Virus record (IMG/VR): IMGVR_UViG_3300044825_000274
Span: 1-39,863 of that record
Direction: 5' to 3' (one strand)
DNA length: 39,863 nucleotides
From: a virus
Shown: positions 1 to 39,863 of the stretch, piece by piece
How positions within the stretch are numbered: position 1 is the stretch's first letter
Layout of the letters: every line of letters starts with the position of its first letter
Position numbers and translations under genes: made by a program
Notes under the pieces: generated by a model
The model's database searches: none
Seen by the model: only the letters and a program-made list of their open reading frames with translations
What the model was told of the DNA's origin: nothing

Positions 1-191
1 ACAATGTTGATAATTCAAGTCACGCCGCGGCAATGAAAAGAGAAGGTTTTTTTGAGGCTTCCTTAAACCCTTACGCGCAAGGTGACAGGCAAAGAGGATT
101 TACCTGCGTACAATGTGGCTTTGATGGCTGGTTCCGCAAATGTGGGCGTTGTGGACACGAATCATCTGATACACAGCGAGATGGAGAATAA
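1..191 (+). CDS. 3' part of the junction-spanning zinc-ribbon protein (partial copy)
   Basis: This is the C-terminal two thirds of the protein encoded complete at 39572-39847, read in the frame beginning at base 3 and ending at the TAA at 189-191. It holds both CxxC pairs of the putative zinc ribbon. It is partial only because the window opens inside the gene. It lies two bases before the connector gene, so the two are probably co-transcribed. Confidence 0.9.
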   Translation, partial: NVDNSSHAAAMKREGFFEASLNPYAQGDRQRGFTCVQCGFDGWFRKCGRCGHESSDTQRDGE

Positions 192-207
192 TCATGGCAG
201 TGGGCGT
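1..207. repeat. Terminal direct repeat (circular overlap), left copy
   Basis: Bases 1-207 match 39657-39863 in direct orientation with one difference: C at 128 against T at 39784. The difference is synonymous, changing one glycine codon of the small gene crossing the junction. The simplest reading is assembly overlap of a circular or circularly permuted genome of about 39,656 bp, with the mismatch reflecting strain variation in the sampled population. A true short terminal redundancy cannot be excluded. Confidence 0.95.
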
Positions 208-1075
208 AACCGCGCAAACCGGATTTAATGAACAGCCATACATCACTTTAGCGGAATACAAAAACGCCCCAACATCACTTGATTACAACAACCTTGTAGT
301 AGGCGGAAATCAGAACGCGCAAGATGCAGAGTTATCCCGTGTCATCCTGCGGGCAACCTCATATCTCAATGAGTACCTCAATCAAGATCTTCACGCCAAC
401 CCAGTAACAGAAACTCAACGCACCCGGATTTCTAATCAGGGTTACATCTTTTTGCACCCAAACAAGAACCCAATAATTTCGCTGTCCTCATTCCAATGGG
501 GTACAGATCCCAACGGCCTACAAACACTTGCCAATCCTGCTCTTTGCTGGTTTGAAAACCAACAAATAGTGATTCCACTAAGTCAGATCAACACAACTTA
601 TACCTCTAGTGGACCCTTAGCCTTTGGTACATACGGCCCACGGGTGCCTATCTTCACCAAATACACATACATTGCGGGTTATGTAAATACCACCTGCACA
701 GGCACAGTTGGAGCATCTAGCCTCACAGTGGCTAACGCTTCTGGCATCTTGCCCGGCGAAACCTACCGAATCATTGACGGTGCTAATGCTGAATCTGTCA
801 CGGTAGCCGCAAATTACACCTATGGATCTACAACAGTGCCTCTAACGGCACCTCTAGCCGCCACACATACAGTGGCAGGCTTTAGCAATATGCCTTTTGC
901 CATCAAACAAGCCACAATTCTCATGACTAGCGCCTTCATCAAGCAACGCGGTGATGCGTCTATGACCATGAACCTAACTACTCAGCCAACCGTGAACATT
1001 GGAAACAATCAACGGTATGCCGGTGAGGTTAGATTGGCTCTTGATATGGTCAATCTCTATCGCAGGGTGCGTTAA
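194..1075 (+). CDS. Head-tail connector/adaptor protein (gp6-like)
   Basis: A 293-residue protein, probably the adaptor bound under the portal ring. The N-terminal half (about residues 17-140) is connector-like: an ITLAEYKNAP opening and a helical stretch with LRATSYLNEYLNQDL. Residues about 165-230 form a beta-rich insertion (GILPGETYRI, SVTVAANYTYG) of a kind common in virion accessory domains. The C-terminus returns to helix and ends in LDMVNLYRRVR. Its place directly after the capsid module and before the tail terminator supports the role. The stop overlaps the next ATG in a TAATG junction. Assignment rests on order and fold pattern rather than a diagnostic motif. Confidence 0.65.
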   Translation: MAVGVTAQTGFNEQPYITLAEYKNAPTSLDYNNLVVGGNQNAQDAELSRVILRATSYLNEYLNQDLHANPVTETQRTRISNQGYIFLHPNKNPIISLSSFQWGTDPNGLQTLANPALCWFENQQIVIPLSQINTTYTSSGPLAFGTYGPRVPIFTKYTYIAGYVNTTCTGTVGASSLTVANASGILPGETYRIIDGANAESVTVAANYTYGSTTVPLTAPLAATHTVAGFSNMPFAIKQATILMTSAFIKQRGDASMTMNLTTQPTVNIGNNQRYAGEVRLALDMVNLYRRVR

Positions 1076-1563
1076 TGGCAGGCCGCGTTGGTGTACGGGA
1101 TACGCTGGCGAAATTCATCAGCAATCCTCCGATTCAAAACCTCAATCAAGTTTTTACCTCATTTCCCAAGCGCATCAATTTTCAGTTGAACGCTTTACCG
1201 GGGCAAATGACCCGATCAGCCTGCGTTGTATTTATCGCTCAAGAGCGGGAAAACCGTTTGGCTATTGGTGGCGCACATTCAGGATGGAAGCGGGTTGATT
1301 ACACCGTAATACTTCAACTCTATGTCCATTCATTACATCCGAATTCAGAAGAAGCCATGGCTGATTTTGATATTTTAATAGATAACATCAAAGAACGGTT
1401 ACGCAGTGATCACAACTTTGGTGACAATACAGGTGTTCTAGTTTGGCAGGGTGCGGAGCCGGTCATTCTTGGTAGGTATGGGGAACCAGCAACCAATCAA
1501 GAAGGCGCTACGGACATCTTTGCTGAGTTAGAATTTGATGTTACTGAGATGATTCAGGCATAG
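1075..1563 (+). CDS. Tail terminator / tail completion protein
   Basis: A 162-residue protein starting inside the stop of the connector gene (TAATG). It has the mixed alpha/beta pattern of tail terminators: an N-terminal helix, central strands (SACVVFIAQ, VDYTVILQLYVHS), a helix with NIKERLRSDHNFG, then strands ending FAELEFDVTEMIQA. Position between connector and major tail protein is typical of gpU/gp17-like terminators, which cap the tail tube and join it to the head. No catalytic motif is expected. Identification is by synteny and secondary-structure pattern. Confidence 0.6.
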   Translation: MAGRVGVRDTLAKFISNPPIQNLNQVFTSFPKRINFQLNALPGQMTRSACVVFIAQERENRLAIGGAHSGWKRVDYTVILQLYVHSLHPNSEEAMADFDILIDNIKERLRSDHNFGDNTGVLVWQGAEPVILGRYGEPATNQEGATDIFAELEFDVTEMIQA

Positions 1564-1571
1564 GAGCAAGC

Positions 1572-1769
1572 ATGAAACTGACATACAAAGGCACAGAGGA
1601 ACGCGTGTTTCCTGCGCTTGGAACCGTAAAACCCGGCGATGTAGTAGATGCACCGGAGGGTTTCAGCCATCCTGACTTTACAACAACAGGTGGCGCGGCA
1701 AAACCAGCACCAACCCCAATAACAACATTCAAACCGTCTGCCGCGTCAGACACGAAAGCAGGAGAGTGA
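1572..1769 (+). CDS. Small virion-region protein of unknown function
   Basis: A 65-residue protein beginning MKLTYKGTEERVFPALG with a GDVVDAPEGF segment, then a low-complexity Ala/Pro/Thr tail. The sequence TAGGAGCAAGCATG combines the previous stop with a good ribosome binding site. Short proteins of this style often sit just before the major tail gene in actinophages; the role is unknown. The antisense frame over the same bases is a shadow. Confidence 0.6.
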   Translation: MKLTYKGTEERVFPALGTVKPGDVVDAPEGFSHPDFTTTGGAAKPAPTPITTFKPSAASDTKAGE

Positions 1770-1773
1770 ATAA

Positions 1774-2760
1774 ATGGCACTACAAGCATCCGTACGCTCT
1801 TACCTTGGAATTGCTAAAGAAGTAACCAAAGGTACGCCAGTTGCGGCAACCGACTTTATCCCCGTTGCCAAAGATGCACTAAAACCACAAGACATTATTG
1901 ATCCGCTCTATGACACAGGGTTGCGTGGATCCAATGTCCTGAACTACAACTACATTCAGGGCCGGACCCGCTCAACTTTTGATTTTGGTGGAGCAGTATT
2001 CGCAGACACAATCGGTTATGCGCTCGCCGGAGTTCTAGGATCCGTCACAACAACCGGCGCATCTGCACCATATACACACACGATTTCTTTGCTCAACAGC
2101 ACCACATCTGGCGCTGATGCACAGCCAATCTCTTACACACTTACAGATTTCTATGCTGTAAATGTTCGCCAGTATCCCGGATGCCAGTTCTCTGACTTCT
2201 CCCTACGCTTCAACGCAGATGGAATGTTGGAATATGATGCAAAATCAACCGGATGGCAGTCAGCAACAACTTCTGATCCAACCCCATCCTTCAGCACTGT
2301 TCTCCCCACACCAGTTTGGCGCGGTACTGTAAGCATTGGTGGATCTTCTGTAAGCACTGCAATGAGCGGAAACATTGATATGAGCCGCCCAGTAACACCT
2401 GTTTATGGCATCAGCAATACTCAGAACCCATACAACATCTTCCTTGGACCATTGGAAGTTACAGGCAAGATCACTTTCCTCATGGAAAATGACACTGAAT
2501 TAACCCGCTTCCTCAACAACAGCCAACCAGCCATTGTCCTTAACTGGGCATACGGCGCAGGTGCAAGCGCGGTCCAAATCCAAGCAACAATCACCAAGGG
2601 TGCTTACACAGCCGCAGTGATTGAGCGCGGAGAAGATTTCGTACAGGTCAGCATTGACCTCAACGCACAAAGCAACACCACCGATGCAGGATCTACTGGT
2701 GGATTTGCTCCGATTGAGTGGGTACTTCAGAACGCTAAGACTTCTGGAACCTACGCGTAA
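1774..2760 (+). CDS. Major tail (tube) protein
   Basis: A 328-residue protein that would stack as rings to build the tail tube. The N-terminus carries the usual features: YLGIAKEVTKGTPVAATDFIPV, then GRTRSTFDFGGAVFADTIGY. A beta-rich middle and a strand-rich C-terminus follow (VQVSIDLNAQSN). Length is within the range for long-tailed phages. It is followed by a long non-coding hairpin and then by the chaperone pair, the expected order MTP, chaperones, tape measure. Expression is probably high. Confidence 0.85.
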   Translation: MALQASVRSYLGIAKEVTKGTPVAATDFIPVAKDALKPQDIIDPLYDTGLRGSNVLNYNYIQGRTRSTFDFGGAVFADTIGYALAGVLGSVTTTGASAPYTHTISLLNSTTSGADAQPISYTLTDFYAVNVRQYPGCQFSDFSLRFNADGMLEYDAKSTGWQSATTSDPTPSFSTVLPTPVWRGTVSIGGSSVSTAMSGNIDMSRPVTPVYGISNTQNPYNIFLGPLEVTGKITFLMENDTELTRFLNNSQPAIVLNWAYGAGASAVQIQATITKGAYTAAVIERGEDFVQVSIDLNAQSNTTDAGSTGGFAPIEWVLQNAKTSGTYA

Positions 2761-2772
2761 AAACTAGACCCA

Positions 2773-2831
2773 GAACAGGGGCGGTTAGGTTGATGGCGGT
2801 ACGCCTTCCCCGTCATCCCACGCCCCTGTTC
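2773..2831 (+). terminator. Long stem-loop after the major tail gene (attenuator candidate)
   Basis: An 11-bp perfect stem, GAACAGGGGCG at 2773-2783 pairing with CGCCCCTGTTC at 2821-2831, encloses a 37-base loop. The loop contains a smaller GGCG-GTA-CGCC hairpin at 2795-2805. There is no run of T after the stem, so it is not a textbook intrinsic terminator. It lies in the 112-base gap between a high-copy protein and a low-copy chaperone and may lower read-through or stabilise the upstream mRNA end. Confidence 0.6.
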
Positions 2832-2872
2832 CCTATAAGATAGTAGGAAGGCAAAAAACAAACGGAGGCAAT

Positions 2873-3226
2873 ATGTCTAAAAAAGTAACACTTCCATCTG
2901 GCGTAACCGTAACTCTAAAAGACCCAAGCAAAATCCGCTACGGTGATCGCAAGCGTCTTTACAAGAGCATTGACATTGAAGGATCAGATTTGACCCGCGC
3001 AATGGCTATGAATGATGCGCTTATTGCAATGTTGATTGAAGAATGGTCACTACAAATTCCAGTGCCAGCAGTAAAGGCTGATTCTATTGATGAATTAGAA
3101 ATTACTGATTATGACGCGCTAGTAGAACACACAAAGGATGCACAAAAGGCTCTGTTCCCTAATCTCGCAGATACACCGGAGAACGAACAAGACCCAAAAG
3201 CGCCTTCCGAGAACTCCAACGCCTAA
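2873..3226 (+). CDS. Tail assembly chaperone, short form (gpG-like)
   Basis: A 117-residue protein with a beta-strand opening (VTLPSGVTVTLKDPSKIRYGDR) and a helical middle (LTRAMAMNDALIAMLIEEWSL). Such chaperones coat the tape measure protein during tail assembly and leave before maturation. Position between major tail protein and tape measure is diagnostic. The gene contains a canonical -1 slippery site near its end, at 3193-3199, so a minority of ribosomes should make a longer form. The ribosome binding site is ACGGAGG. Confidence 0.85.
   Translation: MSKKVTLPSGVTVTLKDPSKIRYGDRKRLYKSIDIEGSDLTRAMAMNDALIAMLIEEWSLQIPVPAVKADSIDELEITDYDALVEHTKDAQKALFPNLADTPENEQDPKAPSENSNA
3193..3199 (+). promoter_or_regulatory. 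-1 programmed frameshift site C-CCA-AAA
   Basis: In the zero frame the bases read C CCA AAA (Pro-Lys), a canonical X-XXY-YYZ heptamer. After a -1 slip the new frame is open from 3199 through the next ORF to 3420. Downstream, AACGCCT at 3218-3224 can pair with AGGCGTT at 3257-3263, enclosing a smaller GGCG/CGCC hairpin. The spacing of 18 bases is longer than the usual 5-9, so the structure's role is uncertain. Confidence 0.85.
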
Positions 3227-3420
3227 AATGGTTGATGGAGGGCGGCGAGCGCCATGAGGCGTTCACCTACCCTGATGAACAGTGGGTGTATTACATAATG
3301 GCAGAGAAGTTTGGCTGGACCCCGGACCAAGTAGATCATCTGCCTGCCTCCACTGCTGATTGGCTGTTGGCTATCTCTAGCATGGCTGAAGAAGTCAGAG
3401 CGAAAAGATCTGAAGCATGA
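3199..3420 (+). CDS. Tail assembly chaperone, frameshift extension (gpT-like)
   Basis: Read in the -1 frame after the slippery heptamer, this segment adds 73 residues to the first 109 residues of the short chaperone, giving a fusion of about 182 residues analogous to lambda gpGT. An internal ATG at 3232 opens a stand-alone 62-residue frame, but no convincing ribosome binding site precedes it. The GWTPDQVDHLPASTADWLLA motif is typical of the T domain in actinophages. Its stop overlaps the next start (ATGA). Confidence 0.85.
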   Translation, partial: SAFRELQRLKWLMEGGERHEAFTYPDEQWVYYIMAEKFGWTPDQVDHLPASTADWLLAISSMAEEVRAKRSEA

Positions 3421-3821
3421 CCGCAAGAATCGCCATTACCAATTTAGCCGATGTTCTTTCTGGCCTAGATGCCACAGAGGATAAAATTGAATTGGCTGTT
3501 CAATACGCTATTGCAGTAACCGGTTTGGCAGTAGAACGACAGGCTAAAACAAATGCCTCTGGGCGGCCCGGTCCTAATGTTCAAACCGGTAATCTGCGCA
3601 GAAGTATTACAACATCCAAAGTGCAAAAAGGTTTTGGAACTACTTACACAGTGGATGTTTCTGCCACCATGGTTTATGCCAGAGCAGTTGAATTAGGACA
3701 CCCAAGATGGAAACCGGGCGTAAAATATCCGTACTTAGGACCAGCGGCTTCTAATTTAGAATCCAATGGAACTTTGGCAAGGGTGTTCACTACTAATTTC
3801 GCATCTAGGTTGAGGGGTTGA
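3417..3821 (+). CDS. HK97 gp10-like tail/neck protein
   Basis: A 134-residue protein with features of the HK97 gp10-like family: TGNLRRSI near the middle, VYARAVELGHPRW, and YPYLGPAASNL towards the end. Members act in head closure or tail completion. Here the gene lies between the chaperones and the tape measure rather than beside the connector, which is less common. Start ATG overlaps the preceding stop as ATGA, and the stop lies one base before the tape measure ATG. Confidence 0.65.
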   Translation: MTARIAITNLADVLSGLDATEDKIELAVQYAIAVTGLAVERQAKTNASGRPGPNVQTGNLRRSITTSKVQKGFGTTYTVDVSATMVYARAVELGHPRWKPGVKYPYLGPAASNLESNGTLARVFTTNFASRLRG

Positions 3822-3822
3822 T

Positions 3823-6800
3823 ATGGCAGACATTCCCCCAATTTTGGTACAGATCCAAGCCGATGTTGCACAACTTAAAGCGGGTCTAACTCAGGCAGAG
3901 GCATCCCTAAAAAGTCTTGATGGAAATGTAAGCAAGACTGATCAAGGCTTTGGCAAGTTCACAGATAGGCTTAAATCCGTTGGAGCGGCCCTTGGAGCGA
4001 CTTTTGCGGTAGGTAGTGTCGTTTCATTCTTCAAGCAGTCTATTAGCGCCGCTATGGAGGCTTCAGCGGTCCAAACACGCCTTGCTGAGATCCTCCGTAA
4101 CACGGGTGGAGCAACAGAGGCACAGATTGTTGCTCTCAATGCACAGGCAGAGGCTCTTGCCAAAGTAGGTGTTGCATCTAAAGAAAACATCATGACTACG
4201 CAGAGTCAGTTGGCAACTTTTGATCTGCAAGCAAAAACAATCAACACATTAACACCAGCCATTTTGGATTATGTAGTTGCCGAAAAGGGTGCCACTGCAA
4301 GTTCTGAAGATTACAAGCAGATGACTAACGGCCTAGCCCAAGCATTGAACGGTAACTTTGGGGCTTTAACACGCGTTGGTTTCGTACTTGATGAAGATAC
4401 AAAGAAAAAAATTGCTAACGGAACTGAATCTGAGCGCGCCGCCGCTATTACAGAAGTTCTTAATTCAACTTACAAAGATTTTAATAAGACCGTAGCGGAT
4501 ACTCCTGAAGGCCGCATGATCAAACTCAAGCAAGAGTTTGGGGATTTACAACAAGAAGTAGGTGAAGCACTCCTGCCAGCCATGGAAGGATTTGCCAAAG
4601 TCCTCAGCAATGTTGTTATTCCTGCTATCCGTAAATTGATGGACTTCATTAAGAACAACTCTACTGAAATTAAAGCCTTTGCAATCGCTTTGGGTATTGG
4701 TGCAACAGCATGGGGTGTTTATACCCTTGCAGTAAAGCGCGCAGAAATAGCACAGAAATTATTAAATCTTGCGCAAAAGGCTAACCCAATCGGCATTGTC
4801 ATCACTGCGGTGGCATTGCTTGTGGCAGGCATTGTTAAATTGTGGAGATCTAGCGAAACATTCCGCAATGTTGTAATCAATGTTGCCAAAGTTGCGCTTA
4901 ACGCATTTGCCAGCATCATCCCTATGGTTGCCAAAGTCTTTGAAGCAATAGCAAAAATTGTTACTGGTCCAATGCGTTTATTCTTGGGCGCTCTTTCCAA
5001 GTTGCCGGGTGTTGGTAAATACGCCAAATCTGGATTAGACATGATCAATAAGGGCCTAGATGGAATCTCCGACATGGGAGATAAGGCCGCAAAGAAGGCT
5101 AAAGAACTGTCTGGCAAGTTAGATGAACTTGCAAAGAAAGGTAAAAAAGCCGCTGAGGAAACCGAAAAGGCTGGCAAAAAGGCTAAGGATGTTTGGGCAG
5201 GCTCCAAAGATCCTGCTGGTGGTGGCGGAAAAGATGATGAAAAGCGCCTAGAAAAAATCAAATCTTTGAAAGAAAAGGCTACTGCCCTTCTTGATGACAT
5301 GGCACAAGCGCGAGCCGATGCCTTGGAAAGATTAGAAGAAGCGGAAATTGCCCGTGATGAAAAAGTTGCAGAGGCTAAGGAACGCTACGCAGAACGCGTA
5401 GTAGAACTTAATGAGCAATACCAAGAGCGGGTTGCGGAAGCCAATGAGCGTTATGGTGAGCAAATTGCTAATGCAGAAAAGCGCCGCAATGATGCCCGCA
5501 TAGAAGCCCAAGAGCGGGCGGCAGAAAGAATTGCTGATCTCAATGAGCGTTATCAAGAACGCGTGGCTGATGCTAATGAGAGATATAACGATGTCCTCAA
5601 AGAAGCGGCAGAACGCCGGGATGAGGCTATTGAGGAAGCAACTAAACGCGCTCAAGAAAAGATTGCCGACCTTAGAGAAAAATATGCAGAGAAGGTTGCT
5701 GAGGCTGAAAAGCGTTATGCTGAAAAATCTATTGAAGCCGCTGAACGCCGGGATCAAACAATTCTTGAGGCTACCGAAAAATTCAAAAAGCGTGAGTTGG
5801 AGATTGAAAAGGCTTACAACGCAAAGCGCACAGAACTGACTAAAAACTTTGAGGCAAAGATCCTTGAATTACAAACAGAAGCACAGCGCAAGCGTGAGGA
5901 AATAACCCAAAAGGGTCAAGAGCGTCTTGCTGAAATTGTTGAACAAAGCCGCGAGCGCCTGCGTGAAGCATGGCGCAGTGGAACTGCTTTCAGTCTTTCA
6001 GATCTCTTTGGTGAGAATGTAAAAACTGCGGGCGCTAGTGAGTTAATTAGTAATCTTTCTAATCAACTAGAGATGACCAAAGTTCTTTTGCAAAAAGCAG
6101 GAGAACTCTCTGCCGCTGGATACACACAAACATTTATTGAACAAATTGTTGCCGCTGGTCCTGATGCGGGAACTGAAATGGCTAACGCTCTACTTGAACT
6201 TGATGATGCTACGCAAGCACAAATTCAAGAAATGTATATGAGCCTTGAAACTCTAAATAAAGATGGAGTTAATGATTTAGCCAATACTATGAGCAATTCA
6301 ACCAGTTTTGCTACTGCTGAATTGGCTGAAATGTATAACGCAACCAAATTGGAAATTAAGGCCGCCCTTGAAGCGGTTGATACAGAACTCAAGGCATCCG
6401 TAGCCGAATCTAAGGCTGTGTACGAAGCCGCTCTTGCTGAGGCCGCAACAGCCCGTGATGAAGCATTGACAGAAGCAAAAGTGGCTCTTGATGCCGCATT
6501 AGCAGAAGCAAAAAAGACTTATGACGATGCCATAGCGGATGCAAAGAAAACTTTGAATGATGCACTTTTGGCGGCAAAGAAAGATCTTGAAGAAGGTATT
6601 ACTGCGGCGCAAAAAGCATTACAAGATGCTATTGCTAAAGCCAATGAGGAATACACAAAACAAATTACTAAGGCCAAAGAAGCCTTGGATAAGGCTTTGC
6701 TTGATGCAAAGAAAGAGTTGGATAAGAACATTGAGGAAACTCAAAAGGCTCTTACTAAGGCTCTTGAGGACATTGATAAGGCTTACAACGAAGCCCTAGA

Positions 6801-7320
6801 GGAAGCCAAAAAAGACCTAGATAAAGCACTAGCGGATGCAAAGAAGTCTTTGGATAAAGGGCTTGAGGATGCGCAAAAGGCTTTGAACAAGGCTATTGAA
6901 GATGCCATGAAAGCCTTTGAGAAAAACATTGATGACATCAATACAAGCCTTGATAAAAAATTAGCCACACTGAAAAGCAAAATTGCAGAAGTGGCAAAAG
7001 ATTTAGCAGAACTTAACGCTAAACAAGAGGCGGCGGCTTTGTTGGCGGCAAGCACAGCGGTATCAGGAAAAGGCGATGTTTTGGGTGGATCAAAAACCGA
7101 TAGCGCCAGCGTTGCCTCTATACGCGCAAAAGAAGAAGCAGATGCAAAATCGCTCACTGTCAATCAAACTTTTAACTCTATGCGCGTAGATTCTTATGAT
7201 GTTCACCAAGCCACACTCAATGCTATTCGCTACGGTCAGGCTGTAATTCCTGATCCTGTCACATCAACAGTAGGAACTGGCGGAGCCGGTGGCGGTCAAT
7301 ACGGGATAAAGGTGAAATAA
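3823..7320 (+). CDS. Tail tape measure protein with two 11-residue-repeat coiled regions
   Basis: A 1165-residue protein that should set tail length and line the tube lumen. The N-terminal part is helical; two hydrophobic segments at about residues 286-303 and 321-341 fit membrane insertion during DNA entry. A Gly-rich hinge near residue 468 precedes two long helices made of 11-residue repeats, residues 509-717 (Arg/Glu-rich) and 843-1062 (Lys/Ala/Asp-rich). They are separated by a non-repetitive domain at about 718-842. The C-terminus is Gly-rich. It is the longest gene in the window, and its position after the chaperones is diagnostic. It shows no peptidase or lysozyme motif that I could see. 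Confidence 0.93.
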   Translation: MADIPPILVQIQADVAQLKAGLTQAEASLKSLDGNVSKTDQGFGKFTDRLKSVGAALGATFAVGSVVSFFKQSISAAMEASAVQTRLAEILRNTGGATEAQIVALNAQAEALAKVGVASKENIMTTQSQLATFDLQAKTINTLTPAILDYVVAEKGATASSEDYKQMTNGLAQALNGNFGALTRVGFVLDEDTKKKIANGTESERAAAITEVLNSTYKDFNKTVADTPEGRMIKLKQEFGDLQQEVGEALLPAMEGFAKVLSNVVIPAIRKLMDFIKNNSTEIKAFAIALGIGATAWGVYTLAVKRAEIAQKLLNLAQKANPIGIVITAVALLVAGIVKLWRSSETFRNVVINVAKVALNAFASIIPMVAKVFEAIAKIVTGPMRLFLGALSKLPGVGKYAKSGLDMINKGLDGISDMGDKAAKKAKELSGKLDELAKKGKKAAEETEKAGKKAKDVWAGSKDPAGGGGKDDEKRLEKIKSLKEKATALLDDMAQARADALERLEEAEIARDEKVAEAKERYAERVVELNEQYQERVAEANERYGEQIANAEKRRNDARIEAQERAAERIADLNERYQERVADANERYNDVLKEAAERRDEAIEEATKRAQEKIADLREKYAEKVAEAEKRYAEKSIEAAERRDQTILEATEKFKKRELEIEKAYNAKRTELTKNFEAKILELQTEAQRKREEITQKGQERLAEIVEQSRERLREAWRSGTAFSLSDLFGENVKTAGASELISNLSNQLEMTKVLLQKAGELSAAGYTQTFIEQIVAAGPDAGTEMANALLELDDATQAQIQEMYMSLETLNKDGVNDLANTMSNSTSFATAELAEMYNATKLEIKAALEAVDTELKASVAESKAVYEAALAEAATARDEALTEAKVALDAALAEAKKTYDDAIADAKKTLNDALLAAKKDLEEGITAAQKALQDAIAKANEEYTKQITKAKEALDKALLDAKKELDKNIEETQKALTKALEDIDKAYNEALEEAKKDLDKALADAKKSLDKGLEDAQKALNKAIEDAMKAFEKNIDDINTSLDKKLATLKSKIAEVAKDLAELNAKQEAAALLAASTAVSGKGDVLGGSKTDSASVASIRAKEEADAKSLTVNQTFNSMRVDSYDVHQATLNAIRYGQAVIPDPVTSTVGTGGAGGGQYGIKVK
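5347..5973 (+). repeat. Hendecad repeat block A in tape measure (19 x 33 bp)
   Basis: Residues 509-717 divide without gaps into nineteen 11-residue units with the pattern (E/K)RY.ER(V/I)A.A(N/E), for example ERYAERVVELN, EQYQERVAEAN, ERYQERVADAN and EKYAEKVAEAE. Eleven residues make about three helical turns, so a continuous right-handed or near-straight coiled coil is expected. Units are diverged at DNA level, so the periodicity is held by selection rather than by recent duplication. Confidence 0.9.
6349..7008 (+). repeat. Hendecad repeat block B in tape measure (20 x 33 bp)
   Basis: Residues 843-1062 divide into about twenty 11-residue units of the form K(A/D/E)LDKALEDAK, for example KDLDKALADAK, KALNKAIEDAM and KAYNEALEEAK. 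Composition is Lys/Ala/Asp/Leu, different from the Arg/Glu/Tyr type of block A, so the blocks expanded separately or have drifted to different partners. The register is almost perfect, with the last two or three units degenerating. Confidence 0.9.
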
Positions 7321-7321
7321 A

Positions 7322-8185
7322 ATGCCAGCAGTAATTACTAATTATTCTTTCTCCTTTAATAATCAAGTATTTGGCGGTGCTGGTTCGCCTTATCAAATTC
7401 TTTCTGTTGAGGGCCTAGAAAGTTTGCCGGGCATCCGTAACCAAGATGATAACCGTGGTTATGCAGATGGTATGTTCACGGGCCGCGACTTTTTAGCAGG
7501 CCGCAGTATTACTATCACTATTCAGACTACGGCTACTCCAACGGCATCTGCTCAGGCTAATTTCAACACGCTCCAACGCACCCTTCAACCTCAGACCGCA
7601 GGCACAACACCTTTGTATTTCCTGCTCTCAGCAGGAGAGTCAGAGCAAGTAATCAATGCCCGCGTAAGATCTCATGTGGCAACCATCAACCCTAATTACA
7701 CCTACGGTTACATCATTTCGCAGGTTGATTTCTTCTGCCCGGATCCCCGCTACTACGATTCCAATGACCAAACCGCTACCCTGCTTTACTCAACCCCATC
7801 AGGGCGTATCTATAACCGTACCTATAATCTAGTTTATGGTGGTGGTTCAGGAACTATTACAACAACAATTTCTAACAATGGTTGGACCGCCACCTACCCA
7901 ACTATCACTATAAATGGCCCTATTACCAACCCCGAAATAGGAAACCTAACTCAGAACGCATCTATGCAGTTCAATGTCACCCTGTCATCTTCAGATTTAT
8001 TCGTTGTGGATCTATACAATAAATTGATTACACTTAACGGAAACCCTGCCCGTAATACATTGATCTCCGGTACTTCTACTTGGTTTTCAGCACAACCGGG
8101 CAACAACAGTTTCTACTTCACGGGAACTGGAACCTTAGCAGGAACTACTCAGGCTGTCGTAGAATGGCAGTCTGCCTACATATAG
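7322..8185 (+). CDS. Distal tail protein (Dit-like)
   Basis: A 287-residue protein placed directly after the tape measure, where Dit proteins form the hub ring at the tail tip. The N-terminal domain has the expected pattern: a start strand, SVEGLESLPGIRNQD, DGMFTGRDFLAGRSITITI, then a stretch ending YYFCP-like as VDFFCPDPRYY at about residues 138-148. The C-terminal half is a beta-sandwich with TITINGPITNPEI and FVVDLYNKLITLNG, typical of the galectin-like Dit C-domain. Confidence 0.8.
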   Translation: MPAVITNYSFSFNNQVFGGAGSPYQILSVEGLESLPGIRNQDDNRGYADGMFTGRDFLAGRSITITIQTTATPTASAQANFNTLQRTLQPQTAGTTPLYFLLSAGESEQVINARVRSHVATINPNYTYGYIISQVDFFCPDPRYYDSNDQTATLLYSTPSGRIYNRTYNLVYGGGSGTITTTISNNGWTATYPTITINGPITNPEIGNLTQNASMQFNVTLSSSDLFVVDLYNKLITLNGNPARNTLISGTSTWFSAQPGNNSFYFTGTGTLAGTTQAVVEWQSAYI

Positions 8186-8193
8186 GAGCATAA

Positions 8194-8985
8194 ATGGCAC
8201 TACGCAACCCGCCTTCATGGTTACAGAACGGCTCTCACCCTGCCGAAAATGACCGTCTTACAATGCAAGCCATTTTTGCTACCACTGGCATTATCGGATC
8301 ATCCTCATTGGAAGTCACTCCTAACTCCCCCGTTGGTATGTCGGTTCGCGTTGCTTCAGGTTGGGCGGCAATCGTTGGAACTACTCAATCAAACATGGGT
8401 GTTTATACAGCCTACAACGATGCAATCCAAACATTGACTGTTACAACATCAGATCCAACCAATCCGCGTATTGATCGTGTTGTAGCCACGGTCCAAGATT
8501 CTTATTACACCGGCGCTTTCAATGATGTAATCTTTCAAGTAATTGCAGGCACTCCTGCTGGTAGCCCGGTAGCCCCTGCAACTCCGGCTAACTCTATCTC
8601 TCTTGCCACTATTGCAGTAGGCGCGGCTGTAACTCAAATCAACAGCGGCAACATTACTGACACCCGCGTAGCGGTAACAACTAATCTTCCTGTTGGAGAT
8701 ATAACTCAAGTTTCAGCAGGTACAGGATTGACCGGAGGTGGTACAAGCGGTGCTGTAACAGTCAGCCTTGATACTTCTTCTGTTTATGTAGTGCCATCAC
8801 AGGCCACACATAGCGGCAAATACCTTACTACTAATGGAACTGTGAGTTCTTGGGCAACAGTAGATGCTTTGCCTAGCCAAACAGGAAACACAGGTAAATA
8901 CCTCACCACTGACGGCTCCACAGCGTCATGGGCTACAATTACAACCGATCCGACCCCAACCGTTTTCTTATTGATGGGAGCATAA
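8194..8985 (+). CDS. Minor tail / baseplate fibre-like protein
   Basis: A 263-residue protein. The N-terminal domain (1-170) begins MALRNPPSWLQNGSHPAENDRL, a form common in actinophage minor tail proteins, and is beta-rich. It then has a fibre segment, VSAGTGLTGGGTSGAVTVSL, followed by two copies of a short repeat: SGKYLTTNGTVSSWAT and TGKYLTTDGSTASWAT. Such repeats are typical of trimeric fibres. The junction TAGGAGCATAAATG supplies the previous stop, ribosome binding site and start. Confidence 0.7.
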   Translation: MALRNPPSWLQNGSHPAENDRLTMQAIFATTGIIGSSSLEVTPNSPVGMSVRVASGWAAIVGTTQSNMGVYTAYNDAIQTLTVTTSDPTNPRIDRVVATVQDSYYTGAFNDVIFQVIAGTPAGSPVAPATPANSISLATIAVGAAVTQINSGNITDTRVAVTTNLPVGDITQVSAGTGLTGGGTSGAVTVSLDTSSVYVVPSQATHSGKYLTTNGTVSSWATVDALPSQTGNTGKYLTTDGSTASWATITTDPTPTVFLLMGA

Positions 8986-8990
8986 AAACA

Positions 8991-9323
8991 ATGCCAACAG
9001 CATACAAAGTCCTAGGGCAAGCGGCCCCGGCAAATACATCAGAAGCAACTCTTTACACAGTGCCTTCAGCCACTCAAGCGGTTGTTTCCACACTTGTAAT
9101 TTCAAATCTAACTAGCACTGCCGCTAATGCAACAGTGAATATCTGCGTTAATGGCGCGGCATCTTCCAATGCAAATACAATTCTCAAAACAGTTTCTATC
9201 GCGGCTTCTTCAACTGCTACATTCACACTTGGTATTACCATGGGTGCGGCTGATTTAATTCGTATTACATCAGGAACATCTAACGCTCTTGCGTTTAGTG
9301 CCTTCGGGAGCGAAATCTCCTAA
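8991..9323 (+). CDS. Small beta-rich tail-associated protein
   Basis: A 110-residue protein starting MPTAYKVLGQAAPA. An upstream in-frame ATG at 8928 lies within the previous gene, so 8991, preceded by GGGAG, is preferred. The sequence is a single beta domain rich in Ala/Thr/Ser (YTVPSATQAVVSTLVISNLT, TATFTLGITMGAADLI), similar in style to small fibre-tip or decoration proteins. It sits between the fibre-like protein and the glycine-rich array and probably belongs to the same tail-tip assembly. Its precise role is unknown. Confidence 0.6.
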   Translation: MPTAYKVLGQAAPANTSEATLYTVPSATQAVVSTLVISNLTSTAANATVNICVNGAASSNANTILKTVSIAASSTATFTLGITMGAADLIRITSGTSNALAFSAFGSEIS

Positions 9324-9324
9324 T

Positions 9325-10203
9325 ATGGGCCTTGATATATTTCCAACTACTTCGCCCGCAGGAAATGTTTTTCCCCCAAGTTCTTCTGCGGCGATTGGTA
9401 CTGGCGCGCCTTACGGATTAACGCTTCAGCAAACTCTTACTAGCAGTGGAGCAGTAACAATCCCTGCTGGTATAAATTGGATTTGGGCTGTTGTTGTTGG
9501 TGGCGGTGGCGGTGCTGGAACTTTGGGCGGCGGTGGTGGTGGCGGAGAAGTCATTATGGGTTGGGTTCGTGCGGCATCTTCAGTAACTATTGGATCCGGT
9601 GGTGCAGGAGCAAACACCTCAAGTTCTTCCGGTGGTTATGGCGGTACATCTATTTATGGCAGTCTAATTGCCGGTGGTGGAAATGGTGGCAACAGATTGT
9701 CACCACAATCACCGGGTGGTGGTGGTGGCGGCGGTAGGCAAGGTTCAGGCGGCGCAGGTTCAACATCATTTTATGGAGTTCCCGGAGGTTCAGGTGGAAC
9801 TTCTGAAGCATCAGGCTCAATTTCTGTTAATGGTGGAGGTGCTGGCGGCACAACACAAACATTTGCTAAGGCCGCAACAGGTGGCTTTGGTGTAGCGGGT
9901 GGCGGTGGCGGAGCAGGAATTAACGGAGCCGGTGGTGATGGAGGAAATGGTTTAACAGGCGGAGGCGCTGGTGCCGGAAGTAGCACAGGAAATGTTGGCG
10001 GATCAGGTTTCGGTGGTGCTGGCGGCAATAACGCTTCTGCATCAGGCGGAAACGGTGGCGGTGGATATTTAGGTGCCGGTAGTAATGGCGGTGGTTATTC
10101 CGGTGGCTCAGGCGGAAATGGCGGCGGTGGTGGCGGCGGTGCTTCTACTGATCCATACATGGGCGGCTCAGGTGGAAATGGTTGCGTTTTATTATGGTAT
10201 TAG
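9325..10203 (+). CDS. Glycine-rich tail adhesin paralogue 1
   Basis: A 292-residue protein, first of four tandem paralogues. It has a short N-terminal arm, then the shared segment PYGLTLQQTLTSSGAVTIPAG and a strand ending VVVGGGGG. Runs of Gly with Asn, Ser and Ala follow, ending GGNGCVLLWY. Long GGX tracts suggest polyglycine-II helices packed as a brush or sandwich, as in gp38-type adhesins of T-even phages (structural inference). The middle is the variable part and probably faces the host. An in-frame upstream ATG at 9289 overlaps the previous gene; 9325 follows its stop by one base and is preferred. Confidence 0.8.
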   Translation: MGLDIFPTTSPAGNVFPPSSSAAIGTGAPYGLTLQQTLTSSGAVTIPAGINWIWAVVVGGGGGAGTLGGGGGGGEVIMGWVRAASSVTIGSGGAGANTSSSSGGYGGTSIYGSLIAGGGNGGNRLSPQSPGGGGGGGRQGSGGAGSTSFYGVPGGSGGTSEASGSISVNGGGAGGTTQTFAKAATGGFGVAGGGGGAGINGAGGDGGNGLTGGGAGAGSSTGNVGGSGFGGAGGNNASASGGNGGGGYLGAGSNGGGYSGGSGGNGGGGGGGASTDPYMGGSGGNGCVLLWY

Positions 10204-10211
10204 GAGCATAA

Positions 10212-11171
10212 ATGGTTACAGGTATTTTTCCTCCTGCTAGTGGAGGCATTGGCACAAACGCACCATACGGTTTGACCCTACAACAAACTTTAACTTCATC
10301 AGGATCAGTAACGATTCCTGCAAGTATTAAACAAGTTTATGCAATCGTTGTTGGCGGCGGTGGCGGTGGAGGCCGAGGTAATTCACCCGGAGGTGCTGGT
10401 GGTGGTGGCGGAGGTTTAACTGAAGGTTGGACACTGCCTGCAACAACAGTAACAATCGGTAGTGGTGGCGCGGCAGGAACTAGCGGCGCGGCAGGTCAAG
10501 CAGGTGGATTAAGTATTTTTGGATCTTTAGTTGCCGGTGGCGGCGGTGGTGGATCTAATGGTTCTCTTTACAATGGTTCCGCTGGTTCATTAGGTGGCGG
10601 TGGCGGTGGTCACAGTCCGGGAAATGCTGGATTCAGTGCTGGCGCAAGTTTTTTTGGCGCTCCTGCAAGTTCTTATGGTGCTGATAGCGGAACCGTACTT
10701 TCTGGCATGGGTGTAGGTGGCAGAGGTGGCGGTAACACAGGTGGATTAACAGGCTCACAAGGTTCACCCGGTCTATCTGCTGGTGGAGGACAGGGCGGAA
10801 GTCAAGGAACAACAGGAAATGTTGGTAACAGCGGTGGTGCTGGCGGCAATGGAACTATTGGTGGCGGTGGAGCAGGTGGCGGTAATGGTAATGCGCAAGA
10901 TTCCGGTGGTGGTGGCGGTGGCGGTAGAGGTTTATTAGGAAACGGTAGCGCGGCATCAACTCCCGTTGGCGGCACAGGACAAGGCACACCCGGTGCAGGT
11001 GGAACCGTTGCTGGTGGTGGTGGTGGCACAGGTGGTGGAAGTACGGCTACTGGTAATTCAACTGGATCTATTGGTGGTGCTGGTGGTTCTGGCGGCGGTG
11101 GCGGCGGTGGTGGCGGTGGTGGTGCCAATGGTGGCGCTGGCGGTACCGGTTGCGTATTGATTTATTACTAA
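10212..11171 (+). CDS. Glycine-rich tail adhesin paralogue 2
   Basis: A 319-residue paralogue with the shared PYGLTLQQTLTSSGSVTIPA block, a strand YAIVVGGGGGGG, a conserved WTLPATTVTIGSGG segment, SIFGSLVAGGGGGG, and the C-terminal GGTGCVLIYY. It is the longest of the four, with the most extensive Gly tracts. The start is set by TAGGAGCATAAATGG, the same stop-ribosome-site-start junction as before the 8194 gene. The Pro-rich frames on the opposite strand are mirror images of the GGN codons and not genes. Confidence 0.8.
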   Translation: MVTGIFPPASGGIGTNAPYGLTLQQTLTSSGSVTIPASIKQVYAIVVGGGGGGGRGNSPGGAGGGGGGLTEGWTLPATTVTIGSGGAAGTSGAAGQAGGLSIFGSLVAGGGGGGSNGSLYNGSAGSLGGGGGGHSPGNAGFSAGASFFGAPASSYGADSGTVLSGMGVGGRGGGNTGGLTGSQGSPGLSAGGGQGGSQGTTGNVGNSGGAGGNGTIGGGGAGGGNGNAQDSGGGGGGGRGLLGNGSAASTPVGGTGQGTPGAGGTVAGGGGGTGGGSTATGNSTGSIGGAGGSGGGGGGGGGGGANGGAGGTGCVLIYY

Positions 11172-11180
11172 GGAGAACTA

Positions 11181-12035
11181 ATGGCTACGAATATATTTCC
11201 TGTTGGTGGTGGCACTGTAAGCACTACGGGTACGCCTTTTGGTTTAACTTTGCAACAAACAATCACTTCTACTGGCAATGTCACGATTCCAGCAGGCATT
11301 AATTTTGTTTATGCGATTGTTGTTGGTGGTGGCGGTTATGGTGCTTATGGTGGCGGCGGTGGTGGCGGTGTCACTATGGGTTGGACCCGCGCTGATAGTT
11401 ATGCGCTAATTGGTGCAGGTGGTACGGGTAGTTCCAATGTTGGCGGTATGTCACGCTTTGGTTCTTTAGTAGCAGGAGGTGGAGGCAGTTCCTCTACTAC
11501 TGCGGCATATAACACGGGTTATGTTGGCGGCGGTGGTGGCGGTTCTGCTCAAAATGCGAACGCAACTAACGGTGGACCCGGAGGAGCAAGTTATTGGGGT
11601 CCAGCAGTAGGCGGTGCGGCTGGTGCTACAAGTAATGGATCTGATGGATTTGATGGCACAGGCGGCGGTGGAGGTTCAGGAAGAACTGGTGCTAATGGCG
11701 GCAGTGGTGGAAATAGTTATGGCGGCGGTGGCGGAGGCGGCGGTTGGGCGCAAGGTTATCCGGGTGGCAACGGCGGCAGAGGTTTAACTGGTGGCGGTGC
11801 TGGTTCTAGCACTTCTCAGGGTGGTAATGGTGGCGCTAGTGCTAATTTTTCTGGCGGTAGTGGTGCAGGTGGAACAAATGTTGGCGGCGGTGGAGGCGCA
11901 GGTTGGTTAGCCGCTGGTGGTAATGCTTCAGGCGCAACTGCTGGCGCTGGTGGTTCTGGTGGTGGTGGTGGCGGTGGTGGCGGTAACGGCGCAGGTGGAA
12001 ATGGCGGCGGCGGTTGTGTATTACTTTATTACTAA
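11181..12035 (+). CDS. Glycine-rich tail adhesin paralogue 3
   Basis: A 284-residue paralogue: PFGLTLQQTITSTGNVTIPAG, then YAIVVGGGGYGAYGGG, the MGWTRADSYALIGAGG segment, SRFGSLVAGGGGS, and C-terminal GGGGCVLLYY. It contains more aromatic and Asn residues in the glycine tracts (NSYGGGGG, GWAQGYPGG) than its neighbours. AAGGAG lies just before the ATG. Conserved ends with a divergent middle fit diversification of a receptor-binding surface. Confidence 0.8.
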   Translation: MATNIFPVGGGTVSTTGTPFGLTLQQTITSTGNVTIPAGINFVYAIVVGGGGYGAYGGGGGGGVTMGWTRADSYALIGAGGTGSSNVGGMSRFGSLVAGGGGSSSTTAAYNTGYVGGGGGGSAQNANATNGGPGGASYWGPAVGGAAGATSNGSDGFDGTGGGGGSGRTGANGGSGGNSYGGGGGGGGWAQGYPGGNGGRGLTGGGAGSSTSQGGNGGASANFSGGSGAGGTNVGGGGGAGWLAAGGNASGATAGAGGSGGGGGGGGGNGAGGNGGGGCVLLYY

Positions 12036-12044
12036 GGAGATCTG

Positions 12045-12968
12045 ATGGCTACTAAACTTTTTCCAGCACCTCAAGCGCAACCTGCTTCAACTGCAACTCC
12101 TTATGGTTTGACCCTGCAACAAACTTTGACTTCATCTGGAACGGTGACAATCCCTGCCGGTATTAACTGGGTTTATGCGGTTGTTGTTGGCGGAGGTGGC
12201 GGAGGTGGCGGTACCGTAACTGGTTCAGGTAATTACGGCGGTGGTGGTGGCGGTGGTGGCGCTGTCACTATGGGATGGTCACCTGCTATAACAAGAGTAA
12301 CTGTTGGATCCGGTGGTAGCGGAGGTTCCACAAGCGGAAGCGCTGGCAGTAATGGCGGCGCATCTATTTATGGCTTTATTGTTGCTGGCGGCGGTGGCGG
12401 CGGTGGCGGTGCAGGTGGTACTGCAACTGGATCAGCAGGAACAGTTGGAAGCGGCGGTGGCGGCGCGGGTTCACCAAACGCTGTTAATAGTGGCGGTAAC
12501 GGTGGATTTAGTTTTTATGGTTTTGCAGGTGGAACTTCCGCAAGCACTGGTGGAAGTGGTAGTACGCCAACAACAGGTAGTTATGCTGTTGGTGCGGCTG
12601 GTGGTGGCGCAAACTATCCCGGTGGATCTGGTACATCTGGTGGAGGGGCTGGCGCAACAGGTTCTATACGCGGTGGAGATGGATTAGTTGGTGGCGGTAA
12701 TGGTGGCGGTAGTTTGAACGGCACTACTGCCCGTGGTGGTAATGGTATTTTTGCTGGCGGAACTGCTCTTGGAAACTATGCTGGCGGTGGCGGTGGTGGT
12801 GGATACTTAGGTGTTGGTGCTAACAGCACACAATACAATGGTGGCAATGGTGGGAATGGCGGCGGCGGTGGTGGCGGCGCTAGTAATACCAATGCAAGCG
12901 GAACTACTGCTGTTTCCAGTGGAACCGGTGGAAACGGCGGCACTGGTTGTGTTTTACTTTATTACTAA
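12045..12968 (+). CDS. Glycine-rich tail adhesin paralogue 4
   Basis: A 307-residue paralogue closing the array: PYGLTLQQTLTSSGTVTIPAG, YAVVVGGGGGGGG, MGWSPAITRVTVGSGGSGG, SIYGFIVAGGGGGG and C-terminal GGTGCVLLYY. All four copies keep one Cys four residues from the C-terminus followed by a hydrophobic-aromatic tail, which could anchor the subunit to the fibre or drive oligomerisation. The ribosome binding site is AAGGAGATCTG before the ATG. Confidence 0.8.
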   Translation: MATKLFPAPQAQPASTATPYGLTLQQTLTSSGTVTIPAGINWVYAVVVGGGGGGGGTVTGSGNYGGGGGGGGAVTMGWSPAITRVTVGSGGSGGSTSGSAGSNGGASIYGFIVAGGGGGGGGAGGTATGSAGTVGSGGGGAGSPNAVNSGGNGGFSFYGFAGGTSASTGGSGSTPTTGSYAVGAAGGGANYPGGSGTSGGGAGATGSIRGGDGLVGGGNGGGSLNGTTARGGNGIFAGGTALGNYAGGGGGGGYLGVGANSTQYNGGNGGNGGGGGGGASNTNASGTTAVSSGTGGNGGTGCVLLYY

Positions 12969-12991
12969 GATGCAAACTTCAGGAGGAAAAA

Positions 12992-13207
12992 ATGCCTAAT
13001 TTCGCACAAATGGGTGGCAATTCAGTTATGAATACAGTTGTTGGAGATTCTAAAGAAGATTTAGAATCAGTTTTTGGTGGTGAATTTATAGAAATCACCG
13101 CTGAGAATCCTGCTGGAATTGGTTGGATTTTGGATCGTGAAACTAATACTTTCAGTGACCCAAACCCAGTTGTAGTAGAAGAAACAACGGAGGAAACAAA
13201 TGCCTGA
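12992..13207 (+). CDS. Small tail-region protein (adhesin-associated?)
   Basis: A 71-residue protein beginning MPNFAQMGGNSVMNTVVGDS, with the motif AENPAGIGWILDRETNTFSDP and an acidic tail. The ATG follows a strong AGGAGG; an upstream in-frame start at 12947 lies inside the adhesin gene and is rejected. The PAGIGW(I/V) element recalls short proteins next to tail fibre genes in aquatic phages, but no function can be given. The end overlaps the next gene by 8 bases. Confidence 0.65.
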   Translation: MPNFAQMGGNSVMNTVVGDSKEDLESVFGGEFIEITAENPAGIGWILDRETNTFSDPNPVVVEETTEETNA

Positions 13208-13325
13208 TTACAAATACATTTGCGCCAATGGGCATAATTATTTAGAAAAACGCCCTGTTGATATGGAACAAATCTATAAGGTTTGCCAGAACTGCGGCGC
13301 TGATTTTACAGAAGTAACAGAATAA
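13200..13325 (+). CDS. Zinc-ribbon mini-protein (41 aa)
   Basis: A 41-residue protein starting MPDYKYICANGHNY and ending CQNCGADFTEVTE. One Cys and one His (C8, H12) and a CxxC pair (C31, C34) make a compact zinc-ribbon candidate, resembling the FmdB-type CxxxGH...CxxCG arrangement. The ribosome binding site ACGGAGGAAAC lies inside the end of the preceding gene. It is embedded in the tail operon and may be a structural or assembly helper. Confidence 0.6.
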   Translation: MPDYKYICANGHNYLEKRPVDMEQIYKVCQNCGADFTEVTE

Positions 13326-13340
13326 TGAAAGGGGTTGGCA

Positions 13341-14438
13341 ATGACCACCACATATCGGTACCTCTTTGCCAACCTCTTAACAAATGAAATCATTGCTGAA
13401 CTGCCGCTTACCGGCGTAACTTTCACTCAGCAACTTAATCAGGCAGGAACCCTTCAAGGCCATCTTTTGCTTTCTGGTATGGCTACTTCAGAGTTCAATG
13501 TTAATGCCTCAACCATTCCCGCTAAGACTGCTATTTATGTAGATCGCAACGGCGAACTTGTATGGGGTGGAGTTATTTGGGGCCGCACCTATAACAGCAC
13601 AGAACAAACCCTAAGCCTGACAGCCCGTGAGTTTGAATCTTATTTTGAGCGCCGCCGCATTATTACAACTCAAAGTTTTAACAACACGGATCAATTAGTT
13701 ATAGCGCGCACTCTTATTGATAACGCTCAGGCTGTGGCCTATGGGGATATTGGCGTAATCACTGGCGCTGAAACATCTGGCGTTCTTATTGACCGTGTTT
13801 ATTATGACTATGAATTAAAAGGTGTCTATCCGGCTATCCAAGATCTCAGCCGCGCTGAAGATGGCTTTGATTTCAATATCAAAGTTGAATATGACCCTAT
13901 TACAGAAGAACCAATAAAAACCCTTATTTTGGGCTATCCGCGCTCTGGCACTGTTTATGATGTCAATGACCCAGAGGCTTTTGTATTTATTTTCCCGGCG
14001 GGCAACATAGTCCAATATGAATATCCTGAAGATGGAGCCATAGCCGCCAACAGCGTTTATGCCCAAGGCGCAGGATCCAATGAGGGCAAGTTGATTGAGA
14101 ACGCCCAAGATGTCACCAAGTTTGCCAATGGTTGGGCATTACTTGAGGATCAGGCTAACTACTCAGATGTCACAGATGTAACTCTTTTGCAGGAGTTGGC
14201 TACGGGTCAGGTTAATGCAACTTCTTACCCACCCACAGTCATCAAGATTGTTGTGCCTGCTTATGTAACTCCTGAATTTGGCTCCTACGGAATTGGTGAT
14301 GATGCGCGTTTGATTATTACGGATGAACGCTTCCCGAATACTCTTGATGCCATTTATCGCATTGTGGCGCTCAATGTGCAACCGGGTGAAGATGGCCCGG
14401 AGCGGGTTACGATTACCCTAACAGAAACTACGAACTGA
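13341..14438 (+). CDS. Minor tail protein, ReqiPepy6 gp37-like
   Basis: A 365-residue tail protein starting MTTTYRYLFANLLTNEIIAELPLTG, a signature opening of the Siphovirus ReqiPepy6 gp37-like family. Further family-like segments are VDRNGELVWGGVIWGRTY near residues 68-85, LTAREFESYFERR, and a C-terminal strand region ending PERVTITLTETTN. The family probably forms the tail hub or is Tal-like below Dit. A TTG at 13335 would add two residues; the ATG at 13341, six bases after AAAGGGG, is better. Confidence 0.75.
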   Translation: MTTTYRYLFANLLTNEIIAELPLTGVTFTQQLNQAGTLQGHLLLSGMATSEFNVNASTIPAKTAIYVDRNGELVWGGVIWGRTYNSTEQTLSLTAREFESYFERRRIITTQSFNNTDQLVIARTLIDNAQAVAYGDIGVITGAETSGVLIDRVYYDYELKGVYPAIQDLSRAEDGFDFNIKVEYDPITEEPIKTLILGYPRSGTVYDVNDPEAFVFIFPAGNIVQYEYPEDGAIAANSVYAQGAGSNEGKLIENAQDVTKFANGWALLEDQANYSDVTDVTLLQELATGQVNATSYPPTVIKIVVPAYVTPEFGSYGIGDDARLIITDERFPNTLDAIYRIVALNVQPGEDGPERVTITLTETTN

Positions 14439-14444
14439 GGCGCT

Positions 14445-15053
14445 ATGGCATACATCAATCAACCACCTGATTTACGGGTGATTTTTTCTGACTTAGATCA
14501 ACGCCTACGCAAACTTGAATTAGCCACCCGCTTTACGGCCCCAGATGTTTCATCTGTGCCAACTTATCCGCGCATAGCAGACATAATTTACGACAATACA
14601 ACTGATCAAATGAAGTATTGGGATGGCACACAATGGGTTGTTTTTGCAGATAACAATTTAGGTGTTCCAGTTGTTACTTATACGCCTACATGGTCCGGCA
14701 CTGGTTTGGCTTTTACCGGCACACCAGCAGTAGGTAGATATTCACGCGTTGGCAAAATGATTACTTACAACATTCAAGTTAATTGCGCCACCGTAACTAA
14801 TTTCGGAACAGGGCAATACAGCATCACCCTTCCAACAGGATTCAATTCTGGTTACAGTTTTCAACATCTTGGTGGCTTACATAAAAATACAGATCACTAC
14901 ACTCTACTTGCAGATCTTGGGGCAAATTCCAATAACATAACTTTGTACCATCCAACGGCTAATGGCTCGCAGGATATTTTTTCTTATAACAAACCCACAG
15001 TGCTGACCACAACCGTAACTTGGTATCTTTCTGGCACTTATTTTCTTGCGTAA
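14445..15053 (+). CDS. Tail fibre / receptor-binding minor tail protein
   Basis: A 202-residue protein. The N-terminal part (1-40) is a short helix, DLDQRLRKLELATRF, likely a trimeric coil anchoring it to the tail hub. A linker with DIIYDNTTDQMKYWDGTQWVV recalls fibre tip domains. The C-terminal 110 residues (from TYTPTWSG) form a jelly-roll-like beta domain (VGRYSRVGKMITYNIQV) frequent in receptor-binding proteins of actinophages. It follows the gp37-like gene by six bases and is the last structural gene before lysis. Confidence 0.7.
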   Translation: MAYINQPPDLRVIFSDLDQRLRKLELATRFTAPDVSSVPTYPRIADIIYDNTTDQMKYWDGTQWVVFADNNLGVPVVTYTPTWSGTGLAFTGTPAVGRYSRVGKMITYNIQVNCATVTNFGTGQYSITLPTGFNSGYSFQHLGGLHKNTDHYTLLADLGANSNNITLYHPTANGSQDIFSYNKPTVLTTTVTWYLSGTYFLA

Positions 15054-15057
15054 CTGT

Positions 15058-15063
15058 TATTAT
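15058..15063 (+). promoter_or_regulatory. Candidate -10 element for a leaderless lysis transcript
   Basis: TATTAT ends eight bases before the ATG of the holin-like gene at 15072, with no ribosome binding site between them. This spacing would start the transcript at or next to the ATG, giving a leaderless mRNA of the kind common in actinobacteria. No good -35 match is visible, so the call is tentative. Confidence 0.4.
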
Positions 15064-15071
15064 TTTGCGTC

Positions 15072-15290
15072 ATGAGCATTGAACAATGGATAGGAATAGG
15101 GGTTGGAATCTCCACCCTTATTGGCGCTTTTGCCATGGGTGTGCGCCATTTAGTGAAGTATTACCTAGCAGAATTGAAGCCCAACGGCGGCTCAAGTATC
15201 AAAGATAAAATAAAAGATATTGATGACAAAGTAAACAAATTAGAATCACGCGTTGATGAAATTTACCGACTATTAGTGGAGAAGGTATGA
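15072..15290 (+). CDS. Small membrane protein, putative holin
   Basis: A 72-residue protein with one N-terminal membrane segment (about residues 5-24, WIGIGVGISTLIGAFAMGV) and a C-terminal coiled coil (IKDIDDKVNKLESRVDEIYRL). The middle ELKPNGGSS element is frequent in small membrane proteins beside actinophage lysis genes. It directly precedes the endolysin with an ATGA overlap, which supports a role in permeabilising the membrane or regulating the second holin candidate at 15754. Confidence 0.6.
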   Translation: MSIEQWIGIGVGISTLIGAFAMGVRHLVKYYLAELKPNGGSSIKDKIKDIDDKVNKLESRVDEIYRLLVEKV

Positions 15291-15757
15291 AAGAAATTAT
15301 TGTGAACATAGCCCAAGAACAGTTGGGATATGAAGAAGGAACAAACAATGACACAAAATATGGCAAATGGTATGGGCTAAACAATCAACCATGGTGCGCC
15401 ATGTTTGTTTCTTGGGTCTATAACAAGGCTGGCCTTAGCAAGAAGGTTGCCGCCAGCGGTTCTAAGGGCTTTGCCTCCTGTGATGCGGGGCTAAAATGGT
15501 TCACGGCTAAGGATCGGTTAGTGCCGATTGGACAAGCCCAAGCCGGAGATATAGCGTTTTTCCAGTTTGATACCGATGCTCAACCCGATCATGTGGGCAT
15601 TGTTATCAAAAATGTTAGAGGTCATTTAATTTGTATTGAAGGAAATACAAGCCCTAACAAGAAAGGCAGTCAGAGCAATGGCGGTGGGGTATATCGCAAG
15701 AAGCGCCCCTATTCGCTTGTCATGGCTGTGGCTCGCCCGATAAAGGAGAAAGCATGA
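15287..15757 (+). CDS. CHAP-domain endolysin
   Basis: A 156-residue peptidoglycan hydrolase, an amidase or endopeptidase of the CHAP (NlpC/P60-like) class. Catalytic Cys is C37 in NQPWCAMFVSWVY, His is H102 in PDHVGIV, and the third polar residue is probably E118 or N120 in IEGNTS. AGDIAFF at 86-92 is the usual strand before the His. The whole protein is one domain with no clear cell-wall-binding module or signal peptide, so release should depend on the holin. It is coupled to both neighbours by ATGA overlaps. Confidence 0.9.
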   Translation: MKEIIVNIAQEQLGYEEGTNNDTKYGKWYGLNNQPWCAMFVSWVYNKAGLSKKVAASGSKGFASCDAGLKWFTAKDRLVPIGQAQAGDIAFFQFDTDAQPDHVGIVIKNVRGHLICIEGNTSPNKKGSQSNGGGVYRKKRPYSLVMAVARPIKEKA

Positions 15758-16014
15758 AAAAGAAAGACTTGGACAAATTGAAGTCCTTTGTACGCCATTT
15801 CGCTATTACGGCGGTGGCTGTTTATACTGTAAATCCTGATGCTGATTGGAAGGCTGTTATTGCTGGCGCTGTTGCTGGCGTAGTAGGCCCTGCAATCCGC
15901 GCAGTTGATAAGAATGATCCGGCTTTTGGCAAAGTTGCAGACTGGGCTGAGGCTGAGATTAAGCACCTTGTAAAGAAGTCAGCAAAGAAAGCCGCACCTA
16001 AAAAGAAAGCATAG
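15754..16014 (+). CDS. Putative holin with Lys-rich tail
   Basis: An 86-residue protein with two hydrophobic stretches (about 16-26, FAITAVAVYTV, and 33-49, AVIAGAVAGVVGPAIRAV) and a strongly basic C-terminus (KKSAKKAAPKKKA). Size, two membrane segments, basic tail and position after the endolysin fit a class II-like holin. The start overlaps the endolysin stop (ATGA). It ends the late transcription unit. Confidence 0.6.
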   Translation: MKKKDLDKLKSFVRHFAITAVAVYTVNPDADWKAVIAGAVAGVVGPAIRAVDKNDPAFGKVADWAEAEIKHLVKKSAKKAAPKKKA

Positions 16015-16102
16015 ATTTCCCGCCTCCATGGGAAAGCACTCCTGAGCATGAGTCTAAACTGCTCCTTTATAGTTTTGGTACGCTACGGGAAGGAGGTGGG
16101 CA
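16015..16102 (+). promoter_or_regulatory. Gap between late and early modules; possible early promoter
   Basis: The gap holds a weak hairpin, TTTCCC at 16016-16021 with GGGAAA at 16030-16035, lacking a T run. A TATAGT hexamer at 16068-16073 could be a -10 element, though no good -35 lies 16-18 bases upstream. A near-perfect AAGGAGGT ribosome site sits just before the ATG at 16103. A transcription start here would launch the middle region; support is modest. Confidence 0.35.
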
Positions 16103-16345
16103 ATGCCATTAGGCAAAACATTGCAAGAGTTAAGTAGTAAAAGCCGGAGATCCTCAAAGGTGTGCGCATATCAAATGCTGTATGACTCACTAAGTAAAGA
16201 GGATCAAAAGGCCCTTGATGCGGCATGGTCAATAGAAATGCCAATAGCAATAGTTGTTAGAGCGTTGCGGCAAGAAGGCCATAAAACAAGCATGGACTCT
16301 GTAAGAACACACCGTAGAGGTGAATGTAAATGTCCAAAGAGTTAA
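16103..16345 (+). CDS. Small helix-turn-helix-like protein
   Basis: An 80-residue basic protein. The segment from about residue 45 (MPIAIVVRALRQEGHKTSMDSVRTHRRGECKC) has the look of a helix-turn-helix followed by a Cys-containing end. Similar short proteins with a HRRGEC ending recur in actinophages, but I know no function for them. Possible roles are transcription control or a terminase-like DNA contact. It is the first gene after the lysis cassette and has an excellent ribosome binding site. Confidence 0.6.
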   Translation: MPLGKTLQELSSKSRRSSKVCAYQMLYDSLSKEDQKALDAAWSIEMPIAIVVRALRQEGHKTSMDSVRTHRRGECKCPKS

Positions 16346-16578
16346 ACAAAATTCTTAATAATCGGCAAGATGAATATGGTGATGCACAAGGGAATTTTGA
16401 AACCATAGGCAAAGTGTGGGGTGCCTTGTTACAAATAGATGTGATTCCTCCACATCAAGTTGCGTTGATGATGGATGCGCTAAAAACAGTGCGTTTATTT
16501 AAGAATCCAACACATCTTGATAGTTGGTTAGATAAAGAAGGCTACACACAACACGGTAAAGAAATAGCGATCCGATGA
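16330..16578 (+). CDS. DUF6378-like phage protein
   Basis: An 82-residue helical protein. The sequence RQDEYGDAQGNFETIGKVWG, then PHQVALMMDALKTVRL and HLDSWLDKEGY, matches my recollection of DUF6378, widespread in phages and of unknown biochemistry. The conserved E/D-rich helices recall all-alpha NTP pyrophosphatases of the MazG type, but that is only a pattern resemblance. It overlaps the previous gene by 16 bases and the next by four. Confidence 0.7.
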   Translation: MSKELNKILNNRQDEYGDAQGNFETIGKVWGALLQIDVIPPHQVALMMDALKTVRLFKNPTHLDSWLDKEGYTQHGKEIAIR

Positions 16579-17612
16579 GCCTTGAAAAACAATTTGCTAA
16601 TCTGCCACAAGGTATTGAGTCTGAAAACCTTGATGAATTACGCAGTGCATTGATACGCACACAAAAACAATTACTTAAAGCAAAAGCCAAAACAGAAGAA
16701 CTTGTAAGCGCTACACATCAAGCCGCCTATGATGCAATGCTTTCTATGGGGCCTTTGAAACCTGTTCCAATGCCCAAGGTAGCAAAAGGTGGCAAAAGGA
16801 AACCTGAAGTAGCCCTATGGCACATGACCGATTGGCAGGGCGCAAAACACACTGCTTCTTATGATTCAAAAGTTATGCGCCAACGCGTTCTTGAGTTTGC
16901 AAAAAAGGCAGTACGCATTACAGAGATCCAGAGAGCGGATCACCCGGTAAAAGAGTGCTACATCCTTTTTGGCGGGGATATGGTGGAAGGTCTATTTAAC
17001 TTTCCCGGTCAGGTATTTGAAATTGATTCCACGCTATTTGAGCAGTATGTGAATGTCAGCCGCTTATGTGTAGATGTAGTCCGGTTTGCCCTAGAACATT
17101 ACGAAAAGGTCACGGTAGTGCCTGAGTGGGGTAATCACGGGCGCATAGGATCTAAGCGCGACAATGTGCCACGGTCCGACAATTTTGACCGGATGTGTTA
17201 CGAACTTGCGCGACAATTATTAGCCGGGGAAACAAGGCTAAATTGGAAAGAGTGTCCAGATGACATACAGCGCGTGGAGATCGGGCAGTATCGCGCACTC
17301 CTTATTCATGGTGATGAAGTTGGTAGAAATGGTTTCGCGTCACCATCAACAATCGTGCAACACATCAACAGATGGCGTTCTGGTTCTTACCCGTGGGAAT
17401 TTAGAGATGTCTATATTGGTCACTATCACACCCACGCTGAGTGGGCGCTTGCTAATGGATTGGGCAGTGTTTATCAGACTGGATCTACCGAATCAGACAA
17501 TAGATACGCAGGTGTTATGCTCGCCGCGACTGCTACCCCTTCTCAAAGGCTTCACTTTGTAGATCCCGAAAAGGGCCGCGTAACAGCGGCCTATAAAGTC
17601 TGGTTAGACTAG
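16575..17612 (+). CDS. Calcineurin-like metallophosphoesterase
   Basis: A 345-residue predicted two-metal phosphoesterase. Motifs appear in the right order: DWQG at 86-89 (DxH-like, with Q replacing H), GGD at 133-135, GNH at 186-188, HGD at 245-247 and GHYHTH at 282-287. An N-terminal helical extension (1-75) with QLLKAKAKTEEL may be a coiled-coil partner contact. Phage enzymes of this class act as nucleases (SbcD/Mre11-like) or on nucleotides; the substrate here is unknown. The end overlaps the convergent minus-strand mini-gene by nine bases. Confidence 0.85.
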   Translation: MSLEKQFANLPQGIESENLDELRSALIRTQKQLLKAKAKTEELVSATHQAAYDAMLSMGPLKPVPMPKVAKGGKRKPEVALWHMTDWQGAKHTASYDSKVMRQRVLEFAKKAVRITEIQRADHPVKECYILFGGDMVEGLFNFPGQVFEIDSTLFEQYVNVSRLCVDVVRFALEHYEKVTVVPEWGNHGRIGSKRDNVPRSDNFDRMCYELARQLLAGETRLNWKECPDDIQRVEIGQYRALLIHGDEVGRNGFASPSTIVQHINRWRSGSYPWEFRDVYIGHYHTHAEWALANGLGSVYQTGSTESDNRYAGVMLAATATPSQRLHFVDPEKGRVTAAYKVWLD

Positions 17613-17693
17613 ATCTAAAGCCTCAAAAGCATCCAAAGCCACATCAATATCAAAATGTGGTTCTTGGGAGCAATCGCCATCTTGGTAGGCCAT
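17604..17693 (-). CDS. Minus-strand acidic mini-protein (29 aa)
   Basis: A 29-residue frame starting MAYQDGDCSQEPHF with an acidic, hydrophobic C-terminus (DVALDAFEALDLV). Its ATG overlaps the stop of the upstream minus-strand gene as TAATG, the same coupling used across this genome, and GAGG lies about nine bases upstream. It overlaps the 3' end of the phosphoesterase gene on the other strand. Support is the coupling pattern and an open frame only. Confidence 0.4.
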   Translation of the reverse strand: MAYQDGDCSQEPHFDIDVALDAFEALDLV

Positions 17694-17890
17694 TACTCAT
17701 CCTCTGTATCTTCTAGGTCAAATTCGTCTGACCGAATATCCATCCCATTTGCCTTGCAGTAGTCCATAGTGGCTATGAAATTGGTCAGCGCCCTATTGGA
17801 TAGATCCTGCATCATGTCTGGATATTGAAAATCAGCCTCTACTTCCACAATTAGGTTGAAAAGACTGATGTGAACTCTTGCTTGTGCCAT
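17693..17890 (-). CDS. Minus-strand small protein (65 aa)
   Basis: A 65-residue protein, MAQARVHISLFNLIVEVEAD at the start and a strongly acidic end (DEFDLEDTEDE). The minus-strand leader CTAGGGGGTTGCCATG gives a good ribosome site, and no plus-strand gene competes for these bases. With the 29-residue frame it forms the only minus-strand unit in the genome, transcribed divergently from the annealing-protein gene. No family is recognised; a regulator or DNA-mimic-like acidic protein would fit but is guesswork. Confidence 0.65.
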   Translation of the reverse strand: MAQARVHISLFNLIVEVEADFQYPDMMQDLSNRALTNFIATMDYCKANGMDIRSDEFDLEDTEDE

Positions 17891-18035
17891 GGCAACCCCC
17901 TAGACCCCTCAGTATCGCATTGCTTACCATAATCTTTCCGACACACCCGGAGGGGTTCTTCCATTTGTCAGTGGGCGGATGTAATCTCTGCTCTACCCAT
18001 TGGGGCAACCGCCCCCTGAAAGGAAGGAAACCATT
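17891..18035. promoter_or_regulatory. Divergent intergenic region
   Basis: This 145-base gap separates the minus-strand pair from the plus-strand recombination genes and must carry at least the minus-strand promoter. It contains CACCCGGAGGGG near 17943 and a short hairpin, GGGGC at 18002-18006 with GCCCC at 18011-18015, next to the ribosome site GAAAGGAAGG of the 18036 gene. No confident -35/-10 pair was found on either strand. Confidence 0.4.
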
Positions 18036-18599
18036 ATGGCCTTTGACCTATCGGCATACGAAACGGTAGCCGAAAGATTACAGCGCGCTCTCAAGGAGTA
18101 CCCAGACTTGAGAATAATTACAGAGATCGTGGACATTGCCCGCGATCCACAAACACAACGCCCACTTCAATATGTTGTGAGAGCAAGCATCTTTATTGGT
18201 GATGTTCTCAAGGCTGTTGATTACGCAGAGGAGGTTGTTGGCTCAAGCCACATCAATAAAACCTCAGCCCTAGAAAATGCCAGCACCTCCGCAACCGGTA
18301 GAGCGCTCTCGCTAATGGGCTTCATGGGTTCTGACCCAAACACTAAGAAGCCAATCCGCCCAACCCGTCAGGATATGGAGAAGGCAGACCGCGTTAAAGA
18401 AGAACCAGCAAAGCCACAGCAACAATTTACTGAGGCGCAGATTATGGAAGCCACAGCCGCTATTGCTTTGGCTGATACTGCAAGCACCTTGGATCAACTC
18501 AAGGCTGTCTATACCCAATTCAGCGCTCTAAAAGACATTCGCGTAGCAGGCACAACCTTGCTTGATACCGTGAACAAGAAGAAGCGTGAATTTGCATGA
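18036..18599 (+). CDS. Putative ssDNA annealing recombination protein (ERF/Rad52-like)
   Basis: A 187-residue protein. The segment SSHINKTSALENASTSATGRALSLMGF near residues 75-101 resembles the conserved helix of ERF/Sak-type single-strand annealing proteins (ALExxxTSAxGRAL). The N-terminal VAERLQRALKEYPDLRIITE and the beta stretch before it fit the same fold, and the C-terminus is a helical tail. Its neighbours, a Cas4-like exonuclease, RusA and SSB, form a recombination set. The TTG-initiated longer frame from 18000 lacks a ribosome site; the ATG at 18036 is preceded by AAAGGAAGG. Confidence 0.55.
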   Translation: MAFDLSAYETVAERLQRALKEYPDLRIITEIVDIARDPQTQRPLQYVVRASIFIGDVLKAVDYAEEVVGSSHINKTSALENASTSATGRALSLMGFMGSDPNTKKPIRPTRQDMEKADRVKEEPAKPQQQFTEAQIMEATAAIALADTASTLDQLKAVYTQFSALKDIRVAGTTLLDTVNKKKREFA

Positions 18600-18739
18600 C
18601 AGAGCAAGAAATAAGAGAACACATAGCCAAAGAAATTGAGGCTATTGATTTAACAGAAGCCAAAGACATATCTGCAGATTGGTATGCCGCATCTATTCGT
18701 ATGCGCACTGTATGTGCGATTATTGCTAGGAGAGCGTAG
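18596..18739 (+). CDS. Small protein (47 aa), unknown
   Basis: A 47-residue helical protein starting MTEQEIREHIAKEIEAIDL and ending RTVCAIIARRA. It is coupled at both ends: ATGA with the annealing protein stop and TAGTG with the next GTG start. No motif is recognised. Its length and coupling suggest a real gene in the recombination operon. Confidence 0.6.
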   Translation: MTEQEIREHIAKEIEAIDLTEAKDISADWYAASIRMRTVCAIIARRA

Positions 18740-19020
18740 TGAGTGATAAGCAGAAAAAATTTGTACCCTCAGCAGGTTACATAGTTAGCGTTCATCAAAA
18801 CGCGCTAGGCATCCGCGCTGTGGCACAAAAACTTGATGTGTTCCCGGAGGCGCTCGCCGCCGCATTAGAGGCGGCAGGGTTCCAATGTGTTCCTGATCCA
18901 TTTGATTTGTCAGCCGATGCGGGCAAACTCATTGCATTACAGGCAAGGCAGGAGGCTCAAGGACTTCATGTTGTGAAGGAGGAACCTGATGACTCAGGTA
19001 GTGACACCACAACAGATTGA
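18739..19020 (+). CDS. Hypothetical protein (93 aa), GTG start
   Basis: A 93-residue protein with a GTG start that overlaps the preceding TAG (TAGTG). A predicted helix-rich middle (LGIRAVAQKLDVFPEALAAALEAAGF) looks like a small DNA-binding or protein-interaction fold, followed by a polar acidic tail. It overlaps the next gene by 32 bases in another frame. No family is recognised. Confidence 0.6.
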   Translation: MSDKQKKFVPSAGYIVSVHQNALGIRAVAQKLDVFPEALAAALEAAGFQCVPDPFDLSADAGKLIALQARQEAQGLHVVKEEPDDSGSDTTTD

Positions 19021-19354
19021 GGCCCGGCTTTACGCATTATCTAAAGAGATTGATGCGGCTCATGAGGAATTGGCGCAATGTGAGGGCGAATATCACCGCA
19101 AGAAAGCGGAGTATGAAGTTTGCATGGCCCGTAGCCGCATGAGTTATGCCGCCAAATCATCCCCAACCGGCAAGAACTACACCATTCAAGAGCGTGATGA
19201 TCTTGCGCTTTTGGAGAATGAGAACTTGCACTTTGATGTGAACATTATTGAGGCAAGGGTGAAGGCGGCGCGTAACAACGCCGCCCGAATCCGTGTCCAA
19301 GTGGATCTAACTAGAAGCATGAGTGCCTCTGTTAGAACCAGCATGGATCTCTAA
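18989..19354 (+). CDS. Coiled-coil protein in the recombination operon
   Basis: A 121-residue protein with a long N-terminal helix (about 8-50, ARLYALSKEIDAAHEELAQCEGEYHRKK) and a second helix (about 70-110, ERDDLALLENENLHFDVNI). Similar short coiled-coil proteins often lie just before Cas4-like exonuclease genes in actinophages; no activity is known to me. A good GAAGGAGG ribosome site lies within the end of the previous gene and fixes the start. Confidence 0.6.
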   Translation: MTQVVTPQQIEARLYALSKEIDAAHEELAQCEGEYHRKKAEYEVCMARSRMSYAAKSSPTGKNYTIQERDDLALLENENLHFDVNIIEARVKAARNNAARIRVQVDLTRSMSASVRTSMDL

Positions 19355-19524
19355 TGGAACCATTCATAGTTGGATTGATTACATATTGCATTGGTTATTG
19401 GTATGGCAAGCGCGTAGGCATTGCTGAAACCATGATGAAGGTACAACGCCTGATCTATGAGTTACAACAAATTGAGGCGTATTGGACAGGTAAAACGAAA
19501 CAGTGGAATGAGGATCAGTTGTGA
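19354..19524 (+). CDS. Small membrane protein (56 aa)
   Basis: A 56-residue protein with one N-terminal membrane segment (about 3-17, PFIVGLITYCIGYWYG) followed by a charged amphipathic helix and a Trp-rich polar end. It starts in the TAATG overlap with the previous gene and ends in a GTGA overlap with the exonuclease gene, so it lies firmly within the operon. A membrane protein among recombination genes is unusual; its role is unknown. Confidence 0.6.
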   Translation: MEPFIVGLITYCIGYWYGKRVGIAETMMKVQRLIYELQQIEAYWTGKTKQWNEDQL

Positions 19525-20189
19525 TTGACCTACAAAATATGATTGTTAAATCTTTGCGTGGCTATGACTCAAGCAGGGGCCGATCAACTCAAGTTGAGGT
19601 GGGGCCATCTTCTCTTGGTGGTTGCAAGCGCCGGGTTTGGCATGACTTAAAACAGACCCAAAAACTAAATGAAACAGAGAACCTGAGTGCAATCTTGGGA
19701 ACTTTTATTCACTCTGGTATGGAAAAAGCCATGCACCGCTTAGATCCATTTGGAGAGAACTTTCTTATTGAGGTTGAACTCAATCATGATGAAATCAAAG
19801 GCCACTGTGATCTATTCATTAAAGATCTAGGAATGGTTGTTGATTTCAAAACTAAGACCAAAAGCAATATGCGCTACTTAGGTAAAGGGCAGGAGCAATG
19901 GCAGATCCAAACTTACGGATGGCTATTGGAGCAAGCAGGTTATGAGGTGAAAAAAGTTGCACTGGTTGGCATCCCCCGTGATGGAAAGATGGATGACATT
20001 GTTGTATGGCAAGATGACTACAAACCTGAAGTAGCGCTTGAGGCTTTGGCTTGGTTGCGCAATCTGAAGGAATGGGCGGCATCTGACAAAGAAGCACCAG
20101 CACCAGAACTTAACCTATCTTTTTGCAAAAACTACTGCCCTTATTTTGATCCTAGTGGGGTGATTGGATGCCCCAGTACGATGAAGTAG
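19521..20189 (+). CDS. Cas4-like PD-(D/E)XK exonuclease with Fe-S cluster motif
   Basis: A 222-residue RecB/Cas4-family nuclease. Motif I His is H64 (TFIHSGMEKA), metal ligands are D97 (GHCDLF) and D108-x-K110 (VVDFKT), followed by motif QxxxY (QIQTYGWLL, about 128-132). Cysteines C35, C202, C206 and C217 fit the 4Fe-4S ligand set of Cas4-type enzymes. It probably resects DNA ends to give ssDNA for the annealing protein at 18036. There is no CRISPR array here, so a host-defence role is not implied. GTG start coupled to the previous stop. Confidence 0.85.
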   Translation: MIDLQNMIVKSLRGYDSSRGRSTQVEVGPSSLGGCKRRVWHDLKQTQKLNETENLSAILGTFIHSGMEKAMHRLDPFGENFLIEVELNHDEIKGHCDLFIKDLGMVVDFKTKTKSNMRYLGKGQEQWQIQTYGWLLEQAGYEVKKVALVGIPRDGKMDDIVVWQDDYKPEVALEALAWLRNLKEWAASDKEAPAPELNLSFCKNYCPYFDPSGVIGCPSTMK

Positions 20190-20509
20190 ATTGGGAAAAA
20201 GCCGCGTGTAGGGATTCGGTTTATACGGATATTTTTTATTCCGTAGAAGAAGAACGAAGCGTGACCGCCTATCTATACATAAATGCACTGCGGCAAATCT
20301 GTTTAGCCTGCCCTATCTGGAAAGAATGTCTTTCCTACGCCATGGAAAATGAAATCTATGGCGTATGGGGCGGCATGACCAGTATTGAACGATTCTCCTT
20401 TAAGAATCCAAAACGCTATCCCAACCAACAACGGCGAGCGCTATTCGCTTTTGAGGAGGCGGGTATTAGTTACTTAGAGATCATGGAGTGCGTTGATGGA
20501 ACCGATTAG
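20168..20509 (+). CDS. whiB: WhiB-family Fe-S transcription factor
   Basis: A 113-residue WhiB-like protein. The four cluster ligands are C14 (AACRD), C45 and C48 (CxxC), and C54 (spacing CX2CX5C), followed by the signature GVWGG at 65-69. The C-terminal basic part (FKNPKRYPNQQRR) would contact DNA. WhiB proteins are known only from actinobacteria and their phages, where some phage versions repress host whiB genes or septation. The region after residue 85 extends beyond the minimal domain with ISYLEIMECV. It overlaps the exonuclease gene by 22 bases. Confidence 0.92.
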   Translation: MPQYDEVDWEKAACRDSVYTDIFYSVEEERSVTAYLYINALRQICLACPIWKECLSYAMENEIYGVWGGMTSIERFSFKNPKRYPNQQRRALFAFEEAGISYLEIMECVDGTD

Positions 20510-20945
20510 GCAGGTTCAGGGTGATAATGACAAAGAACAAAGAATGGCAAATTATTTACAACAAGTTTTACCATGGAGTCTTTTCCCTACGCCTAAGTTT
20601 TATTTCACTGATTTTCACATCAATAAGTTATATGACAATGGGCGGCAGAATTACATAGGCGATCTTGAGATTAAGTGGCTCAATATCCCAAGCACTTCTC
20701 CTGCCATATTTCCGTTCAATAAGTTACAACAATTATTGATTGCACCACCTTACACAGATAGCCCGGAAAGTTTCCACCGGATTTGTTTTAGGTTCACTGA
20801 TGGTCTTATGATCATCCCCGCAAAAGCGTTAGCGCATTTGCAACCCACAGTGCATACCCGCAGAGATACGAATGAAACAGACCTTGTGATTTGGGTAAGG
20901 GTTGATGAATTCCTGCAATGGTTTAGACCTATTGTGGTCAATTAG
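20496..20945 (+). CDS. Putative PD-(D/E)XK-like nuclease, otherwise unknown
   Basis: A 149-residue protein. The strand YIGDLEIKWLN, with D56, E58 and K60, looks like the central (D/E)xK strand of a PD-(D/E)XK nuclease, preceded by acidic candidates D39 and D47. A Trp/Phe-rich C-terminal end (LVIWVRVDEFLQWF) adds a helical cap. Function beyond that pattern is inference. An alternative TTG start one codon upstream (20493) is possible. It overlaps the end of the WhiB gene. Confidence 0.5.
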   Translation: MEPIRQVQGDNDKEQRMANYLQQVLPWSLFPTPKFYFTDFHINKLYDNGRQNYIGDLEIKWLNIPSTSPAIFPFNKLQQLLIAPPYTDSPESFHRICFRFTDGLMIIPAKALAHLQPTVHTRRDTNETDLVIWVRVDEFLQWFRPIVVN

Positions 20946-20953
20946 GAGGCATT

Positions 20954-21739
20954 GTGAGCATTAGATTGATGTCAGATGTGTGGAGATTAGATTTACCCAC
21001 TGTGGAAAAGATGGTGTTGCTAGTCATTGCAGATCACGCAAATGATGAAGGAACGCAGAGTTACCCATCACAAGCGACCATAGCCACCAAAGCCTCAATA
21101 TCGGTCAGGACTGTGCAAAGGGCTGTGAATAACTTGTGCGCACAGGGCTACATACGAATGACAAAACACGCAGGCGGCTCTGCTAATTGCAGAGAAGATC
21201 GCAGGCCCCATCTCTACCAAATAAACCTCAACGCATTACGGGGTGACACTGTGACGCGGCGTACCGCTGACATTGACGGGGTGACAATCACGCCATCTAC
21301 GGGTGGACATTCACGCCCTATGAACCATCCTTTAGAAACATCCATTAAACCATCCGTTCATTTTGATATTTTTTGGAGCAAATACCCACGCAAGGTTGGC
21401 AAACAAGCCGCCCTCAAAGCCTTCATCAAAGCCATCAAGGTTGCTTCTGTTGAAGAAATCCTTGCAGGCGCAGAGCGCTACGCCAATGATCCAAACCGCG
21501 TTGATACTTTCACTGCTCACCCGACCACATGGCTTAACGCTGGCAGATGGGCTGATGGTCCTTTGCCGGAAAGAATCAAGACCCCAGAGGAAAAGCGGGC
21601 TGAAGAATTACGGTTATCAGAATTGCGCCGCCAACAAGAGCGTGAAGAAACATTACGCTGGCAAAAAGAAGTAGAAGAAAAACGAAAAAATGCAGTGCCA
21701 ATGCCGGAGGACTTCAAGAAACTATTACGCTCTCTTTGA
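20954..21739 (+). CDS. Helix-turn-helix replication organiser-like protein
   Basis: A 261-residue protein with an N-terminal winged helix-turn-helix (about 10-75: TVEKMVLLVIADHANDEG, SQATIATKASISVRTVQRAV). A flexible region follows, then a DnaD/replisome-organiser-like segment beginning FDIFWSKYPRKVGKQAALKAF near residue 137. The C-terminus is charged and helical (ELRRQQEREETLRWQKEVEEK). It would bind origin DNA and recruit the host helicase. It starts with GTG after TAGGAGG. No phage polymerase or helicase was found, so host replication is probably used. Confidence 0.75.
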   Translation: MSIRLMSDVWRLDLPTVEKMVLLVIADHANDEGTQSYPSQATIATKASISVRTVQRAVNNLCAQGYIRMTKHAGGSANCREDRRPHLYQINLNALRGDTVTRRTADIDGVTITPSTGGHSRPMNHPLETSIKPSVHFDIFWSKYPRKVGKQAALKAFIKAIKVASVEEILAGAERYANDPNRVDTFTAHPTTWLNAGRWADGPLPERIKTPEEKRAEELRLSELRRQQEREETLRWQKEVEEKRKNAVPMPEDFKKLLRSL

Positions 21740-21770
21740 TTACGGATAACTGTTACACTATTTCGTAATC
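21738..21770 (+). promoter_or_regulatory. Inverted repeat with -10-like element (operator/promoter candidate)
   Basis: GATTACG at 21738-21744 and CGTAATC at 21764-21770 form a 7-bp inverted repeat around 19 bases that contain TACACT (21754-21759), an actinobacterial-type -10. A further ATTACG sits at 21724-21729. The palindrome enclosing a -10 suggests a regulated promoter for the 21793 and RusA genes. No convincing -35 is present. Confidence 0.4.
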
Positions 21771-21792
21771 ATTACTCCTGAAAGGGGAGCAA

Positions 21793-21984
21793 ATGGCAAC
21801 GCTAGTTAAAGTGACACCAAACAGGATGCAATGTGGTGATTACATTCTGTGGAACACAAAACCAGTGCAAGTGATTGCGATTGATGGTCCTGATTACACA
21901 GGTACTTATGATGTGCATATCAAGGATGAACAGAACAGAGATCACTTTGTAATTGTGCAAGACTTAGTTACAATTATTATGTGA
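21793..21984 (+). CDS. Small beta-rich protein (63 aa)
   Basis: A 63-residue protein with an SH3-like or small beta-barrel pattern: MQCGDYILWNTKPVQVIAID, then HFVIVQDLVTIIM. No catalytic residues stand out. The ribosome site is AAAGGGGAG. Its last codons overlap the GTG start of the RusA gene by four bases (GTGA), so the two are co-translated. Confidence 0.6.
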   Translation: MATLVKVTPNRMQCGDYILWNTKPVQVIAIDGPDYTGTYDVHIKDEQNRDHFVIVQDLVTIIM

Positions 21985-22370
21985 TAAATTTTTTTGTTGA
22001 TGGCTTACCAGTTCCGCAAGGATCTATGAAAGTTATCAATGGCAGAGTGATCCATAACAAGGGATCAGAACTAGCCGCATGGCGTAGCGCTGTTGCCTTA
22101 ACAGCCCGGCAGAATGGCGCTCGCCCTTTAACCGACCCAATTTCTATTGAGATCAAGTTTTATTTGCCGCGCCCAAAAACCGTAAAACGCCCAGAACCAT
22201 CAGTAGCCCCGGACCTAGATAAATTGATCAGGGCGGTCTTAGACGGCCTCACAGCCATTGCCTACATAGATGATGGGCAAGTGACCCAGATAAGCGCTCA
22301 GAAAGCCTATGGAGAGCGTATAGGGGCAGAAATACGGGTGGGGTCACGCCTTTTAGAACAGATGTTCTAA
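21981..22370 (+). CDS. rusA: RusA-family Holliday junction resolvase
   Basis: A 129-residue endonuclease that resolves four-way junctions. Family motifs: PVPQGSMK at 10-17, FYLPRPKTVK at 60-69, and the acidic core PDLDKLIRAVLDGL at 77-90 followed by YIDDGQV at 95-101. The expected metal ligands are D78, D80, and D97 or D98, with K81 conserved. It works late in recombination or replication, clearing branches before packaging. The start is GTG, coupled to the previous stop. Confidence 0.9.
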   Translation: MINFFVDGLPVPQGSMKVINGRVIHNKGSELAAWRSAVALTARQNGARPLTDPISIEIKFYLPRPKTVKRPEPSVAPDLDKLIRAVLDGLTAIAYIDDGQVTQISAQKAYGERIGAEIRVGSRLLEQMF

Positions 22371-22402
22371 TAAAAAAAACTTAAAAAACTTTGCCACAAA
22401 TG

Positions 22403-22432
22403 TTGCGACTTTTGGAAAGTTGGGCTTAGACT
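22403..22432 (+). promoter_or_regulatory. Promoter, leader module copy 1
   Basis: TTGCGA at 22403-22408 and TAGACT at 22427-22432, 18 bases apart, make a good vegetative-type promoter. The predicted start is about 22439, three bases before the leader hairpin. It serves the Cys-rich 22476 gene and perhaps genes beyond. The distance from the -10 to the hairpin equals that in the second copy. Confidence 0.6.
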
Positions 22433-22441
22433 TATCCCAAC

Positions 22442-22478
22442 GGATCAAACAGATCCCCGAACATGGAGGCAACAAATG
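22442..22478 (+). promoter_or_regulatory. Leader hairpin and ribosome site, copy 1
   Basis: GGATC-AAACA-GATCC forms a 5-bp hairpin at 22442-22456, followed by a short linker and ATGGAGGCAACAAATG. The GGAGG is the ribosome site and the last ATG starts the 22476 gene. The block closely matches 22796-22832. An ATG overlapping the GGAGG opens an 8-codon out-of-frame frame, probably incidental. Confidence 0.6.
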
Positions 22479-22751
22479 GCTACAACTGAAAAACTAACAG
22501 CAGGCGATTCACTTAATTTTGCAGATCCAAAAGATAATGTTGGGCGCGATGACATTGCTTGTGTTCAATGTGGGCGCAAAGTAGGCAAGAACGCTTGGTG
22601 GGTTGAAGTTATCAATGGTGGCGATATTCGCCTTCAAGATGGAACAGAGCATGACATTGCCAATGACAGAGGCTACATGGGTTGTTGGGCGGTTGGATCT
22701 GAGTGCGCTAAGACTTTTGATCCACGGGTTTTATTCAAAAGAAATTCCTAA
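22476..22751 (+). CDS. Cys-rich small protein (91 aa), CxxCGRKVG type
   Basis: A 91-residue protein with CVQCGRKVGKNAWWVEV near residues 29-45 and a second Cys pair, GCWAVGSECAK, near 69-79. The four Cys suggest a zinc-binding fold with a beta hairpin between the pairs. It is translated from the first leader-hairpin module. No known family is identified; similar small proteins are frequent in actinobacterial genomes and phages. Confidence 0.65.
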   Translation: MATTEKLTAGDSLNFADPKDNVGRDDIACVQCGRKVGKNAWWVEVINGGDIRLQDGTEHDIANDRGYMGCWAVGSECAKTFDPRVLFKRNS

Positions 22752-22757
22752 AGATAG

Positions 22758-22786
22758 TTGCAAATCTTCCCCACCTAGGCAATAAT
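22758..22786 (+). promoter_or_regulatory. Promoter, leader module copy 2
   Basis: TTGCAA at 22758-22763 and AATAAT at 22781-22786, 17 bases apart, form a vegetative-type promoter; TAATTA at 22783 is an alternative -10. The distance from AATAAT to the following hairpin is ten bases, as in copy 1. Confidence 0.55.
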
Positions 22787-22795
22787 TACACCAAC

Positions 22796-22832
22796 GGATC
22801 CACAAGGATCCCCAACATGGAGGCAACAAATG
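22796..22832 (+). promoter_or_regulatory. Leader hairpin and ribosome site, copy 2
   Basis: GGATCC-ACAA-GGATCC at 22796-22811 folds as a 6-bp hairpin with a 4-base loop, then CCAACATGGAGGCAACAAATG leads into the 22830 gene. Relative to copy 1, the stem is kept while the loop bases and stem length differ, which points to selection on the structure. Confidence 0.6.
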
Positions 22833-23141
22833 ACAACAGCAACATTCATTGAGTGCGATCAAGACACATTGATTACACAAATTGGCATGATGAACATTAT
22901 GGCAATCTCAGGAGGGCGCGGAACATTTCGCCCAACAGGAGTATCACTGCCAGTAAGTCACGGTTATGTAGTGGAAGTAGATCTTGCGGCAAATGATACT
23001 TACACCGTTCAGCGCGTAATGTTTCGCGCAGGCAAGCGTTATGTGAAAGGTGTGCGCACAGATGTTTATTGCGATCAAGTAGGAGAAATTGCGTATCAAG
23101 CATCTTGCTACCGCAATGTTCAATTCGGGGAGGCAAACTAA
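22830..23141 (+). CDS. Hypothetical protein (103 aa)
   Basis: A 103-residue protein: an N-terminal helix with MMNIMAISGGRG, then beta-rich segments (LPVSHGYVVEVDLAANDTYTV, VMFRAGKRYVKGV) and a C-terminal YCDQVGEIAYQASCYRNV. The pattern resembles small conserved proteins found across actinobacterial plasmids and phages with no known role. Driven by the second leader module; the stop overlaps the next start (TAATG). Confidence 0.65.
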   Translation: MTTATFIECDQDTLITQIGMMNIMAISGGRGTFRPTGVSLPVSHGYVVEVDLAANDTYTVQRVMFRAGKRYVKGVRTDVYCDQVGEIAYQASCYRNVQFGEAN

Positions 23142-23311
23142 TGAACGAAGCAACAAAAATAACTCTTAACGGTAAAGCGCTAGGCGATTGCCCAAAGTGC
23201 AAGGCTGAAGATTCACTTTATGTCAGCAGTGTTTTGAAGTGGGGCAAGATCGCTAAATGGGTTCATGTTCCAATGTGTAATGCTTGTAACTACGAAGGGA
23301 AGGCAAAGTAA
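23141..23311 (+). CDS. Zinc-ribbon mini-protein (56 aa)
   Basis: A 56-residue protein with CPKC at 17-20 and CNAC near 47-50, separated by a beta-rich segment (DSLYVSSVLKWGKIAKWVHV), a typical two-knuckle zinc ribbon. The start is the ATG inside the TAATG junction; the longer frame from 23069 runs inside the previous gene and is rejected. Role unknown. Confidence 0.65.
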   Translation: MNEATKITLNGKALGDCPKCKAEDSLYVSSVLKWGKIAKWVHVPMCNACNYEGKAK

Positions 23312-23500
23312 ATGACAACCAAAACAGGATATATGCAGATTGTTTGCACAGAGTGTCGGGAGGCATTTCCAATGTTTCCTGATCGCGCTTGGTACAACTT
23401 TGTAGAACCAAGCCATCAAGATGCTATTGGTTTTTGCTCACCAAAGTGTTTAGAAGTTTATGCAGTCAAACGCAAATGGAATGAAATGGAGGCAAAGTAA
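23312..23500 (+). CDS. Cys-rich zinc-finger-like mini-protein (62 aa)
   Basis: A 62-residue protein with CTEC near 12-15 and FCSPKCLEVYA near 42-50, the second pair resembling an FCS/MYM-type zinc finger. It begins on the base after the previous stop and its own stop overlaps the next start (TAATG). It is one of the string of Cys-rich small genes. Confidence 0.6.
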   Translation: MTTKTGYMQIVCTECREAFPMFPDRAWYNFVEPSHQDAIGFCSPKCLEVYAVKRKWNEMEAK

Positions 23501-23610
23501 TGAAGAACTGCATGATGTGTTTTGGAAAAGGTTACATAGGCTATATGGATGATGATGCTTGGGAGATCGTCACCTGTGATTGTTCAATCCCTGCGGAGGT
23601 AAAGATATGA
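23500..23610 (+). CDS. DnaJ-type CxxCxGxG mini-protein (36 aa)
   Basis: A 36-residue protein MKNCMMCFGKGYIGYMD with one CxxCxGxG unit, then a CDC pair near residues 28-30 (TCDCS). Together these make a minimal zinc knuckle of the DnaJ central-domain type. It is coupled on both sides (TAATG upstream, ATGA downstream), and GGAGG lies just before the start. Confidence 0.55.
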   Translation: MKNCMMCFGKGYIGYMDDDAWEIVTCDCSIPAEVKI

Positions 23611-23813
23611 CATCAGTTGATCCAAACACCCCAGTTAGATTCAAGATTGAACTTGAGTTTGACTACGCAGACTTTGTAATTCCAGCCGGAAAACCAAAGT
23701 CAATGGTCAATGCAATGCAACGCGAGCAAGCACAATGGGCGTTAGAAGATGCCCTGAAGTTGGGAGGTTTCAACCCTTCCGTTATCAACATCTACAAGGT
23801 ACGCCATGGCTAA
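23607..23813 (+). CDS. Hypothetical protein (68 aa)
   Basis: A 68-residue protein from the ATG inside an ATGA junction (the longer 23580 frame is rejected). Strand RFKIELEFDYADFVI leads to an amphipathic helix, REQAQWALEDALKLGGF, and a final strand VINIYKVRHG: a small alpha/beta fold. No family recognised. It overlaps the next gene by eight bases, with GGAGG upstream. Confidence 0.6.
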   Translation: MTSVDPNTPVRFKIELEFDYADFVIPAGKPKSMVNAMQREQAQWALEDALKLGGFNPSVINIYKVRHG

Positions 23814-23994
23814 CTTTGAAGATCTTGAAGATGACAGACCGCGTTGTATCTGGTGTGGCTCTTACGGAGGCACAGCCAACAGATTGATGATCCACATGGA
23901 GGAAAACAAATTGGAGAGCATGATTGCAGAGTGCGATTGGTGCTGGTCTAACGGTTATTACAGGAGGATAGCGGCAAATGGCAAAGGCAACTAA
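23806..23994 (+). CDS. Zinc-ribbon-like mini-protein (62 aa)
   Basis: A 62-residue protein with CIWC near 14-17 and CDWCWSNGYY near 43-52. The CxxC pairs frame a helical segment (TANRLMIHMEENKLESMIAE), so it may be a treble-clef or zinc-ribbon fold. It overlaps the next gene by 17 bases. Confidence 0.6.
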   Translation: MANFEDLEDDRPRCIWCGSYGGTANRLMIHMEENKLESMIAECDWCWSNGYYRRIAANGKGN

Positions 23995-24145
23995 AACATG
24001 GAGGCTGACACGCAGAGGGCGATTTGTTGTAGCGCTCGCCGCGTTGCTTTTAGTTTCATGGGCATTACAGGCAACAACCCCAGAAGAATGTAAGGTTCCC
24101 GTTGGTGAGATGTCGCAGTTCTGTTTAGATCTGCTCTACCCGTGA
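23978..24145 (+). CDS. Small membrane-anchored/exported protein (55 aa)
   Basis: A 55-residue protein with a basic start (MAKATKTWRLTRRGRF), a hydrophobic stretch VVALAALLLVSWAL near 17-30, and an exposed tail with two Cys (EECKVPVGEMSQFCLDLLYP). The RR before the hydrophobic segment could form a signal anchor; the Cys pair may form a disulfide outside the membrane. AGGAGG lies just upstream. Unknown function; envelope modification or superinfection exclusion would fit. Confidence 0.55.
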   Translation: MAKATKTWRLTRRGRFVVALAALLLVSWALQATTPEECKVPVGEMSQFCLDLLYP

Positions 24146-24155
24146 AAGGCGCACA

Positions 24156-24410
24156 ATGAAAATTACAGAAACCGAAATAACATGGAGGCACAAAGTGATA
24201 GAAAATTATGTTTTTATGGTGCAGGTGTTTGAAGATGGAGATTGCACATTCAGCCACAAATACACAAGCGCTGTTGATGCGGTCAATGCTTACAACAAGT
24301 TTATAGATCATGGAACCTGTCGCTATCAGCGTGAGGTGGTGTTAGTTGAGCCTAGTGGAAAGGCCCACGCCAAAGTTTTTGAGTATCCCCAGAGCCTAGC
24401 CATCCGGTAA
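24156..24410 (+). CDS. Hypothetical protein (84 aa)
   Basis: An 84-residue alpha/beta protein: strand and helix in VIENYVFMVQVFEDGDCTFSH, then SAVDAVNAYNKFIDHG and a strand YQREVVLVEPSGK. The ribosome site is GAAAGG. No family recognised. It belongs to the same run of small genes. Confidence 0.55.
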   Translation: MKITETEITWRHKVIENYVFMVQVFEDGDCTFSHKYTSAVDAVNAYNKFIDHGTCRYQREVVLVEPSGKAHAKVFEYPQSLAIR

Positions 24411-24450
24411 AATTTGAGATGTCCAAATACCAACCTGAAAGGGGTAAGAG

Positions 24451-24543
24451 ATGGACCACAAAGTAACCCGCTGTAAGTGCGGAGCATGGAAAGTAGTTGA
24501 TGCTCTTTGCAAAGTCTGTGAGGCATTGGGGGTTAGGGGCTAG
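24451..24543 (+). CDS. Zinc-knuckle mini-protein (30 aa)
   Basis: A 30-residue protein MDHKVTRCKCGAWKVVDALC followed by KVCEALGVRG: Cys at 8, 10, 20 and 23, the size and spacing of a minimal zinc ribbon. GAAAGGGG precedes the ATG. Its end runs into the leader of the secreted hydrolase gene. Real but very short, so confidence is moderate. Confidence 0.5.
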   Translation: MDHKVTRCKCGAWKVVDALCKVCEALGVRG

Positions 24544-24545
24544 AG

Positions 24546-24989
24546 ATTAGCCTTAGAAAGCAAATCCTTTTAGTAGCCGCTGTTGCGGTTGGGTTTGCTA
24601 TTGCGCCAGCGTATGCCTACGCGCCTGAAATGACCATGAAAGAGAAGCAAAAGTTTGTGGTTTCCCAGATGGAACCTAAACCTTATGCCAATCACTTGAT
24701 CAAACAGCGCTGGAAAGACTCCAAAAAACAGTTTGGGTGTCTGAAGCATTTGTGGGGTAAAGAATCCGCATGGAATCACAAGGCGGCCTCTCCCACCCAT
24801 GATTACGGCATACCTCAGCGCCACATGAGCCACAACTCCCGTGAGCAGATCCGTGATTTCCTCAAGGATCCGCAAGCCCAGATCCGGTGGGGAATAAATT
24901 ACATAGAACACCGGTACGAAAGCCCATGCAAAGCATTACAATCATGGCTTTCAAGAGCAGATAAGAACGGGCGGGGCGGCTGGTACTAA
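24546..24989 (+). CDS. Secreted SLT-type lytic transglycosylase, probable ATT start
   Basis: A soluble-lytic-transglycosylase-like hydrolase. The domain starts around the ATG at 24630 and shows the catalytic Glu in LWGKESAWNH (E45 from that ATG), then HDYGIPQRHM and, near the end, NGRGGWY, typical of actinobacterial SLT proteins. Upstream, the same frame is open to 24537 and encodes an evident signal peptide: SLRKQILLVAAVAVGFAIAP then AYA. The only plausible start for it is ATT at 24546, six bases after AGGGG, giving 147 residues. If ATT is not used, translation from 24630 gives 119 residues without export. It lies among early genes, away from the CHAP endolysin. Confidence 0.6.
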   Translation: MSLRKQILLVAAVAVGFAIAPAYAYAPEMTMKEKQKFVVSQMEPKPYANHLIKQRWKDSKKQFGCLKHLWGKESAWNHKAASPTHDYGIPQRHMSHNSREQIRDFLKDPQAQIRWGINYIEHRYESPCKALQSWLSRADKNGRGGWY

Positions 24990-25075
24990 TGTCTATTACA
25001 TTTCCGAATCATTGGGAAACCACTGTTGTGCCGGATATTGACCCGGATGAATGGGTGGAAGATGATGAGGAATAA
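24989..25075 (+). CDS. Acidic mini-protein (28 aa)
   Basis: A 28-residue protein, MSITFPNHWETTVVPDIDPD then an acidic end (EWVEDDEE). It is defined by TAATG coupling to the hydrolase gene. There is little else to judge; a small acidic regulator is possible. Confidence 0.4.
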   Translation: MSITFPNHWETTVVPDIDPDEWVEDDEE

Positions 25076-25078
25076 TAA

Positions 25079-25411
25079 TTGGATAAAAAAGTAGTAAAAA
25101 TTGTTGAAGATAGAGCGGGGAACTACTGCGAAGTTTGCGGTGGCCCCGCTCTACCTTCTATGGCGTTGCACCACAGAAAACTCAAAAGCCGCGGTGGGCA
25201 AGACACGCCGGGCAACATAATTCGCATCCATCACGGCTGTCATAACTTACGGACTGATAGCATCCACCATAATCCTGAAAAGGCTTCACAAAAAGGCTGG
25301 ATGGTTAGTTCATGGCAAAACCCTTCAGAGGTTCCTTTTGTTCGCCCGGATGGATCAATAGTTCTATTACTAGATGATGGATCAATGTGCATCCTCATGG
25401 AAGGTGAATAA
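25079..25411 (+). CDS. HNH endonuclease, TTG start
   Basis: A 110-residue HNH nuclease. C17 and C20 (YCEVCGG) begin a zinc knuckle, H31-H32 (ALHHRKLKSRGG) provide the first HNH His, N46 (PGNIIRI) the Asn, and H51-H52 and C54-H55 (HHGCHNLR) the last His and metal ligands. The C-terminus adds a beta region. No ATG precedes the domain; TTG at 25079 lies eight bases after GAGG. Located in the early region rather than next to the terminase, so it is more likely to act in recombination, homing or host DNA degradation. Confidence 0.85.
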   Translation: MDKKVVKIVEDRAGNYCEVCGGPALPSMALHHRKLKSRGGQDTPGNIIRIHHGCHNLRTDSIHHNPEKASQKGWMVSSWQNPSEVPFVRPDGSIVLLLDDGSMCILMEGE

Positions 25412-25782
25412 TGGAGATCAGAGTTAGAGGGCGGTTGGGTAACGACCCCGAATTAAAAACAGTTGGAGCAGAAAACTTACAGTTAGTGACATTCTCACTG
25501 GCATATACACCGCGCTCAAAAAAGAATGGCGAATGGGTTGATGGCGAAACAAACTGGTACCGCGTTGTGAAATTTGGTGCAAATGCAGAAGCCATTGCAC
25601 AAAGCCTTACAAAAGGTGATGAAGTAATTGTTATTGGTTCAATGAAACTTAACAATTACACGGACAAAAACGGTGTAACAAAAACACAAATGGAAATTAG
25701 CGCGTCAGAAATTGGCGTAGTACCAAAGGCATCAAGGGCCAAAACACAATCCAATAAAGTCTGGGAGGAGCAACCATGGTAA
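25411..25782 (+). CDS. ssb: Single-stranded DNA-binding protein
   Basis: A 123-residue SSB with one OB-fold: EIRVRGRLGNDPELK, LVTFSLAYTPRSKKNGEWVD, NWYRVVKFG, and GDEVIVIGSMKLNNYTDKNG. The short C-terminal tail ends EEQPW instead of the usual DDxPF tip, so contact with host partners may be altered. Expected to cover ssDNA during replication and recombination with the annealing protein, Cas4-like nuclease and RusA. TAATG overlap with the HNH gene. Confidence 0.92.
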   Translation: MEIRVRGRLGNDPELKTVGAENLQLVTFSLAYTPRSKKNGEWVDGETNWYRVVKFGANAEAIAQSLTKGDEVIVIGSMKLNNYTDKNGVTKTQMEISASEIGVVPKASRAKTQSNKVWEEQPW

Positions 25783-25964
25783 ATGAAGATCTAGTGAGTG
25801 CGGCAGAAGCGGCAGAAATTCTTGGTATCAAGATGAATAACCTGCGCCAAATCCAACACCGCAAAACTTTGCTATGGGTGAGCAAATCCGGGCGCAATGT
25901 TTATTACAAGCGTGAAGATGTATTGGCTTACAAAACAAAGCGAGATGCCCGCAACAATGGCTGA
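25776..25964 (+). CDS. Excisionase-like helix-turn-helix protein
   Basis: A 62-residue MerR/Xis-type winged helix: VSAAEAAEILGIKMNNLRQIQ as the helix-turn-helix and SGRNVYYKREDVLAYKTK as wing and final helix. Proteins of this fold act as excisionases or small repressors. No integrase was found here, so a transcription or replication role is as likely. It overlaps the SSB stop by seven bases. Confidence 0.8.
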   Translation: MVNEDLVSAAEAAEILGIKMNNLRQIQHRKTLLWVSKSGRNVYYKREDVLAYKTKRDARNNG

Positions 25965-26139
25965 TCTTGAGAACTTACAAAAAATGTTCAGGAGCCTTGA
26001 AATACAGGCGCGCCAAAAAGTAATAGCCGAAATCCATGCCTTTGCAAATGATTATCACCACCACATGAACGGCTTTGATGTAGTCAGAGTAGATCAACTT
26101 TTGGACTTCCTCAAAGATGTACCTAATGATCAAGGATGA
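25957..26139 (+). CDS. Small helical protein (60 aa)
   Basis: A 60-residue protein, MADLENLQKMFRSLEIQARQ followed by another helix with VDQLLDFLKDVPN. It starts at the ATG overlapping the end of the previous gene; the longer upstream frame from 25897 is a shadow within that gene. No family recognised. Confidence 0.55.
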   Translation: MADLENLQKMFRSLEIQARQKVIAEIHAFANDYHHHMNGFDVVRVDQLLDFLKDVPNDQG

Positions 26140-26278
26140 CCCAGAGGTAGCAATGGCCCTCTCCTTGCTGGCAGATAGATTACGCGAGCGCGGCAAGGAG
26201 AGCCTAGCCTTTAAGATTGAGAACCTTATTGAATTACTTACAGATGAACTTCAAGCGGAAGCCAACAAAAAACTTTAA
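26126..26278 (+). CDS. Small helical protein (50 aa)
   Basis: A 50-residue protein MIKDDPEVAMALSLLADRLR ending ELQAEANKKL, two amphipathic helices. An ATG at 26117 would add three residues. It overlaps the preceding gene by 14 bases. Real gene likely from coupling and unbroken helix pattern, but no function can be given. Confidence 0.45.
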   Translation: MIKDDPEVAMALSLLADRLRERGKESLAFKIENLIELLTDELQAEANKKL

Positions 26279-26287
26279 TATCCTGCT

Positions 26288-26482
26288 ATGTCAATCACTA
26301 TTGAGGATGATGTAACGGTTGAGGCTCTTGATGAAGCCATAGCCCACATCTTTGCCATGCTCAAGACCGATGAATTTGGAAACCGCATGAATTGGCGCAA
26401 AAAAGAAATACTACAAAACAGCATTGATGATCTCTTAGATGCTCGCCTCAGACTCACATCAGGAGAACAGGCTTTTGAATAG
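26288..26482 (+). CDS. Hypothetical protein (64 aa), possibly leaderless
   Basis: A 64-residue protein with a helical middle (VEALDEAIAHIFAMLKTDEF, ILQNSIDDLLDARLRL). TAATAT at 26276-26281 ends six bases before the ATG and no ribosome site intervenes, so a leaderless transcript is plausible. The stop overlaps the GTG of the next frame (TAGTG). Confidence 0.5.
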   Translation: MSITIEDDVTVEALDEAIAHIFAMLKTDEFGNRMNWRKKEILQNSIDDLLDARLRLTSGEQAFE

Positions 26483-26634
26483 TGGGATACTTCAAGTGCT
26501 TTTTATGCTTGGGTCAGCCCACCTACCCTGTGTCTGAGAAAAAAGACTCATGGGAAGAATCCCACAAGCATTACATGACCTATCACTACAAGGAGCCACA
26601 CAATGCCACGCAAGAGCGCAAAGCAAATCGTTGA
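26482..26634 (+). CDS. Cys/His mini-protein (50 aa), GTG start
   Basis: A 50-residue frame beginning MGYFKCFLCLGQPTYP, with a Cys pair at 6 and 9 and several His (SHKHYMTYHY) that could complete a zinc site. It starts in a TAGTG junction and overlaps the next gene by 32 bases, the same overlap length as 18739/18989. Support is moderate. Confidence 0.45.
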   Translation: MGYFKCFLCLGQPTYPVSEKKDSWEESHKHYMTYHYKEPHNATQERKANR

Positions 26635-26791
26635 TGAAGTAGTTGCCAAAGTAAATGAGGATCTACCTAAAGTAAAGGCTAAGGCCGCGCCAAAAAAAGA
26701 AGAACCTCAAGTTACGGTTGAGCATAACCGCCTGTGTATGACTGTTGTAGTACCGGGGTCTAACTGCAACTGCCCTGCCTCTCTTAAATAG
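26603..26791 (+). CDS. Basic small protein (62 aa)
   Basis: A 62-residue protein with a basic, Lys/Ala/Pro-rich N-terminal half (PRKSAKQIVDEVVAKVN, VKAKAAPKKEE) and a C-terminal Cys-containing end (CMTVVVPGSNCNCPASL). It has a good AAGGAG site. It closes the early run, just before the terminase promoter. DNA or RNA contact is possible but not shown. Confidence 0.55.
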   Translation: MPRKSAKQIVDEVVAKVNEDLPKVKAKAAPKKEEPQVTVEHNRLCMTVVVPGSNCNCPASLK

Positions 26792-26827
26792 TTCTATTTA
26801 ATGTTCAATTTGTTTTCCGACATAATC

Positions 26828-26844
26828 TAGGATAATTTCCCTGT
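26828..26844 (+). promoter_or_regulatory. Leaderless-type promoter of the terminase operon
   Basis: TAGGATAAT (GATAAT at 26831-26836) lies eight bases before the terminase small subunit ATG, with only TTCCCTGT between and no ribosome site. This predicts a leaderless mRNA starting at about the ATG. TTGTTT about 15 bases before the -10 is a poor -35. This would be the main late promoter. Confidence 0.5.
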
Positions 26845-27354
26845 ATGTCAGGAAAAAAGGACCTTGATCTAGTCAATAAAGAGGCTCTCATTGTCCAAAT
26901 GCGCCACAAAGAAGGTAAGACCCTAGAAACCATTGCTAGGGAGTTGGGCTATGCCAATGCCTCTGGCGTACAAAAGGCGTACAAGAGAGCGATGGCCCGG
27001 CAAGCACCTACCGAAACTGCCGAATACTTCCAAGCCCATGTAGATCGTCTTGATGCTTTGATTGAAACTTACACATTGCCCGCAACCAACGGAAACATGA
27101 AATGCGCTGAATTCCTTTTGCGCGTAATGAATCAACAGGCTGAATTGCTAGGGTTGAAAGCCCCTGTGCAGATCCAGCAGGAGGTGACACATAATGGACC
27201 TAGAAACCTTGATGACGAAGTTACAGAACTCGCCAGAGTTATTGAACTCATTGAAGGAGTTACCTACAACATCACAACCCTCCCCCCTAAGCCGGATGAA
27301 GGCAAGCCGGTTGAAGTGGATGCAACTAGCGCGCAAGGAACAACTACCCCCTGA
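26845..27354 (+). CDS. terS: Terminase small subunit
   Basis: A 169-residue DNA-recognition subunit. A helix-turn-helix spans about 22-50: HKEGKTLETIARELGYANAS then GVQKAYKRAM. A helical oligomerisation region with EYFQAHVDRLDALIETYTLP follows, and the tail is Pro/Thr-rich. It binds the packaging start site and feeds DNA to the large subunit. Its 3' end overlaps the large subunit gene by 161 bases in another frame. There is no ribosome site before the ATG, consistent with a leaderless message. Confidence 0.8.
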   Translation: MSGKKDLDLVNKEALIVQMRHKEGKTLETIARELGYANASGVQKAYKRAMARQAPTETAEYFQAHVDRLDALIETYTLPATNGNMKCAEFLLRVMNQQAELLGLKAPVQIQQEVTHNGPRNLDDEVTELARVIELIEGVTYNITTLPPKPDEGKPVEVDATSAQGTTTP

Positions 27355-28612
27355 CGGCGATTGGAACATTTGGTTATATCTAGCCGGGCGTGGAGCGGGC
27401 AAAACAAGAACTGCCGCTGAATGGTTGGCATGGGAAGCCATTTCTAAACCTGACACGCGTTGGGCCATTGTTGCTCCTACCTTCTCTGACGCTAGAGATA
27501 CCTGCGCTGAAGGTGAATCAGGAATCATTAACATCCTGCACCGTTATCAAGCGCTCAAGATGTATAACCGCTCCATGGGTGAAATAGGCCTAATCAATGG
27601 ATCCCAAATAAAACTATTCAGCGCTGATGAACCAGATCGTTTCCGTGGACCTCAACACCATGGCGCTTGGTGTGACGAATTAGCGGCATACCGGTATCAA
27701 GATGCTTGGGATCAACTTCAGTTTGGCCTACGCCTTGGTGAAAAACCCCGGATTGTTGTAACCACAACCCCGCGCCCAACAAGCCTTATACGCTCTATTG
27801 CAGGGCGTGAGGATGGCTCTGTGGCTGTCACCAGAGGCTCAACATTTGATAACGCGGCAAACCTAGCCCCAAGCGCATTGCTAGAACTACAAGCCCGATA
27901 TAACAACACCCGTTTAGGTAGGCAGGAACTCTATGGTGAGATTCTTGAGGATCAGGAAGGCGCTCTTTGGACTAGAGGCGTTATTGATCGCAACCGCATT
28001 ACTGAAGCGCCACCCATGAGCCGCATAGTTGTAAGTATTGACCCGGCAGTAACCAACACAGCCGCATCAGATGAAACAGGAATTATTGTTGCCGGATGTG
28101 ACACCAATGGGCATGGCTATGTATTACATGATGGCACCATGCGTGGATCACCTTTGGAGTGGGCGCAAAAGGCAGTAGATCTCTTTGATCGTTACAAAGC
28201 AGATTCATTACTTGTGGAAGTCAATCAAGGCGGCGATATGGTCAGTGCTGTTCTCAAACAAGTCAGGGTTAGTTTGCCTATCCGTGAGATCCGCGCTCAT
28301 GTCGGTAAAAAGTTACGGGCAGAACCAGTTGCCGCCATGTATGAGCAAGGGCGTGTGCATCATGTCGGGCAGTTCACACAATTAGAGGACCAAATGACGA
28401 TATGGACACCTGCCGATGCCAACTCACCAGACAGACTTGATGCGATGGTGCAAGCCTTTAGCGACCTTCTTGGAAAATCTAGCGTCAGTCATTACTTCAA
28501 CAGCATTGCTAATTTCTGCGCTAAATGCGCTCTACCTTTCCCTAAATCGTTAAGCCTTTGCCCGAAATGTGGAACCGCTATTATTGCCACAACGCAGGCA
28601 GTGGGAGCATAA
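27194..28612 (+). CDS. terL: Terminase large subunit with C-terminal zinc ribbon
   Basis: A 472-residue packaging motor and nuclease. ATPase: Walker A GRGAGKT at 65-71, Walker B with D161-E162 (GAWCDELAAY), and motif III-like VVTTTPRP. The RNase H-like nuclease follows: SIDPAVTN, LLVEVNQGGDM and DRLDAMVQAFSD carry the expected acidic residues. After the nuclease a short zinc ribbon appears, C442-C445 and C456-C459, with LSLCPKCGTA. AGGAGG nine bases before 27194 supports this start, although the frame overlaps the small subunit gene by 161 bases. Ends at the GGAGCATAAATG junction. Confidence 0.93.
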   Translation: MDLETLMTKLQNSPELLNSLKELPTTSQPSPLSRMKASRLKWMQLARKEQLPPDGDWNIWLYLAGRGAGKTRTAAEWLAWEAISKPDTRWAIVAPTFSDARDTCAEGESGIINILHRYQALKMYNRSMGEIGLINGSQIKLFSADEPDRFRGPQHHGAWCDELAAYRYQDAWDQLQFGLRLGEKPRIVVTTTPRPTSLIRSIAGREDGSVAVTRGSTFDNAANLAPSALLELQARYNNTRLGRQELYGEILEDQEGALWTRGVIDRNRITEAPPMSRIVVSIDPAVTNTAASDETGIIVAGCDTNGHGYVLHDGTMRGSPLEWAQKAVDLFDRYKADSLLVEVNQGGDMVSAVLKQVRVSLPIREIRAHVGKKLRAEPVAAMYEQGRVHHVGQFTQLEDQMTIWTPADANSPDRLDAMVQAFSDLLGKSSVSHYFNSIANFCAKCALPFPKSLSLCPKCGTAIIATTQAVGA

Positions 28613-29161
28613 ATGGCGGTTACATACAACACGGTGATGGACCAAGGCGCGGATTGGTATATCAATTTCATATACAAGCAACCCGCTGAGGTCACCAATG
28701 TTTCAGGCAATGGAACAACGGTGACATTTACTGCTGTCAATGGTTTTGCACCGGGGCAGACAGTCAGTATTGATGGCATCTTGCCGCCGCAATACAACCT
28801 ACAAAATGTCACGGTAGCCAATGCCACACAATCAAATTTCACTGTTACAAATGGCGCAACAGGTATTTATATCTCTGGTGGTATCGCTACTGCACCCGTC
28901 AATGTGACTGGATATACCGCAGAATTGCAAATGCGTTCCCTGCCTCAAGATCCAACGGCTGTTCTCACTTTAACCAGCGCCAGCGGAGCCATCTCTATTA
29001 CTGGTGCATCTGGTGAATTTGCTGTTCACGCTACGGCGGCACAAACTAGGGCCATTGATGAAGGCACCTATTACTATGACATTGAAATAACTTCATCCAC
29101 TGGCATTGTCACCCGACTTGCTCAAGGACAGATAGTAGTGACCCCGGAGGTAACACGATAA
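28613..29161 (+). CDS. Virion-associated beta-rich protein
   Basis: A 182-residue protein starting MAVTYNTVMDQGADWYINFIY. A central Ig-like insertion (about 25-95, VSGNGTTVTFTAVNGFAPGQ) precedes a C-terminal beta domain, YTAELQMRSLPQDPTAVLTL and YYYDIEITSSTGIVTRLAQG. Such proteins occur near the portal or fibre genes of actinophages and are probably virion components. The opening of this small fibre-like cluster lies directly after the terminase. Confidence 0.6.
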   Translation: MAVTYNTVMDQGADWYINFIYKQPAEVTNVSGNGTTVTFTAVNGFAPGQTVSIDGILPPQYNLQNVTVANATQSNFTVTNGATGIYISGGIATAPVNVTGYTAELQMRSLPQDPTAVLTLTSASGAISITGASGEFAVHATAAQTRAIDEGTYYYDIEITSSTGIVTRLAQGQIVVTPEVTR

Positions 29162-29442
29162 TGGCAGATGACGCAATAATTATAAAACCAATCACCCCGA
29201 TTGTTGAAATTACGGCCCCCGGCCCTCAAGGTGTTTCCGCCTCCACACAAGTTTTTTATGTTCATACGCAGTCATCTCCTAGTGCGGTCTGGACAATCAA
29301 CCACAACTTGAACGGTGAACCAACCGCAGTTGTTCTGGATTCGGCTGGCACTCAATGTGAAGGCACTTTTTCTTACCCATCTAAAAACCAGATGGTGATT
29401 ACATTTACCAGCGCCTTTAGCGGAACGGCCTATGTAATATGA
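29161..29442 (+). CDS. Fibre-tip-like protein (93 aa)
   Basis: A 93-residue protein. A short N-terminal tether (IIIKPITPIVEITAPGPQG) is followed by a beta domain, WTINHNLNGEPTAVVLDSAG and MVITFTSAFSGTAYVI, of a kind common at the C-termini of phage fibres. The C-terminal domain of the 30065 gene has a related ending (VTHNLGTRDVIVSVYD), so these may be paralogous tip domains. Its start overlaps the previous stop by one base (TAATG). Confidence 0.6.
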   Translation: MADDAIIIKPITPIVEITAPGPQGVSASTQVFYVHTQSSPSAVWTINHNLNGEPTAVVLDSAGTQCEGTFSYPSKNQMVITFTSAFSGTAYVI

Positions 29443-29690
29443 GCAGATTAGCCTTAACACCTACAAATGTTCCGGCGAGCGCAACAGACATTTCTACCCC
29501 AACCCTCAGAACTGGGGATTTGTATTACAACACTTCCACTGGCCTAAAGGTTTATGACGGCAGTGCTTGGGTTGCAGTTTCGGCTACAACCACAGAAATT
29601 GACGGAGGCGTATTTGATAGCATTGCACCGTACAATGGTGGAGATCCAACTACCACTGCTACGCAAGACTTTGACGGAGGTACTCCATAA
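29439..29690 (+). CDS. Small fibre-like protein (83 aa)
   Basis: An 83-residue protein containing GDLYYNTSTGLKVYDGSAWV, a short beta element that recurs in the 30065 fibre (GQIYYNTGDNELYYYDGSAW) and in the 14445 protein (YDNTTDQMKYWDGTQW). It ends in a flexible Asp/Gly/Thr tail. ATGA coupling at both sides or TAATG to the next gene. Probably a virion tail or head-fibre subunit. Confidence 0.55.
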   Translation: MSRLALTPTNVPASATDISTPTLRTGDLYYNTSTGLKVYDGSAWVAVSATTTEIDGGVFDSIAPYNGGDPTTTATQDFDGGTP

Positions 29691-30061
29691 TGCCAGTAGT
29701 TACGCAAATTCAAGTCCGTAGAGGAACTGCGGCGCAATGGACCTCTGCTAATCCAACTCTTGCTTCTGGTGAGTGGGGTTATGAAACCGATACGAACAAA
29801 GCAAAAATTGGTAATGGATCAACAGCGTGGAACTCTTTGGCCTATATCATCACAGGAGCAACTGGTGATGTAACGCTCAATGGCGTTCAAACTCTTACAA
29901 ATAAGACAATCAGTGGCTCAAGCAATACCTTGAGCAACATTGGCAATTCAAGCCTTGTGAATTCTTCAATCACAGTCAATGGTACTCCGGTATCACTTGG
30001 TGGAAGCGTGACGATTGAAGCAAGTAGTTTCGTTCCGTCACTCATGTTAGGTGGTATGTAG
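29690..30061 (+). CDS. Fibre protein with tropism-determinant-like N-terminus
   Basis: A 123-residue protein whose start, QIQVRRGTAAQWTSANPTLA, then GEWGYETDTNKAKIGNGSTAW, matches a widespread phage fibre N-terminal motif. The C-terminal part is a repeat-like beta stretch (LTNKTISGSSNTLSNIGNSS) that would extend a trimeric shaft. It lies between two other fibre-like genes. Confidence 0.7.
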   Translation: MPVVTQIQVRRGTAAQWTSANPTLASGEWGYETDTNKAKIGNGSTAWNSLAYIITGATGDVTLNGVQTLTNKTISGSSNTLSNIGNSSLVNSSITVNGTPVSLGGSVTIEASSFVPSLMLGGM

Positions 30062-30064
30062 TCC

Positions 30065-31561
30065 ATGGCCCGTAAATTTTTAGTCAGCATTGATCTCAAC
30101 AAAAATGAGTTGCAAAATGCAGTCATCCAGAACTTAGGCACCGCACCGGGTACACCTGTTGCTGGTCAGATCTACTACAACACTGGTGACAATGAACTTT
30201 ATTACTATGACGGATCTGCATGGGTATCAGTCCTCAATGAGTCAGAGGTTCTTTACGGTGACTTTGCTTCTCGCCCTGCGGCGGGAACTGCGGGAAGGCT
30301 CTATTTCGCTACTGATCAAAACCTTATGTATTTTGATAGCGGTGTTGCATGGGCGCAGGTATCTGCTTTCGGCAATGTCACTGCTCAAACAACATACGGC
30401 GCATCTAGCGGCAATGGTTCAAGCCTTTCTTACTCACGCGCAGACCACACACACGGTACGGTTTCTCTCACCAACACTGCCCCAACTGGCCTAACTGTTG
30501 GCGGTTCATCTGTTGTGGGAACTGGCACAGCGCCAGCCCGTGAGGACCATGTTCACTCACTTCCTGCCTATGGATCTGTTACCGCACAAACCACATTTGG
30601 AGCGGCGAGCGCAAACGGAAGCGCAAATGAATTTGCTCGCACAGACCATACCCACGGAACACCAACGCATGACAATGCGGCGCACTCAACAATCAATCTT
30701 TCTGCGCTTGCTGTGCCTCTTGCAGACATCAGCCTTAACAACCAAAAGATCACAAACCTTGCAACCCCAACCAACGCTTCTGATGCCGCAACCAAGGGCT
30801 ATGTAGATGGCGTTGCAGAGGGTCTGCACATTCATGCTTCAGTAGTTGCCGCAACCACGGCTAATCTCACTGCAACTTATGACAATGGAACAAGCGGCGT
30901 AGGTGCAACCCTTACAAATTCAGGAACTCAGGTAGCCCTTGTTATTGATGGCGTAACCCTGTCGGTATCTGATCGCGTTTTGGTTAAGAACCAGACCGCT
31001 CAGGCTCAAAACGGTATCTATACCGTCACTGACACAGGATCCGGCTCAACAAACTGGGTACTCACCCGCGCCGCAGACTTCAACAGTTCTGCCGAAATCC
31101 AAGGCGGAGATTTCGTATTCGTCACCGGCGGAACTACTTATGACAATACCGGATGGGTACAAACCACAACTGGCGTAACCGTAGGAACCAGCCCGATTGT
31201 CTGGCAACAGTTCTCAGGTGCCGGTACTTACACCGCATCTAATGGTGTTCAACTTGTTGGATCTGATTTCTCTGGCGTAGTCGTAGCCAATGGCGGCCTT
31301 ACCGTAGGCGCTTCAGGATTCGCACTAGACACAGCGATTGCAGTACGCAAATATGCGGCGAGCGTTGGCGATGGCGTAGCAACCTCCTACACAGTTACTC
31401 ACAATCTTGGAACCCGTGATGTAATTGTTTCGGTCTATGACAATTCCAGCCCATACGCAGAAGTTGTATGCGATGTTCAGCACACAACTACAACTGCTGT
31501 TACAGTTCTGTTCTCAGTTGCTCCAACAAGCAACCAATACAGAGTTGTAGTCCACGCCTAA
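30065..31561 (+). CDS. Long tail fibre-like protein with HxH repeats
   Basis: A 498-residue fibre. Two N-terminal copies of the YDGSAWV-type beta element (about 35-100) precede a shaft with three related units: YSRADHTHGT, PAREDHVHSLP and FARTDHTHGT. The HxH motifs could bind metal along a trimer axis, as in other fibre shafts. Then comes NNQKITNLATPTNASDAATKGYVD, a widely used fibre motif, a long beta domain, and a C-terminal domain with VTHNLGTRDVIVSV. Position between terminase and portal rather than in the tail module is odd; it might be a head or neck fibre. Confidence 0.75.
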   Translation: MARKFLVSIDLNKNELQNAVIQNLGTAPGTPVAGQIYYNTGDNELYYYDGSAWVSVLNESEVLYGDFASRPAAGTAGRLYFATDQNLMYFDSGVAWAQVSAFGNVTAQTTYGASSGNGSSLSYSRADHTHGTVSLTNTAPTGLTVGGSSVVGTGTAPAREDHVHSLPAYGSVTAQTTFGAASANGSANEFARTDHTHGTPTHDNAAHSTINLSALAVPLADISLNNQKITNLATPTNASDAATKGYVDGVAEGLHIHASVVAATTANLTATYDNGTSGVGATLTNSGTQVALVIDGVTLSVSDRVLVKNQTAQAQNGIYTVTDTGSGSTNWVLTRAADFNSSAEIQGGDFVFVTGGTTYDNTGWVQTTTGVTVGTSPIVWQQFSGAGTYTASNGVQLVGSDFSGVVVANGGLTVGASGFALDTAIAVRKYAASVGDGVATSYTVTHNLGTRDVIVSVYDNSSPYAEVVCDVQHTTTTAVTVLFSVAPTSNQYRVVVHA

Positions 31562-31599
31562 TAACCGCCCGCACTACAAGGGGCTAAAGGGAGATACAC

Positions 31600-33474
31600 A
31601 TGGGTCTGCGTGACCGTATCGCAAGAGCAATAGCAACAGGCGATGTAGAAAAAGCACCGCGCCTGCCTGCTGGATCTGTCACACAGACAGAAGCAGAGAT
31701 GCGCTCACAAGCCGATGCACTCAATATGCGTCAGACCTACGGCAACTCCGTAGCCTTACCACGCGCACCTTTCAGCGCACAGGTTCCTTTTGGTCCGGGA
31801 TTGCCGATTACTCCGGGTGCAATCAACCCGTTGCAGGACAATGGCAGACCACAACCACGCCGCTATGAATATCAAGTAGCGCAAAACATCAATGTAACTG
31901 AAACACGCCTTGTACCCTTCAAGACCTTACGCGCCGCCGCTGATCAGATTGACATTCTGCGCCGGTGCATTGAAGTAACCAAGAGCAAGATGATTGGCCT
32001 TGAGTGGGATATTGTTTTAGGGCAAGACGCATCAGAAAAGATCAGTGCTGAGTCCGGTGGAGATCATGTGCGGGCTATGGCTCGCGCCCGTGAGCAATAC
32101 ACAGACGAAATCAACCGCCTCCGTGAATTCTGGGAAACCCCAGATAAGCAGAACGGTTTAACTTGGAGCGATTGGCTCAACATTGCTCTTGAGGACATCC
32201 TTGTAATTGATGCTTGGGCGGTTTATCCGCTTCCAACTGTCGGTGGGGATCTCTACGCAATGCAGATTCTTGATGGATCCACAATTAAGCCGCTTATTGA
32301 TGATCGCGGTATGCGCCCAATGCCCCCAAATGCGGCGTTCCAACAGATTCTTTACGGTTTTCCACGCTCAGAGTTTTCTGCAACTGACGAAGATCCAAAG
32401 GCAGATGGAGAGTTCACCAGTGATCAACTTGCTTACATGGTTAGGAATCGCCGCACCATTAGCGTTTATGGCTTTAGTCCTACTGAGCGAGCGCTACCTC
32501 TTGCCGACATCTATCTACGCCGCCAGCAATGGCTCAGAGCCGAATACACAGACGGCGTGTTGCCAGAACTCATGTTCACAACCGATGAAGATTGGGGAAA
32601 CAACCCAGATCTGTTGCGAGCCTACGAAAACATCCTCAATGACGATCTTGCAGGACAAACAGAACAACGCAAGCGCGCAAGACTGTTGCCAAAGGGCCTC
32701 AGCCCAGTAGTCAATGAGGGTTATGGCGAGAAGTTCAAAGACACTCTTGATGATTATTTGATTACCTCCATTTGCGGTCACTACGGAGTGCAACCAAGTG
32801 AAATTGGCTTTGCTCCAAAGGGCGGATTGGGCGGAAAAGGCTTTGAAGAAGAACGCGCAATAACCGCGGAAGCAATCGGAGTTGGCCCATTGGCTAACTG
32901 GATTGGCAAGATGGTTACAAACCTTTCTTACACCTATTTAGGTATGCCACGGGAACTTGAATTCAAACTTATGACTAGCAAGCGCATGGATAATGAATCC
33001 TCAGCGCGGAAGGCTGATATTGAAGTAAAGAGCGCGGGTAAAACCATCAATGAGCGTAGATCTGAAATGGGTCTGCCGCTTCTTGATACCCCACAAGCAG
33101 ATATGCCAATGCTTGTTGCAGGATCAGACATCTTTTTGTTCTCCCCAGAAGGCATCATTAACGCTAAGGAAGTTATCTCAGCCCCAACCCTTGAGGGTCC
33201 TGATGCAACTCCATCAGCACCCGTAACTCCTGACACTCAGAACGCACAGCCTGAAGAAATCAACCCAGAGGAAGCATCTGAGGTTGAAGAAGAAGTAGAT
33301 GAAGAAACCCGCACAGAGGTCAAAGCCTTTATGAAGTGGGTATCTAAGGGCAGACGCGCTCGCCCGTTTGAATTCAAAACATTAGATCCGATTGTGGGTG
33401 AAGCGCTCAACCGTTGCGCATTTGACGGGGATATAGACACCGCAAGAGCGCTCGCAAAAGCGTATCTCACATGA
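31600..33474 (+). CDS. Portal protein
   Basis: A 624-residue portal subunit. The recognisable part starts near residue 90: NINVTETRLVPFKTLRAAAD, then QIDILRRCIEVTKSKMIGLEW, followed by SDWLNIALEDILVIDAWAVY and the clip/stem region near GGLGGKGFEEERAI. The extended C-terminal tail (about 515-624) is acidic and ends ALAKAYLT. It forms the DNA channel at the capsid vertex and docks terminase and the connector. The ribosome site AAGGGAG lies just upstream; ATGA overlap with the MuF-type gene. Confidence 0.88.
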   Translation: MGLRDRIARAIATGDVEKAPRLPAGSVTQTEAEMRSQADALNMRQTYGNSVALPRAPFSAQVPFGPGLPITPGAINPLQDNGRPQPRRYEYQVAQNINVTETRLVPFKTLRAAADQIDILRRCIEVTKSKMIGLEWDIVLGQDASEKISAESGGDHVRAMARAREQYTDEINRLREFWETPDKQNGLTWSDWLNIALEDILVIDAWAVYPLPTVGGDLYAMQILDGSTIKPLIDDRGMRPMPPNAAFQQILYGFPRSEFSATDEDPKADGEFTSDQLAYMVRNRRTISVYGFSPTERALPLADIYLRRQQWLRAEYTDGVLPELMFTTDEDWGNNPDLLRAYENILNDDLAGQTEQRKRARLLPKGLSPVVNEGYGEKFKDTLDDYLITSICGHYGVQPSEIGFAPKGGLGGKGFEEERAITAEAIGVGPLANWIGKMVTNLSYTYLGMPRELEFKLMTSKRMDNESSARKADIEVKSAGKTINERRSEMGLPLLDTPQADMPMLVAGSDIFLFSPEGIINAKEVISAPTLEGPDATPSAPVTPDTQNAQPEEINPEEASEVEEEVDEETRTEVKAFMKWVSKGRRARPFEFKTLDPIVGEALNRCAFDGDIDTARALAKAYLT

Positions 33475-35483
33475 CTTGGGAGCGCGCATTGGAAGCGGAT
33501 GCGCGTTTAGCGGCAAAAAACGCGGTACTTATTAGAGCCGCTTTACGCCAATCCTTTGATCCTGAACGCGCCTTTATTGGGTATCAAAGCACTACGCCAG
33601 ATAACTCTTTGACTCTTGCACAACAAAGAGTCCGGGCAAGATCTTGGGCAATTATGAATATCCGCCCCAATTTGGAGCCTTTGCGTCAGGTTTTATACAA
33701 ACTTTGGTCTGAGGGTTATGCCTTGGGAGATCTTGCGGCGCGAATGGCTATTTCTGAAGCCGAACGCGCACAAAAAGCGGATACATCAACCACTGTGGAC
33801 TGGAATAAATGGAAACCCGGTGATGCGGCATCTGCCATTTTATTAAAACCACCTAAAGCATTTCAACGGTTGTTAGAGGGTGCGGGGATTACCCTCAAAG
33901 GCTTCTCTGATACAACTTTGACTGATATTGGTAACGCTATTGGTGAAGCGATTGAATTAGGTTTAGATGCAAAAGTTTCTGCCAAAAACATTCTCAATCA
34001 TGTTGCTAATCCGGCTCGCGCTTTAAGTATTGCAATCACTGAACAAAACCGCGCTATATCTACGGCTACGGCTAACAGATACTTAGACGCAGGACTATCA
34101 CAAATGGAATGGTTAGTGTTCCAACCTTGCAAAATTTGTGCTGAAAATGAAGGCAAAAAAGTTTCTATTGGTGCGCCTTTTCCATCAGGACACACACAAC
34201 CACCAGCCCACCCTCATTGCCGATGTGCTTTGGCCCCGGTCATTCCGGGAATGGATGACCCAAGCAACACAGCCGGATTGGTGACGCAACCTCTTACTGA
34301 TCCTGAAGGAAATGTTACGCAAGAGCCTCCCGGAAACTATCGTGGTTTCCACCGCGCCCCCACACGCGCCGATGAATTTGGAGCGCCTGCAACCAATGTG
34401 GAAGAAATGATGCCTGATTTTTATGCAAGGCCAAATATCTATACAACTGGTATGCCACAGGCAGATAAAGAATCTTTGGATGTATTACGGAGAATTAAAG
34501 ATAAGCCGGAAGAATTAGTTACTATTTATCGCGCTGTACCCACAGGGGTAAATCAAATCAATCCCGGCGATTGGGTAACACTTTCACCTTCATACGCGGA
34601 AACTCACCTAGCAGGCAATGTGCAAGGGGGTGGGCGTGTAATCAGTATGCAAATTCGGGCAAAAGATTTGTGGTTTGACGGTGACAGCATCAATGAGTTT
34701 GGTTATGACCCAGTAGATAGATCAATGTCCGTTGGTATGATCAGTATAGATCCAAAAATTATGCCTAAAAATCCCGGCCTTGATCTGTGGAACAGAAATG
34801 AATTGATGGAAGTTGCCGCAATTAAAGATCCACACTGGGAACCAAGAAAAATCTGGGATGGAGCCTCTCAGCAATACATAGAAGTTGTGCGCCCTCCCGG
34901 AGATCCAAGGTTGAAAAAATTACTTGAATTACAAGGCTTCAGCGCTACGCCAAAAATAGTAGATGCGCCAACCATGGATGAATTGGGCAAAAAGGGCGAA
35001 AAGATGTATCGTGGTTTAGCGCCAACAGAAAAATTAACCGTTAAAGACATGATTGAACAGTTCAAAAACGGAGATTTGTATGTAGGCACTGGGGTTATAG
35101 GTAATGGCGTATATGCAAGTAATCAATTTGATTATGTTCTGAAATACGCAGAAAACAAGGCGGATAATGTTATGAACATGGTTTTCTTGCCTGATGCCAA
35201 ATTTGTAGATGCCAAAGTAGCCAAAGATGAAGCAAAAGAAATGATGAACGCCTTTTTCCATAAAGCATTTGACCGCAAGGAAGAACTTGCAAAATCTAAA
35301 TATGCCGCTTTTGTGGAATCTTTTGGCAATCTCACTCAACAAGAAGCCAAAGATTTAGGTTGGTTCTTCCGTGATGCCGGATCATGGGCGGCGGCAAATG
35401 GTTATGACGCTATTCAATACGCGGAAGATGGCGAAAAGGTATTTGTAATCTTAAATAGAGGGGCGGTAGCAATACAAAAATGA
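33471..35483 (+). CDS. MuF head-morphogenesis protein fused to two ADP-ribosyltransferase-like regions
   Basis: A 670-residue multidomain protein. Residues 1-260 are MuF-like: helical N-terminus, AITEQNRAISTATANRY, and the zinc-type signature CKICAENEGK ... HPHCRCALAP. Region two (about 345-430) reads IYRAVP with R354, GDWVTLSPSYAETH with S372 and S374, and DSINEFGYDP with E409, a possible Arg-Ser-Glu arrangement. Region three (about 505-670) has MYRGL with R514, GNGVYASN at 544-551, a helical stretch and NGYDAIQYAE ... ILNRGAVAI. MuF fusions with toxins or effectors are known (including ART domains); here two ART-like regions appear in tandem. Such a protein would be packaged in the head and could be ejected with DNA. 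Activity is inferred. Confidence 0.7.
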   Translation: MTWERALEADARLAAKNAVLIRAALRQSFDPERAFIGYQSTTPDNSLTLAQQRVRARSWAIMNIRPNLEPLRQVLYKLWSEGYALGDLAARMAISEAERAQKADTSTTVDWNKWKPGDAASAILLKPPKAFQRLLEGAGITLKGFSDTTLTDIGNAIGEAIELGLDAKVSAKNILNHVANPARALSIAITEQNRAISTATANRYLDAGLSQMEWLVFQPCKICAENEGKKVSIGAPFPSGHTQPPAHPHCRCALAPVIPGMDDPSNTAGLVTQPLTDPEGNVTQEPPGNYRGFHRAPTRADEFGAPATNVEEMMPDFYARPNIYTTGMPQADKESLDVLRRIKDKPEELVTIYRAVPTGVNQINPGDWVTLSPSYAETHLAGNVQGGGRVISMQIRAKDLWFDGDSINEFGYDPVDRSMSVGMISIDPKIMPKNPGLDLWNRNELMEVAAIKDPHWEPRKIWDGASQQYIEVVRPPGDPRLKKLLELQGFSATPKIVDAPTMDELGKKGEKMYRGLAPTEKLTVKDMIEQFKNGDLYVGTGVIGNGVYASNQFDYVLKYAENKADNVMNMVFLPDAKFVDAKVAKDEAKEMMNAFFHKAFDRKEELAKSKYAAFVESFGNLTQQEAKDLGWFFRDAGSWAAANGYDAIQYAEDGEKVFVILNRGAVAIQK

Positions 35484-35731
35484 TTAGAGATCATGTAATT
35501 AGTGTCAAATGGGCCACGGCTGTAAATGACTTTAACATTCAAAGCCCTGAAGATATGGATACCTTACAAGAGTTCAGGTCTTGGTATCTAAAAGCCAAAA
35601 GCATCAAAGAGGTACCTCAACCTTTCAGATCATGGGTCTTGAACGGGTTGCCAGCCCGATACAGCCGACAAGAACAAATCCAAAAAGGTACAGTTACACC
35701 TAAGTTTTCCATTGAGGAAATAGAGGACTAA
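35480..35731 (+). CDS. Small protein following the MuF-ART fusion (possible partner)
   Basis: An 83-residue protein: MIRDHVISVKWATAVNDFNI, then helices with MDTLQEFRSWYLKAKSIKE and SWVLNGLPARYSRQEQI. ATGA overlap with the MuF-ART gene gives close translational coupling. The stop directly abuts the next ATG. Coupled small genes after toxin-bearing proteins are often immunity or chaperone factors, and this one could protect the producing cell; that is inference from position alone. Confidence 0.55.
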   Translation: MIRDHVISVKWATAVNDFNIQSPEDMDTLQEFRSWYLKAKSIKEVPQPFRSWVLNGLPARYSRQEQIQKGTVTPKFSIEEIED

Positions 35732-37810
35732 ATGGCTGATGGATTTGTGCCACCCCAAGCGGTTCGCAATAACGCCAAACGCGGTTTGGAATTACGCGAA
35801 AAGCATGGCAGAGGTGGTACGGCAGTTGGAGTGGCTCGCGCCCGCGATCTTTCTAACGGCAAATCCATTTCACTATCCACAATCAAGCGGATGGTTTCCT
35901 ACTTTGCTCGCCATGAAGTAGATAAAAAAGGCGAAGGTTGGGGCGTAGATTCAGCAGGTTACATTGCATGGCTTCTCTGGGGCGGAGATGCTGGCAAATC
36001 TTGGGCTAATAGAATTGCAAAAGAAAATGACAAAAAGGATAAAGCAACCATGACCAATATGACCACAGCCTTCTTTGACATCATCAAAGCGGATAAAAAT
36101 GCAGATGGAACCATGCTGGTGTACGGCAAGGCCACAGATGATTCATTAGACATTGATCAGCAAATCTGTGATCCGGTGTGGCTAGATAACGCCATGCCTG
36201 AATGGTTCAAGAGTGGTGGCAACATCCGTGAACAACACAGCAACATTGCCGCTGGTGTTGCTAAAGAGTATGAGAAGAAGGCGGATGGACATTACATCCA
36301 CGCCCTAGTTGTAGATCCTGTAAGCGTTAAGAAAGTTGATACAGGGGTACTCAAGGGCTTCAGCATTGGGATTAAGAATCCACGCGTTGTAAGGGATCAG
36401 AAGGCCGCTAACGGGCGCATCATTGATGGCAAGATTGTAGAAGTCAGCCTTGTGGACCGCCCTGCTAATCCCAACTGCCAGTTGGTCCTTGCTAAGTCCG
36501 TAGAGGGCGAAACCGGATGGTGGAAGGTTGAAGAATTAGTAGAGAAGGCCGATAAGAAGCCAGATTACGAAAACATCAACGCAGGTGGCGGGGGCGCTGT
36601 ACCGGCTGACAAAGAGTTATACAACCGGGTAAAGCGAGAGGCCAAAGAGAAGTTTGATGTGTACCCATCCGCTGTGGCTAATGCTTGGGTGGTCCGGGAG
36701 TATAAGAAGCGCGGCGGAACTTACAAAAAGAAATCCGAAAAAAGTGCTAATAGTTTAGAATTATCAGAAATGACCGAAAGGGAAGCCATGACCATGCTCG
36801 CCAAAGATGTTATTGAACTATCCAAGGCGTACGCTGGCGGCGATCTCCTCAAGTTTGATAAGAAAACCTACGATTCTGCGCGTCAGGCGTTGGCACAACT
36901 TATCGCTATTGAAGCAGAAGAAATGGGTGAAGGTCATAATGAAGAAGCCTCACTCTCTCACCTACTAGCCGCAGTTCATCACCTCTTTGCTTGGTACGCA
37001 GGTGAAGAAGCAGAAGGAGAAGTTATGCAAGAAAATCTCATTGAAGAAAAAGCCGCCCATGAAAAGGAAATGAAGCCTAAGAAGGGTGAGAAGCGCGTTG
37101 ATTACATGAAGCGTTGCAAAGAAGCAGGAATGAAAGATGATGTGGTAAAGACAATGTGTGATAAATACTTTGCCGCAGATGCAGATGAAGATAAGCCTGT
37201 TGAAGCAGAAAAGTCTGCTGAAATTTCAAAGTGTTTAGAGTGCGGATGCAATCAAGTTGGTTCTGATCATGGTCTAACTCAGACTAATGACTATGCCAAT
37301 GTTGCAAAACCATCCCATGTAACAACGGCGGAAATGTATTCGCCAGATCAAACTCCTAAATCTGCTGAAGCAGATGCCCCAGAGGAGAAGGCTGATGAAG
37401 CCGCTCCTGCTGATGTAGAGGCACCTGCTGAGGAAGATGTTAAGGAAGAAGTAAAAGAAGATTCTGCTGATGAGCCTAAGTCAGCAGATTTAGAAGCCCT
37501 CGTAGAGCAAGCAATCAAGAGCGCAACTGAGTCCATCAAATCGGAAATTGCAGAACTACTAGCCGCAAAAGAGGCGGCAGTGTCAAAGGCAACCCGTTTG
37601 GAAACTGAGTTGGCTGAGGCTAAATCTCTCGCAGTGGCAGGTGGCCCAAAGCGCACAGCGCGCCCAGTTAGTGAAACCAGCAATGATCTCCTAACAAAAG
37701 CCGCCGCATACAACGCGAAAGCACAGGCAACAACCGACCCAACACTTGCAAAGGGCTACTCAGCATTAGCAAAGGAATTCCTTGCTAAAGCACAGTCCGA
37801 CAGCAAGTAA
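35732..37810 (+). CDS. Multidomain prohead protease/scaffold polyprotein
   Basis: A 692-residue protein. Residues 1-95 form a phage domain of unknown role (VPPQAVRNNAKRGLELREKH, LLWGGDAGKSWANRI). A serine protease of the HK97/U35 prohead class follows at about 110-265: catalytic His H169 (GNIREQHSNIAAG), Ser S211 (LKGFSIGIKNP), and VEVSLVDRPANPNCQL. Residues 283-337 resemble DUF5872 (KEKFDVYPSAVANAWVVREY). A helical region, a Cys-containing knot (KCLECGC, about 498-504), an acidic linker (about 536-585) and a coiled coil that would serve as scaffold follow. It cuts itself and the capsid delta segment during maturation. The fusion of four or five modules is unusual. Confidence 0.8.
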   Translation: MADGFVPPQAVRNNAKRGLELREKHGRGGTAVGVARARDLSNGKSISLSTIKRMVSYFARHEVDKKGEGWGVDSAGYIAWLLWGGDAGKSWANRIAKENDKKDKATMTNMTTAFFDIIKADKNADGTMLVYGKATDDSLDIDQQICDPVWLDNAMPEWFKSGGNIREQHSNIAAGVAKEYEKKADGHYIHALVVDPVSVKKVDTGVLKGFSIGIKNPRVVRDQKAANGRIIDGKIVEVSLVDRPANPNCQLVLAKSVEGETGWWKVEELVEKADKKPDYENINAGGGGAVPADKELYNRVKREAKEKFDVYPSAVANAWVVREYKKRGGTYKKKSEKSANSLELSEMTEREAMTMLAKDVIELSKAYAGGDLLKFDKKTYDSARQALAQLIAIEAEEMGEGHNEEASLSHLLAAVHHLFAWYAGEEAEGEVMQENLIEEKAAHEKEMKPKKGEKRVDYMKRCKEAGMKDDVVKTMCDKYFAADADEDKPVEAEKSAEISKCLECGCNQVGSDHGLTQTNDYANVAKPSHVTTAEMYSPDQTPKSAEADAPEEKADEAAPADVEAPAEEDVKEEVKEDSADEPKSADLEALVEQAIKSATESIKSEIAELLAAKEAAVSKATRLETELAEAKSLAVAGGPKRTARPVSETSNDLLTKAAAYNAKAQATTDPTLAKGYSALAKEFLAKAQSDSK

Positions 37811-37838
37811 AAACCAAACAACGAAAGGAAATCCGAAA

Positions 37839-39506
37839 ATGGCCGAAATGCCACGCGCAACGGACCTCTTTGGTGATGTATCACCAGTAGAGGCCGCACA
37901 GCGTCATGAGGAATACCTTGCGACTTTGGATAAGTCTTTGAGCAATGCAAGCACCGTTCCCGGTGTTGCACCAAAGGCTGATCCTGTAAGCGCAATGGAA
38001 GCACTTGCCGCAAGCAAGTCACTCACCGCTGATGCACAGGCTGGACTTCAGAACGCCCTTGCCGCTCAAAGAGTTGCAATGCAGGACATTCAGAAGGAAA
38101 TCACTCTAACCAGCCCACTATCAACCTCATTTGCGGCGTTTGACTTGGAAGCACCTGCAAAGATGCTTACCCCACGCCCAACACCTCTCCGTAACCGCAT
38201 CCCTCGCAAGAAGGGTGTTGGTACCTCACACCGTGTCAAGAGAATTCTTGGTTACACCGGTACAGGTACAGGCGGAGTTGGAAACCTATGGCCCGGAATC
38301 ACCGAATCTTCAACCAGCACCTTTGGATCACTCGTTCTTGAGCGCGGTCCACAGATTTCGTATGCGGCTGATGACTTGGTATTGCCATACAACTCTTACT
38401 CACTAAGCGATTCAGTATCGTTTGATGCGAACTTCTCTGGTCTTGGTTATCAGGATCTTCGCCAACTATCTTCAACATCAACTCTCTATGCAACAATGTT
38501 GATGGAAGAAAGAATGATGCTATTCGCAAGAGGAACCGCATCAGGTTACTCAGGCGCAGTTGCCGCACCTACATTTACTAAGGCTTCACCAGTTGCAGGT
38601 TCAGGTCAGGTTGCTCTTACTGCAACAACTTATTACATCACTGTTACTTCTGATGCTGGTATTTCTGGCAACGGCTTTGGTGAGTCAATCGCCGCCGCAG
38701 AAGTTTCTGAGGTTGTTGGTGCAGGAGATGTTCTCACTGTTACCGTTTCAACCCCAGTAGCAGGCGCACTTGGTTACAACATTTATGTTGGAACAACAAC
38801 TGGTCTTGCCAACTTGAAGTACCAAGGAACCCTCAAGGCTCCGGGAACATTCACCATTGGTGGAGCAGGAACAACTGTTCTAGCAAATCAAGTGGTTTAT
38901 AGCACTTCAGGAGCCGCCGCATCACGCGCAACAGCAGATACCTCTGCTTATGCAACTGGTTATGACGGAATCCTTCCAACTGTTCTAAACCCTGCAATCT
39001 CTGGTGCAATCAACGCTGTAAATAGCACCTTCAGCACCGCTAATCCGGGTGTTGAGTTCCAGAATGTCTTTGCAACTATGTACCAGAATGTAAAGGCTGA
39101 CCCAGATCTAGTATTGCTCAACGGAAATGACCGTAAGCAACTCTCTGACGCAATCAAGAGTGGCTCTACTGCTAACTACCGTTTGACAATCCAAGAGCCG
39201 GGCAAAGATGGCGTTACCTACGGTTCCATTGTGACCGGACTTCAGAACGAAGTTACAGGTAAGGCTGTTGATCTCATGGTTCACCCATGGCTCAACCAAG
39301 GTGTTGCTCCTGTTCTATCGTTCACCCTTCCAATTCCTGATACTGAGGTATCAGATGTTTGGGCGAACTTCATGGTTCAGGACTACATGGGAATTCAGTG
39401 GCCTGTCGTACAGTTCTCGTATGACTTCTCCACATATTTCCGTGGAACCTTCTTCTGCACCGCTCCTGCTTGGAACGGCGTAGTTTCGGGAATTATCCCT
39501 GCATAA
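37839..39506 (+). CDS. Major capsid protein (HK97 fold) with Ig-like insertion
   Basis: A 555-residue capsid protein. An N-terminal helical segment (about 10-95, including VEAAQRHEEYLATLDKSL) is probably a delta-domain scaffold removed by the upstream protease. The HK97 core starts near PTPLRNRIPRKKGVG. A beta insertion at about 242-350 (YYITVTSDAGISGNGFGES, LGYNIYVGTTTGLANLKY) looks like an Ig/FN3-type surface domain. The core resumes with DGILPTVLNPAISGAINAV and ends FRGTFFCTAPAWNGVVSGI. The 37782 start is inside the preceding gene; ATG at 37839 after GAAAGGA is preferred. Confidence 0.9.
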   Translation: MAEMPRATDLFGDVSPVEAAQRHEEYLATLDKSLSNASTVPGVAPKADPVSAMEALAASKSLTADAQAGLQNALAAQRVAMQDIQKEITLTSPLSTSFAAFDLEAPAKMLTPRPTPLRNRIPRKKGVGTSHRVKRILGYTGTGTGGVGNLWPGITESSTSTFGSLVLERGPQISYAADDLVLPYNSYSLSDSVSFDANFSGLGYQDLRQLSSTSTLYATMLMEERMMLFARGTASGYSGAVAAPTFTKASPVAGSGQVALTATTYYITVTSDAGISGNGFGESIAAAEVSEVVGAGDVLTVTVSTPVAGALGYNIYVGTTTGLANLKYQGTLKAPGTFTIGGAGTTVLANQVVYSTSGAAASRATADTSAYATGYDGILPTVLNPAISGAINAVNSTFSTANPGVEFQNVFATMYQNVKADPDLVLLNGNDRKQLSDAIKSGSTANYRLTIQEPGKDGVTYGSIVTGLQNEVTGKAVDLMVHPWLNQGVAPVLSFTLPIPDTEVSDVWANFMVQDYMGIQWPVVQFSYDFSTYFRGTFFCTAPAWNGVVSGIIPA

Positions 39507-39518
39507 CAACTAAATAAG

Positions 39519-39555
39519 TAATGGGGGTGTGGGCCTTGAAACCCCACCCCCATTA
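39519..39555 (+). terminator. Terminator hairpin after the capsid gene
   Basis: TAATGGGGGTG plus GGG (39519-39533, with one bulged T at 39530) pairs with CCC plus CACCCCCATTA (39542-39555), a strong GC-rich stem of about 14 pairs with an 8-base loop. Only a short TTATT stretch follows. It may be a partial terminator, limiting read-through from the capsid gene to the connector genes. Confidence 0.75.
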
Positions 39556-39571
39556 TTACTAGGAGGCAATC

Positions 39572-39847
39572 ATGGGAAGATATGTAGCACCAGACAGAGG
39601 CGTAAGAGAAACCGTAATAGGTGGTAAGAAATATAACCCCGATAAAACCGGTCTTTACAATGTTGATAATTCAAGTCACGCCGCGGCAATGAAAAGAGAA
39701 GGTTTTTTTGAGGCTTCCTTAAACCCTTACGCGCAAGGTGACAGGCAAAGAGGATTTACCTGCGTACAATGTGGCTTTGATGGTTGGTTCCGCAAATGTG
39801 GGCGTTGTGGACACGAATCATCTGATACACAGCGAGATGGAGAATAA
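39572..39847 (+). CDS. Zinc-ribbon protein spanning the junction (complete copy)
   Basis: A 91-residue protein: MGRYVAPDRGVRETVIGGKK, a basic/polar middle, then FTCVQCGFDGWFRKCGRCGH, two CxxC pairs forming a clear zinc ribbon. AGGAGG lies seven bases before the ATG. It lies between capsid and connector, the position often used by head completion or decoration genes; DNA or portal contact through the ribbon is possible. The same gene reappears truncated at 1-191. Confidence 0.8.
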   Translation: MGRYVAPDRGVRETVIGGKKYNPDKTGLYNVDNSSHAAAMKREGFFEASLNPYAQGDRQRGFTCVQCGFDGWFRKCGRCGHESSDTQRDGE

Positions 39848-39863
39848 TCATGGCAGTGGGCGT
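39657..39863. repeat. Terminal direct repeat (circular overlap), right copy
   Basis: Right copy of the 207-base repeat, equal to 1-207 except T at 39784. It ends 16 bases into the connector gene, so the first codons of that gene (MAVG) appear at both ends of the window. Confidence 0.95.

Follow-up and report, generated by a model that had tools for sequence, protein, structure and literature searches.

The usual picture of a tape measure protein (TMP) is that of a single extended strand or bundle, with a length that is simply the length of the tail. The window analysed here, a stretch of 39,863 nucleotides forming the virus record IMGVR_UViG_3300044825_000274, codes for a TMP with two distinct blocks of 11-residue repeats, and the question raised by this locus is how the two blocks relate to each other and to that picture. 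The features discussed in the text are collected in Table 1.

Table 1. Features of the TMP gene and of its neighbours, with positions in the window
Feature	Position	Strand	Basis
TMP, 1165 aa	3823..7320	+	PHROG TMP families, gene order, IMG/VR relatives
TMP N-terminal half, residues 1-504, conserved TMP domain	3823..5334	+	tblastn, alignment with relatives
Arm 1, residues 505-712, ~19 hendecads, one continuous helix (predicted)	5335..5958	+	lag-11, helix prediction, pairing register
Hinge domain, residues 713-830 (~115 residues), helical	5959..6312	+	alignment, IMG/VR relatives
Arm 2, residues 831-1038, ~19 hendecads	6313..6936	+	lag-11, helix prediction, length lock, covariation
Base of arm 2 and C-terminal tail of the TMP	6937..7320	+	AlphaFold2 secondary structure, alignment
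Probable tail assembly chaperone	2873..3226	+	sequence, position directly upstream of TMP module
Distal tail protein (Dit), next gene	7322..8185	+	Pfam SPP1_Dit 2.9e-11, PHROG Dit

The tape measure gene and its hendecad blocks

The reading frame is matched by PHROG TMP families (best 1e-14) and is flanked by a tail-tube/chaperone/neck cluster on one side and by the Dit gene on the other, and both the sequence match and this gene order assign it to the TMPs. Its N-terminal half, which contains two hydrophobic stretches (~284-303 and ~323-343), matched in tblastn the TMPs of Microbacterium, Bacteroides, Staphylococcus and other phages, and a C-terminal motif is conserved in the alignment with the relatives. 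Two further viral proteins (L006 and L007; a third, L008, is truncated) share the N-terminal half at 40% identity in a short TMP (783 aa) that lacks the hendecad arms and has at best a weak match to the hinge.

The probable chaperone gene had no family match in Pfam or PHROG. A slippery heptamer, CCCAAAA, lies in frame near its 3' end (3193-3199) and is followed by an open -1 frame to ~3410; it is likely to be a programmed frameshift site, as in lambda G/GT. Downstream of the tail genes, positions 9289-12968 hold several consecutive glycine-rich genes with many short TGG/GGC repeats, and the one that was tested matched a glycine-rich tail domain.

Lag autocorrelation of the TMP, scored with BLOSUM62 against shuffles, gave a lag-11 z of 12.5 for block 1 (residues 509-717) and of 12.8 for block 2 (residues 843-1062), whereas the N-terminal 508 residues peaked at lag 7 and the linker 718-842 had no peak. 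This agrees with an earlier note on this DNA, which had described two blocks of 11-residue repeats with almost no register slips; indeed, no frame slip was found inside either block. The note had counted 19 and 20 units. The first count stands at ~19, but the 20 is an edge effect, both arms having ~19 units by the family anchors and the pairing register, and block 2 extends ~two units beyond the base of the hairpin described below. The consensus is A-x-E/K-R-Y-x-E-K/R-I/V-A-E in arm 1 and K-K-A-L-D-K-A-L-A-D-A in arm 2. Block 1 also has a 44-residue super-repeat, with a z at lag 44 (13.3) above that at lag 11.

The repeat exists at the protein level only, Tandem Repeats Finder having detected no DNA array in the TMP repeat region. 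Moreover, the synonymous codons of residues matched at lag 11 in block 1 agree in 28 of 66 cases, against 29.7 expected. The absence of a DNA-level array and the chance-level codon agreement indicate that the units are old and have been kept by selection on the protein. The same two results rule out chance or a recent DNA-repeat origin of the blocks.

Belcaid, Bergeron and Poisson reported in 2011 (PMC3271669) that TMPs contain 11-residue units in variable number, with W or F as the marker, and the TMP of TP901-1 has 29 units of 11 or 18 residues, one of which can be replaced by alanines (PMC5099701). Among ten TMPs that we fetched from isolated phages, five have stretches with a lag-11 z >5. 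Hendecads alone are therefore ordinary, and the view of the earlier note that typical tape measures are heptad-based or irregular is not supported. The window protein shares with the TMPs of Clostridium botulinum prophages, Staphylococcus phages and TP901-1 exact tandem helical units of 11 residues whose number varies among relatives. However, those TMPs have a single region of repeats, marked by W/F and interpreted as a linear tape, whereas the window family has two number-locked blocks with Y/F and R markers, paired around a hinge. A W/F anchor at a fixed position in every unit, as in the 2011 description, was not found; the arm-1 layer 511+11k of the window is made of Y, R and A, with few F and no W.

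Equal arms and an antiparallel register

Relatives were gathered from IMG/VR in several successive scans, and four anchors outside the repeats were each placed independently by position-specific matrices. The nearest relatives (L002 and L005, 54-68% identity in the best segment) have shorter TMPs than that of the window; measured from one conserved anchor to the next, they lack 88 residues in block 1 and 88 residues in block 2, i.e. eight units each. Across the whole set, subtracting the block-1 anchor distance from that of block 2 gives exactly the same number of residues in 84 of 84 scorable distinct relatives (55 of 55 in an earlier, smaller set). The expectation of the earlier note that unit number varies by whole units among related phages was borne out: there are nine block-1 distance classes (105, 127, 138, 149, 160, 204, 215, 237, to which the window belongs, and 259), all multiples of 11 apart, and arm length spans 14 units. 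The stretch between the arms (90-119 residues) is free of the 11-residue rule. Two proteins with weaker anchors (L233, 182/172; L237, 204/194) and five read by hand (L115, L116, L120, L121 and L142) agree with the length lock, to which no exception was found among the 84 scorable relatives and these seven extra cases.

This agreement is not an artefact of the method, because a slipped anchor gives a mismatch and not a match. At least 15 changes of arm length are needed on a tree of flanks and linker. Comparison of the relatives shows that the arms are equal in unit number in every one of them and that units come and go in pairs. In this TMP family, which is common in viral contigs, the two arms have thus stayed equal to the residue while their length changed many times, so that a folded-back state is under strong selection.

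Three of the relatives (L076, L079 and L087) have a ~23-residue insertion near the start of the hinge, giving a linker of 119 instead of 96 residues, with the arm rule unchanged. In another record (L038, 888-3854), the TMP homologue lies in short frames, the longest open piece being 180 aa, owing to either a sequencing error or decay of the gene.

From gapless alignments per length class, we computed how the charges of the two arms covary on every diagonal of either direction, antiparallel or parallel. Among the antiparallel diagonals, the most strongly negative one, the ANTIPARALLEL register, is identical in class 149 (n=46) and class 127 (n=18), and it sets the hinge-proximal ends of both arms opposite each other. 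The combined z is -6.2 in this register, against -2.4 for the best parallel one; a parallel diagonal of z -3.87 in class 149 is absent from class 127. The minor classes with short or long arms, taken alone, gave no charge-covariance signal. In window numbering, arm-1 residue x lies opposite arm-2 residue 1543-x (x+y=1543), with residue 712 opposite 831. This register is lined by ladders of salt bridges. At the pair u=58 (E531-K1012 in the window), the charges are opposite in 77 of the 84 proteins and alike in none, the polarity being K-E in some clades and E-K in others; where two units of one protein differ in polarity, their partners follow (45 of 45 comparisons). Both equal unit numbers across the length classes (84/84) and unit-specific antiparallel residue covariation, the two properties by which we recognize a paired-unit hairpin, were thus found in this family.

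The E/K polarity swaps amount to only 2-3 on the tree, so that the sequence counts are not independent events, and we therefore gave more weight to the pairing of arginines with aromatic residues. In the window at register 1543, layer 507+11k places A/L/I against I/L/V/Y, with hydrophobic pairs at 19 of 19 positions, and layer 515+11k places V/I against A. Layer 511+11k places Y against L, and R against Y or F at 511-1032, 555-988, 599-944 and 643-900. Family-wide, an arm-1 Arg of this last layer lies opposite Y, F or W of arm 2 in 108 of 108 cases (30.6 expected), and moving arm 2 by one unit lowers the number to 3 and 0. The result is the same in 27 representatives below 70% identity (39/39 against 11.4 expected; 3 and 0 after one-unit shifts), in which aromatic-aromatic pairs are depleted (18 against 41 expected). 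The Arg-aromatic pairing is present in every length class, and a parallel order matches only 9 of the 108.

Judged from these alignments, the Arg-aromatic pairing sets both the direction and the register of the arms to the unit. Arm 2 thus holds a mirror image of the Y-Y-R-A rhythm that makes up the 44-residue super-repeat of arm 1, and the super-repeat is accounted for by Arg-aromatic locks at about every fourth unit, four units corresponding to ~6.6 nm. In the window alone, charge complementarity over all positions ranks the true register 19 of 121, which is unexceptional because of the 11-residue periodicity; the register is resolved only by layer-specific and family-wide tests. Taken together, these data show that a paired antiparallel state is under selection.

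Predicted hairpin, hinge and related architectures

The long helices anticipated by the earlier note are present in the AlphaFold2 prediction of the window protein, which has uninterrupted helices at 470-718 and 832-1069, the latter running on past the end of arm 2; this full-length model (pLDDT 46, four sequences) was used for secondary structure only. For the relative L052 (419 residues, with 27 relatives of one length class), the two long helices were modelled as a single-chain hairpin with a pLDDT of ~98 in the arms, <70 in the hinge and a pTM of 0.52. The fold was judged from its structural matches and not from the coordinates. The best matches among solved structures are single-chain antiparallel hairpins, such as the chemoreceptor hairpin 2ch7 (Z 14.9 over 301 residues) and 4ke2, a helical hairpin of 11-residue repeats (196 residues at 2.9 A, covering both arms at model positions 54-361); the arms of SMC and Rad50 are also matched. 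High Z values are common for long helices, and we used these matches only to call the L052 model a hairpin.

The hinge carries a conserved motif (GYTQTFIEQIVAAGPDAG-type; GYxQxFIExVVxxGPxxG in the alignment), and one scan of IMG/VR returned 474 hinge relatives. Searches of 50,697 phage records with hinge and arms found no cultured member of the family, and the hinge alone gave only chance-level matches in the phage collection. One good match, in an Actinomycetota metagenome-assembled genome (L139), hints at an actinobacterial host. Weaker hinge matches occur in actinobacterial genomes, in proteins of ~900-1950 residues with short flanking helices. In six such proteins (L264-L269), the weak match lies between short helices, and in one of them (L265) ~34 and ~33 proline-free residues stand on either side, possibly a minimal hairpin. 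A short helical hairpin of ancestral TMPs may have been drawn out by paired hendecads in the family of the window.

Maxi, the hyperactive antifreeze protein of winter flounder, is an Ala-rich four-helix dimer around ordered water. It shares with the proposed fold a single-chain helical hairpin of 11-residue repeats (4ke2), but it lacks a hinge domain and its function is unrelated to that of a TMP. SMC, Rad50 and MukB have the same layout of head, antiparallel arm, hinge and antiparallel arm; however, they are heptad-based and of unrelated function, and the window TMP has no ATPase head, the whole protein giving no match to an ABC ATPase head in Pfam at 0.01. The cytoplasmic hairpin of bacterial chemoreceptors (MCPs), the top structural match (2ch7), is likewise long and antiparallel, with length classes of 12-32 paired heptads that differ by paired units, one per arm (PMC6628036), and it provides a parallel in evolution. 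It belongs to a signalling protein and is built of heptads, not hendecads, and no sequence relation to the window TMP was detected, either for the whole TMP (Pfam at 0.01) or for the hinge (PDB sequences). No TMP hairpin was found in open-access full texts, which is not proof of absence, and a 2022 review (PMC9022992) listed TMP structure within assembled tails among the questions still open. The window protein belongs to a known kind but is built in a new way, the novelty lying in how the blocks relate and not in the hendecads.

The folded state and its possible place in the tail

We consider it very probable, from the length lock and the covariation, that the two blocks are the arms of one antiparallel helical hairpin within the TMP. 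Arms 1 and 2 would fold back on each other, capped by the conserved helical hinge domain of ~115 residues, and the register between them shows layers of hydrophobic residues, ladders of E/K salt bridges and, at about every fourth unit, an Arg-aromatic lock. With 11/3 residues per turn the rod would be nearly straight, each paired unit adding ~1.65 nm, and with the TMP in three copies, the number in other tails, it would contain six helices. The least certain step is that this rod acts in the tail lumen as a length-tunable ruler segment. The account as a whole, from the capped hairpin to the tunable ruler, seems to us probable. The earlier note described the repeats correctly but did not recognize the two blocks as partners. 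Its proposal that the two chemistries might match different chaperone or tube surfaces is not supported: the blocks match each other, with lengths locked one-to-one and antiparallel covariation. Its step of ~1.6 nm per unit would, if the hairpin is in the tail, require a pair of units, one per arm.

For the presence of the hairpin in the mature tail, the chances appear evenly balanced. A specific form of this idea, which we put forward tentatively and at somewhat less than even odds, is that the virion contains a folded ruler, in which three hairpins would make up a straight hendecad rod of six helices that matches the six-fold tube. Tail length would evolve by insertion of paired units, one per arm, and the Arg-aromatic locks would keep the register. 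Such a rod would be tight in a lumen of ~4 nm. Against a hairpin in the tail, the solved TMPs of diffocin and of mycobacteriophage Douge, which lie in the lumen as trimers, as the window protein would, are or appear to be extended parallel trimers. The diffocin TMP is an end-to-end extended parallel coiled-coil trimer (PMC10996793) and the Douge TMP is traced at its C-terminus only, as a trimer (PMC13033339); in the available passages of the two reports, paired repeat arms are mentioned for neither.

Should the chain in the tail be extended like that of diffocin, the hairpin has to belong to a stage before assembly or after ejection. One such reading, to which we give somewhat less than even odds, is that only the free or ejected protein folds as a hairpin and that the mature tail contains a stretched, extended helix like that of other TMPs. 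The arms would then pair either before assembly, in a compact, chaperone-bound form, or once the protein has been ejected, when the rod would span the cell envelope. The extended diffocin trimer has been proposed to refold after release (PMC10996793), and the length lock requires only that the paired state matters at some stage. On the other hand, this paired state would have to face selection strong enough to hold every arm equal, and direct evidence of two states did not emerge from our analysis.

Pairing in trans, in which arm 1 would meet arm 2 of a different TMP copy, would leave the same covariation as pairing in cis. However, the paired ends of the arms (712 opposite 831) are exactly where the hinge of 90-119 residues connects them, so a hairpin within the chain needs no extra assumption; antiparallel pairs in trans would set two polar molecules head to tail inside a polar tail, and the AlphaFold2 monomer forms a hairpin. 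We regard pairing in trans as very unlikely. At least as improbable is a linear ruler with two independent blocks in series, each unit of either adding 1.65 nm. TMP length does set tail length in lambda and TP901-1 (PMC3271669, PMC5099701) and hendecads are common in TMPs, but such a ruler gives no reason for equal unit numbers in 84 of 84 relatives or for unit-resolved antiparallel covariation. That the arms are equal only through common descent, or because a single duplication process copied the two arrays together, is scarcely credible even though the relatives share descent and 149 is the commonest class, given nine length classes with at least 15 changes on the tree, arms that are dissimilar at the DNA level and built of old units, and the fact that unequal crossover alters one array only.

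In this family the structure of the TMP in the assembled tail can be approached from two sides: a folded and an extended chain would give different tail lengths for the same unit counts, and the residues to be crosslinked can be predicted from the register.

What the first reader, a model, noticed from the sequence alone, without database searches (positions are those of the whole stretch)
33471..35483. MuF head protein carrying two tandem ADP-ribosyltransferase-like regions
The sequence shows a complete MuF zinc-type core (CKIC ... HPHCRC) followed by two separate stretches with ART-like elements: YRAVP/WVTLSPSYA/INEFGY around R354, S372/S374, E409, and MYRGL/GNGVYAS/GYDAIQYA around R514 and 544-551. 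MuF proteins with one C-terminal toxin are known. A virion-carried protein with two ART-like regions in an actinophage would be a double effector delivered with the genome, comparable in logic to T4 Alt.
Basis: partly seen in the sequence, partly recalled or inferred. Interest (0 to 1): 0.82.

Follow-up and report, generated by a model that had tools for sequence, protein, structure and literature searches.

The report
Phage head protein with two effectors
A bacterial virus appears to build two different enzyme-like domains of the ADP-ribosyltransferase fold into one head protein, the second of them a swappable toxin-like cassette that travels with its own small partner gene, which probably protects the infected cell until the virus is finished.

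Summary
ORF 33471-35483 (670 aa) is a MuF protein directly after the portal gene, with two C-terminal domains. Domain 2 (residues ~478-670) is predicted as an ART fold: pLDDT 93; best PDB hit the ADP-ribosylating anti-CRISPR AcrIF11, Foldseek E 9e-4; 49 of 50 second-look rows are ART proteins. Domain 1 (288-418) is very probably a minimal ART-like fold (pLDDT 89.5; 43 of 50 rows ART proteins, but low Z); R354 and E409 are invariant in 50 of 50 rows. It is widespread, without a Pfam match and filed in PHROGs as 'ParB C-terminal domain'. Domain 2 behaves as a polymorphic-toxin cassette: linker, domain 2 and the overlapping small ORF 35480-35731 are missing from the nearest siblings and shared with more distant phages. 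Partner profiles hit only behind a domain 2 (91 of 91), as did a partner-only scan (12 of 12). MuF-ART fusions are published, also in lytic actinophages. New, as far as searched: two unlike ARTs in series, the domain-1 reassignment, the partners. Activity, packaging and immunity are untested.

The parts
33471..35483 (+). MuF head protein with two C-terminal ART-type domains (670 aa)
33471..34295 (+). MuF part, residues 1-275 (Pfam PF04233 match 152-254, CKIC...HPHCRC)
34332..34724 (+). Domain 1, residues 288-418: minimal ART-like fold (predicted); invariant Y290 H294 R354 D367 W368 A376 A397 E409
34719..34880 (+). Linker residues 417-470; part of it resembles the linker before domain 2 in L119, L120 and L197 (32-44% over 31-34 aa)
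34881..35480 (+). Domain 2, residues 471-670: PARP/diphtheria-type ART fold (predicted); R514, Y548, Y559, candidate third residue E655
35480..35731 (+). Small ORF (83 aa, overlaps the stop of the MuF gene as ATGA): candidate immunity/partner protein in residues 1-60; residues ~64-83 are a tail shared with L142's small ORF (BLAST) and, by eye, with the MuF-d1 C terminus of L002
34716..35680 (+). Exchange island: DNA similarity to siblings L002, L053 and L054 stops at 34712-34715 and resumes at 35687-35689; against L142 it stops earlier (34261) and resumes at 35681
31600..33474 (+). Portal protein, directly upstream (PHROG 2662 E 6e-55; Pfam portal below its cut-off)
35732..37810 (+). Next gene downstream; PHROG function unknown (labelled 'protease' in my scripts by position only)

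Best explanation
The gene encodes a MuF-type polymorphic effector of an actinophage. The MuF part would place a few copies at the portal inside the head (inferred from known MuF proteins). On DNA ejection the C-terminal domains would enter the new host. Domain 1 is a minimal ART-like enzyme that probably modifies one host target or nucleotide which the phage itself can tolerate. Domain 2 is a second, PARP/diphtheria-type ART, more harmful, moved between phages as a cassette with the overlapping small ORF. That ORF's 60-residue protein (or, in other phages, the N-terminal domain of the next gene) most likely binds domain 2 and blocks it during late expression, so that the infected cell is not poisoned before lysis. 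Shown here: architecture, conservation, predicted folds, cassette exchange, linkage of the partner. Inferred: packaging, injection, catalysis, target, immunity.
For: MuF domain and position after the portal gene. Domain 2 fold: AF2 pLDDT 93, pTM 0.87; Foldseek PDB best 6kyf (AcrIF11 per PMC12421852), E 9e-4, prob 0.99, then MbcT and PARPs; second look led by a cyanophage A4 pre-ejectosome protein Z 7.1 (155 aligned, rmsd 7.2) and diphtheria toxin Z 7.0 (121 aligned, rmsd 3.7); a family profile against PDB sequences gives 33 hits up to E 10, 31 of them ARTs (6 at E 0.04-0.85, 25 near-identical tankyrase/PARP rows at E 2-3). Domain 1 fold: pLDDT 89.5, pTM 0.83; 43 of 50 second-look rows are ART proteins by my reading of the titles; R354, D367, W368, E409 in 50 of 50. 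If the last aligned residues are ungapped, E409 falls on the third catalytic position of PARP10, PARP14 and PARP16 and on or beside that of ExoS, and R514 and E655 on the first and third of diphtheria toxin (ranges; catalytic numbers recalled). Cassette: nearest siblings L002/L053 (portal 91%, next gene 78-79%) have no hit to linker, domain 2 or partner, while more distant L119/L120/L197 (MuF 50-53%) have domain 2 at 44-48% and partner at 65-73%; sharp DNA edges. Partner linkage: 59 of 59 and 32 of 32 profile hits among 19,374 ORFs of 203 loci lie at a domain-2 end (24 and 23 distinct sequences; 103 of 203 loci have no domain 2); 12 of 12 confirmed loci of a partner-only scan, 9 on new contigs; 7 of 7 non-redundant MuF genes without a recognised domain 2 lack it.
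Against: No activity, toxicity, packaging or neutralisation is shown. Fold scores are modest: Z below 8 for both domains, Foldseek TM-scores at most 0.45, domain 1 best Foldseek E 0.07. For domain 1 the end ranges of Vis and ExoT do not put E409 on their (recalled) catalytic glutamates. The third catalytic position of domain 2 is not conserved (E in 5 of 45, D in 9, A in 8), and PARP1 ranges would put it two residues off, at V657. Against the nearest siblings domain 1 is less conserved (51-70%) than the MuF part (73-78%), the reverse of the distant comparisons. In some relatives the partner is fused to the next effector gene, odd for an immunity protein unless that product is cut. Sequence comparison of domain 1 with domain 2 is only marginal (hhalign probability 11; profile E 0.01). 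The partner types are not shown to be one family (hhalign probability 11). The partner profiles were built from neighbours of domain 2, so those members match by construction.
Confidence: 0.62

Rival explanations
1. The small ORF is not an immunity protein but a folding or loading chaperone (adaptor) that keeps domain 2 soluble or guides it into the head.
For: Strict adjacency fits any obligate partner. In L013, L161 and others it is the N-terminal domain of the next gene, which suits an adaptor.
Against: It is absent where the MuF protein carries no recognised domain 2 (7 of 7), including MuF-zincin and MuF-domain-1 proteins that would also need loading; small ORFs behind two studied MuF toxins are immunity proteins (Bxa/Bsi, Apk2/IapK).
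Confidence: 0.25
2. Domain 2 is an anti-defence ART (AcrIF11-like) that disarms a host immune protein, not a toxin.
For: Best Foldseek hit is AcrIF11; no integrase or resolvase match in 8 of 8 contigs, so a toxin used by lysogens against competitors is not obviously useful.
Against: A dedicated partner is hard to explain for a specific anti-defence enzyme. PADLOC and PHROGs give no match, which says little either way.
Confidence: 0.25
3. Domain 1 is not an ART but a small structural or DNA-binding module, as its PHROG name 'ParB C-terminal domain' suggests.
For: PHROG 2579 and several RefSeq and GenBank entries carry ParB names; Z-scores are low.
Against: Stark gp127 is domain 1 alone (129 aa); it, E3 gp206, Cane17 gp114 and the Arthrobacter plasmid protein have no Pfam match at E 0.01, ParB included; R, H, DW and E are invariant; fold neighbours are mostly ARTs.
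Confidence: 0.15
4. Both C-terminal domains are dead remnants kept as head structural extensions.
For: The third catalytic position of domain 2 varies; against the nearest siblings domain 1 varies more than the MuF part.
Against: Against more distant relatives domain 1 is better conserved (66-75%) than the MuF part (50-57%) (L003, L008, L013, L119); R514 and Y548 kept in 44 of 45.
Confidence: 0.08

Closest known systems
Bxa of a Bacteroides stercoris prophage (MuF-ART with immunity proteins Bsi and BAH; PMC11699363, abstract, outline and passages seen)
   Same: MuF protein with C-terminal ART; small adjacent ORFs act as immunity; family with swapped C-termini
   Different: One ART, not two; no domain 1 mentioned; prophage of Bacteroidales; our partner was not compared with Bsi, and a hydrolase gene like BAH was not looked for
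MuF-VIP2 fusions of Microbacterium phages Percival, Goodman, Johann (PMC7302621, passages seen)
   Same: MuF-ART fusion in actinophages; the EJ phages are described as without temperate features
   Different: VIP2-type ART; single ART; no partner described in the passages seen
ARTs of phage polyvalent proteins (Tox-ART-HYD2 clade; PMC5512222, passages seen; I take Pfam ART-PolyVal to be this group)
   Same: ARTs in phage effectors, in one or several copies per protein (12 in one)
   Different: Active site H-Y-D there, R-Y-variable here; the window's domain 2 is not matched by PF18760 although 7 of 45 rows are, weakly
Apk2 MuF toxins with IapK/Aph1 (PMC12226406, passages seen)
   Same: MuF polymorphic toxin plus a specific binding immunity protein encoded behind it
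   Different: Alarmone synthetase, not ART
T4 Alt (passages of PMC5512222 and PMC9503650)
   Same: Phage ART packaged in the head and injected with the DNA
   Different: R-S-E clade; no MuF domain or partner mentioned in the passages seen
AcrIF11 (PDB 6kyf; PMC12421852, passages seen)
   Same: Best structural match of domain 2
   Different: Small stand-alone inhibitor of type I-F CRISPR-Cas that modifies Csy1; no head protein

Membership tests
MuF polymorphic toxins | MuF domain encoded directly after the portal gene | tested here: met
   PF04233 38.6 bits over cut-off 29.6; portal 31600-33474 overlaps the start
MuF polymorphic toxins | C-terminal extension of at least 100 aa carrying a toxin-type domain | tested here: met
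   two ART-type folds by prediction; toxicity itself not tested
MuF polymorphic toxins | C-terminus varies between close relatives | tested here: met
MuF polymorphic toxins | small ORF (<150 aa) directly behind the toxin gene | tested here: met
   35480-35731, 83 aa, ATGA overlap
MuF polymorphic toxins | found in temperate phages (as reported in PMC5576092; a finding rather than a definition) | tested here: inconclusive
   no Phage_integrase and no Resolvase match in 8 of 8 contigs of 31.6-42 kb; contigs may be incomplete
MuF polymorphic toxins | toxicity and neutralisation by the small ORF | not testable with these tools
   needs expression
ART superfamily (domain 2) | ART fold | tested here: met
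   on a predicted model; Z at most 7.1
ART superfamily (domain 2) | H or R in the first strand and Y in the second | tested here: met
   R514 44 of 45, Y548 44 of 45, Y or F at 559 44 of 45
ART superfamily (domain 2) | acidic third residue at the start of the late strand | tested here: inconclusive
   E655 in the window, column not conserved
ART superfamily (domain 1) | ART fold | tested here: inconclusive
   43 of 50 second-look rows ART proteins, but best Z 5.3-5.5 and Foldseek E 0.07
ART superfamily (domain 1) | R in the first strand, S/T in the second, E before the last | tested here: met
   R354 50/50; T370 47/50, S372 36/50; E409 50/50
ART superfamily (both) | NAD binding and transfer | not testable with these tools
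ART-PolyVal (PF18760) | H-Y-D active site | tested here: not met
   first residue is R514; window domain 2 has no PF18760 match
ParB C-terminal domain (PHROG 2579 name) | association with a ParB domain | tested here: not met
   no ParB match in P0001 nor in four members from named records; other PHROG members not examined

The most novel reading that the evidence does not exclude
Domain 1 founds a separate, very widespread phage ART clade (YxxxH...R...GDW...E) so far hidden under a ParB label; the window protein is a two-stage head-delivered effector in which this tolerable ART is combined with exchangeable, immunity-guarded toxic ARTs; and the small partners form a new immunity group that also occurs fused to the front of the next effector gene, in actinophages without integrase, where it shields the phage's own factory cell rather than a lysogen.
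Probability: 0.4. Interest if true: 0.76.

Novelty: new variant of a known kind. Interest (0 to 1): 0.58.

Why it matters
It gives a likely fold and invariant residues to a phage domain found in 171 of 50,697 phage records and in 378 confirmed IMG/VR stretches, including a stand-alone copy in a Mycobacterium smegmatis phage, so the question 'what does it modify?' becomes testable. It also offers a candidate toxin-partner pair with natural exchange controls (sibling phages with and without the cassette) for asking whether phages without an integrase carry guarded toxins in their heads, where PMC5576092 had reported MuF toxins only from temperate phages.

Tried and rejected
Direct sequence routes gave little: Pfam and NCBIfam for either domain (nothing above noise), PDB sequences with the pair of domains (no hit) or with the domain-1 profile (one 72-residue chain, E 0.34), domain 2 against GenBank phages (no match at E 1), PADLOC for both domains, the partner and the whole protein (none). 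Foldseek against viral models with domain 1 found 15 hits at E 0.001 or better, which look like its own family (25-42% identity), and named ARTs only below that, at E 0.4 and worse.

Considered and dropped: (1) that domains 1 and 2 are recent duplicates: hhalign probability 11 and best clean profile E 0.01, reversed sequences none. An earlier iterated domain-2 profile matched domain 1 at E 4e-6, but that profile had taken in a domain-1 stretch of L070 during iteration, so I do not use it. (2) that the small ORF is only the tail of the ancestral MuF gene: only residues ~64-83 are; residues 1-60 follow domain 2. (3) that the short N-terminal domains in the HDQxxHG-linker genes are a general packaging tag: of 62 distinct such genes 16 follow a domain 2 and, read by eye, all 16 begin with it and none of the other 46 does; the profile test is. 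(4) that the tandem is unique: L038/L142 and L053/L054 have MuF-d1-d2 too (L053/L054 by iterated profile only; BLAST with the window's domain 2 finds nothing there), and by iterated profile L160 has d2-d1-d2 and L152 d1-d2 in a gene behind MuF.

Limits of counts: loci overlap (the same contig was often fetched more than once); distinct sequences are given. Loci were chosen for domain 1, domain 2 or partner, not at random. The partner scan used one pattern; 12 of its 45 pattern matches were confirmed; the scan with the other partner type could not be run. Rows of named phages and the plasmid (L020-L024), one L070 stretch overlapping domain 1, one weak domain-2 stretch (L093) and two truncated domain-1 stretches (L028, L089) were left out of the alignments used for structure prediction. 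No partner search was made for domain 1. Papers: PMC5512222, PMC9503650, PMC5576092, PMC12226406, PMC7302621 and PMC12421852 were seen as passages, PMC11699363 as abstract, outline and passages; others only as search listings. No print of two ARTs on one MuF protein was found, a narrow search of an open-access library.
Full report
1. What is there. ORF 33471-35483 (+, 670 aa) begins inside the end of the portal gene and carries a MuF domain (PF04233, residues 152-254, E 2e-9). Residues 288-418 match PHROG 2579 'ParB C-terminal domain' at E 3e-38; residues ~478-670 match nothing in Pfam, PHROGs, NCBIfam or PADLOC beyond noise. The gene is followed, with an ATGA overlap, by an 83-aa ORF (35480-35731), then by two genes of unknown PHROG function. 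WhiB, a transcription factor of actinobacteria and their phages (recalled; of 14 control genomes only Corynebacterium rings), is encoded at 20168-20509 and found in the window and 7 of 7 related contigs, 31.6-42 kb long; in the same 8 no Phage_integrase and no Resolvase domain was found. 'Actinophage' is therefore reasonable; 'without integrase' holds only as far as the contigs are complete.

2. Domain 1. It is a mobile, widespread module: 378 confirmed stretches in IMG/VR with one pattern set, of which 80 were returned, 171 of 50,697 phage records, 150 of them Mycobacterium phages, 3 of 72,556 plasmid records, 21 loci in GTDB genomes. It occurs alone (Stark gp127, 129 aa), next to structural genes (Rhodococcus phage E3 gp206), in very large proteins, and in this MuF clade either fused to MuF or as a separate gene close behind it, while some members show none in the stretch held. 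In a 50-row alignment Y290, H294, R354, D367, W368, A376, A397 and E409 never change and T370 is kept in 47. AF2 gives pLDDT 89.5, pTM 0.83. Foldseek against PDB finds only weak hits, the first three being the Vis ART (E 0.07-0.26). In the second look 43 of 50 listed chains are ART proteins by my reading of the titles (tRNA phosphotransferases, PARPs, Tse6, TreTu/TreX, ParT, Arr, Vis, ExoS/T), the best Z 5.3 with 69 aligned residues at rmsd 2.5; the other 7 are three CNFy rows (one of them the very top, Z 5.5), IcmQ, two Tic22 and lymphostatin. Z of this size alone proves little; the uniform identity of the neighbours and the invariant R and E are what persuade me. Taking the last aligned residues as ungapped, E409 would sit on residue 987 of PARP10, 1782 of PARP14, 254 of PARP16 and 380 or 381 of ExoS, and R354 on 319 of ExoS (ranges); these are, from memory, the third and first catalytic positions. 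The same arithmetic does not fit Vis and misses ExoT by a few residues (recalled numbers). The ParB name has no support in what I tested: no ParB match in P0001 or in four members from named records.

3. Domain 2. A 45-row alignment keeps R514, G515, G544, G546 and Y548 in 44 rows each and Y or F at 559 in 44; R514 and a Y548-Y559 pair eleven apart resemble the H...Y-x10-Y of PARPs and diphtheria-type toxins (recalled). Single members touch Pfam PARP (9 of 45, best E 0.0034) and ART-PolyVal (7 of 45, best E 0.0035), the window's own domain neither; the family profile against PDB sequences gives 33 hits up to E 10: 6 ART toxins at E 0.04-0.85, 25 near-identical tankyrase/PARP rows at E 2-3, and 2 antibody chains. 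AF2: pLDDT 93, pTM 0.87. Foldseek: 6kyf first, E 9e-4, probability 0.99; 6kyf is AcrIF11 (PMC12421852); then MbcT and PARPs. Second look: a cyanophage A4 pre-ejectosome protein Z 7.1, diphtheria toxin Z 7.0 (121 aligned, rmsd 3.7); the 49 rows below the first are ART proteins by my reading of the titles, for one helped by its name. The first-ranked entry is of interest because its title names a phage ejection complex; its paper was not found. End ranges put R514 on residue 21 and E655 on residue 148 of diphtheria toxin, and E655 on 553 of exotoxin A and 581 of cholix (catalytic numbers recalled), but PARP1 ranges would point to V657, and the column is not conserved (E 5, D 9, A 8 of 45). So: ART fold yes, as far as prediction goes; classical chemistry undecided.

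4. A cassette. The window and three sibling types (L002; L142 = L038 = L068; L053/L054) share portal (86-91%), MuF (73-78%) and, where held, the next gene (78-80%), yet differ behind MuF: L002 has MuF-d1 and a short tail; the window MuF-d1-d2 and the small ORF; L142 MuF-d1 with another domain 2 (25%) and another small ORF; L053/L054 a third arrangement. DNA similarity to L002 and L053/L054 stops at 34712-34715 and returns at 35687-35689. Linker, domain 2 and small ORF of the window are instead shared with L119, L120 and L197, which are more distant everywhere else (MuF 50-53%, next gene 47-53%): linker 32-44%, domain 2 44-48%, partner 65-73%. In those, a zincin stands where the window has domain 1, and domain 1 is a separate gene (L119, L120) or not seen (L197). 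The tail TVTPKFS... that ends the MuF protein of L002 ends the small ORF in the window and in L142 and L053, as expected if a unit of linker, domain 2 and partner entered such a gene. In L142 the exchanged stretch also includes domain 1. Domain 1 itself is more alike than MuF in distant pairs (66-75% against 50-57%; L003, L008, L013, L119) but less alike in the sibling pairs (51-70% against 73-78%), so it too seems to be exchanged.

5. The partner. In the loci that hold sequence behind a C-terminal domain 2, a start codon follows within about 25 bases, often as ATGA, and opens a 45-75 residue sequence (its structure was not predicted). It is a separate ORF in the window, L008, L012, L025, L055, L059 and others, and the N-terminal domain of the next gene elsewhere. 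Two profiles, built from such neighbours, searched over 19,374 ORFs of 203 loci hit 59 and 32 times, always at a domain-2 end; these are 24 and 23 distinct sequences, and 103 of the 203 loci have domain 1 but no domain 2. As a test in the other direction, a scan of IMG/VR with the partner alignment alone returned 12 confirmed loci (of 45 pattern matches), 9 on contigs not met before; all 12 have MuF-zincin-domain 2 directly upstream. Of the 24 non-redundant MuF genes, the 7 without a recognised domain 2 (L002, L003, L009, L014, L060, L062, L066) have no such ORF; of the 17 with it, L053 has a small ORF of another kind and L039 has the partner behind a split domain 2. The partner types may or may not be one family. 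This is the pattern that PMC5576092 used to argue for immunity genes behind MuF toxins (89.4% of 191 toxin genes against 25.5% of 952 short ones) and that was then shown by experiment for Bxa and Apk2.

6. How it may work. Inferred: MuF copies sit by the portal, are ejected with the DNA, and the two ARTs act in the new host. Domain 1, without a partner of these kinds, would act on something the phage can afford to modify; domain 2, guarded and variable, would be the more harmful one. The partner would protect the producing cell during late expression. A chaperone role for the partner and an anti-defence role for domain 2 remain open.

7. Known or new. MuF-ART fusions are in print, also in actinophages described as without temperate features (PMC7302621), and several ARTs per phage protein are in print (PMC5512222). 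What I did not find in the searches listed is two unlike ARTs in series on one MuF protein, an ART assignment for the PHROG 2579 domain, or this partner family. I call it a new variant of a known kind.

Noticed in passing
window 9289-12968 (+): Four consecutive ORFs of 284-319 aa are glycine-rich paralogues, each with a P[YF]GLTLQQT motif near the start and a GCVL..Y end, in a stretch of high GC skew; perhaps tail-fibre-like.
   Followed up: partly
L143-L171, e.g. L160 ORF 1654-3597 and L151, L152, L157, L165: Many genes behind MuF start with or are spaced by a KH...HDQ..HG.W linker before each module; another clade uses NPNRDSKGRF-type linkers. They may be cutting or loading signals.
   Followed up: partly
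L160, L152, L157, L161, L163, L165, L166, L170: By iterated profile, arrays of two or three ART-like domains (d2-d1-d2, d1-d2, d2-d2) in one or in neighbouring genes behind MuF: ART batteries.
   Followed up: partly
L008, L012, L014, L025, L119, L197 and relatives: A zincin-like HEWGH motif (in L008 a Pfam ATLF match below its cut-off, E 2.6e-4) takes the place of domain 1 or follows it in the MuF protein.
   Followed up: partly
PHROG 2579 and RefSeq records such as NC_021311, NC_042027: The name 'ParB C-terminal domain' is attached to domain-1 genes of mycobacteriophages, while the near-identical stand-alone Stark gp127 has no ParB match.
   Followed up: partly
L039/L155 around 3300-3620: Domain 2 is split over two frames in this contig, a frameshift or a sequencing error; a partner-type sequence follows it.
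   Followed up: no
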